From an uncultured delta proteobacterium (GTDB taxonomy: Bacteria; Desulfobacterota; Desulfovibrionia; Desulfovibrionales; Desulfovibrionaceae), in contig CAIMRY010000026.1 of the NCBI GenBank assembly GCA_903843965.1, forward strand, positions 1 through 64,000: 64,000 bases of DNA, written 5' to 3'. The notes under the pieces are model-generated. The model made no database searches and was not told the origin of the DNA. It saw only the letters and a list, made by a program, of their open reading frames with translations. Below are positions 1 through 64,000 of this stretch, in pieces. The first letter of the stretch is position 1; the number at the start of each line of letters is the position of its first letter. A program made the position numbers and the translations under genes.

Positions 1-18
1 CAAGCAGGCGTACGCACA

Positions 19-420
19 ATGAGTGCCGAAGAGATGACATCAATGGTGCTTGAGCTTTCGAAAAAGCTCGCTGGCCTTGCTGGTTGTTGTACGGAGCAAG
101 TTGCACAGGTCGAATCAACTGTACCTGCTATGGACCCGAAAAAATCCATCAAAGAGAAGTCCGTGACGTGCCTCGAGTGTGGCAAGTCCATGAAACTAAT
201 CACAAGCAAACACCTGGCTGCTCATGGCCTGACCAAGGCGGAGTACCTGACCAAGTTCGGGCTGAAGAAGGGGACCAGTCTCTTGGCCAAGGGTCTTTCC
301 CGTGCTCGCAAGGAGAAGATGAAGTCCATGGAGTTGTGGAAAAGGCGTGGAACCAAGCCCGCTGGGGAAGAAGACGCTGCGGCTCCCAAGAAGAAGGCAG
401 CTAAAGCCAAGAGGGCCTAG
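19..420 (+). CDS. MucR/Ros-family zinc-finger transcriptional regulator
   Basis: The 133-residue protein carries the MucR/Ros core from about residue 48 to 112. It has a CLECGK zinc-knuckle start, then HLAAHGLTKAEY with the spaced histidines of the Ros-type zinc finger, then the KKGTSLLAKGLSR and KEKMKSMELW stretches seen in family members. Family members bind AT-rich promoters and usually repress surface or exopolysaccharide genes; the target here is unknown. The start ATG at 19 is close to the window edge, so an upstream start cannot be excluded. A Lys/Ala-rich C-terminal tail is consistent with nonspecific DNA contact. The next gene begins 58 bases downstream on the same strand. Confidence 0.9.
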   Translation: MSAEEMTSMVLELSKKLAGLAGCCTEQVAQVESTVPAMDPKKSIKEKSVTCLECGKSMKLITSKHLAAHGLTKAEYLTKFGLKKGTSLLAKGLSRARKEKMKSMELWKRRGTKPAGEEDAAAPKKKAAKAKRA

Positions 421-478
421 GCTTACTTTGTTTTCGGACTTGACCGCAGAAACAGTCAGCATAATACGAGGTTGATCA

Positions 479-1819
479 ATGAAGAGGATTGTTGTCGCCA
501 TTCTCGTATGCCTTGGAATTGTTGCAGCAATCTACCTTCCATACAGAAAGAAGCAGCAGGTTGTTGACAAGTATGATCTGACTGACATCCGTATTTACTC
601 CATGGACAATGAGATGGTCGGCGCTATGCGTACGGGAGACGTATACGGAATGGTGCGCCTGGTTCAGGCCAGGGCGGAGAAGATGCCTGAGGGCCTGCTG
701 AACGACAAGGCTGTCATCGAAAACAGGCCCTGGGCCGAGCGGACGTACATGGACGAGACATACAGCCTGGCCGCCAGCACCCTGGCCGAAAGCCTGCGCG
801 CGCAGAAGGGCTTCGTCCCGTATGGCCCGACCAAGGAGGAGACTGTCGTCCCCTGCCGACTCGACTACGGCGTCAATCCGCTTACGCTGCTCTTTACACC
901 CGGAGGAGAAGAGGCGCAGGCCAAGGCTTTCGGTGCGCCGGTGTCCATCAGCCCCATCAAGTATGGCGAATACCGAAAGTACGAGAGGCTTTTGAGGATG
1001 TTCGGTTTCTTGCACAATGAGGACAATCGCGACGACGACAAGTCGTACCGCTTCATAAGTTGGTTCAAGACCTCGGAGACCCGGGCCTTCTTGAAGCGGA
1101 CCGAAACCACGACCATAACCCCTGTGGTGAAGGGGTACGAGATGTACTCCAAGGCCCAGATCGACCCCAGGAGCAACCTTTTCGCTGTCCACGTTATACA
1201 GGGTGACTACGCCCTCCGTGTGCACTTCGACTTGACCCTGAGCCCTACAGCCGGAACAGGTGTTCAGTCGAGTTCAGGCGACCTCGACCTCAAGGCCATC
1301 CTGTCCGGCGAGACCATCTACGTCCACACCCCGCTGGTGCTGGCGGTGCGGGGCGAGATGGAGCCCAAGGACAGGATCACGGGCGGCGGCGAGTACGGCT
1401 GCCGCCTGAAATTGTCGTCGCCCGCTCCACTGCTGGAGATGAAGGCCAAGACCTACCTGCTTCCGGAGAACACCACCGGGGCCTGGTACAACTTCCTGGC
1501 CAGCCTGCTGATTCAGGACATGGCTGGGGAGAACACGTTCTTCGCCGACTCCCGCAAGTGGATCGGCAGGCAGGCCGCAACCAACAAGACCGTGCGCGAG
1601 GCCCTGGCCGCCAACCGGCTGCTGAAGGGCGCCTGCCTCGAGCGTAAACCCGACCCGCAGGATGAGGTCCTGGCCGAGCAACTCAGCAAGGTCGGCATCA
1701 CCGGGAAAAGGCGCTTCAGGCAGTTCCTGACAACCTGGGTAACCCGGCAGAACAGTGTGCACACCCAGGAGGACATTCTGCGACTGGCCCAGGAGGTCGT
1801 GGCTACACCGCTGAAGTAG
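479..1819 (+). CDS. Unknown membrane-anchored protein, 446 aa
   Basis: A hydrophobic segment at residues 4-21 followed by positive charges looks like a signal anchor, leaving a large soluble domain probably outside the membrane. The start ATG at 479 is preceded by GAGG with a seven-base gap. I do not recognise the soluble part. It is mixed alpha/beta in composition, lacks obvious repeats, and has only a few cysteines. The downstream region is decayed sequence and the upstream gene is a MucR regulator, so context gives no firm clue. Codon use is normal for a real gene over its whole length, and the frame is uninterrupted. Confidence 0.75.
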   Translation: MKRIVVAILVCLGIVAAIYLPYRKKQQVVDKYDLTDIRIYSMDNEMVGAMRTGDVYGMVRLVQARAEKMPEGLLNDKAVIENRPWAERTYMDETYSLAASTLAESLRAQKGFVPYGPTKEETVVPCRLDYGVNPLTLLFTPGGEEAQAKAFGAPVSISPIKYGEYRKYERLLRMFGFLHNEDNRDDDKSYRFISWFKTSETRAFLKRTETTTITPVVKGYEMYSKAQIDPRSNLFAVHVIQGDYALRVHFDLTLSPTAGTGVQSSSGDLDLKAILSGETIYVHTPLVLAVRGEMEPKDRITGGGEYGCRLKLSSPAPLLEMKAKTYLLPENTTGAWYNFLASLLIQDMAGENTFFADSRKWIGRQAATNKTVREALAANRLLKGACLERKPDPQDEVLAEQLSKVGITGKRRFRQFLTTWVTRQNSVHTQEDILRLAQEVVATPLK

Positions 1820-1965
1820 GTAGCGCATTTGTCGCGTCGTGATGGAGGCCCGCGCCGGGGTGCAATTTCAGGCCAGGAGCCCGACCTCGCGCGTGCGGAA
1901 AACCTGTCGAGCTTTGTCTGCAGTATTCCAGACGTAGTACACAACGTACTGCGGGGAATCCCAAG

Positions 1966-2845
1966 ATGCAACGCACGCTTGTTATTTTCACCCTGCTGCT
2001 CTGCCTGGCGCTGTCGGCACAGGCCGCGGTCAGGGTTCGACACCTGGCTCAGGCGAATCCGCGCAGTCCAGCGCATCCAGGCGGGCGGCTTCGGAGCCTT
2101 CGCCCTCCAACCTTTTGCAGAGCCAAGATCAGGCCCGCGCCGCCTTTAATATGCGCTCTTCGGCGCTGAACCGCCTGGCCCTGGCCGCAAGCGACCAGAG
2201 CCTGCATCGGATGGTCTCGCCTTCGCCGCCCAGGCCCTGCTGGCGCTGGTGTGGGGCCGGGCGGCGAGAGAGGCCAAGGATGTCCTTCAGGGTATTATAC
2301 CACTGCTGAGCGGCTTCTCCCGCAGCCAGACAAGGTGGCATTCGTTTCCCTGGATCAACTGAAGACAATAGATTCTCCCGACACGCTCATCGTCCTGCGC
2401 ACGGCGCTCGTGTCATTGGTACTGCTCGGAATGAATGAAAAACGGCGAGGTTGCGCGGCTGATCGACGCTGCGCAGCGCACAGTCTTGGAACCCATCTTG
2501 TGCAAGTCCCGACACGTCATGGGCGAGATATTGTGCCGGGCCTGCACCAAGGCCGAAGGCGCGCAGGCTCCAGTCGCCCGCCCCGCCGCTCTGTGCCAGG
2601 CAAAAAATTGCGCCGCCGCCAAACCTCTCCAGTTGGCCGAATACGAAAGGGCTGAGACGTTGCTCTCGGGTCTCAGACGGCGTCCTGAGCTTGGTGAAGG
2701 TCCACGAAAGAGACGAAGTAAACGAATTAAGGCCCGCCAAGGGCTGGACGCTGCCTGGGTGGTTGCGGACCCCGTCGCCACCAAGAATGACCGAGCTCTG
2801 GCTTCATTGACCAGCCCACGCTCACTATCCTCACAATCCCTCTGA
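1966..2845 (+). pseudogene. Decayed secreted-protein gene with several frameshifts
   Basis: The stretch begins with a clean signal peptide (MQRTLVIFTLLLCLALSAQAA) at 1966. Protein-like sequence then continues only by changing frame repeatedly: a helical stretch ending SALNRLALAASDQSLHR near 2207, then DGLAFAAQALLALVWGRAA from about 2210 in another frame. DKVAFVSLDQLKTIDSPDT follows from about 2330 in a third frame, then NGEVARLIDAAQRTVLEP from about 2441 in a fourth, closing at 2845. No single frame covers it. I read this as one ancestral exported or lipid-modified protein with four or more indels. I do not recognise the family. The joins are inferred from composition only, so the extent is approximate. 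Confidence 0.4.
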
Positions 2846-3046
2846 ACCTGAGTCCGACGGCCTTGCGTTTTAGGCTGCAGCAGTGATAGCAGTGGCAATA
2901 GCGCTGAAAATAATGGAGAAAGCCTGACACCGCTCGGCGTGAAGTAGCTGTAGCACTGGTAGCAAGTTCTGGCTTCTGCAGGTAGATGCGACCAAGCCTT
3001 GTTGATCGGACTTCCCCTTGCTCTACGTATATGGTAAGCGCTCCCC

Positions 3047-3274
3047 ATGGCGCTCAAACAGAAGCTTGAAGACGAGAAGCCCTGGGCCATCCTTCGCATG
3101 CCCCGTAAGCGCTACGAAACTGCGCAGCCTTGGAAGAAGGCAGGCCTCTCCCGCGCCAAGTTCGAGGAACTGCTCTTGCTGATCCCGGATGAGCTTGTCA
3201 GCGAGATGCGTGACCATGCGGTGGCCGAGATCCTGGTGGAGAGCATATTCGGCAAGGAGGCTGCCAGCGAGTGA
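3047..3274 (+). CDS. Small hypothetical protein, 75 aa
   Basis: A short, highly charged, probably helical protein (KPWAILRMPRKRYE, then AKFEELLLLIPDELVSEM). It has no signal peptide or cysteine and no family I recognise. An in-frame stop just upstream limits the start to ATG 3047 or the later ATG at 3101; neither has a strong ribosome binding site. It is followed closely by a hairpin terminator, which supports it being the last gene of a transcript. It could also be a remnant of a longer gene. Confidence 0.5.
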   Translation: MALKQKLEDEKPWAILRMPRKRYETAQPWKKAGLSRAKFEELLLLIPDELVSEMRDHAVAEILVESIFGKEAASE

Positions 3275-3325
3275 TTCAGCTGGCGCTTGAACCAGCCCAG
3301 CCTATCCTGCAGGTTTCACAGCCAT

Positions 3326-3373
3326 AAAAAAAGACGCCCGGTTATCCCGAGCGTCCGTTGGTGCGTCTTTTTG
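3326..3373. terminator. Bidirectional rho-independent terminator
   Basis: AAAAAGACGC at 3328-3337 pairs perfectly with GCGTCTTTTT at 3363-3372. The run of A on the left and T on the right lets it work in both directions. The 25-base loop contains a second small hairpin (CGG/CCG closed by CGC/GCG). It lies 50 bases after the small gene ending at 3274. Confidence 0.75.
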
Positions 3374-3997
3374 CTGTGCCGTTTTCAAGAACCTTTCACA
3401 GTCCTTGCCAATCGTGCCCTCGGATGCGTAGAGGCGGTTTTCGCCTTGCCGATCCTGCGTTTAAGCAGGAAGTGGCTCTTGTACGCTTGCCTTTTCAACA
3501 CGTGACGGCTCATCGCTTACATGTCCACCTCAACCTCATCAAAGGTGCCGCGCATGCTCCCATCGCAGCATGGTGGTTCTTGGGCGGCCCCCCTGAGCTC
3601 CGGAGGGGCGGTATTGGTGCACTCATCAGGACCTGTATGGCCTGCCGCTTCCTTATTTATCCTACCTTTTCGGCTGTGAATGCGCCGGGCAGGATCTGGA
3701 TGACGAGCTAGCCTTCCCTGAACAGCTACGAAGTTAAATGACCCATTGGTGTGTCCTCCCCAAAGAATTGGTTGAAGGAAGTGCCCTATTATTAAATATT
3801 TACGCTTTCGCTTCAAGATGTCAATACCCGCGCGAGAACCCATCGGACTTTCCGTGTCCTGGTTTCTCATGACTACTGCTGCCTTAGAAAGGTATCAAGA
3901 ATGAAGCTTTGAGTAAATGTCTGATTGGACGTCGTCCCCCACTGCCTCCTCTTCCAACGCCCCCAGAAACAGACTCTACCGGTATTTTATGCAAACT
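3374..3997. other. Gene-poor interval
   Basis: About 620 bases with no coding sequence I can support. Open frames are short, lack ribosome binding sites and read as low-quality protein on both strands. On the minus strand a good GGGGAGGA site precedes an ATG near 3742, but its frame stops after five codons, suggesting a lost gene start. The right end leads into the shared promoter element at 3998. Confidence 0.5.
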
Positions 3998-4037
3998 AAT
4001 ACTCACAGTATCTGGTAATCCAGCTTTAAATGTGGAA
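3998..4037 (+). promoter_or_regulatory. Shared upstream element, copy A (LuxR-type gene)
   Basis: AATACT-CAC-AGTATC at 3998-4012 is a near-perfect inverted repeat with a three-base spacer. It is followed by TGGTAATCCA and then AAATGTGG. The same string, including the TGGT and AAATGTGG blocks, recurs at 5587-5626 upstream of the CHASE kinase gene. Its centre is 174 bases upstream of the favoured start at 4179. Two more copies are found in the minus strand at about 15448 and 15919. Confidence 0.65.
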
Positions 4038-4178
4038 TGAATAACCACGTCAATGAAAGGCAAGGAAGCAGGAGCTGAAAAATCGTTGCTTCATGGAAAG
4101 ATGCTCTCAAAGTTTGATTCAGAAAACTGTTACAAATCGCTGAGGGAAGTGCAAAATTTCTTACGCTGGAGTATGTGC

Positions 4179-4946
4179 ATGCACATAACAGAATATGTAG
4201 ACGAATACAAAATAAAGGTGCTCATTGCGGAGGACCAGGCGTTGCTCCGTAGCAGCCTCAAGGTCTATCTGGAAACCCAGGGGTCCTGTGAGGTGGTTGG
4301 AGAGGCGAATGACAGTCGAGAGGCTATGCTACTGTTTAGATATCTCAAGCCAGACGTCGTGCTCCTGGGCCTGCCCATGCCTGGTATGGACGGCATAGTT
4401 GCTGTGCGCTCCATCCGTCGTGATTTTCCAGAGGCACGCATCATCGCGCTGACCCCTCACAGAGCCGATAAATCCCTGCACGCGGTCCTAGATTACGACA
4501 TGGACGGCTACGTGATTAAGACCTCCACCCCAGAAGACCTGCTCACAGCCATCCAATCCGTATGCCGTGGAGAGACTCATGTCAGCCCCGAGTCCACTGT
4601 CACGCTCATCAACGGCTACCTCCGCAGAAGGTATTCGACCAAACCCACACAACTGGAGATGCTCACAACCAGGGAAACACATATCCTTGACCTAGTGCTC
4701 TCCGGAATGAAGAATAAGGAAATCGCCAAGAAGCTGCTCATCAGCACCCGCACAGTAGAGAAGCACCGCGACAACTTTACGAAGAAGCTCGGTAAGCAGA
4801 ACCTGCGCCAAGTGCGCGAGTTCGTGAAAGCTCACGGCACACCCTTTGGAATTGATGCGGACACTGGAATCTATTCCGACGGTGTGGAAACGAAAGGCAG
4901 GGGGATGGAGTCATCGTCGGAATCGAATACAATGCGACGGATTTGA
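4179..4946 (+). CDS. LuxR/NarL-type response regulator with phosphoacceptor Asp replaced by Gly
   Basis: A receiver domain (residues about 10-125) is followed by a LuxR-type helix-turn-helix (about 160-222; LTTRETHILDLVLSG, NKEIAKKLLISTRTVEKH). The acidic pair (AEDQ), the conserved Thr (ALT) and Lys (VIK) are present. The phosphoacceptor position reads LLGLPMPGMDG, not LLDLPMPGMDG: codon GGC at 4368-4370 where GAC is expected. Phosphorylation at the usual site should be impossible. I chose ATG 4179 because GGAG at 4168-4171 sits seven bases before it; the longer frame from 4053 has no such site. The C-terminus runs past the HTH and overlaps the convergent XRE gene by 76 bases. It may act constitutively or respond to a ligand. 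Confidence 0.85.
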   Translation: MHITEYVDEYKIKVLIAEDQALLRSSLKVYLETQGSCEVVGEANDSREAMLLFRYLKPDVVLLGLPMPGMDGIVAVRSIRRDFPEARIIALTPHRADKSLHAVLDYDMDGYVIKTSTPEDLLTAIQSVCRGETHVSPESTVTLINGYLRRRYSTKPTQLEMLTTRETHILDLVLSGMKNKEIAKKLLISTRTVEKHRDNFTKKLGKQNLRQVREFVKAHGTPFGIDADTGIYSDGVETKGRGMESSSESNTMRRI

Positions 4947-5239
4947 GCTTGCTCGGCAGCAAGGAAGAGCGCCATGTAAGGGCTGGGTCCTTGAAGCTGC
5001 TCACTGCTGTTTAGTAAAGAGTTCTGAATTGCAAAAAGGCTGGAGACATCGACACCCAGACACTCCGCCAATCGGCACAAAACATGTATGGAAGGCACGG
5101 CAAGTCCACGCTCCAGTTTATTGACGTAGACGCAGGAAATGTTAGCCTTCTCGGCAAGGCCTGCCTGGGTGAGACGAGCAGCGTGGCGCAATGAGCGTAA
5201 CCGTTGCCCAAAGAGGCTCATTTGAATATTTGAGTTCAT
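4871..5239 (-). CDS. XRE-family helix-turn-helix regulator
   Basis: Residues 7-65 form a typical HTH_3/XRE domain (FGQRLRSLRHAARLTQAGLA, then VYVNKLERGLAVPS, then LAECLGVDVSSLF). A 50-residue tail ends in an acidic patch (DSDDDSIP). The 122-residue length fits a small repressor. Its ATG overlaps the stop of the upstream receiver remnant (ATGA at 5236-5239) and GGAGG sits just before it, suggesting translational coupling. It converges on the LuxR-type regulator gene and overlaps its 3' end by 76 bases. The target operator is unknown. Confidence 0.85.
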   Translation of the reverse strand: MNSNIQMSLFGQRLRSLRHAARLTQAGLAEKANISCVYVNKLERGLAVPSIHVLCRLAECLGVDVSSLFAIQNSLLNSSEQLQGPSPYMALFLAAEQAQIRRIVFDSDDDSIPLPFVSTPSE

Positions 5240-5421
5240 TGGCCTCCATGGGGAACAGATCCCGGATATTGATGAAACAGGAGAGTCTGGAACGGTTTGC
5301 GCTCATATGACTTGCAATGCCCCGCGACAGCGCCTTTATGTTCCGCCATCTGCACGGGCTTGTTCAGGTAATCATCCATCACTGTCGCAAAAAAACTCTC
5401 GGAATCCTCGACCAAAAGCAT
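5236..5421 (-). pseudogene. Internally deleted receiver-domain remnant
   Basis: The 61-codon frame starts with MLLVEDSESFF, the first strand of a receiver domain, and jumps within ten residues to MDDYLNKPVQMAEH, which matches the end of a receiver (MDDYxxKPVxxxEL). The middle of the domain, with the phosphoacceptor, is missing. The remaining 30 residues are unlike a receiver. This looks like the ends of a hybrid kinase receiver joined by deletion. It still has an intact start and stop, and its TGA overlaps the XRE gene start. Confidence 0.6.
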
Positions 5422-5779
5422 AAGCCACTAATGCGATAATTTGCGTGGTTCTCTTCACCGTTAATGAGTTGAATAGCTGAGATCTTATGTATTATCAAGA
5501 CCCCTGGCCTGAGCCGAAACTTCATCGACTTGACCTGCCCCTATGAAGATGCCCCAACATTCTGGCGGAGTTATGGTTCTGCTACAGATACTCACAGTAT
5601 CTGGTCATGCCACGCCAAATGTGGCAACATAATTGAGTCATTAAGCCGGTGAGGGTGCATGACCTGGAAGAATCTCTTTTGTCAGTGTCCTCTGGATATT
5701 TTCAGACTACTCATGTTTAAGGTGGCCTCCTGTAGTAATATTGATACAACGCGTGAGCAGGAATAGGAGGGGAGAGTAG
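5422..5779. other. Intergenic promoter region between receiver remnant and CHASE kinase
   Basis: About 360 bases without a gene. It holds shared element copy B at 5587-5626 and, near the right end, the AGGAGG site for the kinase. No other hairpin or open frame of note is visible. Confidence 0.6.
5587..5626 (+). promoter_or_regulatory. Shared upstream element, copy B (CHASE kinase gene)
   Basis: GATACT-CAC-AGTATC at 5587-5601 is a perfect 15-base inverted repeat with six-base arms and a three-base spacer. It continues as TGGTCATGCCA and AAATGTGG, nearly identical to copy A. The centre lies 186 bases upstream of the GTG at 5780. The conservation beyond the palindrome argues for a promoter or upstream activating site, not chance. 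Confidence 0.7.
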
Positions 5780-8614
5780 GTGCCTTACAATTCAGCCATT
5801 GGTTCGATTATTCTTGCAGGGGGATTGGGAAAGCCGGGGGGTGCGCAGGGAGATGATTCCATTGGTACATCTATGGGCCGGTATATCCCCCGTGGTCGGC
5901 TATTTGCCTGGATTCTGCTCGCTTTGTGTTTCGCCTGTGTGTTTGGGGTATGGGCATACGCGAGCAAGAGTTCGGAGGACCAGGCGCGTGAGCGTTTTGA
6001 ATTCCGCGCATCTGAGGTTGCCAGTGCCATTGAGGCGCGTTTGGGGGTGTATGAACTTGCCCTGCGCGGTGGGTTGGCACTGTTTTCCTCTCAGGGCGAG
6101 GTGAGCCGCAAACAATGGCGTGACTATGTCAACAAACTCGACCTTCAAGAGGACTACCCAGGCATTCAAGGTATTGGTTATTCACCCGTAGTTGCTGGCA
6201 AGAATAAGAATCAACATATAGAGGCTATTCGGGGGCAGGGCTTTCCAAACTATACGATCCGACCTTCTGGAGAACGTTTAGTTTATACTCCGGTTATCTA
6301 TCTTGAACCGGATAGCGCAATTAACCATCGGGCGTTCGGCTATGACACCCACAGCGAACCTGTTCGGCGTGAGGCAATTGAACGCGCCTGTGACACCGGC
6401 AAGCACTCCATCACTGGAATGATAACGTTGGTACAAGAAAATACCAGTGATGTGCAGAATGGATTTATAATGTTCATGCCGGTGTACTCGTATGAATCAT
6501 TACCGTTTACTGTAGAGGAACGGAGGAAAGCAATAACTGGGTATGTTAATGCTCCTTTCCGAATGACAAATCTTATGAAGAATATTTTAGGAAAGAATTC
6601 CAGAGGGATTGAAATCCAAGTTTATGACATTGAGCCTAAAGATGAGATGACTCTCATGTACTCGAGCAAGGCACAGCAAGTCGCCACAGCGTCTTTGCAT
6701 AGACCAATGTTTACAGCTACGCGCCAGATTGAAATGTTTGGTCGAACCTGGAGATTAAAAGTACAGTCTACCAATGCCTTTGAAGCAACTGTTGACGCAG
6801 GACTTCCTCGCCTGATTCTGATTTCTGGCTTGAGCATCGCCATGCTGTTGTTCTATATACATTTGTCACTAACGAATACAAGGGAGCGTGCAGAGGCCAT
6901 AGCAAATGGTATGACTGGTGCATTGCGTGAGAGCGAGGAAAATATTCGTCTGATCCTTGAGTCTTCTGGTGAGCCTCTCTACGGCATTGACACAAATGGC
7001 GAGTGCACTTTTTGCAATACGGCCTGCCTACGTGTCTTGGGCTATTCAAGCTCAGAAGAACTGCTTGGCAGGAACATGCACGATCTTATCCACCACACCC
7101 ATCCGGACGGCTCGTCTTTTGACGTTCATGACTGCAGAATTTTTCAAGCATTCCTGAACGGTGAAGGAACCCAAGTTACTGACGAGGTGCTCTGGCGGCC
7201 AGACGGCACCAGCTTCCCGACGGAGTACTGGTCTTACCCTCAATTCCGAGGGAACGTGATAGTTGGAGCAGTGGTGGTATTCCGGGATGTCACCGAGAAG
7301 AAGCGAACGGAGCAAGAGCTTCAGGCCGCATACATGGAGATGGAGCAGCGTGTAGAAATTCGCACCGGCGAACTCGCCAAGGCTAACAGCATGCTTGAGA
7401 CAGAGGTCACTGTGCGCAAGCAGGCCCATCGTGAGGTGAGCCTTGTGCTCTCGGCTATCTCTTCCATGCTGGTGAGCTTGGACAACCGGGGGTGTGTGAG
7501 CAAGTGGAACGAGGCTGCGTTCCAGGCATTCAGCATCTCAGAAAAGCAAAGTATAGGCTCAAAGTTCACAGCTCTGCCTCTAACCTGGGAGTGGGACCGC
7601 GTACTGGAGGGGCTTGCGAAGTGTTTTTCAGAGCACCAGACGGTGAAAGTCAATAACCTGTGGTACGAGCGCCCGGACGGCAAGGAGGGATTCCTGTCCC
7701 TGGACATAAGCCCGATCATTGGCGAGCATCTAGAGTCGGAGGGTGTGCTTATCCTCGGGTCGGATATAACGGACATCAAGGTGCTGGAGGCCCAACTCGC
7801 GCAGACCAAGAAACTGGAGTCCGTTGGTCTACTGGCGGCGGGCATCGCGCATGAGATCAACACTCCCATCCAGTACGTTGGCGACACCGTGACGTTCTTG
7901 CGCGACGCCAACGCGGATCTCATGCGGGCGCTGGACATCGCGGCCGATCACGGCCAAACTCGTCAGGGTGAGGTCTGCGTCGAAGAGATCATCGCTCAGG
8001 TACGGGCATGCCTGGAAGAAGTGGACTACCCCTTTCTCAAAGAAGAAATGCCCAAGTCCTTTGCCCGTGCCCTGGAGGGAGTTGACCGCGTGAGCACCAT
8101 CGTGAAGGCCATGCGTAGCTTCTCCCACCCGGGCGAGAGCGAGAAGAAGGCCGTAGACCTCAACCAGGCAATCGAGAACACGCTTATCGTTTCACGAAAC
8201 GAATGGAAGTATGTGGCCACCATTGAAACGAACTTGACTCTGGACTTGCCGCAGGTGGTATGCCTGCCAGGTGAGATGAACCAGGTGCTGCTGAACTTGG
8301 TAGTCAATGCGGCCCACGCCGTGGGCGATGTGATTCGGGGCACGGGGAAGCTTGGCGTCATCCGGGTGAAGACGGTCCTGGAGGATGGGCAGGCGCACAT
8401 CTCCATTTCTGACTCCGGCACAGGCATCCCCGAGGCCCTGCAGAGCAAGATATTCGACCCCTTCTTCACCACAAAGGATGTAGGCAAGGGCACTGGCCAA
8501 GGGCTTACCTTGGCCTACGATATTGTGGTTAATAAACATGGGGGCACCATATTTTTCGACACGCGGGAAGGCGTTGGGACAACCTTCCATGTTGTTCTGC
8601 CTATAGGCGGGTGA
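5780..8614 (+). CDS. CHASE-PAS-PAS sensor histidine kinase
   Basis: 944 residues starting at GTG 5780, with AGGAGG nine bases upstream. Order: transmembrane segment about 40-60, extracytoplasmic CHASE domain about 75-310 (DYPGIQGIGYSP motif), second membrane segment about 345-365, PAS domain about 390-510, coiled coil, second PAS-like region about 555-670, HisKA and HATPase_c. The phospho-accepting histidine is H691 in [10 protein letters not shown] box (NQVLLNLVVNAAHA), G1 (DSGTGIPE) and GKGTGQGL are intact, so it should be active. CHASE domains sense small extracellular ligands. The C-terminal 420 residues closely match the kinase at 9695, implying duplication and likely shared partners in the downstream operon. 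It has shared element copy B upstream. Confidence 0.93.
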   Translation: MPYNSAIGSIILAGGLGKPGGAQGDDSIGTSMGRYIPRGRLFAWILLALCFACVFGVWAYASKSSEDQARERFEFRASEVASAIEARLGVYELALRGGLALFSSQGEVSRKQWRDYVNKLDLQEDYPGIQGIGYSPVVAGKNKNQHIEAIRGQGFPNYTIRPSGERLVYTPVIYLEPDSAINHRAFGYDTHSEPVRREAIERACDTGKHSITGMITLVQENTSDVQNGFIMFMPVYSYESLPFTVEERRKAITGYVNAPFRMTNLMKNILGKNSRGIEIQVYDIEPKDEMTLMYSSKAQQVATASLHRPMFTATRQIEMFGRTWRLKVQSTNAFEATVDAGLPRLILISGLSIAMLLFYIHLSLTNTRERAEAIANGMTGALRESEENIRLILESSGEPLYGIDTNGECTFCNTACLRVLGYSSSEELLGRNMHDLIHHTHPDGSSFDVHDCRIFQAFLNGEGTQVTDEVLWRPDGTSFPTEYWSYPQFRGNVIVGAVVVFRDVTEKKRTEQELQAAYMEMEQRVEIRTGELAKANSMLETEVTVRKQAHREVSLVLSAISSMLVSLDNRGCVSKWNEAAFQAFSISEKQSIGSKFTALPLTWEWDRVLEGLAKCFSEHQTVKVNNLWYERPDGKEGFLSLDISPIIGEHLESEGVLILGSDITDIKVLEAQLAQTKKLESVGLLAAGIAHEINTPIQYVGDTVTFLRDANADLMRALDIAADHGQTRQGEVCVEEIIAQVRACLEEVDYPFLKEEMPKSFARALEGVDRVSTIVKAMRSFSHPGESEKKAVDLNQAIENTLIVSRNEWKYVATIETNLTLDLPQVVCLPGEMNQVLLNLVVNAAHAVGDVIRGTGKLGVIRVKTVLEDGQAHISISDSGTGIPEALQSKIFDPFFTTKDVGKGTGQGLTLAYDIVVNKHGGTIFFDTREGVGTTFHVVLPIGG

Positions 8615-8844
8615 GGCCCAAACATGGAATCTGACGAATAGCTAGGCCGAGTGAATTTACCCTGAGCGTTGGCGTCGATTCTCTGGGCGGATATTCTAAG
8701 CCGGATGAGAACCATCATGTACGCTGCTTTGCTACTGGCACGCAGGGGAAATCTCAATTTTTCGCCGCCCACTGGACATTAGCTGCCAAGTAGGTGAAAG
8801 GATAGCAGAGTTGAGAATGAGCCACTCAAGATTAGGAGTGTCCC

Positions 8845-9693
8845 ATGAAGCCTAAAGTTTTAGTCCTTTGGCTCATTGTCGTTTGCTCCGGCCTTGGCCG
8901 ACCTGAGGCCCACGGCGCGGAGAAGATCCGCTTCGGCATAGTCCCGCAGCAGTCGGCATCGGAACTGGCCAAGCTCTGGGTTCCGCTATTGGGGTATTTG
9001 CAGGAGAAATCCGGCCTTGAGCTTGTCTTCGAGACGGCCAAGGATATCCCGACCTTCGAAAAACGGCTTGCTGCAGGGGAATACGAGGTGGGGTACATGA
9101 ACCCCTACCACTATATCGTTTTTCATGCGGCTCCGGGCTATGCCGCCTTCGCCAGGGAAAAGGGAGTGAAGTTGCAAGGCGTCATCGTTGTACGCAAGGA
9201 TAGCAACTTGACCAAGATTGAAGAACTCGCTGGCAAAACCGTTGCCTTTCCGGCTCCGGCCGCTTTCGCCGCCACCATCCTGCCCCTGGCGCATTTGAAA
9301 AGCCAAGGCATCACTGTCACACCCAGCTTCACCTCCTCCCATGACTCGGTTTACATTGGCGTGGCGAGGGGCTTCTTTCCGGCCGGGGGCGGCATCAATC
9401 GCACCTTTGAGAACGCCAAGCCAGAAACGCGAGACGAGTTGCGAGTCCTTTGGATGACGCCGCAATATACACCGCACGCCCTTGCTGCGCATCCGCGCGT
9501 GCCCAAGGAGTCCGTGCGACGGCTCCAGGCGGCCATGCTCAGCATGGACGCTGACCCTCGCGGCAGGGAAGTTCTTGCCCGGCTCAACTTCAAGGGATTC
9601 GAGGAAGGGCGAGACGCCGACTGGTATGACATCCGCAAACTGGGAATCCGCGTGCTGGAATACGTGGGCAAAAACACCGCTGGGGAGCGTTAG
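8845..9693 (+). CDS. PhnD-like periplasmic substrate-binding protein (kinase-associated)
   Basis: 282 residues with a signal peptide cut near AHGA-EKIRFG. The mature part follows the PhnD/phosphite-phosphonate binding protein fold: IRFGIVPQQSASELAKLW, the YMNPYHYIVFH region, and VRKDSNLTKIEELAGKTVAF. No ABC permease or ATPase lies nearby. Instead the kinase gene starts one base after its stop, so it probably serves as the ligand sensor for that kinase rather than for uptake. An AGGAG site precedes ATG 8845. The real ligand (phosphonate, phosphite or another oxyanion) cannot be read from sequence. Confidence 0.88.
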   Translation: MKPKVLVLWLIVVCSGLGRPEAHGAEKIRFGIVPQQSASELAKLWVPLLGYLQEKSGLELVFETAKDIPTFEKRLAAGEYEVGYMNPYHYIVFHAAPGYAAFAREKGVKLQGVIVVRKDSNLTKIEELAGKTVAFPAPAAFAATILPLAHLKSQGITVTPSFTSSHDSVYIGVARGFFPAGGGINRTFENAKPETRDELRVLWMTPQYTPHALAAHPRVPKESVRRLQAAMLSMDADPRGREVLARLNFKGFEEGRDADWYDIRKLGIRVLEYVGKNTAGER

Positions 9694-9694
9694 A

Positions 9695-11614
9695 ATGTCC
9701 ATCCGGTTCAAGACAGTTCTTGGCGTCGCAGCCATTGAGGCCGTCCTGCTCTGCTTCCTCGTATCGAACGGCCTGATCTTCCTACGCGACTCTAACATCG
9801 GTCAGTTGGACAAACGAGCCAGGACCACTGCGGAACTCTTCGCCACTGCAACTAGGTCCGATATCCTTACTCTGGATTTAGCCACCCTGGAGAGCCAGGT
9901 TGAACTTCTGACCAGAGAACCAGGTGTGGTCTACGCTCAGGTGGGCACCCCAAACCACGGAGTATTGGCCCAGCGTGGCGATAAGGCTGCCTCTGGGGAG
10001 GGAATAAGCCGCGCCAAATCTGTCATTGAAGTAGAAGGTTCTGTCCTTGGCTGGGTGGAAGTGGGGCTTTCCGACGATTCCATCGCCCAGACCCTGAAGG
10101 ACGCGCGGCAAAACGCCCTGGCGGGGGGAGCTTTAGGCATGTTGCTCTCCGCCCTCTTCTCCTTGGGCCTTGGTTATTATCTCACACGCCAGCTCTCTAA
10201 CCTGACCATGGCTTCAGAGGAGATTGCCGCTGGGAACTTCAGCCACCGCATCCCCGTCCGTACCAAGGATGAGTTGGGCAAAGTGGCTCTCGCATTCAAC
10301 CATATGTCCGAAGAGCTGAATCGCAGTTATGTTGGCATGGAGGAACGCATCGAGTCGCGCACGACGGAATTGGCCCAGGCCAATGAAGCGATGGCAAGGG
10401 AAGTGGTCGAGCGTAAGCAGGCCCACCGCGAAGTGAGCTTAGTGCTCTCGGCCATCTCCTCAATGCTGGTAGGTGTGGATATGAAGGGGCGCGTGAGCAA
10501 GTGGAACAAGTCCGCCACGCTGGTCTTGCGCACCTCGGTGGAGCAGAGCCTGGGAAATGATTTTGCTTTTTTGCCCCTGACCTGGGACAGGGATCGCGTG
10601 ATGGAGGGGCTGGAAAAGAGTCGGGCCGAACGCCAGCCGGTGAAGATCAATAACCTGCGATATGAACGTGCGAACGACAAAGAAGGATTCCTCTTTTTGA
10701 ACATAAGCCCGATACTGGACGAGCAGGGTGAGATGGAAGGCGTGCTCATCCTTGGAACGGACATCACGGACTTCAGGGTGTTAGAAGCACAGCTTTCACA
10801 GGCCCAGAAGCTGGAGTCCATCGGCCAGTTGGCTGCGGGTATCGCTCATGAGATCAACACGCCCGCGCAGTATGTGGGTGACACGGTGACCTTCCTGCGA
10901 GACGCCACGGCGGACCTTATGCGCGCGCTGGACATGGCGGCCGAATTGAACGGTACAGTCCTCCGTGACGAGGTCTGTACAGCAGAGGCCATAGCTCGCT
11001 TGCGGGCCGCGCTGGAGAAGGCTGATTATACCTTTCTTAAAGAGGAAATGCCCAAATCCTTCGCGCGCGCCTTGGAAGGTATTGAACGCGTGAGCGCCAT
11101 CGTGCGGGCCATGCGCAGTTTCTCCCACCCTGGCGAGAGCGAGAAGAAGGCCGTGGACATCAATCAGGCCATTGAAAACACCGTCATCGTCTCGCGTAAT
11201 GAATGGAAGTACGTGGCCACCATGGAAACAGATCTTGATCCAAACTTGCCGCGAGTTGTGTGCCTTCCGGCGGAATTAAACCAAGTGTTTCTGAACCTGG
11301 TGGTCAATGCTTCCCACGCAGTGGAGGATGTGGTCCGCAACACGCAAACGCTGGGTGTCCTGCGGATAGCAACGGTCCTGGAAGACAATCACGTGCGCAT
11401 CTCCATAACCGACTCCGGTTCAGGCATTCCAGAGGCGATTCGCAACAAGATTTTCGACCCCTTCTTCACCACGAAGGAGGTTGGCAAGGGCACCGGCCAA
11501 GGACTGACAATGGCTTATGACATTGTCGTGAACAAGCACGGCGGGACCATATCTTTCGACACAGAAGAAGGGCGTGGCACCACATTCCATATTCGGCTGC
11601 CTCTGGATGAGTGA
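9695..11614 (+). CDS. HAMP-PAS sensor histidine kinase
   Basis: 639 residues from ATG 9695 (GGAG seven bases before). Order: membrane segment 8-29, small periplasmic domain about 30-145, second membrane segment about 147-168, HAMP about 170-222 ([18 protein letters not shown]), coiled coil, PAS-like region about 250-365, HisKA with H385 in [12 protein letters not shown], and HATPase_c with intact N, G1 and GKGTGQGL boxes. It is in an operon directly after the PhnD-like protein, its likely periplasmic partner. The C-terminal two thirds are a close paralogue of the CHASE kinase at 5780, so both may feed the same regulators. Confidence 0.94.
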
Positions 11615-11636
11615 GGCAGGGCCATGAGGTATGCCC

Positions 11637-12848
11637 ATGACGAAGCCTAGAATCCTCTTCGTGGATGACGAGCGGAACATTCTGGACAGCGTCCGGCTTT
11701 CGCTGCGCCCATTGCGAAACGAGTGGGACATGGCGTTCATGCCAAGCGCGGTCGAAGCATTGAAACTCATGGAAACGGAGTTCTTTGACGTTGTAGTGAG
11801 TGACATGCGCATGCCCGGCATGGACGGAGCACAGCTTCTGGCTGAAGTAGCCGAGCGTTCACCGGAGACGGTGCGCATGATACTCTCTGGCTATTCTGAT
11901 CAGGCCAGCGTGATGCGCACTGTCAAGCTGGCCCATCGGTACATAAGCAAGCCATGTCCGGCAGAGGAGCTTAGAATAGCCATCAGTGGGGCTATGCGTC
12001 TGCGTGAGATTATTCGTAGCGGCGCCTTAAAACGGTTTGTTTCTCGCATTGAGTCACTGCCTCCTTTGCCTCTTCTGTATCAGCGGCTCATGAACGAGCT
12101 TCAGGACGAGAACTCTTCGCTACAGAGCATCGGTGACATCATCGGCCAGGACATGGCCATGTCTTCCAGCATTCTGCGTCTGGTAAACTCTGCTTTTTTT
12201 GGCCTTCCCGTCCATGTTTCCAATCTGCAACATGCGGTGAAGCTCCTGGGCATAGAAACCATTCGCACGTTGGTGCTGTCCATCGGCTTGTTCTCCGATG
12301 TCGGGAAAGCCACGCCGGTGGGCTTCTCGCTGGAACAACTTTGGGCCCACAGCACCCGCACATCCTGCTTTTGCAAAGCCATCGCCGAGGTAGAGCGCCA
12401 AGACACCAGAATGCGCGACGACTGCTTCATCGCGGGCATGCTGCATGACGTGGGCAAGCTGGTGCTGGTAACAATCATGCCAGAGGTCTACGGCGAAGTG
12501 CTGACACGCGTTCAAGGTGGCAGCCTGCATCTACATGTGGCTGAGCGAGAGGCTTTCGGCACCACACATTCGGAGGCTGGCGCTTATCTGTTGAGCCTGT
12601 GGGGGTTCAAGGACGCCATCATCGACGCCGTATGCTGGCACCACTCCCCAGAACATATATCCTGCGCCGAGTTCTCGCCTTTGGTTGCCGTTGCCGTTGC
12701 GGACTATTTCGACCATGACTTAGTGAGCATCAATAAGGACCGCAAGTGGCGGTCGAACGAAATCCCAAACACACCCAAGGATGACTATGTGGCCCGGCTG
12801 CACGAATGGCGGAGTTTGTGCCAGAATGTTTTTCTGGAGGAGGTCTAA
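11637..12848 (+). CDS. Receiver-HDOD response regulator
   Basis: A receiver domain (residues 3-120) with phosphoacceptor D56 in VVSDMRMPGMDG and Lys in YISKPCPAEEL is followed by an HDOD domain (about 140-340; LPPLPLLYQRLMNEL, VNSAFFG, GMLHDVGKLVL). HDOD proteins act in signalling and post-transcriptional control and generally lack phosphodiesterase activity. ATG 11637 is favoured over 11631 because GAGG lies seven bases before it. The stop abuts the GTG of the next gene. A diverged fragment of a gene very like its receiver end is found at 15497-15617. Confidence 0.92.
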   Translation: MTKPRILFVDDERNILDSVRLSLRPLRNEWDMAFMPSAVEALKLMETEFFDVVVSDMRMPGMDGAQLLAEVAERSPETVRMILSGYSDQASVMRTVKLAHRYISKPCPAEELRIAISGAMRLREIIRSGALKRFVSRIESLPPLPLLYQRLMNELQDENSSLQSIGDIIGQDMAMSSSILRLVNSAFFGLPVHVSNLQHAVKLLGIETIRTLVLSIGLFSDVGKATPVGFSLEQLWAHSTRTSCFCKAIAEVERQDTRMRDDCFIAGMLHDVGKLVLVTIMPEVYGEVLTRVQGGSLHLHVAEREAFGTTHSEAGAYLLSLWGFKDAIIDAVCWHHSPEHISCAEFSPLVAVAVADYFDHDLVSINKDRKWRSNEIPNTPKDDYVARLHEWRSLCQNVFLEEV

Positions 12849-13967
12849 GTGGCTAATAAAATACTGTTTGTGGATGACGAGTTAGCACTATTGGAAAGTT
12901 TTCGCGTCACGCTACACAGGCGTTTTGATGTGTATACAGCCCACGGCCCTGAGGAGGGTTTGAAAGTGCTGCAAGGGTCTGAGGCTTTTGCAGTGGTGGT
13001 TTCCGACCTAAAAATGCCCAGAATGGATGGCATCACCTTCCTGAGCCGTGTGCGCGAAGTCGCCCCTGATACTGTGCGGTTGATGCTCACAGGCTTTGCT
13101 GATGTGGAAGTCGCAATCGGGGCAGTGAATGAGGGACAGGTATTCCGTTTTCTCACGAAACCCTGTCCCCAGGAGGTAATGGTTAAGGCGCTCCAGGCGG
13201 CATTGGACCAACATCGACTGGTGATGGCGGAGCGGGAACTTTTGCGTGGTACTCTGCGCGGCAGTATCCAGGTGCTCACCGAAGCTCTTAGCCTCGCCAA
13301 CCCCGAAGCATACGGCCGGTCACAGAGGATCAAGACTCTGACCCGGAGGTTAGCAAAAGCTGCTGATATCCCTCTGACCTGGGAGTTGGAACTCACTGCA
13401 ATGCTTTCGCAAATTGGTTGTATGGCCCTGCCTCGCCCGGTGGTGGAGAAGATCTCCCTAGGTCAGGAACTGACGCCTGATGAGCAGCGTCTCTATGAGA
13501 GCCACCCCGCCGTTGGTTCTGGACTCTTGGAGCATATCCCACGGCTTGAGCGTGTGGCGGAGATGATAGGTCGCCAGCACGAACGCTTTGATGCTAACTC
13601 CAGCACTGGCAAGGGAATTGGCGCACGAATTTTAAAGCTTGCTACGGATTATGACATGCTGGAAAGCCGTGGAGGTTCTCCGGTAGACATCCTTGAGCAT
13701 ATGAACAGTTGCAAGGGATGCTATGATCCTGGCCTGCTCAGGGCCTTTGAGCAGGCCGTTGGTCGAGATGCCGGTTATATCCTTCGCCGAGTTCCCCTCA
13801 AGGACTTACAGGAAAATATGGTGCTTGAAGAAGGCATAGTGACCGAGCAAGGGCTGTTGTTGCTGGCCAAGGGGGCGGAACTTACCACTGTGGGTATTCA
13901 ACGGCTCATCCAGGCAAAATCAGTTTTCACAATTATTGAACCCGTATTTGTCCGCGTGCCAACGTAG
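12849..13967 (+). CDS. Receiver protein with degenerate HD-GYP domain
   Basis: 372 residues starting at GTG 12849, directly after the TAA of the preceding gene and preceded by GGAGGAGG. The receiver (3-120) has phosphoacceptor D53 (VVSDLKMPRMDG) and Lys in FLTKPCP. The C-terminal region aligns in layout with HD-GYP proteins (GSIQVLTEALSLANP, SHPAVGSGLLEHIP, IGRQHERFD). However, the HD pair is replaced by SQIGCMALP and the GYP loop by ANSSTG. Loss of metal ligands suggests it is not a cyclic-di-GMP phosphodiesterase; it may bind the nucleotide or a partner. Confidence 0.88.
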   Translation: MANKILFVDDELALLESFRVTLHRRFDVYTAHGPEEGLKVLQGSEAFAVVVSDLKMPRMDGITFLSRVREVAPDTVRLMLTGFADVEVAIGAVNEGQVFRFLTKPCPQEVMVKALQAALDQHRLVMAERELLRGTLRGSIQVLTEALSLANPEAYGRSQRIKTLTRRLAKAADIPLTWELELTAMLSQIGCMALPRPVVEKISLGQELTPDEQRLYESHPAVGSGLLEHIPRLERVAEMIGRQHERFDANSSTGKGIGARILKLATDYDMLESRGGSPVDILEHMNSCKGCYDPGLLRAFEQAVGRDAGYILRRVPLKDLQENMVLEEGIVTEQGLLLLAKGAELTTVGIQRLIQAKSVFTIIEPVFVRVPT

Positions 13968-14022
13968 TTGTTTTCAGCTATTGTTGGCTTTAGGCCAATT
14001 TTTTAATCTATTAGGAGGCAGT

Positions 14023-14400
14023 TTGTCCAGAATTCTAAGAGTGCTGCTGGTGGATGATGAAGAGTATGTTGTAGATGCACTAAAGCTGCTGTTGGAGAGG
14101 GCGATGCTGTGCCAAGTCTTCACCGCAAATTCCGGAAAGGCTGCCCTGCGTCTTGCTCAGTCTCAAAAGCCCGACGTAATCTTGCTAGACGTCATGATGC
14201 CTGGGATGAGCGGTGGTGAAGTCGCGGAGGCATTGCAAGAATCCACCGCGACCAGCAACATCCCTGTAATATTTCTCACAGGGCTGTTGGGTAAAAGCGA
14301 ACTACCAGGACACCGCAGCACTATTGGTGGCAAAATTTATGTATCAAAGCCTGCTCCTCTTGACGCAATTATTCAAGCCATTACTGAATCCTGCAAGTGA
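14023..14400 (+). CDS. Stand-alone receiver domain (CheY-like)
   Basis: 125 residues consisting only of a receiver: acidic pair VDDEEY, phosphoacceptor D56 in ILLDVMMPGMSG, Thr in FLTG, Lys in YVSKPAP. I chose TTG 14023 because AGGAGG at 14013-14018 is right before it; the frame is open upstream to 13936 but without a site. It closes the five-gene signalling operon and probably shuttles phosphate or modulates the two kinases. Its last 20 bases overlap the 3' end of the convergent unknown gene. Confidence 0.88.
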   Translation: MSRILRVLLVDDEEYVVDALKLLLERAMLCQVFTANSGKAALRLAQSQKPDVILLDVMMPGMSGGEVAEALQESTATSNIPVIFLTGLLGKSELPGHRSTIGGKIYVSKPAPLDAIIQAITESCK

Positions 14401-14791
14401 GCAGGATTAGGCCGGATGGTGCCAAGGTGGAATTGTGAGAGAAGTGCATGTCGAGGTACAATTCCTCGCAGCACGTACCGTCTAGGGCAACCAGTTCAAA
14501 GCAATCCACGGGGTACTGGTTGATTAGGCCAAAGGTTCCCATGGCCCGGCGATACAGGAAGCTCATCCCGGACCCCGTGCGGAGTCGATTGAGGTAAGCA
14601 ATCTGCCCGGCAATGCCACTTACGGGGATCGGGTTCATGGGTGTGCGCCCGAAGACACCTTTTCCACCAGGGACGCTGTCACATCCGTCCAACACTCCTG
14701 TAAGATTAGTCATTAGCCAGTCTTGGCTCATCAGTACGCGTTTCTGATGCTCGAAAAGCTCGTCGTGGCAAATGACAAGTGCGTGCGTCAT
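14381..14791 (-). CDS. Unknown 136-aa soluble protein
   Basis: The start ATG at 14791 has a perfect AGGAGG at 14798-14803, so the longer frame from 14842 is not used. The protein is globular-looking, with VLDGCDSVPGGKG, NPIPVSGIAGQIAYLNRL and DGTCCEELYLDM segments. It has neither signal peptide nor membrane segment. I do not recognise it. It is the second gene of a two-gene minus-strand unit, 25 bases after the exported protein gene, and probably shares its promoter and the shared element at about 15448. It converges on the receiver gene with a 20-base overlap. Confidence 0.75.
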   Translation of the reverse strand: MTHALVICHDELFEHQKRVLMSQDWLMTNLTGVLDGCDSVPGGKGVFGRTPMNPIPVSGIAGQIAYLNRLRTGSGMSFLYRRAMGTFGLINQYPVDCFELVALDGTCCEELYLDMHFSHNSTLAPSGLILLTCRIQ

Positions 14792-14816
14792 CTCAATTCC
14801 TCCTGAAATTGCAGTT

Positions 14817-15299
14817 TCATGGTCGGGGAAATTTTCCACCATGCCGTAGCACGTTCTTTATCGTGTGGCTTGATCTCGTCATGATACACTTTCGAATAGT
14901 AAGATAAAGAATGAACAAGAGGGTAATCATCAATACAAGCAGTAGAATAGGCGAGAGGTAGGAGATGTGGGAAATGAGATTCCCTGTAGCACCAACGTTG
15001 AATTCATCAATCCCTGCAAATGCGAGGAACTCGTATATCCCCTTGGGATTGCTGTTTACGAAAGGTTTATCCCAGCAATTGACTCTTCCGATCGTCAGTG
15101 TGGGTAGCCCGAGGTGAAAAACAATTGGGACTGACAATCTTGGCATTTTTGAATAGGCCATAGCGGATTTGTCTTCCCTGTAATTCGAGGTGGTTATTGT
15201 AGCTCCTTGATCCACGACGCGCATAGGCATTGCAGTGCTGTTTGCTGTAATGGCTAGTAAGATAGCAATGGATAGCGTTACGGCATGCAAATTTCTCAT
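14817..15299 (-). CDS. Unknown exported protein with C-terminal membrane segment
   Basis: 160 residues from ATG 15299 (AAGGA upstream). Residues 1-23 are a signal peptide (MRNLHAVTLSIAILLAITA). Residues about 120-142 form a strong transmembrane helix (ISYLSPILLLVLMITLLFIL) followed by a basic cytoplasmic tail, giving a type I topology with about 95 residues outside. No family is recognised. The N-terminal 50 residues resemble those of the gene at 15772, and the upstream regions of both share an element at the same distance (149 and 147 bases). Confidence 0.7.
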   Translation of the reverse strand: MRNLHAVTLSIAILLAITANSTAMPMRVVDQGATITTSNYREDKSAMAYSKMPRLSVPIVFHLGLPTLTIGRVNCWDKPFVNSNPKGIYEFLAFAGIDEFNVGATGNLISHISYLSPILLLVLMITLLFILYLTIRKCIMTRSSHTIKNVLRHGGKFPRP

Positions 15300-15441
15300 G
15301 GTATCCTTCGGGAGGAAAATATACTCCCAAAAACATGTTGAATTAATTTGCACTTTTCGCCGCGATGGCTAACACAGCGTGTCGCTGAAACGTTGATTGA
15401 TCCGCTAGTACAATTTTGCCAGATGCTTGCGAAGACGAAAT

Positions 15442-15455
15442 ATGCTGAGAGTGTG
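15442..15455 (-). promoter_or_regulatory. Shared upstream element, copy C
   Basis: Read on the minus strand, ACACTCTCAGCAT matches the core ATACTCWCAGTAT with two changes. Its centre is 149 bases upstream of ATG 15299. It is the most diverged of the four copies but keeps the same orientation and distance as copy D. Confidence 0.45.
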
Positions 15456-15496
15456 TATTTATATTACATACAGATCCTGCCAAGACTCATATTCAA

Positions 15497-15617
15497 CATG
15501 AGTTTTCGCATTGTTCTTCACTTCATGAGTAAGCCTTTTCCGGCGGAGGCGTTCAAGATAACCATAAGGAAGGCTCTGCTTTTTCCTGATACCTTTGATG
15601 CAGCGGCCATCTTGTGA
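15497..15617 (+). pseudogene. Receiver-domain C-terminal fragment
   Basis: The frame ending at 15617 reads IVLHFMSKPFPAEAFKITIR, which aligns with LAHRYISKPCPAEELRIAIS of the receiver-HDOD protein at 11637; the bases also look related. Nothing upstream in the frame resembles a receiver and there is no output domain, so this is a fragment from a lost or rearranged regulator gene. It lies antisense to the 3' part of the small exported-protein gene at 15518-15772. Confidence 0.6.
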
Positions 15618-15772
15618 CTTTCAAAATTACGATTCATAGCAGGGTTGGCGGTTTGGTGCTCCGTGATGACTACGGTGGCAGCAGTATCTACCCCCAACAG
15701 CGACATCGCCAAGATCCTGGCTCCGATCATTAATATGGCAACTGATAACGTTAATGCCTGCAATTTTCTCAT
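15518..15772 (-). CDS. Small exported protein, truncated paralogue
   Basis: 84 residues from ATG 15772, with GGAG six bases upstream. The signal peptide MRKLQALTLSVAILMIGA and the next 30 residues resemble the exported protein starting at 15299. After about residue 51 the frame reads antisense through the receiver fragment at 15497-15617, so the natural C-terminus with its membrane helix is gone. It is likely a duplicated cassette cut short by rearrangement; the product, if made, would be a short secreted peptide. Confidence 0.5.
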   Translation of the reverse strand: MRKLQALTLSVAILMIGARILAMSLLGVDTAATVVITEHQTANPAMNRNFESHKMAAASKVSGKSRAFLMVILNASAGKGLLMK

Positions 15773-16305
15773 CGTGTACTCCAAAAGACAGCTAGGCTCT
15801 AAGTGATTTTAAAACAATTTAAGTGTTTGGTTGCTGATCATTAGAGCAGAGATTAAACGCAACTTTGAAGGGCCGATGTTGAAACAATGCCATATGCACG
15901 TAGAAAGGAAAGATACTGAGAGTATGTGTTGCAAAGCTATCACCAAGTACGACAGTTCAGGAAGCAATGAGGTGAGTGCGAACTTCGAGTCAGATCGTGT
16001 CTTTGAGGAGAATTAGAAAAGGAAATCCAACCCATCAGAGTCGGCAACGGGGAGATCGTGCGAACCCCCATAGCCATTGCGTTGGCATAGGACGAGGCCG
16101 TGCCACACTATCCTGCAGCCTTTCTGAGCAGTACACGATTGCTTTGCCCTGACATCTAGCTTAAAAAGGCGGGTAGAGCCAAGGGCGGGACAGTGGGCGA
16201 GGTCTGGCTGACCTCCACAGCCTTGGTGAACGAGGGCGTGGAAATGTTCGCCGTTGCGACAACGGAGCGGTGCAATTGCGACGGAGCAAACAATTGAGAC
16301 CCACA
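15773..16305. other. Intergenic region with shared element copy D
   Basis: Over 500 bases without a supported gene. It holds copy D at 15912-15926. A 61-codon plus-strand frame (15831-16016) covers that element and has no ribosome binding site, so I do not call it a gene. Confidence 0.5.
15912..15926 (-). promoter_or_regulatory. Shared upstream element, copy D
   Basis: On the minus strand it reads CATACTCTCAGTATC, the same core as copies A and B except for T in the spacer. The inverted repeat has five-base arms. The centre is 147 bases upstream of ATG 15772. Plus-strand reading would place it 390 bases before the PAS gene, a poorer fit. Confidence 0.6.
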
Positions 16306-17262
16306 ATGGACAGCAAGAGAAAACTCTCCGACGACGCGTCTGATCTGCGAAAACGGGCCGAAGATATTACCGGAGAAATAGAAGTGAAGTACCCGGATGA
16401 TCTTGTGTCGATTGAAAAAATGTTGGAAGTGCTCCATGAACTGCGCGTGCATCAGATTGAGTTGGAGATGCAGAACGAGTCGCTGCGAAGGGCACAGGGG
16501 GAACTGGACGCTGAACGTGCGCGCTATTTTGACCTCTATGAACTAGCCCCGATCGGCTATTGCACCATCAATGAGCATTGGTTGATACTGCAAGCCAATC
16601 TTATGACATTTACGGTGCTGGGATTGAGCGGCCGGAGTGCGATAATTAATCAGCCATTTAGTAAGTTCGTTTTCGAGGAAGACCAGGACCTTTACCACCT
16701 GCAACGCAAGCAGCTTTTCAAAGCCTGTGTACCGATGTCGTTCGATCTGCGACTGGTGAAGGAGAACGGAACTCCGTTCTGGGTGCAGCTGGATGCTCTG
16801 GCTGGGCAGAATGACAGTGGAGAGCCAGAGGGGCGTGTCGTCCTAAAGGATATCAACGAAAGAAAGAGAAACGCTGAATTGATGGACGAGATCGAGCGGC
16901 GCTTTCGCACCCTGGCCAACTGCGACCTAGCCCTCATCTGGACCTCCGGGACAGACAAACTATGCGACTATTTCAATGAGCCCTGGCTCGCCTTTACCGG
17001 GCGCACCTTTGAGCAGGAGGTTGGCAACGGCTGGGCCGAGGGCGTGCACCCGGATGACTTTGCGCGCTGCCTGGAGACCTACGTCACGGCCTTTGACCGG
17101 CGCGAGCCTTTCGATATGGAGTACCGCCTGCGCCACGCCAGCGGAGGATACCGTTTGGTCGTGAATTCTGGAATGCCACGCTGGGATACCAGGGGCAAAT
17201 TCTTGGGCTACATCTGCCGCTGTATTGACACCACCGAGCGCGTAAAGCAGTGGACGCCGTGA
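16306..17262 (+). CDS. Two-PAS protein without output domain (truncated sensor)
   Basis: 318 residues. A helical lead (HELRVHQIELEMQNESLRRAQ) typical of deltaproteobacterial PAS kinases comes first. PAS 1 follows at about 75-200 (FDLYELAPIGYCTINE, ending DINERKRNAE) and PAS 2 at about 205-312 (ANCDLALIWTSG, ending CIDTTERVKQW). The protein stops five residues into the linker where HisKA is expected. An IS4-family remnant begins 30 bases downstream, so the kinase half was probably removed by insertion and deletion. The longer GTG start at 16270 has its GGAG too close, so ATG 16306 is preferred. It could still act as a sensory adaptor. Confidence 0.8.
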   Translation: MDSKRKLSDDASDLRKRAEDITGEIEVKYPDDLVSIEKMLEVLHELRVHQIELEMQNESLRRAQGELDAERARYFDLYELAPIGYCTINEHWLILQANLMTFTVLGLSGRSAIINQPFSKFVFEEDQDLYHLQRKQLFKACVPMSFDLRLVKENGTPFWVQLDALAGQNDSGEPEGRVVLKDINERKRNAELMDEIERRFRTLANCDLALIWTSGTDKLCDYFNEPWLAFTGRTFEQEVGNGWAEGVHPDDFARCLETYVTAFDRREPFDMEYRLRHASGGYRLVVNSGMPRWDTRGKFLGYICRCIDTTERVKQWTP

Positions 17263-17291
17263 GAGATATTACTCGGAACATGGTTGTCCGG

Positions 17292-17578
17292 CTAGGCAAC
17301 ACAGCTTAGAGTCCTGTAATCGTTCTTGATATGGTCGAAGAATTTGCCGGGTGATTTTAGAAGATCCTCCAGATTCCGGCTATCGAAGAGGTTGGTGTTG
17401 AGAAGCTGGAACATCTGCTGGAGGCTGAAGCCAATGCCGGAGGGGAACTTGAGCCAGGCCAGGATCAGGTAGGCGATCATAGCCACGTATACTTGGCTCA
17501 GGACGGCGTTCTCAGAGGTGTCGACGAAGGCCGTGGGCCGAAGGTTCTGCTTGATGATCCTGATGCCATGTGATTGAC
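17292..17578 (-). pseudogene. IS4-family transposase C-terminal remnant
   Basis: On the minus strand the frame reads IKQNLRPTAFVDTSENAVL then VAMIAYLILAWLKF and FSLQQMFQLLNTNLFDSRNL, matching the C-terminal region of IS4-type (DDE) transposases (TSENAVL..., LQQ...LNLF). About 95 codons remain. The catalytic residues and N-terminus are absent and no terminal inverted repeats are visible. It lies between the truncated PAS gene and the tRNA-Glu-like fragment. Confidence 0.8.
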
Positions 17579-17701
17579 GAGATTCAGTGAGGGCAGGGGG
17601 CGCGGTGTCGCTGGGGGGAAATTGGGGGGAAAACCTGGTGTATCTGGATGCGTTTTATGTATCTTGGCGCGCTGTAACTATCTGAAATAGCTGCAGCGCA
17701 G

Positions 17702-17744
17702 GCGTTAGGGCCCGGCCTTTCACGCCGGTAACTGTGCTCAATCC
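17702..17744 (+). other. tRNA-Glu-like fragment (candidate attachment-site relic)
   Basis: GCGTTAGG followed by CCGGC-CTTTCAC-GCCGG (17712-17728) and TAAC reproduces the D-loop end and complete anticodon arm of tRNA-Glu with anticodon TTC (loop C32 T33 TTC A37 C38). The acceptor stem and D stem do not form, and the T arm is only suggested by CTCAATCC. This is not a functional tRNA. Such partial copies are typical of island junctions at tRNA genes. Confidence 0.5.
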
Positions 17745-17784
17745 TGGTCTGCGGTAGGATATTGGCAGGCAGCTCAGGCATTTC

Positions 17785-18276
17785 ATGCCTCTTGACCCAT
17801 TCCCCCTCCCTGGCCTAGCTTCCACCATGAACACTCTCACCAACGGCCTGGTTATCCTCGGTCCCGTCGACACTCCAGGGCAGCGCCATACTCAGCCGCT
17901 GCCTCAGTTTCTGGACGGAGTTCAGGCAGGGTTTCCTTCCCCCGCCGACGACTTCATCGACAAGCGCCTGGATCTCAATGAGCACCTTATCTCCCATCCC
18001 GCAGCTACCTTCTTCGTACGAGCAGTGGGTGATTCCATGCTTGGCTCCGGCATCCACGACGGCGACCTCTTGATTGTTGACCGGGCCATTGAGGCCCAGG
18101 TGGGCAAGACCATCATCGCTGCGGTCCATGGCGAACTCACGGTAAAACGCCTGGAGAAACGCGGCGAGCGCCTGATGCTGGTTCCCGCCAACCCGAACTT
18201 CCCCTCCATCGATGTCACGGACGGAGAGGGGTTCGAGATCTGGGGCGTTGTCACCTACGTCATCCATAAGCTCTAA
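17785..18276 (+). CDS. umuD: UmuD-like S24 peptidase (no UmuC partner)
   Basis: The region from residue 37 matches UmuD: cleavage site Ala-Gly in VQAGFPSPADDF, then DKRLDLNEHLISHPAATFFV. The catalytic Ser lies in GDSMLGSGIHDGDLLIVD and the catalytic Lys in AAVHGELTVKRL. UmuD is cut on RecA filaments and joins UmuC to form polymerase V for translesion synthesis. The usual umuC gene is absent; the next gene is a DUF927 protein. ATG 17785 (163 residues) and ATG 17827 (149 residues) are both possible and neither has a clear ribosome site. It could instead regulate the mobile element as a LexA/CI-like switch, but it has no DNA-binding domain. Confidence 0.88.
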   Translation: MPLDPFPLPGLASTMNTLTNGLVILGPVDTPGQRHTQPLPQFLDGVQAGFPSPADDFIDKRLDLNEHLISHPAATFFVRAVGDSMLGSGIHDGDLLIVDRAIEAQVGKTIIAAVHGELTVKRLEKRGERLMLVPANPNFPSIDVTDGEGFEIWGVVTYVIHKL

Positions 18277-18315
18277 GACTAGCCGCCATAAACATTTATA
18301 AATCGAGGTGCTGCA

Positions 18316-18390
18316 GTGACTACAAATGTACCCATGAACAGCCCGACCTCATTGGGGCAGACCGTGGCTGATGGAGATCATAATGGCTGA
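18316..18390 (+). CDS. 24-aa leader ORF overlapping the DUF927 gene
   Basis: GTG 18316 is preceded by GAGG with a seven-base gap and opens a 24-codon frame. Its TGA (18388-18390) overlaps the ATG of the DUF927 gene at 18383. The arrangement suggests translational coupling. The peptide (MTTNVPMNSPTSLGQ...) has no recognisable features. It could be a regulatory leader or a decayed gene end. Confidence 0.35.
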   Translation: MTTNVPMNSPTSLGQTVADGDHNG

Positions 18391-20227
18391 GGCAGAGTTG
18401 CTGTTGGGTAGGGACGGTGCTTCCCTGGACTCGAAGTTCGTCGTTCAGCCAGATGGGATCTACTTCCTTGAAGAGGACAAGAGCGGTGAGGTGACTCCTG
18501 TCTTGGTCTGCTCGACGCTGCGGATTCTGGCCAACACCAGAAACTCTGACGGGAAGGAATGGGGCTTTTACCTTGAGGTGCTTGATCCCGAGGGGCAGCC
18601 TCATCGTTGGGCAATGCCAGCGAGGTTGCTGGCGGGAGGTAGCGGCTACTGCTCGGAACTGATGGCGCTTGGACTGCGCGTCATTGGGAACAAAGGCAAA
18701 CAACGTTTAGGCGAATACTTGAACTTGGCCATTACAGAAACTAGCGCCCTTTGCGTTGATCGCATTGGCTGGCATGGCCAATCATTTGTCTTGCTTGATG
18801 AAGTCTATGGTGATCAGGCGGGAGAGTTGATAGTTCCCCAAGGCATCCTGAGTGAAAATCCCTTCCGCCAGAAAGGATCCCTTGATGAGTGGAAAAGGAA
18901 CGTAGGCCGTTATTGCGTCGGCAACTCCCGCCTCGTGCTTGGTGTTTCTGCAGCCCTTGCCGCTCCCCTATTGGAACCCTTGAACGAGGAATCCGGGGGA
19001 CTGCATTTGGTCGGCGACTCTTCCATAGGGAAGACAACTGCGTTGCGGGTGGCAGGGTCGGTATGTGGTGGTGGCCCCAGGGGGTTCATCCGGCCATGGA
19101 GAGTCACTGACAACGCTCTCGAAGTCTTAGCTGCGTCCCATTGCGACTCACTCTTGTGTCTGGATGAGATGGGCCAGGCCGAGTCTCATGTCGTGTCCAA
19201 GACTGCATACATGCTGGCCAACGAGCATGGCAAAGGACGAGCAAAGGGGGACGGACAAGGACGGAAGTCGCACACATGGCGGCTACTTTTTTTGTCCACA
19301 GGTGAAGTGACGCTTTCAGACAAGGTGGCCGAAGATGGCCGTGGTCGGGCCAAAGCTGGCCAATCTGTTCGTGTAGTGGACATCCCTGCCGATGCTGGGG
19401 CCGACCTCGGCCTCTTTGAGGAATTGCATGGGTATGAAAGCGCTGACCTCTTCGCCCGCGACTTGAAAGACGCTTCAGCCAGCTACTATGGAACGCCGCT
19501 TCGGTCCTTTCTTCAACAATTGGTGATGCACCGCGACCACGCGACAAAGTCCGCTCGCGGGATCATGAGCTTCTTTGAAATGAACAACTGCCCTAAGGAC
19601 GCCGATGGGCAAGTACTCCGCGTCTGTGGAAGGTTTGCCCTGCTTGCTGCTGCTGGAGAAATCGCCACTGAATTGGGCATACTCCCATGGCCCAGAGAAG
19701 AAGCCTTCAAGGCAGCCGCAACGTGCTTTAGGGCTTGGCTAGAATCGCGTGGGGGGGCAGTTGAACAGAGTGGAGCAAAGGGGCTTGATAAGGTTAGAAC
19801 CTTTCTTCGGCTCAACGAGACCACTCGCTTTGAGGACATGGACGCGAAATCCCCCCTCCCAGTTAGTAACCTAGCCGGATACCGTAACCGCAAGAATGGA
19901 GTGGACGAATTTTTGGTGTCCCCGAAGGTCTTTCGTGAAGAGATATGTAGCGGGCTGAATGTGAAACCCGTCTGCGCCGAACTAAAAATGGCTGGCTATC
20001 TGCTTTCTGAGCCAAAGCGGAATACCAAGACAGCGCGAACGCCGGGTGGCAGGAAGAAAATGTACGCCATCTCGTCAGCTGTTTTGAGCGGGGACAGCGG
20101 GGACAGTGGGGACACGCTAGAGCCCCTAAGCCTTGCGCCGTCCCCGATGGAAGATCCCCCGAGCGGGGACAACGGGGACACCTCAGCGAGTATGCCTCCC
20201 GTCACGGAAACTGTCCCCGATGTCTAG
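18383..20227 (+). CDS. DUF927-domain helicase/primase-like ATPase of a mobile element
   Basis: 614 residues from ATG 18383, with GGAG six bases upstream. The DUF927 core spans about residues 50-330 with a Walker A (GDSSIGKTT) and a Walker B (LLCLDEMG). GKGRAKGDGQGR and the WRLLFLSTGE region follow. DUF927 proteins are found in plasmid, phage and integrative-element replication modules, often fused to primase domains; no primase domain is present here. The C-terminus is low-complexity (SGDSGDSGDT, then SGDNGDT), encoded by GGGGACA repeats. It probably serves replication or mobilisation of the element carrying the recombinase at 21390. Confidence 0.85.
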   Translation: MAEAELLLGRDGASLDSKFVVQPDGIYFLEEDKSGEVTPVLVCSTLRILANTRNSDGKEWGFYLEVLDPEGQPHRWAMPARLLAGGSGYCSELMALGLRVIGNKGKQRLGEYLNLAITETSALCVDRIGWHGQSFVLLDEVYGDQAGELIVPQGILSENPFRQKGSLDEWKRNVGRYCVGNSRLVLGVSAALAAPLLEPLNEESGGLHLVGDSSIGKTTALRVAGSVCGGGPRGFIRPWRVTDNALEVLAASHCDSLLCLDEMGQAESHVVSKTAYMLANEHGKGRAKGDGQGRKSHTWRLLFLSTGEVTLSDKVAEDGRGRAKAGQSVRVVDIPADAGADLGLFEELHGYESADLFARDLKDASASYYGTPLRSFLQQLVMHRDHATKSARGIMSFFEMNNCPKDADGQVLRVCGRFALLAAAGEIATELGILPWPREEAFKAAATCFRAWLESRGGAVEQSGAKGLDKVRTFLRLNETTRFEDMDAKSPLPVSNLAGYRNRKNGVDEFLVSPKVFREEICSGLNVKPVCAELKMAGYLLSEPKRNTKTARTPGGRKKMYAISSAVLSGDSGDSGDTLEPLSLAPSPMEDPPSGDNGDTSASMPPVTETVPDV

Positions 20228-20241
20228 TGCTGATTCCGCGT

Positions 20242-20284
20242 AGCGGGGACAGAAAAAGTAATTAAAATGAGTATTGTCCCCGCT
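20242..20284. terminator. Hairpin between DUF927 gene and HU gene
   Basis: AGCGGGGACA at 20242-20251 pairs perfectly with TGTCCCCGCT at 20275-20284 around an A-rich loop. It sits between two converging genes and is built from the same GGGGACA unit that repeats in the preceding coding region. It probably acts as a terminator, although a clear T run is lacking. Confidence 0.5.
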
Positions 20285-20304
20285 GTCCCCGTTGTCCCCG
20301 GTGC

Positions 20305-20601
20305 TTACTCCCCTGGATTCATCTCGGCTCGGAACTTGCCCGAGAGTCTGAACGCCACCACTGTGCGTGCCGGAAAGGTCACCCTCTGGTTGTTCTGTGG
20401 GTTCCGGCCAAGTCGGGCGTTCATGGCGTAGGCCTCAAACTTTCCGAACCCGCTCATCAGCATGGCGTGGTCCTTTTTGGTGGCCTGCCTCATCAACCCG
20501 AGAATGCTCTCCACCAGATCCTTGCTCTTGACCCGAGCGTGCCCGGTCTTCGTGTAGATGGCGTCGACGAGGTGCGCCTTGGTCAGAGCTTTGTCGCTCG
20601 T
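20305..20601 (-). CDS. HU/IHF-family DNA-binding protein with ACG at the start position
   Basis: The frame reads SDKALTKAHLVDAIYTKTG, then LVESILGLMRQATKK, GFGKFEAYAMNARLGRNPQ and RTVVAFRLSGKFR, a complete HU/IHF fold of about 98 residues with the GRNP arm motif. No ATG, GTG or TTG lies between the upstream in-frame stop and residue 33. The expected start, six bases after AGGAG, is ACG (20601-20599). Either ACG is used inefficiently, or the gene is silenced by an ATG-to-ACG change; a GTG at 20514 would give only a truncated protein. HU/IHF proteins bend DNA and often assist site-specific recombination. Confidence 0.7.
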   Translation of the reverse strand, partial: TSDKALTKAHLVDAIYTKTGHARVKSKDLVESILGLMRQATKKDHAMLMSGFGKFEAYAMNARLGRNPQNNQRVTFPARTVVAFRLSGKFRAEMNPGE

Positions 20602-20974
20602 TGAGGTCTCCTACTGAGCCGGTTTTTTCAGGCGATGGCCGTCTTGCTGAGCCTGGCAAGTGAAATGGATCGCATGTTTTGCTTCTTCTAGGCGACTGAA
20701 AAGTGACAATTTTTTACATTTATATCGGAGTGGGGCAGAGTGCAAGAGCGTGGTGTTGGTGGCGTGTGGAGTAGGCATTCTCTAGACTTTTCCGGTGCGG
20801 CGACCCACATCGCAGTAACTAAATTGCTTACAGCACCAAGACTTTCCCGGGCAGACTCAAAGTATTTTTGCTTTTTCACTTAATTTTTCTCGACGTTCTC
20901 AGATTCTGTAAGAACCATGGCTGTAATAGAAGCTCCCGCATGGAGCTCCCAGTCATGCACCAAGGTTCAACAGA
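20602..20974. other. AT-rich non-coding stretch
   Basis: About 370 bases between the HU gene and the excisionase leader. It is AT-rich near 20870-20900 and contains a GAGCTCCC motif repeated at short distance (20929-20952). No gene or terminator can be supported; it likely holds divergent promoters. Confidence 0.4.
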
Positions 20975-21052
20975 ATGACGAAGATCAATGACCATGAAAA
21001 TGATGTGCACAAGGACGCGCTGGGCGGGGCGCTGACGGGAAGTGTCAGATGA
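20975..21052 (+). CDS. 25-aa leader ORF overlapping the excisionase-like gene
   Basis: ATG 20975 opens a 25-codon frame (MTKINDHENDVHKDALGG...) whose TGA overlaps the ATG at 21049. The layout mirrors the 24-codon leader before the DUF927 gene in the same element. The ribosome site is weak. A leader role is inferred only from position. Confidence 0.3.
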   Translation: MTKINDHENDVHKDALGGALTGSVR

Positions 21053-21378
21053 GCCGTGCCGATGCCGAAGCCGGGAAAAGTAACCGGCCGATGTTGATGG
21101 GGAACCTTTTGCGCTTGGTTGACGTGGCCGAATTTCTTCAGACGGGTAAGGATCGCGCACGCGATTGGCTCAAGGCAAACGGCCTTCCCGCGATGGACAT
21201 GGGGGCAGGTCCTGGGGGCGGTCTGCGTTGGCGCAAATCCGATGTGGAAGATGCCATCGAGGTGGCCATGCAAGGTTCCGTTGTAAAGAGAACACCCCCG
21301 CGAGTTTTCCAGCGGTTCATCACAGGCAAGAGCATGGCTGAGATTAGGGCTACATTGACGCAAGCGCCCCCCGCATAG
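21049..21378 (+). CDS. Excisionase/MerR-like helix-turn-helix protein
   Basis: 109 residues with a winged-helix HTH_17-type core: LLRLVDVAEFLQTGKDRARDWL, then GGGLRWRKSDVEDAIE. This is the layout of small excisionases and AlpA-like regulators that act with tyrosine recombinases. It sits 11 bases before the recombinase gene on the same strand, the usual place for a recombination directionality factor. GGAAG precedes the ATG. The C-terminal third is basic. Confidence 0.75.
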   Translation: MSRADAEAGKSNRPMLMGNLLRLVDVAEFLQTGKDRARDWLKANGLPAMDMGAGPGGGLRWRKSDVEDAIEVAMQGSVVKRTPPRVFQRFITGKSMAEIRATLTQAPPA

Positions 21379-21389
21379 TAGGAGATGGA

Positions 21390-22499
21390 ATGGCTATCCG
21401 AGAACGCAAGAATCGCCCCCTCCCATTTCAGGTTTACTGGAACAATCCGTTTACGTCCAAGCGAGAAAGCTCATCATTTAAGACGCTGCCAGAGGCCAAA
21501 CGCCACGATTCTTATATCAAGCACCGCCTGAAGCATGAGCGAGACAGCTTCCGCCCGGCTGAGAGCGATGGACAAAAGCCCGGAGAGGCTCTGACCGTCG
21601 AGGGGGTTTGTTGGCTCTACATCCGAGGGAAGCGATTCGAGGGAGAGGCCCTAGAGCGAGCTATAGTGAGCCTGCGTGTGATCCTGATACTCATGGGCAA
21701 TATCACCGTGGCCGACTTGACCAAGCGCCACGTACTTCAGGCCATTGCCACCATGACGGACGTAAAGCAGCCCACCATTGCTAGGCGCTTTGCCGTACTC
21801 AAGGCTGCGCTGAATTGGTGCGAAGAGCAGGAAATTATCCCGTCGAACCCCATCGCTCGCGTTCGGGTCCCTGTGGGCCATGCCTCCCAGACACCTCCTC
21901 CTACCATAGAAGAGGCTGGCCTGATTTACCAGCACGCAGCACCGCACATGCAGCGCGTTGTAATGCTAGGCATCTACTGCGGCATGAGGGTCGGGCCGTC
22001 AGAAATGCTCAAACTCACGTGGGCTGACGTGGACTTCACCCGTAACATCATCCGCGTCTGGTCAGCCAAAAAAAACATGAACATGCAGTGGCGTGACGTT
22101 CCAATTCGCCCGACCATGCTGCCCCTCATGTTGGCATGGAAGGCAGAGGATGATGCCAAGGGTATCCCTTGGCTTGTGAGTTTCCACGGTAAGCCGATCA
22201 CCAGCAGTGTCTACAGGGCATGGCACAAGGCGTGTGGGCGGGCCGGGATCACGCGTAGGATGCGTGCCTATGACTTGCGTCACGCATTTGCCACGTTAGC
22301 CCTGGAGGCTGGGAGCGATATTAAGGCTGTTGCCGAGATAATGGGCCACGCCAACGCTTCAATGATTTTGAAGCACTACCAGCACGTTTTTGAACACCAG
22401 CGCCGGGCAACTGTCGAATCCATTCCTGAGATCCTGGGCACATGTTCTGGGCACATAATTAGGCACGATTTGGCTACAATTCCATGTGCCCAACAATAA
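21390..22499 (+). CDS. Tyrosine recombinase (phage-type integrase)
   Basis: 369 residues with an N-terminal arm-binding region (RERKNRPLPFQVYW), a SAM-like core-binding domain about 70-165, and a catalytic domain. Catalytic residues visible are R200 (GIYCGMRVG), R297 (YDLRHAFATL), H320 (IMGHANASM) and nucleophile Y330 (KHYQHV). The box II histidine is replaced by Y294, a tolerated variation. The gene ends 44 bases before the remaining 3' part of a comF-type gene, so the attachment site is probably within 22500-22545. Confidence 0.93.
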   Translation: MAIRERKNRPLPFQVYWNNPFTSKRESSSFKTLPEAKRHDSYIKHRLKHERDSFRPAESDGQKPGEALTVEGVCWLYIRGKRFEGEALERAIVSLRVILILMGNITVADLTKRHVLQAIATMTDVKQPTIARRFAVLKAALNWCEEQEIIPSNPIARVRVPVGHASQTPPPTIEEAGLIYQHAAPHMQRVVMLGIYCGMRVGPSEMLKLTWADVDFTRNIIRVWSAKKNMNMQWRDVPIRPTMLPLMLAWKAEDDAKGIPWLVSFHGKPITSSVYRAWHKACGRAGITRRMRAYDLRHAFATLALEAGSDIKAVAEIMGHANASMILKHYQHVFEHQRRATVESIPEILGTCSGHIIRHDLATIPCAQQ

Positions 22500-22542
22500 A
22501 AAGTGTTGTAATTACGGCTAATATTTGTCATGTGGTTCCCTG

Positions 22543-22632
22543 ACAACGGGCTCGACATTGGAGGAATGTGCGCGCATGATGCGCTCCGCCGGGGCCGCGC
22601 AGGTGCATGTGCTGGTGCTGGCCAGGGCCTGA
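22543..22632 (+). pseudogene. 3' remnant of a comF-type gene
   Basis: Twenty-nine codons ending at TGA 22630-22632 read TTGSTLEECARMM then AGAAQVHVLVLARA, the C-terminal part of ComF-family phosphoribosyltransferase-like proteins (DDVxTTGxTLxEC...). Homology stops abruptly at the PRPP-loop threonines, where sequence from the integrase side begins. The rest of comF is not in this window. Position before rplU fits a core gene. I infer the element integrated here and split comF. Confidence 0.65.
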
Positions 22633-22734
22633 AGGGCCCGCCTGCGGAGGTGAAAAAAAATCACCACGCGGCGCTTGACTTTTCCCCGTCCTTAACGCTA
22701 AGAAACCCCCTCTTACGCGATGGAGGTATTCGCA

Positions 22735-23046
22735 ATGTTCGCAATCATCGAGACCGGCGGTAAGCAGTACCGCGTGGAACAGGGACTCGAATTCAAGGTG
22801 GAGTTGCTCCAGGCCGAGGCCGGCAGCGAGTTGGCCCTGGATAAGGTTCTGCTGGTGTCCGCCGACGGCGCCACCAAGATCGGCGCCCCCTACCTGGAAG
22901 GCGCCACAGTGTCCTGTGAAGTCCTTGGCCATGGCCGCGGCGAGAAGATTTACGTCTTCAAGAAGAAGCGCCGCAACGACTACCACAAAAAGACCGGCCA
23001 CCGTCAGGACTACACCAGCCTGAAGGTCAAGGCCATCCAAGCCTAA
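22735..23046 (+). CDS. rplU: 50S ribosomal protein L21
   Basis: 103 residues beginning MFAIIETGGKQYRVEQG and continuing through KIGAPYLEGATVSCEV to HRQDYTSLKVKAI, full length for L21. The protein binds 23S rRNA in the large subunit. ATG 22735 has GGAGG eight bases before it; the in-frame ATG 22720 overlaps that site and is not used. It is followed 21 bases later by rpmA, the conserved order. The upstream region up to the integrated element must hold its promoter. Confidence 0.98.
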   Translation: MFAIIETGGKQYRVEQGLEFKVELLQAEAGSELALDKVLLVSADGATKIGAPYLEGATVSCEVLGHGRGEKIYVFKKKRRNDYHKKTGHRQDYTSLKVKAIQA

Positions 23047-23067
23047 GCCCCTGTAAGGAGAACTGAT

Positions 23068-23337
23068 ATGGCTCACAAGAAAGCGGGCGGCAGCTCCAGA
23101 AACGGCCGCGACAGCGCCGGCCAGCGCCGGGGCGTCAAGCGTTACGGTGGTCAGAAGGTTTTGGCCGGCAACATCCTCGTCCGCCAGGTGGGCACCTCGA
23201 TCCACCCCGGCAAGAACGTGGGCCTGGGCACGGACTACACCCTGTTCGCCCTGGTGGACGGAGAGGTCAAGTACGAGAAGTACAAGCGCAACAACAAGGT
23301 CAAGACCCGGGTGCACATTCTGCCCGTGAGCGCCTAG
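23068..23337 (+). CDS. rpmA: 50S ribosomal protein L27
   Basis: 89 residues beginning [20 protein letters not shown] with the conserved [15 protein letters not shown] and [20 protein letters not shown] stretches. L27 reaches toward the peptidyl-transferase centre with its N-terminus. AAGGAG precedes the ATG. It is co-transcribed with rplU and ends before a strong terminator. Confidence 0.98.
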
Positions 23338-23377
23338 CCCCAGGGCTCAAGCACCCAATCCTTTAAGATCCGGACGG

Positions 23378-23415
23378 CGGGCAGGAGCGGCACCATGCGG
23401 CTCCTGCCCGTTTTT
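23378..23415 (+). terminator. Rho-independent terminator of rplU-rpmA
   Basis: GGGCAGGAGC (23379-23388) pairs perfectly with GCTCCTGCCC (23400-23409), extended by a C-G pair, with an 11-base loop and TTTTT directly after. It separates the ribosomal genes from obgE. Confidence 0.92.
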
Positions 23416-23440
23416 CTTCGGTTCAGGCGGTTACCAGCCC

Positions 23441-24655
23441 ATGCGATTTGTGGATGAAGCAGCCATCATCGTGCGTTCCGGCAAGGGCGGCAACGGCAGC
23501 GCCTCGCTCAAGCGCGCCAAGAACCTGCCCAAGGGCGGGCCCGACGGCGGCGACGGCGGCAAGGGCGGCGACGTCATCTTCCGCGCCAGCACGCGCCTGT
23601 TGACCCTGTACGACTTCCGCGTGCGCAGCATGTTCGAGGCCGAGAACGGCGTGAACGGCAAGGGCCAGGACAAGTACGGCAGAAACGGCGAGGACCTGGT
23701 CATCGAGGTGCCTGTGGGCACCATGCTCCTGGAGGTCCCTGCCGACGCCGGGCGCAATTCCGCTGGCCGTCCCAATATGAATTCCGGCGCCGAGTCCGAT
23801 GTCGACTCCGCTGGCGATACGAGCGGCGAGTCCGGCGGCGCAGCCGAGCCCGTGCTTTTGGCCGATCTGTCCCGCTCGGACCAGGAGTTCGTGGTCTGCC
23901 CCGGCGGCCAGGGCGGGCGCGGCAACCTGCATTTCAAGACCTCCACCAACCGCGCGCCCAAGCACGCCGAAACCGGCAAACCCGCCACGGAAAAGCGCCT
24001 GCTGCTGCGGCTCAAGGTCCTGGCCGACGCCGGGCTTTTGGGCCTGCCCAACGCGGGCAAGTCCACCTTTTTGTCCGCCGTGTCCGCCGCGCGGCCCAAG
24101 ATCGCGGCCTATCCCTTCACCACCCTGGTGCCCAACCTGGGCGTGGTGGAGGACCAGAACTCCCGCCGCCTGGTCATTGCCGACATCCCCGGGCTCATCG
24201 AGGGCGCCAGCCAGGGCCTGGGCCTGGGCTACCAGTTCTTGAAGCACGTGGAGCGCACCCGCTTTCTGGTGCACATCCTAAGCGGCCTGGACGCCGACCC
24301 GGACAACCCCGAGGCCGGGTACGCCATGCTCAACGAGGAGCTGCGGCTTTTTGACCCGGAGCTGGCGGCCAAGCCGCAGATACGCGTCATCAACAAGACC
24401 GACGTGCTGGACCCGGAGCGGCTGGCCGCCCTGCGCGCCAATGCGCCAAAGGACATCCTCTTTGTTTCGGCCCTGACCGGCGACGGCCTGCCCGACCTGC
24501 TGGCCGAGATGTGGCGGCGCTTCGACGCGCTGAGCCCGGCCCCGGTGGTGAACGAAGACGGCAGCGAGATCGAGGCGCCCGATTGGACAGGACAGGAGAC
24601 GGTGCAGGGGTCAGGCCAGGGGACCGCAGAGAGGGCAGGAGAGGGCGGGGCATGA
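23441..24655 (+). CDS. obgE: GTPase ObgE/CgtA with an extra low-complexity loop
   Basis: 404 residues. The Obg fold (1-195) has the glycine-rich loops (KGGNGSASLKRAKNLPKGGP). The GTPase domain shows G1 GLPNAGKST, G3 DIPGLIEGA and G4 NKTD. Obg associates with the 50S subunit and links growth to ppGpp. Between EVPAD and LLADL an insertion of about 35 residues (23745-23850), rich in Ser, Gly, Ala and Asp, interrupts a loop that is normally a few residues long. The TGA overlaps the proB start (ATGA). Confidence 0.96.
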   Translation: MRFVDEAAIIVRSGKGGNGSASLKRAKNLPKGGPDGGDGGKGGDVIFRASTRLLTLYDFRVRSMFEAENGVNGKGQDKYGRNGEDLVIEVPVGTMLLEVPADAGRNSAGRPNMNSGAESDVDSAGDTSGESGGAAEPVLLADLSRSDQEFVVCPGGQGGRGNLHFKTSTNRAPKHAETGKPATEKRLLLRLKVLADAGLLGLPNAGKSTFLSAVSAARPKIAAYPFTTLVPNLGVVEDQNSRRLVIADIPGLIEGASQGLGLGYQFLKHVERTRFLVHILSGLDADPDNPEAGYAMLNEELRLFDPELAAKPQIRVINKTDVLDPERLAALRANAPKDILFVSALTGDGLPDLLAEMWRRFDALSPAPVVNEDGSEIEAPDWTGQETVQGSGQGTAERAGEGGA

Positions 24656-25842
24656 GCGAAGGGGCCGCACAGACCGCACAGAAGGATGCCGCCGGGCTGC
24701 GCCGCGAGATCCTGGGCCGCACCAAGAGCGTGGTGGTCAAGGTCGGCAGCGCGGTTTTGACCTCGGACATGGGCCTGGACCCGGGCATCGTGGGGCGGCT
24801 GGTGGACCAGGTCGCCGCGCTGCACGACCAGGGCCTGGAGGTGGTGCTGGTCAGCTCCGGGGCCGTGGCCGCCGGTCGCACGCGCATCCGCCAGAGCCTG
24901 CCCGAGGCCGCGAAGATCGACTTCGCCGAGCTGCCCTCGCGCCAGGCCGCCTCGGCCATCGGCCAGAGCCGCTTGATGCACGCCTACGACGAGGCCTTCA
25001 GCCGCTATGGCAAGACCGTGGCCCAGATCCTGCTGACGCGCGAGGACCTGCGCTCCCGCGCGCGTTTCCGCAACGCCAGCAACACCATCCGCAGGCTGCT
25101 CGACTGGGGCGTCATCCCCATCGTCAACGAGAACGACACCGTGGCCGTGGCCGAGCTCAAGTTCGGCGACAACGACACGCTGGCCAGCCTCATGGTGGAC
25201 CTGGTGGGCGCGGACCTGTTCGTGAACCTGACCTCCGCCGACGGCGTGTTTGACAAGAACCCGGACAAGAACCCGGACGCATGCTGCGTGCCCCTGATCG
25301 AGGATATCGAGAGCCTGGACATCGAGGCCATGTGCGACGGCAAGACCTCCGTGGGCTCCGGCGGCATGTACTCAAAGCTCCGCGCCGCGCGCCGCGCCGC
25401 ACAGCTCGGCGTGCCCACGCTCATTGTTTCCGGCAAAGGCCAGCTGGCCTTGACGCGCATCTTCGCCGGGGAGGTGCTGGGCACCCTGGTGCTGCCCTGC
25501 GGACGGCTGGTCTCGCACCGCAAGTTCTGGCTGGCCTACCACGACGACCCGGCAGGCACCGTGCGCGTCGACGCCGGGGCGGCCAGGGCCCTGCGCGAGA
25601 ACGGCAAGAGCCTTTTGCCCGCAGGCATCCGCGAGGTCGAGGGCCCCTTTGAGCGCGGCGCGCTGGTGCGCATCGTGGACCTGGAGGGCCGCCACGTGGG
25701 CGTGGGCCAGGCCAACTACTCCAGCGAGGAGCTCATCCGCATCAAGGGCCGCAAGAGCGCGGAGCTGGCCGCCATGCTGGGCTCGGCCCCGTACCCCGAG
25801 GCCGTGCACCGCGACAACCTGCTGCTCGACGCCGCGCTGTAG
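24652..25842 (+). CDS. proB: Glutamate 5-kinase with PUA domain
   Basis: 396 residues from ATG 24652, which overlaps the obgE stop. The amino-acid kinase domain (about 20-270) has VVVKVGSAVLTS, VSSGAVAAGR, IPIVNENDTVAV and VGSGGMYSK. A C-terminal PUA domain (about 285-390) contains the LLPAGIREVEGPFERGALV stretch. It phosphorylates glutamate in the first step of proline synthesis. proA is not in the window. The longer upstream frame runs through obgE and is not the start. Confidence 0.97.
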   Translation: MSEGAAQTAQKDAAGLRREILGRTKSVVVKVGSAVLTSDMGLDPGIVGRLVDQVAALHDQGLEVVLVSSGAVAAGRTRIRQSLPEAAKIDFAELPSRQAASAIGQSRLMHAYDEAFSRYGKTVAQILLTREDLRSRARFRNASNTIRRLLDWGVIPIVNENDTVAVAELKFGDNDTLASLMVDLVGADLFVNLTSADGVFDKNPDKNPDACCVPLIEDIESLDIEAMCDGKTSVGSGGMYSKLRAARRAAQLGVPTLIVSGKGQLALTRIFAGEVLGTLVLPCGRLVSHRKFWLAYHDDPAGTVRVDAGAARALRENGKSLLPAGIREVEGPFERGALVRIVDLEGRHVGVGQANYSSEELIRIKGRKSAELAAMLGSAPYPEAVHRDNLLLDAAL

Positions 25843-25865
25843 TTCCGCATTTTTCGCCGCAAACG

Positions 25866-25905
25866 AAACGGGCCGCCTTCCATGACTGGAGGGCGGCCTG
25901 TTTTG
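25866..25905 (+). terminator. Terminator after proB
   Basis: GGCCGCC (25871-25877) pairs with GGCGGCC (25892-25898), with an inner TCCA/TGGA stem and a TGTTTTGTT tail. A near copy of the whole hairpin occurs at 26683-26723. Confidence 0.88.
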
Positions 25906-26074
25906 TTGTGCCTGGCCGGGCCTCGTGCTGCGTCCTTGAACAAAAGAAACGCAATCGGCAGGGCAAAAGCGTTTCAGATGCAGCGTTGCCAGGCGGCAAT
26001 CAGACCGTTAATCAGGACGAGTTCATCAGGCCGGGCGATCAGACCGGCAAGGGCCACGACACGAGGCCACGGCG

Positions 26075-26446
26075 CTAGTTGTTCGTGCACTGCGTGATCT
26101 GGTCCTTGGGGAGCTGGACCTCTGAGCCCTGGTAGGCCGTTGTGCCGTATTCCGGCAGGATGGCGCTGTCCGCGCCGATGATCTTGGTGACCTTCATGAA
26201 CGCCTGGGTGGTCGAGCCACCGGTGTATCTGCCCTGCATGACGACTTTTTCGCCACGGTTCATACGGCCCTGGCCAGTGAACTCGATCTGTACGCAGTCG
26301 CCCACGGACGGCCAGACGTTCACGGCCTTCTCCGCCTTGTCCACATTTGCAAGCCGCACTTCATAGGAGTGGTTGTTGTAGGCCGTATACAGCGCAAACA
26401 ACAGCCCAATGGCCAGCAACAGGGTAAAGACATTACGCTTCTTCAT
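26075..26446 (-). CDS. Unknown single-pass membrane protein, 123 aa
   Basis: ATG 26446 begins MKKRNVFTLLLAIGLLFALY, a signal anchor or uncleaved signal peptide. The soluble part is small and beta-rich (VGDCVQIEFTGQGRMNRGEK, then RYTGGSTTQAFMKVTKI) and has two cysteines that could form a disulfide. I do not recognise the family. The frame extends upstream to 26545 but those residues do not look like a leader. It lies between two near-identical terminator hairpins. Confidence 0.65.
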   Translation of the reverse strand: MKKRNVFTLLLAIGLLFALYTAYNNHSYEVRLANVDKAEKAVNVWPSVGDCVQIEFTGQGRMNRGEKVVMQGRYTGGSTTQAFMKVTKIIGADSAILPEYGTTAYQGSEVQLPKDQITQCTNN

Positions 26447-26799
26447 TTCAGCCACCAATTCCAGTGTCGCTTGTTTTTTGCAAAGAGTGCCAGCCGTGAA
26501 CGGCCCTGGTTCCTGGAACTTATTAAAGGTCCGAATGCGACCCATAGATGTTCATACCATGTGCGCAAGGGGAGTGCAACACAGCGGCTGTTCTTTCGCG
26601 CCTGGGGCAATGGGAAGCGCAGGGCCTGGCATGTCGCCGCCATGCGCGGCGCGGCAGCCGCAGGCAGGCGCTGGTGCAAACAAAACGGGCCGCCTTCCTT
26701 CAACTGGAGGGCGGCCCGGTTTGTATCGGCGTGGCGCGCGTTGTCGGGGCAACGCTCAGTACATCAACACTCAGTGCATCAACGCTCAGTGCATCGTGC
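26447..26799. other. Non-coding stretch with terminator and 15-bp tandem repeat
   Basis: No gene is supported in these 353 bases. The right part holds the second terminator hairpin and a tandem repeat that runs into the 3' end of the SGNH hydrolase gene. Long frames crossing this region are antisense shadows of that hydrolase. Confidence 0.5.
26683..26723. terminator. Second copy of the proB-type terminator hairpin
   Basis: GGGCCGCC (26687-26694) pairs with GGCGGCCC (26710-26717). The flanks AAAACGGGCCGCCTTCC and CTGGAGGGCGGCC closely match the hairpin at 25866-25905, so it is a dispersed repeat as well as a likely terminator. Confidence 0.75.
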
Positions 26800-26808
26800 T
26801 CAGTACAT
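26750..26808. repeat. 15-bp tandem repeat at the SGNH gene 3' end
   Basis: Three units of CAACRCTCAGTRCAT plus a 14-base variant. The gene's stop codon (TCA on the plus strand, 26800-26802) lies within the last unit and the same trinucleotide recurs in the others. Confidence 0.75.
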
Positions 26809-27915
26809 CGGATACACCCCGCCCACGGCGGCGCGCATCTGCTGGGTCACGTCCAGGCCCGGCAGCACGCGGTCGCGCACAAAGCGGGCGATGAGCTCGC
26901 AGCCCTTGGCGTTGGGATGGGCGCTGCGGGAGTCCTGGGAGTAGATGCGGCCGCCCACGAAGTGCCGCAAATAGCCGGAAAGATCGAAGCAGGGCAGGTC
27001 CAGGTCGGCGCAGGCGGAGCGCAGCTCGGAGAGCAGGGTGGCCTCGGCCACGGCGAGACGCTCCAGCGAGTGGCGGTCGCGCACCTCGGCCTCGTCCAGG
27101 CGGGTGGCCACCAGGTACTCGCGGGTGGGGATGAGCATGACGCCCAGGGTGAAGCCGTAGTTCAGCGAGAGGTCGCGCAGGTGGCCCAGCACCTTGCGGG
27201 TGATCATGAGCCCGGCGGCGATGGCCGGGTGGGACAGGTCCTGCACGGCGTGGCGGAAGTGCTCGGAGAGATAGAAGCGGCTGGCCTCGATGGTGCAGGG
27301 GTTCACGTCGGGCTCGCCGCGCTGGCCCAGTTCGGCCAGAATCTCCGCCTGGGTCAGGTCCGGCCGCTCGGCCATGAGCCGGGCCACGGCGCGCTCGGCG
27401 CGCTTCTTGGCCGTGAGGTCGGCCAGGGGCAGGCCGGCCCAGCTGGGGTTCCAGAAGCTTTTGGCCAGGGGCGAGGTGCTGGCCCGGGCGCACTGGAAGG
27501 CCTCGGCGATGTCGTTGCCGGTGTGCAGGCCCACGATGACGCGGCGCGGGGAAAGATACAGCAGCTCCTCCAGGGCCAGGGCGTACTGCACGCTGCCCCA
27601 GCCGCCGACCCCGGCGTTGTAGACCGGCACGCCGGACTCCGCCTGCAGGCGGAAGGGCCAGCACTGGTCGGCGCGCACGGTTGCGCCGTAGACGTGGGAG
27701 TCGCCGATGACGATGAGCTCGGCCTGGTCGGGCACCTCGCGGTTGCGCATGCCCAGGGCGTCGTGCTCCGGGTGTTCCGGGTTGCCGCGCATGAGCATGG
27801 CCGGGTCGTGCACGCTACGGGGAATGCCCAGGGGCGAGTGGCCGCTGGCGGCTTTGCCCAGGTAGCCCTGGAGCAGCTCGAATTGACGGATCGTGGTCAT
27901 GACATGTGCGCGCAT
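26800..27915 (-). CDS. SGNH/GDSL-type hydrolase
   Basis: 371 residues. Block I is IVIGDSHVYG with the nucleophile Ser, block II includes NAGVGGWG, block III is GLHTGNDI with Asn, and block V is SAHPN with the catalytic His. This fits SGNH hydrolases or acyltransferases acting on esters of lipids or carbohydrates; the substrate is unknown. There is no signal peptide. ATG 27915 is preferred, close behind a GGGGGG run; the frame opens upstream to 27969. It has a tandem repeat around its stop. Confidence 0.82.
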   Translation of the reverse strand: MRAHVMTTIRQFELLQGYLGKAASGHSPLGIPRSVHDPAMLMRGNPEHPEHDALGMRNREVPDQAELIVIGDSHVYGATVRADQCWPFRLQAESGVPVYNAGVGGWGSVQYALALEELLYLSPRRVIVGLHTGNDIAEAFQCARASTSPLAKSFWNPSWAGLPLADLTAKKRAERAVARLMAERPDLTQAEILAELGQRGEPDVNPCTIEASRFYLSEHFRHAVQDLSHPAIAAGLMITRKVLGHLRDLSLNYGFTLGVMLIPTREYLVATRLDEAEVRDRHSLERLAVAEATLLSELRSACADLDLPCFDLSGYLRHFVGGRIYSQDSRSAHPNAKGCELIARFVRDRVLPGLDVTQQMRAAVGGVYPMY

Positions 27916-28392
27916 GGAACCCCCCTGGACATCGTGCTTGGCGCTGGCGCGCTTGCGTGGCGCGGGCAATTTCTTCCCGCGTCACTGGATGTGCAAGGGG
28001 TGTGCCGGGCCGCCGCAGACCATCCAGACCCTGGCGGCATTTTCGTTTGCCCGCAGTTTTGCACCGGAAAATCCGGCCTCTCATGTCGAAAACGCCGCCT
28101 GGGCGAGGCCCCGGAAATACTTCTAAACGGACTCTAGAAAATATTGTGAATATTCTCGCCACAGAACTACGCAGTGGTTGTGGAAAAGCACATATTTTTG
28201 CTAAAAATTGGCCATAACTCGCCGTAACAGTCGGAAATAGGTGGAGGAGCGCCTGCCCGTGTCCGGGCGGCCTGTACAGAAATCGGCCAATGGTGTAGTT
28301 TCAAAACCGTGGCGCCGGGATGGTCCGGGAACGCCTGACCAGGCCGTTTTGGCCGGGCGGGACTCTTTTTTAGCTGGGGAGCAGGGCATCAC
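27916..28392. other. Divergent promoter region for SGNH hydrolase and nrdG
   Basis: About 475 bases without a gene. An AT-rich patch contains AATATT-GTG-AATATT (28140-28154) and a CCACA/TGTGG pair further right (28160-28185). These could be regulator sites for nrdG (NrdR or a redox regulator), but I cannot assign them. Confidence 0.45.
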
Positions 28393-29067
28393 GTGAATCC
28401 GGAAACCGCCTGGCGACATTTGCGGGGGCTGACCCCCCTAAGCCTCTGCGACTGGCCCGGCCGACCCTGCTGCGTGGTCTTTCTGGGCGGCTGCAACCTG
28501 CGCTGCCCCACCTGCCACAACGCCGCCCTGGCCTGGGACATGGACAGCCAGCCCCAGCTGCCCCTGGCCCGGCTCAAAGCCTTTTTGTCCAGCCGCGCGC
28601 GCTGGCTTTCCGGGATCACGGTCAGCGGGGGCGAGCCCACGAACGTCTCCGGCATCGGCATGATCCTGCACGAGATCGCGGCCTTTGGCCTGCCCATCAA
28701 GCTCGACACCAACGGCATGCGCCCGGACGTGGTCGAGGCGCTCCTGGCCGAGGGCCTGGTGGAGCTCTTCTCCGTGGATGTGAAGGGCCCGCTGGACCAG
28801 TACCCGGCCCTCACCGGCGAGGCCGTGAGCGAGCGCGACGCCCGCAACAGCCTTGCGCGCATCTTCGCCCTGGCCGAGGGGCGTCCCGGGGCCTTCGCCT
28901 TCCGCACCACCCTGGTGCCCCAACTTTCCGAAGCAGACATCACCACCGTGCGCGGTCTTTTGCCCGCCGGGTTCACCCTTGCCACACAGGACTACAAGCC
29001 CCCAAGGAGGCCCCATGCCCTCGCAGATACTCAAGCGCGACGGACGGCTGGAAACCTGGTCCAATGA
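28393..29067 (+). CDS. nrdG: Anaerobic ribonucleotide reductase activating radical-SAM protein
   Basis: 224 residues from GTG 28393. The radical-SAM motif is CNLRCPTC (CxxxCxxC), preceded by LSLCDWPGRPCCVVFLGG and followed by the SAM-binding TVSGGEPT. This matches the NrdG-type activase (pyruvate formate-lyase activase-like) that puts the glycyl radical on NrdD. The frame continues 53 bases into nrdD. Confidence 0.93.
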   Translation: MNPETAWRHLRGLTPLSLCDWPGRPCCVVFLGGCNLRCPTCHNAALAWDMDSQPQLPLARLKAFLSSRARWLSGITVSGGEPTNVSGIGMILHEIAAFGLPIKLDTNGMRPDVVEALLAEGLVELFSVDVKGPLDQYPALTGEAVSERDARNSLARIFALAEGRPGAFAFRTTLVPQLSEADITTVRGLLPAGFTLATQDYKPPRRPHALADTQARRTAGNLVQ

Positions 29068-31075
29068 CCGCATCGCCCAGGCCATCTTCAAGGCCCTGTC
29101 CGCCAGCGGCGTCAAGGACCCTCTCTTAAGCCGCCGCCTGGCGCAGAAGGTCGAGTCCAAGCTCAAGGATGTGGACATCCCGGAGCAGGAGCACGTGCAG
29201 GACATGGTCGAGCTGGTGCTCATGGAGATGCGCCAGTTCGCGGTGGCCCGCAAATACATCCTGTACCGCGAGAAGCGCCGCGCCCTGCGCAACCAGCGCG
29301 AGGCCTTCCTGGACATCACCGAGACCATCGACGAGTACCTGGACAAGAGCGACTGGCGCGTGGCCGAGAACTCCAACATGAGCCACAGCTTCCAGGGGCT
29401 CATGCTGCACCTCTCGGGCACGGTCCAGGCGCGCTACGCCCTGGAAAAATACCCGGAGGAGGTGCGCCTGGCCCACGAGCACGGCTACTTCCACATCCAC
29501 GACCTGTCCTTTGGCCTGGCCGGATACTGCGCGGGCTGGAGCCTGCGCGACCTGTTGCTGGAGGGCTTCAACCTGGAGGGCCGCTCCTGCGCCGGGCCCG
29601 CCCGGCACTTCGACTCCGCCCTGGGCCAGATGGTGAACTTCCTGGGCACGCTCCAGAACGAGTGGGCCGGGGCCCAGGCCTTCAACAACGTGGATACCTA
29701 CCTCGCGCCCTTCATCCGCCACGACGGCCTGTCCTACAAGAAGGTGCGCCAGGCGGTGCAGAAGTTCGTGTTCAACCTGAACACCACCAGCCGCTGGGGC
29801 GGGCAGAGCCCCTTCACCAACCTGACCTTTGACCTGACCCCGCCCAAACATATCGCCGGGGAAGCCATCATCATCGGCGGCAAGCTTTTGGACCAGACCT
29901 ACGGCGAGTTTGCGCCGGAGATGGAGATGTTCAACCGGGCCTTTTTGGAGGTCATGCTCGACGGCGACTACGCCGGGCAGATCTTCTCGTTTCCCATCCC
30001 AACGTACAACGTCACCGAGGACTTCCCCTGGGAGACGGAGATCGGCGAGCTTTTGCTCAAGCTCACGGCCAAGTACGGCGCGCCGTACTTCCAGAACTTC
30101 ATCAATTCCGACCTTTCTCCGGAAGACGTGCGCAGCATGTGCTGCCGTTTGCAGATGGACCTGCGCCAGCTGCGCAACAAGGTCGGCGGGCTGTTCGGCG
30201 CCGGGGATCTCACCGGCTCCATCGGCGTGGTCACCATCAACCTGCCCAAGCTGGCCTATCTCTCGCAGGGGGAAGACGAGTTCCTGGGCCTGGTGGAGGA
30301 GTACGCCACGCTGGCCAAGGACTGCCTGGAGTTCAAGCGCAAGCTCATCACCAACAACCTCGAGCGCGGCATGTTCCCCTGGACCAAGCGCTACCTGAAG
30401 AACGCCTTCCGGGGGCACTTCTCCACCATCGGCATCCTGGGCGGGCACGAGGCCTGCCTGAACCTCATCGGCAAGGGCATTGAGACCGAGAACGGCATGC
30501 GCCTGATGCGCCGCACCTTGAACCGCCTGCGCGACATCACCGCGCGGTTCCAGGAGGAGACAGGCACCCTGTACAACCTGGAGGCCACCCCGGCCGAGGG
30601 CACCAGCTACCGCCTGGCCAAGATCGACCGCAACCTCTACGCGGACATCATCACATCCGGCAACGGCACGCCGTACTACACCAACTCCACCTGCCTGCCC
30701 GTGGGCCATTCCGAGGACGTGGTGGCCTGCCTGGAGCACCAGGACCAGCTGCAGCCCCTGTACACCGGCGGCACGGTGTTCCACACCTTCCTGGGCGAGA
30801 GCGTGGCCGACCTGGCGAGCTTGCGCGAGTTCATCATCAAGAGCTTCCGCAACACCAAGCTGCCGTTCTTGTCCATCACGCCCACCTTCAGCGTGTGCAA
30901 GGACCACGGGTACATCCACGGCGAGCACGAGACCTGCCCCACCTGCGGCCAGCCCGCCGAGATCTTCACGCGCATCGTGGGCTACTACCGGCCCGTTTCC
31001 CGCTGGAACAAGGGCAAGCAGGCCGAGTACGTGGACCGCAAGGTCTATGCCGGAATCTGCGACTGCGACCACTAG
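29015..31075 (+). CDS. nrdD: Anaerobic ribonucleoside-triphosphate reductase
   Basis: 686 residues from ATG 29015, with AAGGAGG four bases before. An N-terminal ATP-cone (ILKRDGRLETWSNDRIAQAIF) is followed by the reductase barrel with the active-site cysteine in NSTCLPVGH. The C-terminal zinc site (VCKDHGYIHG, ETCPTCGQ) and the glycyl radical loop RIVGYYRPVSRWNKGK come last. The enzyme makes dNTPs without oxygen, in line with an anaerobe. It overlaps nrdG by 53 bases. A large perfect hairpin follows its stop. Confidence 0.97.
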   Translation: MPSQILKRDGRLETWSNDRIAQAIFKALSASGVKDPLLSRRLAQKVESKLKDVDIPEQEHVQDMVELVLMEMRQFAVARKYILYREKRRALRNQREAFLDITETIDEYLDKSDWRVAENSNMSHSFQGLMLHLSGTVQARYALEKYPEEVRLAHEHGYFHIHDLSFGLAGYCAGWSLRDLLLEGFNLEGRSCAGPARHFDSALGQMVNFLGTLQNEWAGAQAFNNVDTYLAPFIRHDGLSYKKVRQAVQKFVFNLNTTSRWGGQSPFTNLTFDLTPPKHIAGEAIIIGGKLLDQTYGEFAPEMEMFNRAFLEVMLDGDYAGQIFSFPIPTYNVTEDFPWETEIGELLLKLTAKYGAPYFQNFINSDLSPEDVRSMCCRLQMDLRQLRNKVGGLFGAGDLTGSIGVVTINLPKLAYLSQGEDEFLGLVEEYATLAKDCLEFKRKLITNNLERGMFPWTKRYLKNAFRGHFSTIGILGGHEACLNLIGKGIETENGMRLMRRTLNRLRDITARFQEETGTLYNLEATPAEGTSYRLAKIDRNLYADIITSGNGTPYYTNSTCLPVGHSEDVVACLEHQDQLQPLYTGGTVFHTFLGESVADLASLREFIIKSFRNTKLPFLSITPTFSVCKDHGYIHGEHETCPTCGQPAEIFTRIVGYYRPVSRWNKGKQAEYVDRKVYAGICDCDH

Positions 31076-31146
31076 GCGCAAGACGCCAGGGGCTCCGCCC
31101 CCGGCACCCCCGCCAAAGGGCCTGAGGCCCTCTGGACTCCCCATGG

Positions 31147-31195
31147 CAAGCGAAAGAGCTGGGACGCGCATCGCGCGTCCCAGCTCTTTCGCTTG
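31147..31195. terminator. Perfect 23-bp hairpin after nrdD
   Basis: Positions 31147-31169 are perfectly complementary to 31173-31195 with a three-base loop (ATC). The stem includes GAAAGAGCTGGGACGCGC. No T run follows, so it may work as a rho-independent-like structure for both converging genes or be a mobile palindromic repeat. Confidence 0.75.
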
Positions 31196-31255
31196 AATCG
31201 AGGGGGTCGGGGGAAATGATTTCCCCCGGCGGGGTTCAAGGGGCGGCGTCCCTTG
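31196..31255. repeat. GC-rich palindromic intergenic repeat
   Basis: TCGGGGGAAATGATTTCCCCCGG contains a GGGGGAAAT/ATTTCCCCC inverted repeat and lies next to GGGGTTCAAGGGG. Left of the hairpin the mirror-like string GGGGCTCCGCCCCCGG occurs. It looks like a short dispersed intergenic element. Confidence 0.45.
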
Positions 31256-31261
31256 TTCTTG

Positions 31262-32056
31262 TTACAGCCAATTCACCGGCGCGCTATTCCTGGGCGGCAC
31301 CAGGGAGTACTTGTACTTGGGCACGCCGAGCATGAGCGCGCCGCAGACCTTGCGGTCCTTGGGCAGGCCGATGGAGGCCGCCAGCTCCGGGGTGTCCACC
31401 AGGGCCCGGTGCAGCAGCCCGGCCCAGCACACCCCCAGTCCGCCCGCAGCCGCAGCCAGCTCCAGGTAACTCAGGGCGATGCTGCAATCCACGTCGCCCC
31501 ACTGGTTGTCCGCGTGTCCACAGGCCACCACCACATGCGGCGCGCCGCGCAGGATGCGGTCGTTGCCGAGGTCCCACTGCTCGACGAAGCGCGCGAAGTA
31601 GGGCCGGGCCTGGATGTTGGCGCGCATCCATTCCGCCACGCCCCCAGCCAGGGTCTTTGTTTTGGCCGGGTCGGCCAGGACGAGGTAGCTGACCTGCTGC
31701 GTGTTCACGGCCGTGGGGGCGAAGCGAGCGATGTCCAGAAGCCCGGCCAGGGTCTCGCGCGGCACGGCCTGGTCCTTGAACTCGCGCACGGAGCGCCGGA
31801 ATTTCATGAGCCCGGCCAGGGCGGGCAGCGTTGCGCGCTCGCGCGGGGCGGGCAGGCAGTCCGCCATGGGGGCCCGGGAATTGTCCAGGGCGCCAAAGGG
31901 ACAGATGGCCACGCAGTGGCCGCAGCCCATGCAGCTGGATTCGTTGACCGGAACCGGGTAGCCCTCGGCGTCGGCCTCGATGCAGCCGACAGGGCAGGCG
32001 GCCAAGCAGATGCCGTCGCGTCTGCACAGTTCTTTGTCCACAGTGATCAGTTCCAT
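31262..32056 (-). CDS. Ferredoxin-nitroreductase fusion protein
   Basis: 264 residues from ATG 32056 (AGGAGA upstream). The N-terminal 60 residues hold two 4Fe-4S motifs (RRDGICLAACPVGC and CMGCGHCVAICPFGA). The rest is a nitroreductase fold with RRSVREF, FAPTAVNTQQVSY and the LGVCWAGLL region that binds FMN. Such fusions reduce nitro compounds or quinone-like substrates with ferredoxin electrons. The divergent HxlR gene is the likely regulator. The C-terminus is complete. Confidence 0.92.
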   Translation of the reverse strand: MELITVDKELCRRDGICLAACPVGCIEADAEGYPVPVNESSCMGCGHCVAICPFGALDNSRAPMADCLPAPRERATLPALAGLMKFRRSVREFKDQAVPRETLAGLLDIARFAPTAVNTQQVSYLVLADPAKTKTLAGGVAEWMRANIQARPYFARFVEQWDLGNDRILRGAPHVVVACGHADNQWGDVDCSIALSYLELAAAAGGLGVCWAGLLHRALVDTPELAASIGLPKDRKVCGALMLGVPKYKYSLVPPRNSAPVNWL

Positions 32057-32116
32057 GCGGGTCTCCTGTTTCGTGGTGGAGGGTTGCTTGCTTCTTGCCT
32101 TTTGGAACAGTATGGT

Positions 32117-32145
32117 TGCTTTTGCAAGCAGGCACATTATTGTGC
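32117..32145. promoter_or_regulatory. Two adjacent palindromes in the nitroreductase/HxlR intergenic region
   Basis: TGCTT-TTGC-AAGCA (32117-32130) and GCACA-TTAT-TGTGC (32132-32145) are perfect palindromes one base apart, between divergent genes. They are good candidates for operator sites of the HxlR regulator; binding is inferred. Confidence 0.5.
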
Positions 32146-32227
32146 TGTAGTATCTCAAATGAAACCGTAAGAATCCCGGCGGCCCCAGGCGCGGTCCTGT
32201 TGGCGGGCAGTCCGGGAAGGGGGAACC

Positions 32228-32605
32228 ATGGTCAAGGAAGCACGAACAGGGGAATGCACGCAGCGCTGCTGCGCGGGCAAACACTATTTCTGCTCTGTGG
32301 AGCTGGCGTTGCAGGTCATTGGCGGCAAGTGGAAACCCATCATCCTGTGGCACTTGAGGACCGGCGACAAGCAGCGCTTTGGCGAACTCAAGCGGCATAT
32401 GCCCAACGTGACGCAAAAGATGCTTACCCAGCAGCTGCGGGAGCTGGAGTCCGATGGCATGATCCTGCGCGAGGTCTACCCCCAGGTCCCGCCCAAGGTC
32501 GAGTATTCGTTGACCGACCTGGGGTTGAGCGTCATGCCGATCCTTGACCAGTTAAGCAAATGGGGTACGCTGTTCGAGGCCGAATACGCCGCTCACGTGG
32601 TCTGA
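32228..32605 (+). CDS. HxlR-family transcriptional regulator
   Basis: 125 residues with the HxlR winged-helix core: CSVELALQVIGGKWKPIILWHL, FGELKRHMPNVTQKMLTQQLREL, then VPPKVEYSLTDLG. N-terminal cysteines (CTQRCC and FC) could sense redox or electrophiles. It is divergent from the ferredoxin-nitroreductase gene, a frequent pairing in which HxlR regulates the reductase. Confidence 0.92.
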   Translation: MVKEARTGECTQRCCAGKHYFCSVELALQVIGGKWKPIILWHLRTGDKQRFGELKRHMPNVTQKMLTQQLRELESDGMILREVYPQVPPKVEYSLTDLGLSVMPILDQLSKWGTLFEAEYAAHVV

Positions 32606-32714
32606 TCCGGAGTCTGCGGGCCGGATGTGGCGTGCAGGGTCGGGGCTGACATGGCCCAGCCCCTGCCGGACCGGTTCTGCGCCTGGGACCTTTAGATATA
32701 TGTTCGCCCCCGCG

Positions 32715-32743
32715 TTGACAGAACGCGCGAAGAGTGGGACTGA
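32715..32743 (+). promoter_or_regulatory. Conserved promoter-like block before binding protein 1
   Basis: TTGACA at 32715-32720 is followed 17 bases later by GACTGA. The same TTGACA with a conserved GAAGNGTGG-type spacer occurs before the other two binding-protein genes (34054 and 35508). Confidence 0.5.
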
Positions 32744-32825
32744 ACACGGACTTGCTGACCACGTGTGGCCGGGGGGCGAGGAAGCGCCGCCCTGGCCCCG
32801 CACTACCCCAGGAGAGCCGGTCCCC

Positions 32826-33965
32826 ATGAAGATGGCGCGCCTTTTCGCTGTGGTTTTGGCATGTTTCGCGGTCCTGGCCTGCTCCAGGGAGCCCGAACCC
32901 CTGCGGATCGGCGCGGTGCTTTCGGTCACAGGCTCGGCCGCCTACCTGGGCGAGCCGGAGAAGAACACCCTGCTCATGCTCCAGGAGGAGCTCAACGCCC
33001 AGGGCGGGCTGGATGGCCGCAAGGTCGAGCTCATCGTCTACGACGACGCCTCGGACGTGAGCCAATGCATCCAGGCCGCCATCCGCCTCATCCAGGAGGA
33101 CCGCGTGGATGTGGTCATCGGCCCCAGCACCTCGGGCAACACCCTGGCCGTGCGCCAGCTCTTCGGCCCGGCCCGGATTCCCCTGGTGTCCTGCGCCGCC
33201 TCGGAGAGAATAGTGAGGCCGGTGGACCCGTGGGTCTTCACCACCGCGCAGCTGGACCGCGCCGCTGTGGGCAAGATCCTCGCCGACGCCCGGCGCAAGG
33301 GCTACGCGAAGCTGGCCAGCATTTCCGTCACCGACGGCTTTGGCCAGTCCGGCCGTGCCGTGCTGCGGGAGCTTGTCCGGGCCCAGGGCCTGCAGCTGGT
33401 GGCCGACGAGGTCTACGGCCCCAGCGACACGGACGTGTCCGTGCAGCTCGGCAGGATCAGGGATGCCGGGCCCGAGGCCATCATCTGCTGGGGCACCAAC
33501 CCCGGCGCCGCCGTGGTGGCCCGCGACCGCCTGCGGCTGGGCCTGGCCACGCCGCTGTACATGAGCCACGCCGTGGCCTCCCTGAAGTTTCTCGAACAGG
33601 CAGGCGAAGCCGCAGAGGGGATCATCCTGCCTGCGGGACGTTTGGCGGTGGTGGACCAGGTGCCGGAAGGCGGCCACTGGAAGGCCCTGCTGGGCAGCTA
33701 TGTGGAGCGCTACGGCAAGAAGTACGGCACGCCGCCCTCCATGTTCGGCGGCTTCGCTTACGACGCCTTCATGCTCGTGGCCAGCGCCGCGCACGCGGCC
33801 AAGTCGGCGCAGCCGCAAAAAATCCGCGACAACCTGGAGCGCATCAAGGGCCTGGCGGGCACGGCGGGCATCTTCACCATGAGCCCGGAGAACCACAACG
33901 GCCTGGACGAGGGCGCGTTCCTCATGGTGACCATCGAACAGGGGCGGTGGAAGGTCCTGTATTAG
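32826..33965 (+). CDS. Branched-chain amino-acid-type ABC binding lipoprotein 1
   Basis: 379 residues. The signal peptide ends in FAVLAC, a lipobox with Cys 19, so it is lipid-anchored. The type I periplasmic binding fold (LivJ/Peripla_BP_6) shows IGAVLSVTGSAAYLGEPEKN, LIVYDDASD, IGPSTSGNTLAV and EAIICWGTNPG. It is the first and most diverged of three tandem homologues that precede livHMGF, and probably presents a distinct ligand to the shared permease. ATG 32826 starts the leader; the long upstream frame is not coding. Confidence 0.93.
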   Translation: MKMARLFAVVLACFAVLACSREPEPLRIGAVLSVTGSAAYLGEPEKNTLLMLQEELNAQGGLDGRKVELIVYDDASDVSQCIQAAIRLIQEDRVDVVIGPSTSGNTLAVRQLFGPARIPLVSCAASERIVRPVDPWVFTTAQLDRAAVGKILADARRKGYAKLASISVTDGFGQSGRAVLRELVRAQGLQLVADEVYGPSDTDVSVQLGRIRDAGPEAIICWGTNPGAAVVARDRLRLGLATPLYMSHAVASLKFLEQAGEAAEGIILPAGRLAVVDQVPEGGHWKALLGSYVERYGKKYGTPPSMFGGFAYDAFMLVASAAHAAKSAQPQKIRDNLERIKGLAGTAGIFTMSPENHNGLDEGAFLMVTIEQGRWKVLY

Positions 33966-34053
33966 CCCGGCCAGCAAAGCGCAGTGCGGCCCAGAGGCCC
34001 GCGCCCTGTCTCCCGTTCCGGCCCGGACCAACCCTCTGTGCGCCGCGACCGCA

Positions 34054-34133
34054 TTGACACGCCGGGCGAAGTGTGGAAATGAGCACTCACTTGAGGGGAG
34101 CCGTGTGGCGCCCGGCGAGTGAGTACTCATTTT
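34054..34133 (+). promoter_or_regulatory. Promoter block and operator-like inverted repeat before binding protein 2
   Basis: TTGACA at 34054-34059 begins the same block as at the other two copies. AAATGAGCACTCAC (34077-34090) and GTGAGTACTCATTT (34120-34133, by one base) form an inverted repeat with one mismatch. Each arm contains a TGAGNACTCA palindrome, suggesting a pair of operator sites or a regulatory hairpin in the leader. Confidence 0.55.
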
Positions 34134-34160
34134 AAACCACTCAGCATACGAGGCATACCC

Positions 34161-35300
34161 ATGAAAATGGCGCGCGCTGCCGCAATCGTCCTGGCTCTTC
34201 TGACATTCCTGGGCTGCTCCAAGGAGTCCGACTCGCTCAAGATCGGCGCGGTGCTTTCCGTCACCGGCCCGGCGTCGTTTTTGGGCGAGCCCGAGAAGAA
34301 CACCCTGCTTCTGCTGCAGGATGAGCTGAACGCCAAGGGCGGCGTCGAGGGCCGCAAGCTTGAGCTCGTCATCTACGACGACGAGTCCGACGTGAACAAG
34401 AGCGTCATGGCCGCCAAGAAGCTCATCGAGCAGGATCATGTGGCCGTGGTCCTCGGCCCCAGCATCTCCGGCAACACCCTGGCCATCTCCAAGTTCTTCG
34501 CCCCGGCCAAGATTCCGCTGGTGTCCTGCGCTGCGGCGGAAAAGATCGTCAAGCCCGTGGACCCCTGGGTCTTCAACACCCCGCAGCTGGACCGCCACGC
34601 CGTGGGCAAGATCCTGGCCGACGCCAAGAAGAAGGGCTACACCAAGCTGGCCATCCTCACAGTAAGCGACGGCTTCGGCCAGTCGGGCCGCGCCGTGCTG
34701 GAGGATCTCATCCCGGCCAAGGGCCTGACCCTGGTGGCCGACGAGGTCTTCGGCCCCAAGGACACGGACATGTCCGCCCAGCTGACCAAGATCAAGGGCG
34801 CCGCGCCCGACGCCATCATCTGCTGGGGCACCAATCCCGGCCCGGCCGTGGTGGCCAGAAACCGCGCCCAGCTCGGCATCACCACGCCGCTCTACATGAG
34901 CCACGGCGTGGCCTCCAAGAAGTTCATCGAACTGGCGGGAGAGAGCGCCGAGGGCATCATCCTGCCCGCAGGCCGCCTGACCGCCGTGGCCCAGGTGCCT
35001 GACGGCAACCCCCAGAAGGCGCTGTTGACCAAGTACGTGGCCGACTACGCCAAGAAGTACGGCAACCCGCCCTCCACCTTCGGCGGCCACGCCTACGACG
35101 CGCTGATGCTCGTGGTCGAGGCCGTGAAGATGGGCAAGTCCGCCAAGTCCCAGGACATCCGCGAAAACCTGGAGAAGATCACGAACCTGCCGGGCACTGC
35201 GGGCGTGTACACCATGACCCCGGAGAATCACAACGGCCTGAATGAGGACGCCTTCCTCATGGTGACCATTGAGAAGGGCGACTGGAAGGTCATCGACTAG
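34161..35300 (+). CDS. Branched-chain amino-acid-type ABC binding lipoprotein 2
   Basis: 379 residues with lipobox LTFLGC and the same fold and length as its neighbours (VTGPASFLGEPEKNT, VIYDDESD, LGPSISGNTLAI). It is very close to binding protein 3 and less so to 1. The differences are spread over the ligand-facing region (for example PSISG against PSTSG). A MITE-like palindrome begins at its stop codon. ATG 34161 is preceded by GAGG. Confidence 0.94.
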   Translation: MKMARAAAIVLALLTFLGCSKESDSLKIGAVLSVTGPASFLGEPEKNTLLLLQDELNAKGGVEGRKLELVIYDDESDVNKSVMAAKKLIEQDHVAVVLGPSISGNTLAISKFFAPAKIPLVSCAAAEKIVKPVDPWVFNTPQLDRHAVGKILADAKKKGYTKLAILTVSDGFGQSGRAVLEDLIPAKGLTLVADEVFGPKDTDMSAQLTKIKGAAPDAIICWGTNPGPAVVARNRAQLGITTPLYMSHGVASKKFIELAGESAEGIILPAGRLTAVAQVPDGNPQKALLTKYVADYAKKYGNPPSTFGGHAYDALMLVVEAVKMGKSAKSQDIRENLEKITNLPGTAGVYTMTPENHNGLNEDAFLMVTIEKGDWKVID

Positions 35301-35460
35301 GGCCTGTTTCTAAAAGCGTCTTTTGCCCCCTGGACGTTGCCTGGGCATCAGGGCGAGCCGATTTCGGTCCAGGGCTGTACCGTAAGAGTACACCCCCTGG
35401 CCCCAAAACGGCTCTCTCCTCGCCAGGGAACAAAATCCATCATTTGGAAACAGACCCTAG
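35297..35460. mobile_element. MITE-like 164-bp palindromic element
   Basis: The ends are CTAGGGCCTGTTTCTAAA (35297 on) and, inverted, CTAGGGTCTGTTTCCAAA (ending 35460). Matching blocks continue inward (TTTTG..CCCTGG, GAGCCG..TTT..GG.CCAGGG) to a central TGTAC-CGTAAGA-GTACA hairpin. The whole element can fold into one long imperfect hairpin. It has no coding frame and its left end includes the TAG stop of binding protein 2. This suggests a non-autonomous mobile repeat; a sister copy elsewhere would prove it. Confidence 0.65.
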
Positions 35461-35507
35461 CCGGACGGGAAAAAAGCGGGCGGCTTGCAGCGGAGACTGG
35501 CCGCGCA

Positions 35508-35544
35508 TTGACAGCCCGCGTCAAGTATGGGTAAGTGCTCTTAC
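35508..35544 (+). promoter_or_regulatory. Promoter block with palindrome before binding protein 3
   Basis: TTGACA at 35508-35513 is followed by GCCCGCGTCAAGTATGG and the palindrome GTAAG-TGCT-CTTAC (35531-35544). The AGTGCTC core matches the inverse of GAGCACT in the block before binding protein 2. Confidence 0.5.
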
Positions 35545-35611
35545 TTTTAGGCTCCGCGTGGGGCCTGGGGCGCTTGCCCATTCACTTTTCAACATCCGGT
35601 GAGGCTTATCC

Positions 35612-36751
35612 ATGAAAATGGCGCGTGCTGCCGCAATTGTTCTGGCCCTGCTCACTGTCCTCGGCTGCTCCAAGGAGTCCGACACCCTCAAGGTCGGCGC
35701 GGTGCTTTCCGTCACCGGTCCGGCCTCGTTTTTGGGCGAGCCCGAGAAGAACACCCTGCTCATGCTCCAGGATGAGATCAACGCCGCTGGCGGCGTCGAT
35801 GGCCGCAAGCTTGAGGTCATCATCTACGACGACGAGACCGACGTGAACAAGTGCGTCATGGCCGCCAAGAAGCTCATCGAGAAGGACAAGGTGGTGGCCG
35901 TCTTCGGCCCCAGCACCTCCGGCAACACCCTGGCCATAGCCAAGTTCTTCGGCCCGGCCAGGATTCCGCTGATCTCCTGCGCCGCAGCCGAGAAGATCGT
36001 CAAGCCCGTGGACCCCTGGGTCTTCAACACCCCGTCCCTGGACCGCCACGCCGCAGGCAAGATCATCGCCGACGCCAAGAAGAAGGGCTACGCCAAGCTG
36101 GCCATCCTCACCGTGTCCGACGGCTTCGGCCAGGCCGGGCGCGCCGTGCTGCAGGAGCTCATCCCGGCCCAGGGCCTGACCCTGGTGGCCGACGAGGTCT
36201 ACGGCCCCAAGGACACGGACATGTCCGCCCAGCTGACCAAGATCAAGGGCGTCGGGCCCGACGCCATCATCTGCTGGGGCACCAACCCCGGCCCGGCCGT
36301 GGTGGCCAGAAACCGCGCCCAGCTCGGCATCGCCATCCCGCTGTACATGAGCCACGGCGTGGCCTCCAAGAAGTTCATCGAGCTTGCGGGAGAAGCCGCC
36401 GAGGGCCTCATCCTGCCAGCAGGACGCATGCTGGCCTCGGACCAGGTGCCCGCAGGACACCCCCAGAAGGCGCTGTTGACCAAGTACGTGGCCGACTACA
36501 CCAAGCGCTTCGGCGCGGCCCCGGCCACCTTCGGCGGCCACACCTACGACGCGCTGAATCTCCTGATCACGGCGGTCAAGATGGGCAAGTCGATCAAGCC
36601 CCAGGACATCCGCGACAATTTGGAGAAGATCAAGAACCTGCCCGGAGCTGGCGGCGTGTATTCCATGAGCCCGGAGAACCACAACGGCCTTGACGAAGAC
36701 GCCTTCTTTATGGTGACCATCGCCAAGGGTGATTGGAAGGTCGTCGACTAG
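35612..36751 (+). CDS. Branched-chain amino-acid-type ABC binding lipoprotein 3
   Basis: 379 residues, lipobox LTVLGC, near-identical in layout to binding protein 2 (KVGAVLSVTGPASFLGEPEK, VIIYDDETD, FGPSTSGNTLAI, FFMVTIAKGDWKVVD). It lies 73 bases before livH and is the most likely primary partner of the permease. Members of the family bind leucine, isoleucine, valine or other amino acids and amides; the ligand is not certain. Confidence 0.94.
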   Translation: MKMARAAAIVLALLTVLGCSKESDTLKVGAVLSVTGPASFLGEPEKNTLLMLQDEINAAGGVDGRKLEVIIYDDETDVNKCVMAAKKLIEKDKVVAVFGPSTSGNTLAIAKFFGPARIPLISCAAAEKIVKPVDPWVFNTPSLDRHAAGKIIADAKKKGYAKLAILTVSDGFGQAGRAVLQELIPAQGLTLVADEVYGPKDTDMSAQLTKIKGVGPDAIICWGTNPGPAVVARNRAQLGIAIPLYMSHGVASKKFIELAGEAAEGLILPAGRMLASDQVPAGHPQKALLTKYVADYTKRFGAAPATFGGHTYDALNLLITAVKMGKSIKPQDIRDNLEKIKNLPGAGGVYSMSPENHNGLDEDAFFMVTIAKGDWKVVD

Positions 36752-36824
36752 CCTGAACGAAAAAAACGTGCAACGCGGTCGGCGGACCTGAAGGGTTCGT
36801 CGACCGCCTTGTCTTTGGACGTCC

Positions 36825-37706
36825 ATGGATCTGCCAAGCCTCCTGCAATACCTCATCACCGGGCTGACCGTGGGCGCGACCTACGGCCTCACGGCGCTGG
36901 GGTTCACCATCATCTTCAACACCACCGGCATCATCAACTTCGCCCAGGGCGAGTTCGTGATGCTTGGCGGCATGATGAGCGTGTTCTTCATGCGCGCTCT
37001 CGGCCTGCCGGAGCCGCTGGCCATCGTTTTGGCCGTGGCCGGAACCACGCTGCTGGGCGCGCTGGTGGAGCGCCTGGCCATCCGCCCGGTGCGCGACTGC
37101 CCGGCCATCAACCTGGTCATCATCACCATCGGCGTCAGCATCCTCATCCGGGGCGCGGCCATGCTGCTCTGGGGCAAGGACACCTTCGCCCTGCCGCCGT
37201 TTTCGGGCAGCGCGCCGGTGTCGTTCTTCGGCGCGGCGCTCATGCCGCAAACCCTGTGGGTGCTGGCCATCAGCCTGCTCATCCTGGCCGGACTCAAGAC
37301 ATTCTTTTCGCGCAGCATCCACGGCAAGGCCATGCTGGCCTGCTCCTACGACCCCAAGGCTGCGGCCCTGGTGGGCATCGGGGTCGACCGCATGGTGCTT
37401 TTGTCCTTCATGATTTCCGCCCTGGTGGGTGCTGTGGGCGGGGCCATCCTCGCGCCCATCACCCTGACCTCCTTTGACGTGGGCGTGATGCTGGGGCTCA
37501 AGGGCTTCGCGGCGTGCATCCTGGGCGGCCTGGGCAATCCCTTTGGCGCGGCGGCGGGCGGGCTCATCCTGGGCGTGCTGGAGTCGCTCGGGGCCGGGTT
37601 CATCTCCTCGGCCTACAAGGACGCCCTGGCCTTTGTCATCCTTCTGGTCCTTCTGTTCGTGCGGCCCTCCGGGCTGTTCGGGCGCAAGGACGGCAAGCGG
37701 GTGTGA
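36825..37706 (+). CDS. livH: Branched-chain amino-acid ABC transporter permease LivH
   Basis: 293 residues with about eight membrane helices and the LivH signatures LTVGATYGLTALGFTIIFNTTG, INFAQGEFVMLGGM and GGLGNPFGAAAGG. It forms the inner-membrane channel with LivM. The ATG overlaps no neighbour. The ribosome site is weak (GGAC), and a small inverted repeat (GCGGTCG/CGACCGC) lies just upstream. Confidence 0.96.
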   Translation: MDLPSLLQYLITGLTVGATYGLTALGFTIIFNTTGIINFAQGEFVMLGGMMSVFFMRALGLPEPLAIVLAVAGTTLLGALVERLAIRPVRDCPAINLVIITIGVSILIRGAAMLLWGKDTFALPPFSGSAPVSFFGAALMPQTLWVLAISLLILAGLKTFFSRSIHGKAMLACSYDPKAAALVGIGVDRMVLLSFMISALVGAVGGAILAPITLTSFDVGVMLGLKGFAACILGGLGNPFGAAAGGLILGVLESLGAGFISSAYKDALAFVILLVLLFVRPSGLFGRKDGKRV

Positions 37707-37708
37707 GC

Positions 37709-38809
37709 ATGGGCTACCGCTACGACATGCGCTGGCTGGCCGGCCTTTTGCTTGTGCTGGCGCTTTTGCCGCCGCTTTTGGGCAACAACTACTACCTGAC
37801 CGTGCTGACCATGTGCTGCCTGAACGCCATGATCGCCGTGGGCTTAAGCCTGCTGGTGGGCCACGCCGGGCAGATATCGCTCGGCCACGCTGGGTTCTAC
37901 GGCCTGGCGGCGTACACCACGGCAGCGCTCTCCACCACCCTGGGCGTGCCCGTGGGGCTGTCCATGCTCGCGGGCGTGGGCGCAAGCGCGGCCGTGGCCG
38001 CCCTGGTGGGGCTGCCCGCGCTGAAGCTCAAGGGCCACTACCTGGCCATGGCCACGCTGGGCTTCGGCGTCATCCTGTCCATCCTGTTCAACGAGACCGT
38101 GGAGATCACGGGCGGGCCGTCCGGGTTCACGGGCATCCCGCGCCTGTCGCTGTTCGGCGTGGAGTTTTCAAGCGACCTCTCGGTGTACTACCTGATCGTC
38201 GCGCTTCTGGGGCTGGTGGTCTGGCTGTCCTTCAACATCCTGCACTCCCGCGTGGGCCGCGCCCTGCGCGCCCTGCACACCTCGGAGAAGGCGGCCCAGG
38301 CCATGGGCATCGACATCGCCCGGTACAAGCTCTTCGTCTTCGTGGTCTCGGCGGCCTTCGCCGGTCTGGCCGGGGTGCTCTACGCCCACTACCTGACCTT
38401 CATCGCCCCGGCCTCCTTCGGCTTCTCCTTTTCAGTGCAGCTCATCGTCATGGTCGTGCTGGGCGGCATGACCAGCGTGCCGGGCTCCATAGTGGGCGCG
38501 TTCTTCCTCACCGTGCTGCCGGAGTTTCTGCGCGCCTTTGAAAACGTCGAGATCGTGCTCTTCGGCGGCATTTTGGTCCTGTGCATGATGTACCTGCCCG
38601 ACGGCCTGGCCGGGGGCTTCAACCGCCTGTGGCGGCTGGTGTGGCGGCTGATCTATGTGCGCGCCGACAAGTACCGCCAGAATCGACAGGATCGGCAGGA
38701 CCGCCGGGACCGCCAGGAGAGTCAGGACCGGCAGGATGTTCAAGATCGCCTGGAGATGCTGGACCGCCAGGACAACATGGACGGCAAGGACGGGGGCGAC
38801 AATGGCTGA
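37709..38809 (+). CDS. livM: Branched-chain amino-acid ABC transporter permease LivM with repeat tail
   Basis: 366 residues. The permease part (1-315) has LLVGHAGQISLGHAGFYGLAAY and a conserved FAGLAGVLYAHYLTFI stretch. After residue 315 comes an unusual hydrophilic tail made of Arg-Gln-Asp repeats (RQDRQDRRDRQ, QDRQDVQDRLEMLDRQD), encoded by imperfect GACCGCCAG repeats. The tail should be cytoplasmic and is not a family feature. The gene starts two bases after livH and overlaps livG by eight bases. Confidence 0.95.
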   Translation: MGYRYDMRWLAGLLLVLALLPPLLGNNYYLTVLTMCCLNAMIAVGLSLLVGHAGQISLGHAGFYGLAAYTTAALSTTLGVPVGLSMLAGVGASAAVAALVGLPALKLKGHYLAMATLGFGVILSILFNETVEITGGPSGFTGIPRLSLFGVEFSSDLSVYYLIVALLGLVVWLSFNILHSRVGRALRALHTSEKAAQAMGIDIARYKLFVFVVSAAFAGLAGVLYAHYLTFIAPASFGFSFSVQLIVMVVLGGMTSVPGSIVGAFFLTVLPEFLRAFENVEIVLFGGILVLCMMYLPDGLAGGFNRLWRLVWRLIYVRADKYRQNRQDRQDRRDRQESQDRQDVQDRLEMLDRQDNMDGKDGGDNG

Positions 38810-39575
38810 GCCGCTGCTTGTCTGCACAGATGTCGGGGTGCGCTTCGGCGGCCTGCAGGCCCTTTCCGGCGTGGACCTGACCGCCGGAACAGACGAGATC
38901 ACGGCGGTCATCGGCCCCAACGGCGCGGGCAAGACCACGCTGATCAACGCCGTGTCCGGCATGGTCCAGGCCCAGCGCGGAACCTTCCGCCTCGGCACCG
39001 ACGACATCACCCGCGCCCAGCCCCACGAGCGCAGCCGCCTGGGCCTGGTGCGCACCTTCCAGAACCTGGAGATCTTCTCCAACATGACGCTGCTGGAGAA
39101 CGTCATGACCGGCTGCCACGCCCGGCTGCGCGTCGCGCCCTGGCACAGCCTGCTGCGCACCCGCACCTCCCGGGCCATGGAGAAGGCCATCCAGAACGAG
39201 GCGCTGGAGGTGCTCGACTTCGTGGGCCTGTTCGAGCTGGCCAAGTACCAGGCGCGCGACCTGCCCTTTGGCAAGCAGCGCCTGCTGGAGCTGGCCCGGG
39301 CCCTGGCCGCGCGGCCCCGGCTGCTGTTGCTCGACGAGCCCGCCGCGGGCCTGAACATGAGCGAGACGCAGCTGCTGGCCGACCTGATCCTGCGCGCGCG
39401 CGAACATTTCCGCCTGTCCATCGTGCTGGTGGAGCACGACATGGACCTGGTCATGCGCATCAGCGACCAAGTGCTGGTGCTCTGCTTCGGCCAGGTCATC
39501 AGCCGGGGCGCCCCGGCCCAGATCCAGCGCGATCCCCAGGTCATCGCCGCATATCTGGGCGACGACGAGGATTGA
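38802..39575 (+). CDS. livG: Branched-chain amino-acid ABC transporter ATP-binding protein LivG
   Basis: 257 residues with Walker A GPNGAGKTT, Q-loop RTFQNLEIF, Walker B LLLDEPAAGLN and the H-loop in VEHDMDLV. The signature motif is the diverged PFGKQRLLELARAL typical of LivG. ATG 38802 overlaps the end of livM by eight bases; the longer frame runs through livM and is not used. It ends in an ATGA overlap with livF. Confidence 0.96.
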   Translation: MAEPLLVCTDVGVRFGGLQALSGVDLTAGTDEITAVIGPNGAGKTTLINAVSGMVQAQRGTFRLGTDDITRAQPHERSRLGLVRTFQNLEIFSNMTLLENVMTGCHARLRVAPWHSLLRTRTSRAMEKAIQNEALEVLDFVGLFELAKYQARDLPFGKQRLLELARALAARPRLLLLDEPAAGLNMSETQLLADLILRAREHFRLSIVLVEHDMDLVMRISDQVLVLCFGQVISRGAPAQIQRDPQVIAAYLGDDED

Positions 39576-40339
39576 TGATGGAAACGCCCCTGCTTGAAAT
39601 CACCGGCCTGGACGTGTTCTACGGCAAGATCCACGCCCTGCGCCAGGTCAGCCTGAACGTGCGCCAGGGCGAGATCGTCTCGCTCATCGGCGGCAACGGC
39701 GCGGGCAAGACCACGCTTCTGTGCACCATCTCCGGGCTCATCCGCGCCAGCGCCGGGACCATCGCCTTTGCCGGGGCGGACATCTCCCGCCGGGCCCCGG
39801 AGAAGATAGTGCAGGGCGGCGTGTCCCACGTGCCCGAGGGCCGCCTGGTGTTCAGCCCGCTCACCGTGGCCGACAACCTGCGCCTGGGTGCCTATGGCCG
39901 GAGCGGCGCTTCCCGCGCCGAAACGCGCGCGGAGGCGGCGGAGGACCTGGAGCGCATCATGGACATGTTCCCGGTGCTGCGTGAACGCAGAAAGCAGGCC
40001 GCAGGCACGCTCTCCGGCGGGGAGCAGCAGATGCTGGCCATCGGCCGCGCGCTCATGGCCCGGCCCCGGATGCTGCTGCTGGACGAGCCGGGCATGGGCC
40101 TGGCCCCGCTGGTGACGCGGGAGATCTTCCGGCACATCGTGACCCTGCGCGACAGCCTGGGGCTCACGGTGCTCCTGGTGGAGCAGAACGCCCGGCGCGC
40201 GCTCAAGATCGCCGACCGGGGCTACGTGCTGGAGACCGGCCGGGTGACGCTCACGGGCGCAAGCCAGGACCTTTTGGCCGACCGCGACGTGCAGCGCGCC
40301 TACCTGGGCCGGGACGTCGACAGTGCTTCGCCGGGCTAA
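39572..40339 (+). CDS. livF: Branched-chain amino-acid ABC transporter ATP-binding protein LivF
   Basis: 255 residues with Walker A GGNGAGKTT, signature LSGGEQQMLAIGRAL, Walker B LLLDEPGMGLAP and H-loop-equivalent VEQNARRAL. It completes the five-part transporter. Two ATG codons in a row overlap the livG stop, so translation is probably coupled. A weak hairpin (CACCC/GGGTG at 40373-40391) follows, shared with the converging gene. Confidence 0.96.
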   Translation: MMMETPLLEITGLDVFYGKIHALRQVSLNVRQGEIVSLIGGNGAGKTTLLCTISGLIRASAGTIAFAGADISRRAPEKIVQGGVSHVPEGRLVFSPLTVADNLRLGAYGRSGASRAETRAEAAEDLERIMDMFPVLRERRKQAAGTLSGGEQQMLAIGRALMARPRMLLLDEPGMGLAPLVTREIFRHIVTLRDSLGLTVLLVEQNARRALKIADRGYVLETGRVTLTGASQDLLADRDVQRAYLGRDVDSASPG

Positions 40340-40403
40340 CCGCTGATTTTCCCCTGCTTCCGAGACGCTGTGCACCCTTCTTCAAGGGGTGTCTCGCCCC
40401 GCG

Positions 40404-42029
40404 CTACTTCCCGAACGGGCACTTGGGGTACACGCAGGTGCGGCAGTTCAGGCAGAAGCCGCCCTCGGCCATGCGCGCCAGGTCGCCCCGCGTGATCTCG
40501 ATCCCGGCCAGCACGCGCGGCAGCAGGATGTCCAGGCTGGTGGCCTTGTGGAACAGCGCGCAGGCGGGCACGCCGATGACCCTGGCCTGGCCTATTCGCC
40601 CCAGCAGGGTCATGGCCCCGGGCAGGATGGGCGCGCCGTAGAGCATGTCCGTCAGCCCGGCCTGGATGAGCCCCTTGCGGGTCACGTCATCGGGATCGAC
40701 AGAGAGCCCGGCGGTGGTGATGATCAGGTCCGCGCCCTGGGCCAGCAGCCCGGCCACTGCCTCAGCTATTTGCTGCGAGTCGTCCGGCACGATGGCCTCG
40801 GCCGCCACGCTGGAGCCCAGCCGCTCCACCTTCTCGCGCACGATGGGCGCGAACTTGTCCTCGATGAGTCCCTGGAAGACCTCGCTGCCGGTGACCAGCA
40901 CGCCGACCTGCATGGCCCGAAGCGGGACCACGCGCAAAAGCGGCCCGGCGGCCAGCACGGCCTGGGCCTTGCGGAAGTTCTCCGCAGTGAGGAACAGCGG
41001 CACGGCCCGCGCCCCGGCCAGGGCCTTGCCTTCCTCGGCCAGCACGCCGGAGTGGCGGCAGGCGCAGACCACGTCGGGCACGATGTTGAAGGCCTCCAGC
41101 CGCTCCCGGTCCACCTCGAACACGCCGGTGCAGGCGGCGCGGAAATTGATCTTGCCCTCGCGCGGGGTCTCGTCGAAGCTGATGTTCTCGCCCGCCATGA
41201 GTTTGGCGAAGGCCAGCGCGGCCTCGTTTTCGTGCACGAAGCCGCTGGGCGCGTCCTGTTCCAGGTACACGTGCGCCCGGCCCATCTGCTGTAGGCGGCA
41301 GACATCGCCGCCGGTAAGGGTCTGCCCGGCCTGGAACTCCACACCCTTGCTCTCGCCGGGGACTATGCGCGTCATGTCGTGCAGGGCGCGGTGGCCCACG
41401 GCCTCGGCCACGGGCACGGCCCGGAGCAGGTCGCCGGGCTCCACGCCCAGGCTGTCCACCGGCGCGCCCTGGTACGGGGCCTCGCCCTGGCAGCCCCGGC
41501 AGATGGCCCCGTCCGGCGCGGGGTAGGGCTCAGCGCAGATGGGGCACAGGGCCACGCGGCCCATGCCCTTGTGCTTGCGCGAGCGGTCGAGCATCTGGAT
41601 GGGCGAAAGTGAGCAGATGTCCTCGCCTGCAGCCTCGATCTCGGCGAACAGGCGGTCCGTGTCCTGGTCGGCCTTGGCCTTGAGCTTGAGGAACCAGGAG
41701 CTGATCTCGGGGTAGGCGGCCATCTTGTCCACGTCGAGCCAGACGCGGAAGCCCGCGCCGGTGAACTTGTCGTACAGGGCCACGGCGTAGCGGCCCAGGT
41801 TCAGCACGCGCACCCAGCCGTTGCCCACGGTGCAGGGGGTCAGTATCTGCACGGCGTCGGGCAGGCACTTGGGCGTCTCCACCACGGCCTCGAACAGCGT
41901 GCCCTCGGGCAGCTGCCTGCGCGCCAGCTCGACCATGTACCCGCCGATCAACAGGCCCGGCGCGGGGTAGCCGTGGAAGGCCGCGGCCTTGTCCTTGAAC
42001 TCCTGGAAGCTGTAGGGGCCGATGTTCAT
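40404..42029 (-). CDS. FmdE-MoeA-like fusion protein (molybdopterin-binding)
   Basis: 541 residues from ATG 42029 (GAGG upstream). The N-terminal FmdE-type domain (about 1-150; FHGYPAPGLLIGGYMVELA) is followed by a zinc ribbon (CPICAEPYPAPDGAICRGC). A MoeA-like part includes the MoCF-biosynthesis domain about 370-500 (VGVLVTGSEVFQGL, LIITTAGLSVDPDD). The C-terminus has clustered cysteines (CLNCRTCVYPKC). It is probably involved in metal insertion into molybdopterin or maturation of a formate or formylmethanofuran dehydrogenase-type enzyme. The specific enzyme is not in the window. Confidence 0.85.
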   Translation of the reverse strand: MNIGPYSFQEFKDKAAAFHGYPAPGLLIGGYMVELARRQLPEGTLFEAVVETPKCLPDAVQILTPCTVGNGWVRVLNLGRYAVALYDKFTGAGFRVWLDVDKMAAYPEISSWFLKLKAKADQDTDRLFAEIEAAGEDICSLSPIQMLDRSRKHKGMGRVALCPICAEPYPAPDGAICRGCQGEAPYQGAPVDSLGVEPGDLLRAVPVAEAVGHRALHDMTRIVPGESKGVEFQAGQTLTGGDVCRLQQMGRAHVYLEQDAPSGFVHENEAALAFAKLMAGENISFDETPREGKINFRAACTGVFEVDRERLEAFNIVPDVVCACRHSGVLAEEGKALAGARAVPLFLTAENFRKAQAVLAAGPLLRVVPLRAMQVGVLVTGSEVFQGLIEDKFAPIVREKVERLGSSVAAEAIVPDDSQQIAEAVAGLLAQGADLIITTAGLSVDPDDVTRKGLIQAGLTDMLYGAPILPGAMTLLGRIGQARVIGVPACALFHKATSLDILLPRVLAGIEITRGDLARMAEGGFCLNCRTCVYPKCPFGK

Positions 42030-42336
42030 GAACGCCTCGCGCGGCACCGGGTGCTGTGCTGGTTTGTGCTGTGGCAGCGGGCCTGGTTCGTATTTGGTGC
42101 AATAGCGCGTCCGGGAGCGGCGGGTCAACCTGATCGCAGAGCGTCTGCACCTCCCGACTCCGCAATGCCTCGCCGCTGTCGGTCGACGCTACGCGCCGGG
42201 GCCGCAGAACAGAAGCGCGGGCCGGGGCGCAGGCCCGCATCGCCGGAGGGCTTGTCCCCGGACCGGCAGGTGCGCTACACATGGGCCGGAGTCGACGTCT
42301 TGCCCGCTCCGCACAACCCCTGCCGGAGGCTTCCCA
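42030..42336. other. Divergent intergenic region, FmdE-MoeA and BMP genes
   Basis: About 300 GC-rich bases between divergent genes. Several GC inverted repeats are possible, but I see no riboswitch or operator I can name. The BMP gene start has GGAGG-like sequence (CCGGAGGC) before it. Confidence 0.4.
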
Positions 42337-43509
42337 ATGCCGTTGAAAACACTTGTCGCCGCCTGCCTGACCCTGTGTCTGGCGGCCGCCGGTATTTCGT
42401 CTGTCGGCGTCCTGTCTGTCGGGCAGCTGTCCGTTGGAGTCCGCGCGGCCCAGGCCGCCGGTCCTGCCGTGGCCCCCGCCGCGAAACAGAGGCTGCGCGC
42501 CGCCTTTCTGTTCCTGGAGACCATCGACGACCAGGGCTGGACCACCTCCCACCACGACGGCATCGAGTACCTGAAGCGGCAGCTGGGCGACCAGGTGGAG
42601 GTGTCGTACACCGAGAACGTGCACACCCAGGCCGAGGCCGAACGCGTGCTGCGCGTTTACGCCAGCCAGGGCTATGATGTTATCTTCGGCACCACCTTTT
42701 CCTACATGGAGGCCATGGACACGGTGGCGGGCGAGTACCCCACGGTCGTGTTCATGCACTGCTCGGGATACAAGACCCGGCCCAACCTGGGCACCTACAT
42801 GGTGCGCATCGAGCAGGGCGAGTACCTGGCGGGCTACCTGGCCGGGCTCATGGGCTACAGGAACGTGGGCACCGTGGCCACCCAGCCCATCCCCGAGGTG
42901 CTGCGCGGCATCGACGCCTTCACCCTGGGTCTGGTGCGCGGTCTCAAGGAATCCGGGATCGCCTTCGACCCAGGCCGGGTCAACACCGTGGTCTGGCTCA
43001 ACTCCTGGCGCGACGCCGTGCACGAGACCGCCCTGGCCGTGGCCCTGGCCGCCAAGGAGCACGACCTTATCCGCCAGATGGCCGACACGCCGGAGACCTC
43101 CCGCGCCGCCTGCCAGAAGGGCGTGGCCGCCATGGGCTACGGCACGGACTCCGCAAAGTACGGCGCGGCCTGCGCGCTGACCTCCACCACCTTCCAGTGG
43201 GGGCCGCTGTATGTGGACATCCTCAAGAAAATCATGGCCGGAACCTGGCGCAGCGAGCAGATGTTCGTGGGCTTCGAGGCGGGCGGCGTGGAGCTTTCGC
43301 CCTTTGGCCCGGCCGTGCCGCAGGCCGTGGCGGCCAAGGTCCTGGCGCTGGAGGCCAAAATGGCCAGGGGCGAGGACATGAGCTTTGCCGGGCCCATCTT
43401 TGACCAGGCCGGGGCCCTGCGCGTCAAGAAGGGGCAAAAGGCCACGGACGCGGAGCTTCTGTCTCTGCGCTGGCTGGTCAAGGGCGTGGTCGGCCAGGTG
43501 TCGGAATAG
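42337..43509 (+). CDS. BMP-family periplasmic binding protein
   Basis: 390 residues with a long signal peptide ending around AAQAAG. The Bmp/PnrA-like fold shows AAFLFLETIDDQGWTTSHHDG, YDVIFGTTFSYMEAM, GYLAGLMGYRNVGTVATQPIPE and NSWRD. Family members bind nucleosides or related purines for ABC uptake. No permease genes are adjacent, so it may be an orphan or act with a distant transporter. Its stop codon is inside an 11-bp tandem repeat. Confidence 0.88.
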   Translation: MPLKTLVAACLTLCLAAAGISSVGVLSVGQLSVGVRAAQAAGPAVAPAAKQRLRAAFLFLETIDDQGWTTSHHDGIEYLKRQLGDQVEVSYTENVHTQAEAERVLRVYASQGYDVIFGTTFSYMEAMDTVAGEYPTVVFMHCSGYKTRPNLGTYMVRIEQGEYLAGYLAGLMGYRNVGTVATQPIPEVLRGIDAFTLGLVRGLKESGIAFDPGRVNTVVWLNSWRDAVHETALAVALAAKEHDLIRQMADTPETSRAACQKGVAAMGYGTDSAKYGAACALTSTTFQWGPLYVDILKKIMAGTWRSEQMFVGFEAGGVELSPFGPAVPQAVAAKVLALEAKMARGEDMSFAGPIFDQAGALRVKKGQKATDAELLSLRWLVKGVVGQVSE

Positions 43510-43546
43510 GGCCGGAATAGGGCCGGAATAGGGCCGGAATAGGGCC
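43503..43546. repeat. 11-bp tandem repeat, four exact copies, at the BMP gene stop
   Basis: GGAATAGGGCC is repeated four times without change. The gene's TAG stop lies in the first unit, so changes in copy number would not affect the protein. Recent expansion is likely given perfect identity. Confidence 0.95.
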
Positions 43547-43621
43547 GGGGCGCGCCATTCGCGCTTGGTCTTCGCGCGAGGCATTCCGGGCCGTTGTGCA
43601 CGGCGAGAGGCCTGGCCCTCT

Positions 43622-44419
43622 TCAGGCAAAGGGCATGCGCAGCAGCCCCCACAGCCCTGACCAGGAGCGCTCGCGGAAGATGGTCAGGCCGATGGCCATG
43701 CCCTCGTGCCCCTTGGCTGGCTGGTCCAGGTAGGTGGCAAAGGCGCGGTCCCACCAGGGGAAGCAGAAGCCGTAGTTGGTGTTGGCCTCGGCCATGTCCG
43801 TGCTGTGGTGCATGCGGTGCATGTCCGGGGTCACGATGATCCGGCGCAGGGCCCGGTCCAGGCGGAGCGGCAGGCGCGCGTTGGCGTGGTTGAACATGGG
43901 CAGGGCGTTGAGCAACAGCTCGAAGCCGAGCACGGCCCAGGCCGGGGGGCCCAGGGCCAGCACCAGCAGGAGTTTGTAGCCCAGCGACAGCAGCAGCTCC
44001 AGCGGATGGAAGCGCACCGCCGTGGTCAGGTCGAGCACGGTGTCCGCGTGGTGCACCCGGTGCAGCCGCCAGAACCAGCGCCAGCGGTGCGAGGCCACGT
44101 GCTGGCCGTAGATGGCCAGGTCCAGGAGCAGGATGCAGGCCAGCCCGGCTGCGGGCTCGGGCAGCGGCAACCCGTGGGCGGTCAGAAGATTGAGCAGGCC
44201 AAAGCCCCGGGCCTGGGCCAGGCCGGCCAGGCCCACGGGCAGCACGGGCACGGCCAGCCGGATGAGCAGGGTGGCCAGGGCCACCAGCCCCAGGTTGCCG
44301 GGCCAGCGCCGCAGCCGCTCGGCCGGGCGGGGCAGGCGCGGGGCCAGCACCTCCCACAGCCCCAGGGCCAGCGCCACGCCCAGGAACACCGACAGCCGCA
44401 GCAGGGCCTCGTATTTCAT
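43622..44419 (-). CDS. Sterol desaturase/fatty-acid hydroxylase family protein
   Basis: 265 residues with several membrane helices and the histidine clusters of the family: HVASH, then WRLHRVHH, HPLELL, then MHRMHHS. These bind a di-iron centre used to hydroxylate or desaturate lipids with oxygen, notable in a likely anaerobe. ATG 44419 is chosen as the start of the first hydrophobic helix; the frame upstream is low-complexity. Confidence 0.85.
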   Translation of the reverse strand: MKYEALLRLSVFLGVALALGLWEVLAPRLPRPAERLRRWPGNLGLVALATLLIRLAVPVLPVGLAGLAQARGFGLLNLLTAHGLPLPEPAAGLACILLLDLAIYGQHVASHRWRWFWRLHRVHHADTVLDLTTAVRFHPLELLLSLGYKLLLVLALGPPAWAVLGFELLLNALPMFNHANARLPLRLDRALRRIIVTPDMHRMHHSTDMAEANTNYGFCFPWWDRAFATYLDQPAKGHEGMAIGLTIFRERSWSGLWGLLRMPFA

Positions 44420-44493
44420 GCCGCACCCCGGCCCGGCGCAACGCCAGGCGTGCCGCAAAATGCGCCGCTGGCGCGGGCGTTGCCGCGAGGGTG

Positions 44494-44589
44494 GAATGCG
44501 CCGTTGCATGCGGCGTTGAATCGGGCATCGAATCGGGCATCGAATCTGGCGTTGAATCTGGCGTTGAACTCGCCGTCGAATGCGCCGTG
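44494..44589. repeat. 12-bp imperfect tandem repeat, eight units
   Basis: Eight consecutive 12-base units of the form GAATSKGGCRTY (two pairs are identical). They lie just downstream of the stop of the glycosyltransferase gene at 44613. The multiple-of-three period keeps a frame open on both strands but no gene is supported. Confidence 0.85.
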
Positions 44590-44612
44590 GCGCTCAGGCT
44601 TGCCAGGCCGCA

Positions 44613-45347
44613 TCAGTCTTTTGTCGCGCATGGCGCGCCTCCGTCTGTTGCAGCGTCGGATGCGTCGTTGATTTTGCCGTTGCCGTCAGCGTCGCTGGAA
44701 GCGTCGTCGGAGAGGAGTCGGGCGGCCTCGGGGTGCCTCTCCAGGTAGTCGTCCAGCCCGGCCTTGTCGTCGATGTCGCGCCAGGGCGGCAGCAGGTACG
44801 TTGTGCGCCCGGCCCGGCGCAGGGCGTCGAGCGTTTGGGCCAGCACCCTGGGCGTGCCCCAGTCGATGCCGCCCGGCACCCCGGAGCCGAAGGCCTCCGG
44901 CGCGAAGCTGCCGCGCCGCATGGCGATGAGGTGGTAGCCGCCGTCCAGAGCCGGGCCGAGCACCACGTCGTGCTCGTCCAGGCGGTCCAGCGCCTCAGTC
45001 AGGAATTCCACGGGCCGGTCCGGGGCGTCTGTGCCCACCAGCACGGCGCGCTCCGCGCCACGGGCAAAGGCTCCCGCAAAGGCGTGGAGCATGCGCTGGC
45101 CCAGGTCCGCGCCTTGTTGCGGGGCATAGTCGTACCCGGACCCCAACCAGGACGAGAACTCCGGCCCGCGCCTGGCCGGGGCGAAGCAGATGGTCACAGG
45201 CAGGCCATGGCTTGCCGCCGCCGCCAGGGTCTGCTCCGCGAAATGCCGCGCCAGCCGCGCCGCCGCCGCAACGCCGATCTGCGCCGCCAGCCGCGTCTTG
45301 ACCGCTCCGGGCTCCGGAAACTTGAGGAACACGATCACACGTCGCAT
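44613..45347 (-). CDS. Glycosyltransferase, rSAM/selenodomain-associated type 1 (TIGR04282-like)
   Basis: 244 residues: VIVFLKFPEPGAVKTRLAAQ at the N-terminus, VLVGTDAPDRPVEFL, then VVLGPALDGGYHLIAM, then WRDIDDKAGLDDY. These are hallmarks of the TIGR04282 family of nucleotidyl/glycosyl transferases found with ArsS-type radical-SAM genes. A short acidic tail (SDDASSDADGNGK) is added. It is 10 bases after the type 2 transferase on the same strand. Confidence 0.88.
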   Translation of the reverse strand: MRRVIVFLKFPEPGAVKTRLAAQIGVAAAARLARHFAEQTLAAAASHGLPVTICFAPARRGPEFSSWLGSGYDYAPQQGADLGQRMLHAFAGAFARGAERAVLVGTDAPDRPVEFLTEALDRLDEHDVVLGPALDGGYHLIAMRRGSFAPEAFGSGVPGGIDWGTPRVLAQTLDALRRAGRTTYLLPPWRDIDDKAGLDDYLERHPEAARLLSDDASSDADGNGKINDASDAATDGGAPCATKD

Positions 45348-45357
45348 GGGGGCCGCC

Positions 45358-46380
45358 TCATGTGTAGAACCTCGCCAGTCGTTGCGGGCTCGCGCCCAGG
45401 TGGTACAGGGCGCGCAGCAGAAGATTGCGCCCGGTGCAGCGCAGCAGGCCCTCGGCCTCCCAGCGCCGGGCCGAGGTGGCCGCGCAGGCCGTGAGCAGCC
45501 GGATGCGCTGTCCGGATTGTCGCAGCCGGGTCATGAGCTCCAGGTCCTCCATCAGCGGGATGTCCGCAAAGCCGCCCAGGGCCTGGAAGCAGTCTTGGCG
45601 CAGGAAGATGGCCTGGTCGCCGTAGGGCGCGCGGAAAAGCCGGGCGCGCACATTGGCCGCCCAGGCGATGAACCGCAGGCCGAGGCCGGGCGGGCCGCCC
45701 TCCGGCGCGATGCGCAAGGCGAAGGCCCCGCCGCAGATGTCCGGGTCGGACAGGGCCTGCCCGATCAGCGGGAAGGCGTCTGGCGGCAGGCGCGTGTCCG
45801 CGTGGAGGAAGAGCAGGACGTTCCCGCGCGCGGCCCTGGCCCCGGCGTTCATTTGCCGGGCGCGGCCCTTGTCTGTGGCCAGCCCCCTGACTTGGGCCGT
45901 GGGGGCGGCGGCGGCGCCTTCGGGCCTAGCCTGGCCCTCGGGGAAATACGGGCCCTGCGGCATGGCCGCGCCTTCGGCAATGGCCTGGCCCTTGGCCATG
46001 GCCGCCAGGGTGCGCTGCTCCGGGTCGCCGTCCGCCACCAGGATTTCCGCCAGCCGCAGCTCCGCCGCCCCTGTCGCCACCGCCCCTGTCGCCATCGGCA
46101 GCGGCTTGGGGCCGCCAGCGGCCGGGATATCCGCAAGATGCGCCAGCAGCGCCCGGATGCGCGCCTCCTCCCGATAGACGGGAATGATCACCGAAAGGGC
46201 CAGGGGCGGCGTGTCGGGCGGCCTGTCAGAAGTCCGGTCGGAAGTCCGGTCGGAAGTCCGGTCGGAAGTCCGGTCGGAAGTCGGGCCGGGAGGTCTGCCA
46301 GGCGCTGCGCTGGGCAAGGCGTCCGGCAAGGCGCCGGGCAAGGCGTCGGGCGTCGTGACAAAAGGCTCGGGCTGGTCCAT
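45358..46380 (-). CDS. GT2-family glycosyltransferase, rSAM/selenodomain-associated type 2 (TIGR04283-like)
   Basis: 340 residues from ATG 46380. The GT-A core is recognised by LSVIIPVYREEARI, LVADGDP, DKGRARQMNAGARAARGNVLL, FLHADTRLP and the acceptor-site MEDLELMTRLRQ. Two additions are unusual: an N-terminal tail with five TSDR repeats from a 12-bp tandem repeat, and a Pro/Ala/Gly-rich insertion between the first and second blocks (AAMPQGPYFPEGQARPEG). The usual family length is about 220-240 residues. It is adjacent to the type 1 transferase. Confidence 0.88.
   Translation of the reverse strand: MDQPEPFVTTPDALPGALPDALPSAAPGRPPGPTSDRTSDRTSDRTSDRTSDRPPDTPPLALSVIIPVYREEARIRALLAHLADIPAAGGPKPLPMATGAVATGAAELRLAEILVADGDPEQRTLAAMAKGQAIAEGAAMPQGPYFPEGQARPEGAAAAPTAQVRGLATDKGRARQMNAGARAARGNVLLFLHADTRLPPDAFPLIGQALSDPDICGGAFALRIAPEGGPPGLGLRFIAWAANVRARLFRAPYGDQAIFLRQDCFQALGGFADIPLMEDLELMTRLRQSGQRIRLLTACAATSARRWEAEGLLRCTGRNLLLRALYHLGASPQRLARFYT
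46229..46288. repeat. 12-bp in-frame tandem repeat coding for TSDR units
   Basis: Five units of GGAAGTCCGGTC (first begins AGAAG, last ends CGGGCC). On the minus strand they encode five Thr-Ser-Asp-Arg repeats near the N-terminus of the GT2 transferase. Confidence 0.92.
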
Positions 46381-46461
46381 GGGCCATGCTAGCAGGTGCG
46401 CGGTGGAAACAAAAGGCTTGGGCGCGTTGCGGCGGCAGATGGAATGGGCTAGAAACAGCCC

Positions 46462-47178
46462 ATGACAGAAGCCCACACCCCAAACCGCACGGGCGGCAAC
46501 GCCCCCAGGATCATCCTGGCCGCCCTGCTGCTGCTGGCCGTGGCGGCCTTCTTCGTCCTGGGCCTGGACAGATACCTGACCCTGGCCGCGCTCAAGTCCT
46601 CTCTGGAGGAGCTGCGGCTGCTGGTGGCGGAGCAGCCGCTCAGGTCCGCCGCAGCCTATTTCGCGTTCTATGTCACGGTCATCGCGCTGGGGCTGCCCGG
46701 AGCGACCATCCTGACCCTGGCCGGGGGCGCGCTGTTCGGCTTTGGCCGGGGGCTGGTGCTGGCCAGCTTCGCCAGCACGCTGGGCGCGTCGTTGTCCTGC
46801 CTTGCGGCGCGCTATGTGCTGCGCGGCTGGGTCCAGGCGCACTTCGGCTCCCGGCTGGCCCGGGTCAACGAGGGCATCGAGCGTGAGGGGGCCTTTTATC
46901 TCTTCACCATGCGCATGATTCCGGCCCTGCCCTTTTTCGTCATCAATCCGGTCATGGGGCTCACGCCCATGCCCGTGCGCACCTTTGCCTGGGTCTCGCA
47001 GCTGGGAATGCTGCCGGCCACGGCGGTGTTCATCTACGCAGGCGGCCGACTGGCCCAGGTGCAGACCCCGGCGGGCGTGTTCTCGCCGGGGATTCTGGCG
47101 GCCCTGACGTTCATGGGGCTTCTGCCGCTGCTGGCCCGGCGGCTGATAGCCTGGCTGCGGGCCCGCAGGCGAACCTAG
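46462..47178 (+). CDS. TVP38/TMEM64-family (VTT domain) membrane protein
   Basis: 238 residues with about six hydrophobic helices and the VTT/DedA-like core: FYVTVIALGLPGATILTLAGGALFG and MRMIPALPFFVINPVMGLTPM. Members act as small-molecule or lipid transporters or scramblases. It is divergent from the two transferases and followed by an FAD oxidoreductase, a common VTT neighbour. It belongs to the same selenodomain-type gene set. Confidence 0.9.
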   Translation: MTEAHTPNRTGGNAPRIILAALLLLAVAAFFVLGLDRYLTLAALKSSLEELRLLVAEQPLRSAAAYFAFYVTVIALGLPGATILTLAGGALFGFGRGLVLASFASTLGASLSCLAARYVLRGWVQAHFGSRLARVNEGIEREGAFYLFTMRMIPALPFFVINPVMGLTPMPVRTFAWVSQLGMLPATAVFIYAGGRLAQVQTPAGVFSPGILAALTFMGLLPLLARRLIAWLRARRRT

Positions 47179-47315
47179 TGCCGAGTCCTTGGAAAGAGCG
47201 TGTATGCCAAGCGCGGCTTGGGAGAATTTCTCAGGCAAGACAGCGAATGGTTTCAGCGAAGGCTCAGTAAACATTGCCTGCATTGATTTCGTGGACGCGA
47301 CACGAGGGAGGGAGC

Positions 47316-48836
47316 ATGGCGGCATTCGACTACGACATCGCCATCATCGGCGGCGGGGCGGGCGGGCTTTCCGTGGCCGCAGGAGCGGCCCAGCTGGGGG
47401 CGCGCACCCTGCTCATCGAGCGCGGGCCGCACCTCGGCGGCGACTGCCTGTTCTACGGCTGCGTTCCGAGCAAGACCCTCATCGCCACGGCGCGCGCGCG
47501 CCACGTCATGGCCAATGCCGAGCGGCTGGGCCTGCCCGCCGTCAGCCTGCCGCCCGTGGACTTCGCCCTGGTGCGCGCGCGCATCGAGAGCGTCATCATG
47601 GACATTCGCGGCCACGACTCCATCGAGCGCTTCTGCGGCCTGGGGGCAGAGGTGCGCTTTGGCGCGGCGCGTTTCGTCAATGCGCACGAGGCCGAGATTG
47701 AGGGTGCAACGGGCGAAGCAGGCGGAACAGGCGGAACAGGCGGCCAGCGCGTGAGCGCGGCCAAATGGGTCATCGCCACGGGCTCCCGCGCGCAGATTCC
47801 GCCCATCCCCGGCCTGGCCCAGACCCCGCACCTGACCAACCGCGAGATATTTTCGCTCGACCGCCTGCCGGAGCGGCTGGTGATCCTCGGCGGCGGGCCC
47901 ATCGCCGTGGAGCTGGCCCAGGCCTTCCAGCGGCTGGGCTCGCAGGTGGAGGTCATCCAGCGCGGAGGGCGCATCCTCTCGCGCGACGACGCGGACATGG
48001 CCGCGCTCGTACAGCAGGCCCTGGAGGCCGAGGGCGTGCGCTTCCACCTGGGCGCGGGCTTCAGTTCCGTAAGCCAGGAGGGCGGGCAAAAGGTCGTCCG
48101 CTTCACCCAGGATGGCCCGGACGGTAAACCCCGTAGCGTGCGCGGCGACGCCCTGCTGGTGGCCCTGGGCCGCACGCCCAATGTCGAGGGCCTGGGCCTG
48201 GAGGCGGCTGGGGTGGCGTATTCGGGCAAGGGCATCGTGGTGGACGCGCGCCTGCGCACCAGCCAGAAGCACATCTTCGCCTGCGGCGACGTGACCGGGG
48301 CCTGGCAGTTCACCCACGCCGCAGGCTACGAAGCGGGCATCGTGGTGGCGGGCGCCATCTTCCGCCTGCCGCGCAAGGCCGACTATACCTGGATGCCCTG
48401 GTGCACGTACACCGAGCCGGGCCTGGCGCACATCGGCCTGAACGATACCCAGGCCCAGAAGGCCGGGCTCAAGCCCGGCGTGGACTACCGGGTGGTTACG
48501 GAGCGCTTTGCGGACAACGACAAGGCCAGGGCCGAGGCCGAGACCGGCGGCCTGGTCAAGCTGCTGCTCGGCGCGGACGGACACCCGCTGGGCGTGCAGA
48601 TCGTGGGGCATGGCGCGGGCGAGCTGTTGGGCGAGTGGGCGGCGGTGCTGGCGGGCAAGGTCTCGCTGACGGCCCTGGCGGGCATCACCCACCCGTACCC
48701 CACCCGCTGCGAGTCGGCCAAGGCCGTGGCCGGGCGCGTCATCGGCGAAAGACTTTTTTCCCCCACGGTGAAAAAGGCCCTGCACTACCTCTTCGGGCTC
48801 AAGGGCCGGGCCTGCGCGCCGGTCGATCCTGTGTGA
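47316..48836 (+). CDS. Dihydrolipoamide-dehydrogenase/mercuric-reductase-like FAD oxidoreductase
   Basis: 506 residues from ATG 47316, with GGAGGGAG just before. It has FAD-binding IIGGGAGGLSVAAGA, redox-active disulfide GGDCLFYGCVPSK, NAD-binding ILGGGPIAVELAQ, FACGDVT, and a dimerisation domain ending with the HPYPT motif that supplies the base. MerA-like metal-binding cysteines at the C-terminus are absent. A Gly/Thr-rich insertion (GEAGGTGGTGGQ) near residue 135 comes from GGCGGAACA repeats. It probably works with the VTT protein and radical-SAM protein. Confidence 0.92.
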   Translation: MAAFDYDIAIIGGGAGGLSVAAGAAQLGARTLLIERGPHLGGDCLFYGCVPSKTLIATARARHVMANAERLGLPAVSLPPVDFALVRARIESVIMDIRGHDSIERFCGLGAEVRFGAARFVNAHEAEIEGATGEAGGTGGTGGQRVSAAKWVIATGSRAQIPPIPGLAQTPHLTNREIFSLDRLPERLVILGGGPIAVELAQAFQRLGSQVEVIQRGGRILSRDDADMAALVQQALEAEGVRFHLGAGFSSVSQEGGQKVVRFTQDGPDGKPRSVRGDALLVALGRTPNVEGLGLEAAGVAYSGKGIVVDARLRTSQKHIFACGDVTGAWQFTHAAGYEAGIVVAGAIFRLPRKADYTWMPWCTYTEPGLAHIGLNDTQAQKAGLKPGVDYRVVTERFADNDKARAEAETGGLVKLLLGADGHPLGVQIVGHGAGELLGEWAAVLAGKVSLTALAGITHPYPTRCESAKAVAGRVIGERLFSPTVKKALHYLFGLKGRACAPVDPV

Positions 48837-48852
48837 GAGGAGCCGTAAGAGC

Positions 48853-49890
48853 ATGGAGAACAAGGACATGAGGGGCGGCATGACGGACAACATGACGGGC
48901 GGATTGAACGAGTTCGAGCGGCTGGCCGGGGGGCATGTCCAGGCCCTGGGCGTGGACGTCATGCAGGTGAATCTGGGGCTGCGCTGCAACCAGTCCTGCA
49001 CGCACTGCCATGTGCAGGCCGGGCCGGAGCGCACGGAGCTCATGGACGAGGCGACCATGGAACAGGTGCTGGGCGCGGCCCGAACCCTGCGGCCCAGGCT
49101 GGTGGACATCACCGGCGGCGCGCCGGAGCTGTGCCCGGTGCTGCGGCCCCTGCTGGACGGCCTGTTCCGCGCGGGGCTGGCGGCCCAGGTGCGCACCAAC
49201 CTCACGGCGCTGTACGAGCCCGGCCAGGAGGACATGTTCGAGTTCTACCGCGCGCGCAAGGTCAGCCTTGTGGCCTCGCTGCCCTGCTACCTGGAGGAGA
49301 ACGTGCGGGCCATGCGCGGCTCCGGGGTCTACGAGCGCAGCGTGGTGGCCCTGCGGCGGCTGAACGGGCTGGGATATGGCCGGGCCAGCGACCAAGATGG
49401 CGGCCCGGAGGACACCCTGACAATCGATCTGGTCTACAACCCCGGCGGGGCCTTCCTGCCGCCAGGGCAATGCGCCCTGGAGGCCGACTACCGGCGCGAA
49501 CTCCTGGCCCGGCACGGCCTGGTCTTCAACCGCCTGCTGACCATCGCCAACATGCCGCTGGGCCGCTTTGGCGAGGGCCTGCGCCGCTCCGGCCAGGAGG
49601 CCGGGTACCTGGAGCTGTTGCGCCAGTCCTTCAATCCGGCCACGCTGGACGGGCTCATGTGCCGCCGCCAGATCAACGTGGGCTACGACGGGGCGCTCTA
49701 TGACTGCGACTTCAACATGGTCCTGGGCCTGCGCGTGAACCACGCCGCGCCGGGGCACATCCGCGATTTCGACGCGGACCTCCTGCGCGGCCGTCTGGTC
49801 ATGACCGGGCCGCATTGCCTGGCCTGCACCGCTGGCGGCGGGTCGTCCTGCGGCGGGGAGCTTGTGGCTGTCACGCCCTCGAAAGGGTAG
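48853..49890 (+). CDS. ArsS-like radical-SAM/Cys-rich (selenodomain) protein
   Basis: 345 residues. The radical-SAM site is GLRCNQSCTHCHVQAGPERTE, followed by VDITGGAPEL. The C-terminal Cys-rich domain has MCRRQINVGYDGALYDCDFN and HCLACTAGGGSSCGG. Together these define the ArsS/TIGR04167 family, linked to arsenosugar synthesis. No in-frame selenocysteine UGA is evident; cysteines occupy the relevant sites. It follows the FAD oxidoreductase and completes the gene set that starts at 44613. Confidence 0.9.
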   Translation: MENKDMRGGMTDNMTGGLNEFERLAGGHVQALGVDVMQVNLGLRCNQSCTHCHVQAGPERTELMDEATMEQVLGAARTLRPRLVDITGGAPELCPVLRPLLDGLFRAGLAAQVRTNLTALYEPGQEDMFEFYRARKVSLVASLPCYLEENVRAMRGSGVYERSVVALRRLNGLGYGRASDQDGGPEDTLTIDLVYNPGGAFLPPGQCALEADYRRELLARHGLVFNRLLTIANMPLGRFGEGLRRSGQEAGYLELLRQSFNPATLDGLMCRRQINVGYDGALYDCDFNMVLGLRVNHAAPGHIRDFDADLLRGRLVMTGPHCLACTAGGGSSCGGELVAVTPSKG

Positions 49891-49930
49891 CCGACCATGC
49901 CTCAACAGCTGGCGTGCCTGAACAGGCCGC

Positions 49931-51064
49931 CTACTTGAACAGGCCAGTGTACCTGCCGTAGCCTTCCTTTTCCAGGTTCTCCCTGGGCACGAAGCGCAGG
50001 GCCGCAGAGTTCATGCAGTAGCGCAGGCCCGTGGGCTTGGGCCCGTCCGGGAACACGTGGCCCAGGTGGTTGTCGCCCAGCCTGCTGCGGACCTCGGTGC
50101 GCGTGGTGAACAGGGTGTTGTCCGGGCGCTCCACGATGTTGCCGGGCTCCAGCGGCTTGCTGAAGCTGGGCCAGCCCGTGCCGGAGTCGAACTTGTCCGT
50201 GGAGCTGTACAACGCCTCGCCGGAGACGATGTCCACGTAGATGCCCGCGCGCTTGTTCGCGTCATACTCGTTCTGGAAGGGCGGCTCGGTGCCCGCGTCC
50301 TGGGTGACCTTGAACTGCATGGGCGTCAGCCGGGCCTTGAGCTGCTCGCGGCTGGGCTTGCGCCAGCCCGTGGCGGCCTCGGCCACGTAGGCCGAGAAGG
50401 GCTTGTCCGCCTCAGCCCCCCACAGGGCGCGGATGGTGTTGTCGCGGCCGCAGTTATAGCGGTAGAACTTGTAGCGGATGGGGTTCTTCTCGAAGTAGCG
50501 CTGGTGGTAGTCCTCGGCCGGGTAGAAGGTCGTGTAGTCGATGATCGGCGTGATCACCGGGCTCTTCAGCAGGTGCGCGTCCGCCAGGCGCTTCTTGGAC
50601 GCCTCGGCCTCGCGGCGCTGCTCGGCGCTGTGCACGAAGATGGCCGGGCGGTACTGCGCGCCCCGGTCGCAGAACTGGCCGCCGTCGTCCGTGGCGTCGT
50701 GGTGCCGCCAGAACCACTCCACCAGCAGGCCATAGCTCACCTTGGCCGGGTCGAAGCGGACCTGCACGGACTCCCGGTGGCCGGTCAGCCCTGCGGAGAC
50801 CTGCTCATAGGTGGGGTTCTTCTCCTTGCCGCCGGCAAAGCCGGAGGTCACGGAGATGACGCCGGGGAGGTGGATGAAGTCTGATTCAACGCACCAGAAG
50901 CAGCCGCCGGCAAAGGTGGCGACGCCGAGGGTGTCCGGGGTCATGGCGGCTCCTTTCGGTTGCTGGGACGTGCGGGGCGCGGCGCTGGCCGTGGCGGCGA
51001 TGGCGGCGGCGGAGGTGGCGCACAGGGCCAGCAGCAGCGCCAGAAGGGTGATTGTTTTCTTCAT
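49931..51064 (-). CDS. msrAB: Exported methionine sulfoxide reductase MsrA-MsrB fusion
   Basis: 377 residues from ATG 51064 with GGAG upstream. A signal peptide ([17 protein letters not shown]) directs export. MsrA has [11 protein letters not shown] and [15 protein letters not shown]. MsrB has [29 protein letters not shown] and the catalytic [11 protein letters not shown]. MsrB lacks the two CxxC zinc motifs, like the zinc-free type. The enzyme repairs oxidised methionine in periplasmic proteins. It converges with the ArsS-like gene, 41 bases away. Confidence 0.95.
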
Positions 51065-51324
51065 GTCCAAGCTCCGGCTGAAGGTGTCTGAGCCAACCAC
51101 GAATGTATGCTGTTTTTGTGGGGTGTCAATGACCGGAGCAGGCAACTCTTGGGCAGTCATCGGTCTGGACAGTCATCGCCTGGACAGCCGCCGGGAGCGC
51201 GGCCTGGAAAATGGATCGGCGAGCCAGGCTGACTTCGGCCAGGGCCCCTTGCTTGCGAAATCAACGAGTCTGGCGTAGCGCAAGGAGCGTGAGGATCCCC
51301 CCAACGCCCAGCCTGGAGGCCGCC

Positions 51325-52989
51325 ATGCGCGCCCTGGCGCATTACCTGTTCGCCGCTGTGGTCACCGTGTTTTATGGCGGCCGGGTCTGCCCGTTCATCA
51401 ACCAGCTGACCCTGGCGCAGTGGGCGCAGTTTGTGCTGGCGGCCTTCGCCCTGGGCTACTGCCTGCGGCGGTTCGTCATCGAGCCTCTGGTCGGGCACAG
51501 CCCGGTGGCTGGCCGCGTGTTTCTGCGGGCCAGGGCAGAGCTGGCGCTGTTCCTGCTTCTGGGCCTGGCCCTGGCCGCCAGCAACACCCTGGTGCTGGGC
51601 TTTCCCCTGCTTGCCAGCGGCGGCAAGGTGGTGCTCGGCTGCGTCATCCTGGGGGCCTTTGCCGCAGCGGACCTGGCCCTGGAGGAGGAGCGCAAGATCG
51701 CCCGCCTGCTTGAGCAGACCAGCCAGGAGCTCCCGGTGGGCGAGAACATGTTCCCGCTGACCCGGCAGTTCTCCCTGGCCGCCGCCTTTGTGCTCTTCGC
51801 CGTGGTGCTGGTGGTGTTTTTGATCCTGGTGCGCGACTTCCAGTGGGTCCAGGGCGTGGAGCACGGCAGCCTGCAGCTGCCCCTGCGCGCGGTGCTGGTG
51901 GAGCTGAGCTTTGTGCTGGCGGTGGCCCTGGCCGAGATCTTGAACCTCATCGCCTCGTTCTCGCGCAACCTGCGCCTGGCCTTCGCCAACGAGAACGGCG
52001 CGCTGACCCGGGTGGCGCAGGGCAACCTGAACTCCCGGGCGGTGGTCAGCAGCAACAACGAGTTCGGCCTCATGGCCAGCTACACCAACCGCATGATTTC
52101 CGCCCTGGAGGAGCGCACCCGCGACCTCGCCTCGGCCCAGGTCAGGGAGGAGAAGAGCAAGCTTTTGGCCGGGCTTTCGGCCAGCCTGTCCAAGTACCTG
52201 TCGCCGCAGATCGTGCACTCGCTGTTGACCGGGGAAAAGGGCACGGAGCTTGTGACCCAGCGCAAGAAGCTCACGGTCTTCTTCAGCGACATCAAGGACT
52301 TCACCAAGACCACCGAGGACATGCAGCCCGAGGATCTGTCGGACCTGCTGAACAGCTACTTCACGGAGATGTCGGCCATCGCGCTCCTTTACGGGGCCAC
52401 CATCGACAAGTTCATCGGCGACGCCATGCTGATGTTCTTCGGCGACCCGGAGACCAAGGGCGTGCAGCAGGACGCCGAGGCCTGCGTGCGCATGGCCGTG
52501 GCCATGCAGCGCCGCATGAAGACGTTGCAGGACGAGTGGCGCGCTCGCGGCTACAACAAGCCTTTCCACATGCGCATCGGCATCAACACCGGGTACTGCA
52601 ACGTGGGCAACTTCGGCAGCGCGGACCGCATGGACTACACCATCATCGGCGGCGAGGTGAACCTGGCCGCGCGCCTGGAGGCCCAGGCCGAGCCCGACGG
52701 CATCCTCATCTCCGCCGACACCTTCTCGCTCGTGCGCGACATCGTGGAGGCCGAGGAGCGCCCAAAGCTCACGGCCAAGGGCATCGAACGCGAGGTCATC
52801 CCCTACGCCGTCACCGGCAGCTACGACGAAGAGCCCGGCAACGCGGACCACATCCGCAGGGAGTTCGCGGGCCTGCGCATCATCGCGGACCTGGGGAAGG
52901 TCAACGCCGGGGACAGGGGGGAGATCATCGAGGGCCTGGAGGAGCTGCTGGCGCGCCTGCGCCGGGGGCCTGCGGGCAGGCCGGAATAG
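51325..52989 (+). CDS. Membrane-bound class III adenylate/guanylate cyclase
   Basis: 554 residues from ATG 51325 (GGAGG five bases before). About five or six membrane helices lie in residues 1-215, then a HAMP-like linker (about 220-275) and a class III cyclase domain (about 305-480). Catalytic features are VFFSDIKDFT (metal Asp), KFIGDAMLMFFGDPE (second Asp) and DYTIIGGEVNLAARLE. It converts ATP or GTP to a cyclic nucleotide in response to a membrane signal. A second cyclase lies 3 kb downstream. Confidence 0.92.
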   Translation: MRALAHYLFAAVVTVFYGGRVCPFINQLTLAQWAQFVLAAFALGYCLRRFVIEPLVGHSPVAGRVFLRARAELALFLLLGLALAASNTLVLGFPLLASGGKVVLGCVILGAFAAADLALEEERKIARLLEQTSQELPVGENMFPLTRQFSLAAAFVLFAVVLVVFLILVRDFQWVQGVEHGSLQLPLRAVLVELSFVLAVALAEILNLIASFSRNLRLAFANENGALTRVAQGNLNSRAVVSSNNEFGLMASYTNRMISALEERTRDLASAQVREEKSKLLAGLSASLSKYLSPQIVHSLLTGEKGTELVTQRKKLTVFFSDIKDFTKTTEDMQPEDLSDLLNSYFTEMSAIALLYGATIDKFIGDAMLMFFGDPETKGVQQDAEACVRMAVAMQRRMKTLQDEWRARGYNKPFHMRIGINTGYCNVGNFGSADRMDYTIIGGEVNLAARLEAQAEPDGILISADTFSLVRDIVEAEERPKLTAKGIEREVIPYAVTGSYDEEPGNADHIRREFAGLRIIADLGKVNAGDRGEIIEGLEELLARLRRGPAGRPE

Positions 52990-53110
52990 GCCCGCGCCGG
53001 ACTCTCCCGGATCGAGCCGGGTGAGCAGGGCTGGGGCGCAGGGCGCAGGAACATCAGGTCCCGGCCAGGCCGGGGAATTTTCGCACGCAGCCGCGCGCTC
53101 CAGCCGGTGC

Positions 53111-53170
53111 AGGCCCGACCAGGCCCGACCAGGCCCGACCAGGCCCGATGAAACCGGATGAAACCGGATG
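53111..53170. repeat. 10-bp tandem repeat, six units
   Basis: AGGCCCGACC occurs three times, then AGGCCCGATG, then AAACCGGATG twice, all in 10-base register. It lies in the intergenic region before the 5'-nucleotidase gene. Confidence 0.9.
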
Positions 53171-53224
53171 AGGCCAGCCGCCCCTGCCGCCCGCGCGGCG
53201 CACTCAGCCCAAGGAGCCCGGACC

Positions 53225-55195
53225 ATGCCGACCATGCCCACTGTTTTGCGCCGCTTCCGCCCGCTGCCGCGCGCCGCGCTGCTTCTGCTGCTGGCCCTGC
53301 TGGCCTTGCAGCTCCTGTTGCTCGGGGCCTGCGCGCACCGCCCCTTGCCCGGCCCCTTCAGCCTGACCATCGCCCACATCAACGACACGCACTCCAACCT
53401 GGAGCCCGTGGACACCGGCCTGGTCCTGGCGGGCGAGAAGGCCAAGGCCCGGCTGGGCGGGTTCGCGCGGCTCAAGACGGCGCTGGACGAGGTGCGCGCC
53501 AGCGAGGAGAACGTGCTGGTGCTGCACGCCGGGGACGCGGTGCAGGGCACGCTCTTTTTCAATGTCTTCCAGGGCCGGGCCGACATCGACCTCTTGAACC
53601 AGCTGGGGCTGGACGCCATGACGCTCGGCAACCACGAGTTTGACAAGGGGCCGGGGCTCACGGGCGCGCTGGCGGCCAGGGCCCGCTTCCCGATGCTGGC
53701 GGCCAACATCGACGTAACGCGCGAGCCCGCCCTGGACGGGCGCATCCGGCCCTCGGTGGTGCGGCTGTTCGGTCAGCAGCGGGTGGGCATCATCGGCGTC
53801 ACCACGCCGACCACGCCCCGGATCACCGTTGACGTGGGCGGGGCGGTCTTTCTTCCCGCAGCCCCGGCCGTGGCCGTGCAGGTGCGTGAGCTGCACGGCC
53901 AGGGCGTGGACCGGATCGTGGTGCTCTCCCACCTGGGCTACGAGCAGGACATCGCCCTGGCCAAGGCCGTGGCGGGCATCGACGTCATCGTGGGCGGCCA
54001 CTCGCACACCCTGCTGGGCGACCCGGCCCGGCTGGCCCAGCTGGGCCTGACCCCCGCGGGAGCGTACCCCACCGTGGTGCAGGGCCCGGATAACGGAAGG
54101 ACGCTGGTGGTCCAGGCCTGGCGCTGGGGCATGCAGCTGGGGCTGCTGCGGGTCCGCTTCGACGCCGGGGGCGCCATTGTGGAGCACTCGGCTCGGCCCA
54201 TGATCCTGGCCGGGGAGGACTTCAGCCAGGACGGCAAGCCGGTGCCCAAGGGCTCGCCGCTGCAGGCGCGGCTTGTGGCGGCGCTCGCGGCTTCCGGCGC
54301 GGCCCGCATCGTGGCCGAGGACGCCGGGATCGCGGCGAGGATTGCGCCCTACGCCAGGGAGATCGCGCCCTTCCGCGCCGCGCGCGTCGGGGCTCACGCT
54401 GTGGTGGACCTGGTCCGGGGCACGGCCACGGACCCCGGCCCGATCGTGGCCGACGCCTACCTGGCGGCGGTCCCTGGCGCGCAGCTGGCCCTGCTCATGC
54501 CCGGCGGGCTGCGCCAGGATCTCTTCCAGGGCGAACTCACGCTCGGCATGGTCATGGGCGTGCTGCCCTTTGGCAACACCCTGGTCAGCCTGGACGTCAC
54601 CGGGGCCGAGTTCACAAGCGTCCTGGAGGAGGCCGCGGAGTTCCGGCTGCGCACGCACCCGCCCCTCGGAGGTGAGTGGCGCAACCTTCAGGTCTTCCAC
54701 GCCGCAGGCTTCACCTGCGCGGTGGACCCGGACCGGCCCATGGGCGGGCGCATCAGCGCGCTGCGGGTGCGCAGCGCAGGCGGTCCCGGCGGCGAGATTG
54801 CGGACATCGACCCGGCGGCCACCTACCGGCTGGTGACCAACAGCTATCTGGCGGGCGGCGGCGACGGCCTGGCCACGCTGAAGGGCATCGCTACGGGCCG
54901 CGTGGACACCGGCATCCTGGAGCACGACGCCCTGGCCGAGCACCTGAAGGCGCTGGGCGTGGTCGCGGCCCCGACAGGACGGCGCGTGGTGGTCCAGGGC
55001 GGGGCGGCGGAGTCGACCGCAATCTCGGCCCCGGTTTCTGTCCCGGCCCCGGCTCCGGCAGTAACTTCGTCCCCGGTGTCGGCCTTGGAACTTGGTCCGG
55101 CGTCCGGCCCCGTGTCAGGGTTGCGGCTTGACCTGAGCTTGGAGCCGGGCCTGGAGCTGGGCCTGGAGTTGTGTCGGTTCGGCCAGGTGGCCTGA
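53225..55195 (+). CDS. 5'-nucleotidase/2',3'-cyclic phosphodiesterase family lipoprotein
   Basis: 656 residues from ATG 53225 (AAGGAG before). The leader ends LLLGAC, a lipobox. The calcineurin-like domain has AHINDTHSNLEP, HAGDAVQG, LGNHEFDKGP and GGHSHTLL. The C-terminal substrate domain has LPFGNTLVSLDVTG and VTNSYLAGGGDG. It hydrolyses external nucleotides or UDP-sugars. A low-complexity tail (PVSVPAPAPAVTSSPVS, then LEPGLELGLEL) extends the usual end. Placement between two cyclases could allow degradation of external cyclic nucleotides, but this is speculative. Confidence 0.92.
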   Translation: MPTMPTVLRRFRPLPRAALLLLLALLALQLLLLGACAHRPLPGPFSLTIAHINDTHSNLEPVDTGLVLAGEKAKARLGGFARLKTALDEVRASEENVLVLHAGDAVQGTLFFNVFQGRADIDLLNQLGLDAMTLGNHEFDKGPGLTGALAARARFPMLAANIDVTREPALDGRIRPSVVRLFGQQRVGIIGVTTPTTPRITVDVGGAVFLPAAPAVAVQVRELHGQGVDRIVVLSHLGYEQDIALAKAVAGIDVIVGGHSHTLLGDPARLAQLGLTPAGAYPTVVQGPDNGRTLVVQAWRWGMQLGLLRVRFDAGGAIVEHSARPMILAGEDFSQDGKPVPKGSPLQARLVAALAASGAARIVAEDAGIAARIAPYAREIAPFRAARVGAHAVVDLVRGTATDPGPIVADAYLAAVPGAQLALLMPGGLRQDLFQGELTLGMVMGVLPFGNTLVSLDVTGAEFTSVLEEAAEFRLRTHPPLGGEWRNLQVFHAAGFTCAVDPDRPMGGRISALRVRSAGGPGGEIADIDPAATYRLVTNSYLAGGGDGLATLKGIATGRVDTGILEHDALAEHLKALGVVAAPTGRRVVVQGGAAESTAISAPVSVPAPAPAVTSSPVSALELGPASGPVSGLRLDLSLEPGLELGLELCRFGQVA

Positions 55196-55406
55196 GCCGG
55201 GGTTTGGCTGCCGGGCTTTCGGCCTGCGCCGCAAACTGTCGACCTGCGCCGCGAAGCTTTGGCCCGCATCTGGACCCCAGGCCGCGCCCTGCGCAGCTCC
55301 AGAGATTCTGTCCCTACGCATTGACAATTCTCTCGAGAATCCATTAATTTGTTGGGAATATGCATTCTGCCTCCACGGCCTGCAACCCGACCCGGACAGG
55401 ACGACC

Positions 55407-55847
55407 ATGGCCCGCACGCCCGACCCCGCCCAGGAGCTCAGCCTCCTGCACGCCGAGAACCGCCACCTGAAGGACACCGTCGCCGTGATGCGCCAGTCCC
55501 TGGAGGTGCTGGTGCTGGACAAGAACGCGGCGGTGCAGCAGGCCGTGGCCGCCTCCCAGGGCGAGATCGAGAACATGAAGGCCGCGGTGGTGGCCCTGCG
55601 CGAGGTCCTGGAGACCCTGCGCGCCCAGCGCGACCGCCAGGTCCAGGAGGCCGTGGCCCAGGGCAAGGCCGAGAACCGCGAGCTTCAGGTTGCCATCCAG
55701 GCCCTGCGCGAGCGCCTGGACCAGGCCCTGTTCGACGAGCGGGACCGCGCGCGGATTGAGCGCCGGGCCCTGGAGGACGAGCTTGCGCAGTTGCGCCAGA
55801 CCGTGGTGGTCCTGCGCGAGGCCCTTCAGGCCGGAGGGCGGAAGTGA
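55407..55847 (+). CDS. Coiled-coil protein of unknown function, 146 aa
   Basis: Almost entirely heptad-patterned (LLHAENRHLKDTVAVMRQ through ELAQLRQTVVVLREAL), indicating a long parallel coiled coil. No signal or membrane segment. The TGA overlaps the ATG of the GAF-cyclase by one base, so translation is coupled and the two proteins probably interact. No family name can be given. Confidence 0.75.
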   Translation: MARTPDPAQELSLLHAENRHLKDTVAVMRQSLEVLVLDKNAAVQQAVAASQGEIENMKAAVVALREVLETLRAQRDRQVQEAVAQGKAENRELQVAIQALRERLDQALFDERDRARIERRALEDELAQLRQTVVVLREALQAGGRK

Positions 55848-58249
55848 TGGCCAAGTCCACGAAACAACAGAGTCTTCTGAAGGCCGCAGTCAAGCCAGCA
55901 GTCAAGCCAGCAGCCAAGACCGCAGCCAAGACCGCAGCCAAGACCGCAGCCAAGACCGCCCCGAAGACCCTGGCCAGGGCCGCAGGCAGGCTGCCCCTAA
56001 ACCGCTCCGGCCCCTCCGACCGCTCCGCGATGCTGCTCGGCGTGTCCCACCGGCTGGCCGCCCTGGACAGCCTGGACGAGATGCTGGGGGCCCTGGTGGA
56101 GATGACCAGCTGGGAGCTGGGGGCCGAGCGCGGCTCGCTGTTCCTGAACGACCCCGAGAGCGGGGAGCTGTACTCCATCGTGGCCCAGGGCACCCAGCAC
56201 CGGCGCATCCGCATCCTGAACAGCACGGGCGTGGCTGGCCGCGTGTTCACCACGGGCCGGGGCATGGTCGTGGCCGAGGCCTACAAGAACAAGCATTTCA
56301 ACCAGGAGGTGGACCGGGAGACCGGGTTCGTGACGCGCAACATCGTCTGCGCGCCCATCCGCACGGTCAAGGGCGAGATTATCGGCGTGGCCCAGGTGCT
56401 GAACAAGAAGGACGGGGACTTCAGCCGCGAGGACCTGAAGCTCCTTGAGGCCATCGCCATGCAGGCGGCCATCGCCCTGTCCGGTGCCCAGTTCGTGGAG
56501 AAGATGCAGGCCTCTCGCGCCAAGGAGCTGGAGTTCCTGAACGTCGTGGCCGACGTGACCTCGGAGATCGAGCTGGGCACGCTGTTGCGCAAGGTCATGG
56601 GCGAGGCCACCAAGATGCTCAGCGCCGAGCGCTCGACCCTGTTTTTGAACGACGAGAAGACCGCTGAGTTGTGGTCCATGGTGGGCGAGGGCATCCAGGC
56701 CACCCAGATCCGCTTCCCCAACCATCTGGGCATCGCCGGCGCGGTGTTCACCAGCGGCCAGTCCGTGAACATCCCCCACGCCTACGCCGACCTGCGCTTC
56801 AACCCCGGTTTCGACAAGAAGACGGGATTCTTCACGCGCTCCATCCTGTGCACCCCGGTGGTGACCAAGGAGGGCAAGGTCATCGGCGTGACCCAGGTCC
56901 TGAACAGGCACGGCGGGCCCTTCACCCACGAGGACGAGTCCAGGCTCAAGGCCTTCACCGCCCAGATCTCCATCGCGCTGGAGAACGCCAAGCTCTTCAG
57001 CGACGTGCAGAGCATGAAGAACTACAACGAGAGCATGCTCCAGAGCATGAGCAACGGCGTCATCACGCTGGACGAGGACGGCCGCATCAAGACCTGCAAC
57101 GCCGCAGGCCTGCGCATCCTCTCTTCTGAAAAGGGCGGCGAGGCCCAGGGCCTGCTCGGCCAGAGCTTCGCCGAGTTCTTCACCGGCCCCAACGCCTGGC
57201 TGGCGGACAAGGTGGCCGCCGTGGACGCCTCCCAGACCCCGGACATCAGCATGGACGCCGAGTTGGTTTTTCCGGACCGCAGCGTCTCGGTGAACGTCTC
57301 GGTGCTGCCGCTCTTGAGCGGGGAGCAGAAGAAGCTCGGCACCATGTTTATGATCGAGGACATATCGAGCGAAAAGCGCATGAAGTCGACCATGAGCCGC
57401 TACATGGACCCCAAGCTGGCCGACCAGCTCATGGCCGGGGGCGAGGACATCCTGGGCGGCAAGGTGGTGGACGTCACGGTGCTCTTCTCGGACATCCGCA
57501 GCTTCACCACCCTGACCGAGAGCCTGGGCGCCCAGGGCACGGTGAGCTTCTTGAATGACTACTTCACCCTCATGGTCGACTGCCTGCAGGCCGAGGGCGG
57601 CATGCTCGACAAGTTCATCGGCGACGCCATCATGGCCGTGTTCGGCATCCCGCTGGCCCACGAGGACGACGAGGACCGGGCCCTGCGCTGCGCCATCGCC
57701 ATGATCCGCCAGCTCTCCGTGTTCAACGCCCAGCGTGCGAGCGCGGGCCAAAAGCCCATCGACATCGGCATCGGCCTGAACTCGGCCCAGGTGGTCTCCG
57801 GCAACATCGGCTCGCCCAAGCGCATGGACTACACCATCATCGGCGACGGGGTGAACCTGGCCGCGCGGCTGGAAAGCGCCTGCAAGCAGTACAGCGCGCG
57901 CATCCTCATCAGCGAGTTCACCCACGCCAGGCTCAAGGGCATCTACCGGGTCAGGGACGTGGACGACGTGGTGGTCAAGGGCAAGACCGAGCCCGTGCGC
58001 ATCTACGAGGTGCTGGACTACCACACCGACGAGACCTTCCCCAACCTCATGGAGGCCACGGGGCATTTCCAGGAGGGCCGCAAGGCCTACCGCGCCGGGG
58101 ACTTCGCCCGGGCCACGCGTTCCTTTTCGGAGGCCCTGCGGCTCAACCCCTCGGACAGGCTCTGCACAACCTACATCGAACGCTGCGAGACCCTGGCCGC
58201 CGCTTTGCCCACGGACTGGCGCGGGGTCTGGACCATGACCTCGAAATAG
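55847..58249 (+). CDS. GAF-GAF-PAS class III adenylate cyclase
   Basis: 800 residues from ATG 55847, with GGAGGGCGG upstream. An Ala/Lys/Thr repeat tail (13-40) leads to GAF 1 (about 65-205) and GAF 2 (about 230-375), both with NKK or NRH-type endings. A PAS domain (about 385-500) and a cyclase domain (about 535-705) follow. The cyclase shows VTVLFSDIRSFTTLTE, KFIGDAIMAVFGIP and MDYTIIGDGVNLAARLE. The C-terminus has one TPR-like unit (GRKAYRAGDFARATRSFSEAL). It is soluble and probably senses a small ligand or redox state through its GAF domains. Confidence 0.93.
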   Translation: MAKSTKQQSLLKAAVKPAVKPAAKTAAKTAAKTAAKTAPKTLARAAGRLPLNRSGPSDRSAMLLGVSHRLAALDSLDEMLGALVEMTSWELGAERGSLFLNDPESGELYSIVAQGTQHRRIRILNSTGVAGRVFTTGRGMVVAEAYKNKHFNQEVDRETGFVTRNIVCAPIRTVKGEIIGVAQVLNKKDGDFSREDLKLLEAIAMQAAIALSGAQFVEKMQASRAKELEFLNVVADVTSEIELGTLLRKVMGEATKMLSAERSTLFLNDEKTAELWSMVGEGIQATQIRFPNHLGIAGAVFTSGQSVNIPHAYADLRFNPGFDKKTGFFTRSILCTPVVTKEGKVIGVTQVLNRHGGPFTHEDESRLKAFTAQISIALENAKLFSDVQSMKNYNESMLQSMSNGVITLDEDGRIKTCNAAGLRILSSEKGGEAQGLLGQSFAEFFTGPNAWLADKVAAVDASQTPDISMDAELVFPDRSVSVNVSVLPLLSGEQKKLGTMFMIEDISSEKRMKSTMSRYMDPKLADQLMAGGEDILGGKVVDVTVLFSDIRSFTTLTESLGAQGTVSFLNDYFTLMVDCLQAEGGMLDKFIGDAIMAVFGIPLAHEDDEDRALRCAIAMIRQLSVFNAQRASAGQKPIDIGIGLNSAQVVSGNIGSPKRMDYTIIGDGVNLAARLESACKQYSARILISEFTHARLKGIYRVRDVDDVVVKGKTEPVRIYEVLDYHTDETFPNLMEATGHFQEGRKAYRAGDFARATRSFSEALRLNPSDRLCTTYIERCETLAAALPTDWRGVWTMTSK
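55886..55969 (+). repeat. 12-bp in-frame tandem repeat coding for AVKP/AAKT units
   Basis: Seven units of GCAGYCAAGMCM: two GCAGTCAAGCCA, four GCAGCCAAGACC, and one diverged. They encode AVKP, AVKP, AAKT x4 and APKT in the N-terminal tail of the GAF-cyclase. Confidence 0.92.
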
Positions 58250-58274
58250 CCCGGCCCAATCCATTGGAGCGCCT

Positions 58275-58598
58275 GTGAACACATCCGGCCCAGCCTCAAG
58301 CACGCCTTCCGGTTTCGACCACCGCAGCCACGCCCGCAAGACGTTGCTTGTGGCCGGACGTCTGCTGTGCGAGGGCGACTGGCAGCCCTGCGAGGTGGTC
58401 AACGTCTCCGTGGGCGGGGCCAAGCTGCGGGTGTTCGGGATCTACTGCTCGGGCCAGGAGCTGAGCCTGGAGATCAAGGCCTGCGGCCAGTTCCCCGGCG
58501 TTGTCGCCTGGGTGCGCGGGGACGAGGTGGGCCTGACCTTCACCGGCGACCCCGGCGAAACGGCCGAGGCCCTCATCGCGCTGGCAACCTACGGCTGA
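58275..58598 (+). CDS. PilZ-domain protein
   Basis: 107 residues from GTG 58275. The protein is a single PilZ domain with DHRSHARKTL (RxxxR-like) and NVSVGGAKL (D/NxSxxG), the cyclic-di-GMP contact motifs, followed by beta strands to VGLTFTG. It is 25 bases downstream of the GAF-cyclase on the same strand. It probably binds cyclic-di-GMP and could link the cyclase's signal to a second pathway. Confidence 0.85.
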   Translation: MNTSGPASSTPSGFDHRSHARKTLLVAGRLLCEGDWQPCEVVNVSVGGAKLRVFGIYCSGQELSLEIKACGQFPGVVAWVRGDEVGLTFTGDPGETAEALIALATYG

Positions 58599-58658
58599 CC
58601 GCAGCGTTGCGGCGGGCCGGGGTGCGGCCTGCCTGGCCTTGCCCGGCTTTGCCCATCG

Positions 58659-58710
58659 CCCTGGCCTGTCCGATCACCCTGGCTTGTCCGCAACCCTGGC
58701 TTGTCCGCAA
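58659..58710. repeat. 17-18-bp tandem repeat, three units
   Basis: CCCTGGCTTGTCCGCAA occurs twice in a row (58677-58693, 58694-58710), preceded by a diverged 18-base unit CCCTGGCCTGTCCGATCA. Confidence 0.85.
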
Positions 58711-59332
58711 CCGGGGCGGGGCGCTGCCCGGCGTCGCGCTGGCCCCTGCGCTGTGCCCTTGCCGCGCCGTCCATGCTGCACCGCCCACCCTGGGGCTCCC
58801 CTTATCCTGCCCTTGTGCGCTCCCCTTGCGCGCACCCCTTGCGCCCATTTTGATTACGGCCACCTGAACCTGACCAGGGCCAGCCTGGGCATTCGGCGAC
58901 CTTTCCCCCGGCAGGCCGATCCGTAGTCTCATCACAGGGCAACTCGGCAGGCCAACCCCAAGTGCAGTCCCAGGCCAACCCGGCAGGGCAAGACCGAAGG
59001 GCCAGCCAGGGGCGGCTGTTCCGGGCCTGCGGCGGGTCCCCGGCAAGGGCGCAGCCACTGCCCGCATCAGGCAGTCCCAAAGCCTGAAGCCGTGAGCGTT
59101 TGCAAACGGCAACACCGTCCGCCAAGGGGCCTGCGCCGCCTGCCGCCCGAAATCTCGTCGCCCTGGCCCGTTGCCCTGGCCCTTCTGACCGTCCAATATG
59201 TCGGAATGTTGTTGTATTATGTCCAGCCTTGGGCTGTCGCAGCCGTTTTGGCGGTCGCAGCAGAGCGGCGCTTCCAATGAATTGAGCATTGCCAAAAATC
59301 CGCACCACATGGTACACGTTGTGGTGAATAAT

Positions 59333-59346
59333 CCGAACCTGTTCGG
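59333..59346. promoter_or_regulatory. Perfect palindrome upstream of hybrid kinase
   Basis: CCGAAC-CT-GTTCGG lies 30 bases before ATG 59376. Six-base arms with a two-base centre look like an operator site in the leader or promoter. The GAAC..GTTC core resembles some LexA-type boxes, but the spacing is too short for a firm call. Confidence 0.45.
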
Positions 59347-59375
59347 CCCAGGCCTTCAGTGCGCGAGGACGTGAA

Positions 59376-63095
<3,720 letters not shown>

Positions 63096-63104
63096 GAGCG
63101 CCGC

Positions 63105-64000
63105 GTGGACCAGGCCGACCTTGAACAGCTGGAGGCTACCCTGTTTCTGGAGGCGCTGTGCCAGCGCCACGGGTACGACTTCCGCAACTACGCCCAGGCC
63201 TCCATCCGCCGCCGGGTGCGCAGGCTCATGGACAAGACCGGCGCGGCCAGCGTCAGCGCCATGATTCCGGTGCTCCTGCACGACGCGGGGTTTTTGCCCC
63301 TGGTGGTGGAGACCCTGTCCGTCAACGTCAGCGAGATGTTCCGCGACCCCGAGTTCTTCGTCCTGCTGCGCACTGAGGTCATCCCCTACCTGAAGACCTT
63401 TCCCTTCATCAAGGTCTGGCACGCGGGCTGCGCCAGCGGGGAGGAGGTCTACTCCCTGGCCATGGTCCTCAAGGAGGAGGGCTTCTACGACCGGACCACC
63501 ATCTTCGCCACGGACTTGAACCCCATGGTGCTGGAGCAGGCCAAGGCGGGCGTGTATCCCCTGGACGCGGTCAAGGGCTTCACGGCCAACTACCAGCAGT
63601 CCGGGGGCAAGACCGCCTTCTCGGACTACTACCTGGCCCGGTACGGCTCGGCCATCATGGACGCCTCCCTGCGCAAGAACGTCACCTTCGCCCCGCACAA
63701 CCTGGCCACGGACGGGGTCTTTGGCGAGATGCACCTGATCCTGTGCCGCAACGTGCTTATCTACTTCGACCGCAGCCTGCAGAACCGGGTGCTGCGCCTG
63801 TTCGACGAGAGCCTGGCGCATGGCGGGGTCATGGCCCTGGGCAGCAAGGAGAGCCTCCAGGGGTCCGAGGTGGCGGGCAACTACCTGCCGATGAACGCCA
63901 AGTGGCGCATCCACAAGAAGATCGACGGGAATCCGTCCGGCCAGGTCACGGGCGTCATGCCCGGAGCCGGGAACCCGGCTGTCGGCGGGGAGTGGAGCCA
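63105..64000 (+). CDS. CheR-type protein-glutamate methyltransferase (partial, 3' end outside window)
   Basis: GTG 63105 has TAGGAG six to seven bases upstream. The 298 codons present begin DQADLEQLEATLFLEAL with a CheR N-terminal domain (RHGYDFRNYAQASIRRR). The SAM-binding domain follows with NVSEMFRDPEFF, VWHAGCASGEEVYSLAM, IFATDLNPMVLEQA and MHLILCRNVLIYFD. No stop occurs before 64000. Downstream of a three-receiver kinase, CheR usually belongs with a CheB partner, together modifying a receptor or kinase. Confidence 0.93.
   Translation, partial: MDQADLEQLEATLFLEALCQRHGYDFRNYAQASIRRRVRRLMDKTGAASVSAMIPVLLHDAGFLPLVVETLSVNVSEMFRDPEFFVLLRTEVIPYLKTFPFIKVWHAGCASGEEVYSLAMVLKEEGFYDRTTIFATDLNPMVLEQAKAGVYPLDAVKGFTANYQQSGGKTAFSDYYLARYGSAIMDASLRKNVTFAPHNLATDGVFGEMHLILCRNVLIYFDRSLQNRVLRLFDESLAHGGVMALGSKESLQGSEVAGNYLPMNAKWRIHKKIDGNPSGQVTGVMPGAGNPAVGGEWS

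Follow-up and report, generated by a model that had tools for sequence, protein, structure and literature searches.

Why would a phosphonate-type binding protein be encoded in one tight gene row with a sensor kinase and three response regulators? The question is raised by positions 8845-14400 of the window, the whole analyzed stretch of 64,000 nucleotides from an uncultured member of the Desulfovibrionaceae. An earlier note on this DNA had described the row, and its five open reading frames were all recovered with gaps of 1, 16, 0, and 55 bases, each with Pfam domains that agreed with the description. On the forward strand these are a PhnD-like periplasmic binding protein (8845..9693; PF12974, Phosphonate-bd, E 4e-67), a kinase with HAMP, PAS, HisKA (below the Pfam cut-off), and HATPase domains (HK2, 9695-11614), a REC-HDOD response regulator (11631..12848; PF00072 and PF08668), a REC-degenerate HD-GYP response regulator (12849..13967; HD_5), and a lone receiver (14023..14400; REC). 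A second forward-strand kinase of CHASE-PAS-PAS-HisKA-HATPase architecture (HK1, 5780..8614) ends 230 bases before the binding-protein gene. Neither a transporter nor an EAL domain was found by Pfam among ten proteins scanned at 4.0-20.2 kb, a subset of the ORFs there. Within the cluster the regulators carry HDOD, HD_5, or REC alone by Pfam, with no DNA-binding regulator, which upholds the claim of no DNA-binding output for the cluster itself. That claim must be qualified by a LuxR-type response regulator (Pfam; 4053-4946) ending 3.9 kb upstream, which together with HK1 makes a DNA-binding partner nearby possible.

The binding protein has a signal-peptide-like N-terminus, and its nearest solved relatives in the PDB are AioX, PtxB, and ArrX. 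An AF2 model (pLDDT 91.5) gave VIA Z values of 25.3 to PtxB, 24.8 to ArrX, and 22.3 to AioX. The AioX pocket is described as Tyr88, Cys106, Tyr131, Ser161, Ser163, His192, and Asp210 (PMC5908839). The corresponding positions here are I68, N86, L110, A140, and A142, with a gap at Asp210; 6/7 residues are lost and only the His is kept (H166). This pattern was nearly uniform across 64 aligned homologues, an alignment that lacked L004 and L012, whose ORFs were removed by an overlap filter and which were included in alignment A1. Those two proteins have no receptor part next door, and for L018 and L019 the sequence stops with the binding protein. Judging by the pocket, phosphate, phosphonate, and arsenic oxyanions are improbable ligands. 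The pockets of further PhnD-type sensors encoded in this genome differ as well, so the change alone is no proof of a new ligand class.

The locus could instead be an ordinary AioXSR- or TtrSR-like sensor of a P, S, or As oxyanion, in which the kinase controls respiration genes and the true output is the LuxR-type protein or a different DNA-binding regulator. Both the solved relatives and the position of the LuxR-type gene fit such a sensor, and PhnD-family proteins sense oxyanions in the X-S pairs covered by PMC5908839 and probably in TtrS/ThsS (PMC5408782). However, the replaced pocket is nearly fixed, no oxidoreductase occurred among the ten neighboring proteins scanned, and no LuxR-type DNA-binding match (E 1e-4) was found in 20 REC-HD-GYP loci, a non-random set chosen from the matches, mostly the best ones. 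We consider an oxyanion sensor of this kind unlikely.

The evidence for a sensory role comes from the N-terminal part of HK2 (9695..10339, forward strand), which comprises a transmembrane segment, a PAS-like periplasmic domain at about residues 30-138 of HK2, a second transmembrane segment, and a HAMP domain. Its AF2 model (pLDDT 87.7) gave VIA Z values of 15.1 to a WalK-YycH model, 13.2 to a LapD orthologue, and 12.5 to CitA. Among 394 genomes of a gammaproteobacterial order, the binding protein was present in 39 (E<=1e-30) and this receptor part in 42 (E<=1e-10). Both were present in 33 genomes, in every one of which they were adjacent on the same strand at a distance of 7-81 bases (p 1e-33). 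At those thresholds, the receptor part stood alone in 9/42 genomes and the binding protein in 6/39. Eight of the nine receptor-only genomes carried the receptor part in a hybrid kinase before a sigma-54 response regulator, and no binding protein was found in L179-L188 by BLAST or by a profile search run with no positive control. Receptor parts lacking a nearby binding protein suggest that the part is able to work alone or with a distant partner. In the window's own order, both genomes with the receptor part (2/119) also had the binding protein. The receptor part directly followed in 13/20 named loci with >1 kb downstream and not in the other seven; some queries for this count came from those loci, and the window's own sequence found the same 13, three of them weakly. 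One scan placed it in 50/57 other clusters and a second in 51/57 including L022, where a separate search did not support it; L164, which has a 1218-aa receptor kinase, was missed as a partner in these cluster counts. Binding protein and receptor domain are thus co-inherited, as for binding-protein-coupled membrane receptors, and the earlier interpretation of the binding protein as a sensor and not part of a transporter was right.

This sensor pair is widespread, recurring in many bacteria and often near biofilm-sugar or c-di-GMP genes. It ranges over Pseudomonadota, Campylobacterota, and the window's own lineage, and in a planctomycete MAG the binding protein precedes a different hybrid kinase. 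Its outputs are a kinase with a degenerate HD-GYP regulator, a diguanylate cyclase, or a hybrid kinase with a sigma-54 regulator in syp-like exopolysaccharide loci. Contiguous downstream genes in the 57 other clusters were of HD type in 8, sigma-54 response regulators in 16, and GGDEF genes in 5, with at least one of these in 28/57 and none in 29/57. Within 9 kb, EAL genes occurred in 13/57 and GGDEF genes in 11/57, which may be near chance level. In Vibrio coralliilyticus the pair adjoins H-NOX, EAL, and degenerate HD-GYP genes, and in Aliiglaciecola it adjoins REC-EAL, degenerate REC-HD_5, and an H-NOX-like ORF (the last by BLAST at 35% only). The window's own genome has an H-NOX gene on another contig. 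A supposed H-NOX gene just after the V. tapetis genes proved to be YaeQ. For the trio of genes upstream in gammaproteobacterial loci (~275, 710, and 232 aa), a respiratory enzyme was considered and rejected, since in L139 it is OmpA, SLBB/poly-export, and tyrosine-kinase-like with STAS before; there the kinase and sigma-54 response regulator lie inside a STAS-OmpA-SLBB-glycosyltransferase cluster.

The remainder of HK2 (PAS, HisKA, and HATPase; 10340..11614, forward strand) is a kinase core of the type that accompanies such regulators in relatives. The order kinase, REC-HDOD, REC-HD-GYP was found in 9/20 REC-HD-GYP loci, one a second copy in the same genome, and the kinases of these relatives carry other sensors. 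L066 was excluded from this count because the 1097-aa protein upstream of its HDOD gene, considered as a kinase, is AsmA. In the kinase tree, the HK1 and HK2 cores are sisters (support 99/93, 76% identity) inside the clade of these triad kinases. The sensor part of HK2, in contrast, clusters with hybrid kinases from a different genus (100/99). HK1 is the probable original kinase of the two regulators, and the sister relationship of the cores makes it likely that the sensor was joined to a core already present in the genome. Co-conservation of all five genes, which the earlier note proposed to check, did not hold, as the full set was seen in this genome only, but both halves recur as modules. 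An HDOD gene followed the PhnD-type gene in none of the 57 other contiguous clusters (the L164 chain being empty among them), and no PhnD-type gene adjoined the 20 other REC-HD-GYP loci. Salinivibrio has, on the opposite strand, an HDOD gene near the PhnD-type gene. The congener G269 has both modules in one genome, unlinked. The join of the two modules is peculiar to this genome.

The row might accordingly hold two unrelated neighbors, HK1 with its HDOD and HD-GYP regulators and a separately inserted PhnD-HK2 pair signaling to unlinked regulators. In favor of such an arrangement, G269 carries the pair on a separate contig, where 17 kb contained no receiver match, and G124 and G182 carry it as a hybrid kinase without a further receiver match across 18 and 17 kb. 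Against this, the HK2-type core falls within the triad kinase clade in G269 and the window alike, and only 16 bases separate the end of HK2 from the HDOD gene. We regard unrelated neighbors as quite improbable.

The canonical HD-GYP motif consists of HDIGK, HH, and GYP. Alignment of the window's protein showed SQIG in place of HDIGK, QH in place of HH, and no GYP, in agreement with the earlier description of a broken domain; by its sequence the protein is catalytically dead. The REC-HDOD protein retains its HD metal-site residues, a pair kept in 12/12 aligned sequences, the window included. That the two regulators are unphosphorylated or decaying remnants without output, left by accessory genome drift, is very improbable: the five-gene set in one genome and the dead domain would fit, but the degenerate state is common to aligned triad relatives across genera in open frames, and the receivers keep their Asp, Ser/Thr, and Lys positions.

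Of the five genes, the lone receiver has the least certain place in the row, given a terminator-like hairpin and T run just 5' of it (13983-13999), a G+C drop from ~0.55 to 0.51, and its absence from the equivalent place in all 20 REC-HD-GYP loci examined. It has a TTG start with AGGAGG just upstream, and its next best match among 40 receiver matches in the genome is 39% identical. Terminator-like sites in the window were no better than chance (11 found vs 9.5 expected), promoter counts were likewise at chance level, no inverted repeats were found in 8600-8860 or 13960-14030, and no Rfam or tRNA match was found in the window.

The best reading of these sequences is a variant of the binding-protein-coupled receptors (such as AioXS and LuxPQ) with protein-level output, in which the sensor pair on HK2 would feed the HDOD and dead HD-GYP regulators; we assign this whole explanation a probability of about 0.6. 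The PhnD-like protein would serve as the periplasmic sensor subunit of HK2, holding a small ligand in its cleft and docking on the PAS-like periplasmic domain. From what is known of the family, docking would shift the kinase/phosphatase balance of HK2 through HAMP and PAS. Since the HK2 core is of the same kind as that of HK1, both kinases may phosphorylate the REC-HDOD and REC-degenerate HD-GYP receivers, a proposal also drawn from the gene order of relatives and making the earlier idea of two kinases sharing regulators plausible. With no DNA-binding domain and the HD-GYP catalytic residues lost, the regulators would act by protein contact, most likely on c-di-GMP enzymes in the manner of HnoD on HnoB, and probably tune cell behavior without touching DNA. 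Fifteen EAL matches elsewhere in the genome, outside the cluster, mean that c-di-GMP targets are available. The row would have originated when a mobile sensor pair joined a resident kinase-HDOD-HD-GYP triad.

Our searches, partly dominated by general c-di-GMP papers, found no published description of this system. The earlier note likewise knew of none; this stands for the exact set, found only here, but not for the principle, as pairs such as AioXS and ArrXS (PMC5908839) and kinase networks with the degenerate HD-GYP regulator HnoD (PMC6335343) are already described. AioXS(R), ArxXS(R), and ArrXS(R) share a PhnD-family periplasmic protein of the same fold beside a sensor kinase with no transporter, but have AtoC- or CitB-like DNA binders in place of HDOD and dead HD-GYP proteins, and their pocket is replaced here. 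LuxPQ, TorTS, and NspS-MbaA follow the same principle of a soluble periplasmic protein controlling a membrane kinase or a c-di-GMP enzyme; LuxP and TorT are assigned to other binding-protein families in PMC5908839. In the Shewanella oneidensis Hno network, two kinases (HnoK and HnoS) likewise converge on regulators (HnoB, HnoC, and HnoD) that include a REC protein with a catalytically degenerate HD-GYP domain, whereas the window's cluster has a REC-HDOD protein and no HnoB-like REC-EAL phosphodiesterase target, H-NOX, or DNA-binding regulator. The REC-HDOD architecture is shared with Desulfovibrio vulgaris DVU0330, which also keeps the HD residues, and Xanthomonas campestris GsmR; unlike in the window, no binding-protein sensor is mentioned for either in passages of PMC4114195. 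In syp/rbd/scv/eps regulation (SypF-SypG), gammaproteobacterial loci combine this binding protein and its receptor part with a hybrid kinase and then a sigma-54 response regulator (the 16/57 above), but the outputs here are HDOD and HD-GYP proteins, and the ten proteins scanned at 4-20 kb included neither a sigma-54 regulator nor a polysaccharide gene product.

We tentatively suggest, at clearly less than even odds, that the binding protein and receptor part constitute a widespread sensor family for a non-oxyanion ligand that governs decisions about sessile life, with outputs that can be exchanged (SypG-like sigma-54 regulators, diguanylate cyclases, and degenerate HD-GYP regulators). According to PMC12369376, little is known of the signals for SypF and RscS, and PMC6335343 calls the HnoS input unidentified. 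If the suggestion is true, SypF-type kinases with the receptor part, and perhaps HnoS, would receive their missing periplasmic input from this family. In Vibrionaceae eps clusters, a single periplasmic gene of phosphate/phosphonate type sits between D and F, and its lack of a transporter is left unexplained in the 2018 account (PMC5801674). By its place and annotation this gene may encode the sensor subunit of the neighboring kinase, and such a role may explain this "orphan phosphonate transporter" gene of Vibrio exopolysaccharide clusters. The window would then add an output without counterpart elsewhere, the REC-HDOD regulator, and would illustrate how transfer of a sensor onto a resident kinase core links it to existing regulators.

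The PhnD-like gene (8845–9693) is the first of five closely packed ORFs and is followed by the kinase HK2 (9695–11614), REC-HDOD (11631–12848), the degenerate HD-GYP protein REC-HD_5 (12849–13967), and a lone receiver (14023–14400), with gaps of 1, 16, 0, and 55 bases. The ORFs are real and the tight spacing described in the earlier note held. A CHASE-PAS-PAS kinase, HK1 (5780–8614), lies 230 bases before the row and was counted as part of the story because its PAS region (65%) and kinase core (76%) match those of HK2. Membership of the row is least certain for the lone receiver, which was conserved at that place in 0/20 REC-HD-GYP loci examined and sits where G+C falls. The DNA near the cluster may be mobile or accessory, as suggested by genes at 17785–20227 for an S24 peptidase (LexA/UmuD-like) and for a DUF927 protein.

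The PhnD-like gene was found in 4/297 genomes of the organism’s own order at E ≤ 1e-30, own genome included, and in 5/395 genomes of a phylum sample. REC-HD-GYP relatives were common (91/149 relatives at E ≤ 1e-20, some being receiver-only matches), and 20 neighbourhoods were drawn from these, mostly best matches rather than a random selection. Kinase, REC-HDOD, and REC-HD-GYP, hereafter the triad, occurred in order in nine loci (L063, L064, L065, L067, L068, L069, L070, L073, L081). L071 had all three with intervening genes, L066 lacked the kinase but had the other two, and the remaining 9/20 had neither arrangement. A PhnD-like gene adjoined REC-HD-GYP in 0/20 neighbourhoods examined, and in the congener G269 the PhnD-kinase pair is on one contig (L029) and the triad on another (L063). 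The five-gene set that the earlier note read as one operon was therefore seen only in the window, but its halves recur as modules. By the refutation test proposed in that note, the set as a whole fails and its halves stand. The own genome holds a second triad, L081 (G000:C18:1500–18353); its kinase ORF is 1799 aa long, and after the triad comes a further REC-HD protein whose HD-GYP motif is apparently intact.

The binding protein and the TM-periplasm-TM-HAMP receptor part that forms the N-terminus of HK2 are a widespread receptor pair. In 20 of 22 named loci the sequence ran on for 1 kb or more past the binding protein, and the same receptor part opened the next gene in 13 of these and not in seven. 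By Pfam, partner outputs were kinases, hybrid kinases, GGDEF (two Aliarcobacter MAGs), and GGDEF-EAL (a Halothiobacillus MAG). In a 394-genome sample of the order to which V. tapetis belongs, the binding protein occurred in 39, the receptor part in 42 at E ≤ 1e-10 (57 at E ≤ 1e-3), and both in 33, where they were adjacent on the same strand and 7–81 bases apart in 33/33. The two are thus co-inherited (odds ratio 211, p 1e-33, with p overstating independence as the genomes are related). At the same thresholds, six genomes had the binding protein alone and nine the receptor part alone; in eight of these nine it belonged to a hybrid kinase followed by a sigma-54 RR, and in the ninth (L179) the cluster resembled L008. 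Within the own order, 2/119 genomes had the receptor part, both with the binding protein. Kinases of G124 and G182 carried it at 48–50% identity and were absent from those matches, these genomes presumably being outside the 119-genome sample.

Two Chromatiales MAG loci, L004 and L012, had the binding protein without the receptor part next door, and immediately upstream in L004 lay a CheA-like hybrid (Hpt, HATPase, CheW, REC). In L151, L163, L164, and L181–L184, receptor-part hybrid kinases had as neighbours a sigma-54 RR and divergent genes encoding REC proteins, which Pfam identified as REC-SpoIIE in L151 and L181. The binding protein was present in L151, L163, and L164 and absent in L181–L184, possibly through sensor loss.

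A maximum-likelihood tree of the kinase cores (paired support values) placed HK1 and HK2 as sisters (99/93). The G269 triad kinase was next to join them (99/96), followed by the G269 PhnD-linked kinase (97/91), and all four fell inside the triad kinases. The HK2 sensor part grouped weakly with that of G269 (82/82), and firmly with G269 and the G124 and G182 hybrid kinases of another genus (100/99 for the four); the G124 and G182 kinase cores matched poorly. With the HK2 core among triad kinases and its sensor part elsewhere, the trees fit a sensor part having moved onto a resident triad-type core. Under this reading, the HDOD and HD-GYP receivers are predicted targets of HK2 phosphotransfer.

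The AlphaFold2 model of the binding protein (pLDDT 91.5) was nearest to PtxB among solved folds (Z 25.3, rmsd 2.9, 250 aligned), followed by ArrX (Z 24.8), AioX (22.3), and the sterol-binding BstB (7t1m, 21.3). The receptor part (pLDDT 87.7) was modelled as a long helix, a PAS-like sheet, a long helix, and HAMP, and was nearest to an integrative WalK-YycH model (Z 15.1, rmsd 3.4, 214 aligned), a LapD orthologue in its periplasmic domain (Z 13.2, rmsd 3.4, 118 aligned), and CitA (Z 12.5, rmsd 2.2, 91 aligned). The LapD periplasmic domain acts on another periplasmic protein. This likeness lends weak support to docking by the binding protein, since Z values between helical models can arise from a shared arrangement alone.

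We mapped the seven AioX pocket residues listed in PMC5908839 by phmmer alignments (chain numbering plus 21 gives that paper’s numbers). The window protein had I68 for Tyr88, N86 for Cys106, L110 for Tyr131, A140 and A142 for Ser161 and Ser163, and a gap at Asp210, and kept only the His (H166), whereas PtxB retained the two Tyr, the two Ser, and the His in the same alignments. Across 64 homologues, I68 (63/64), N86 (64/64), Ile or Leu 110 (64/64), A140 (60/64), and Ala or Gly 142, H166, and GGG 181–183 (each 64/64) were nearly uniform, as partly expected of sequences gathered by similarity to the window protein. Sensor-type PhnD proteins vary in the pocket, since two more in the own genome keep Ser140 and not the His: L002 (G000:C42), a separate binding protein with an sCache-HAMP-PAS-HisKA kinase, and L003 (G000:C17), a TtrS-like PhnD-kinase fusion. 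From these residues we infer a ligand that would bind without the usual oxyanion contacts. BstB (PMC10942540) is an example of this fold accommodating a hydrophobic ligand.

Contiguous downstream genes in 57 clusters included HD-type (8), sigma-54 RR (16), and GGDEF (5) genes, together in 28/57, with none of these contiguous downstream in the other 29. The pair on V. coralliilyticus p319 was surrounded by a heme NO-binding protein, an ATP-binding (kinase-like) protein, Hpt, HD, EAL, another ATP-binding protein, and CheC, and the pair in Salinivibrio had EAL, an ATP-binding protein, and, encoded on the opposite strand, an HDOD protein nearby. In L139 (4564–15677, domain-checked), a PhnD-like gene directly precedes a hybrid kinase in an exopolysaccharide cluster whose gene order we take to be syp-like, with STAS, OmpA, SLBB export, and tyrosine-kinase-like genes upstream and glycosyltransferases downstream. 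By a comparison of gene lengths and order, many further loci, among them part of L140–L162, resemble L139. The syp-like arrangement is partly described (PMC5801674, PMC8941931), and by place and annotation the L139 PhnD-like gene corresponds to the ‘PABC’ gene left unexplained in the 2018 paper (PMC5801674).

The broken HD-GYP reported from the sequence was confirmed: this catalytic loss is common to the triad relatives aligned and also affects the regulators that V. tapetis, V. coralliilyticus, and Aliiglaciecola have beside the pair. HnoD, which inhibits HnoB through direct contact and needs no enzyme activity to do so (PMC6335343), is the best model for the HD-GYP protein of the window, which would likewise act by contact. 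REC-HDOD kept its HD residues in 12/12 aligned sequences, and DVU0330, a REC-HDOD as in the window, had weak activity only, on an artificial substrate (PMC4114195). The set was seen only in the window, but the working principle is that of already known binding-protein-coupled receptors. What is unexpected is chiefly the sensor pair brought to light here, widespread and unstudied, and less the set of five genes.
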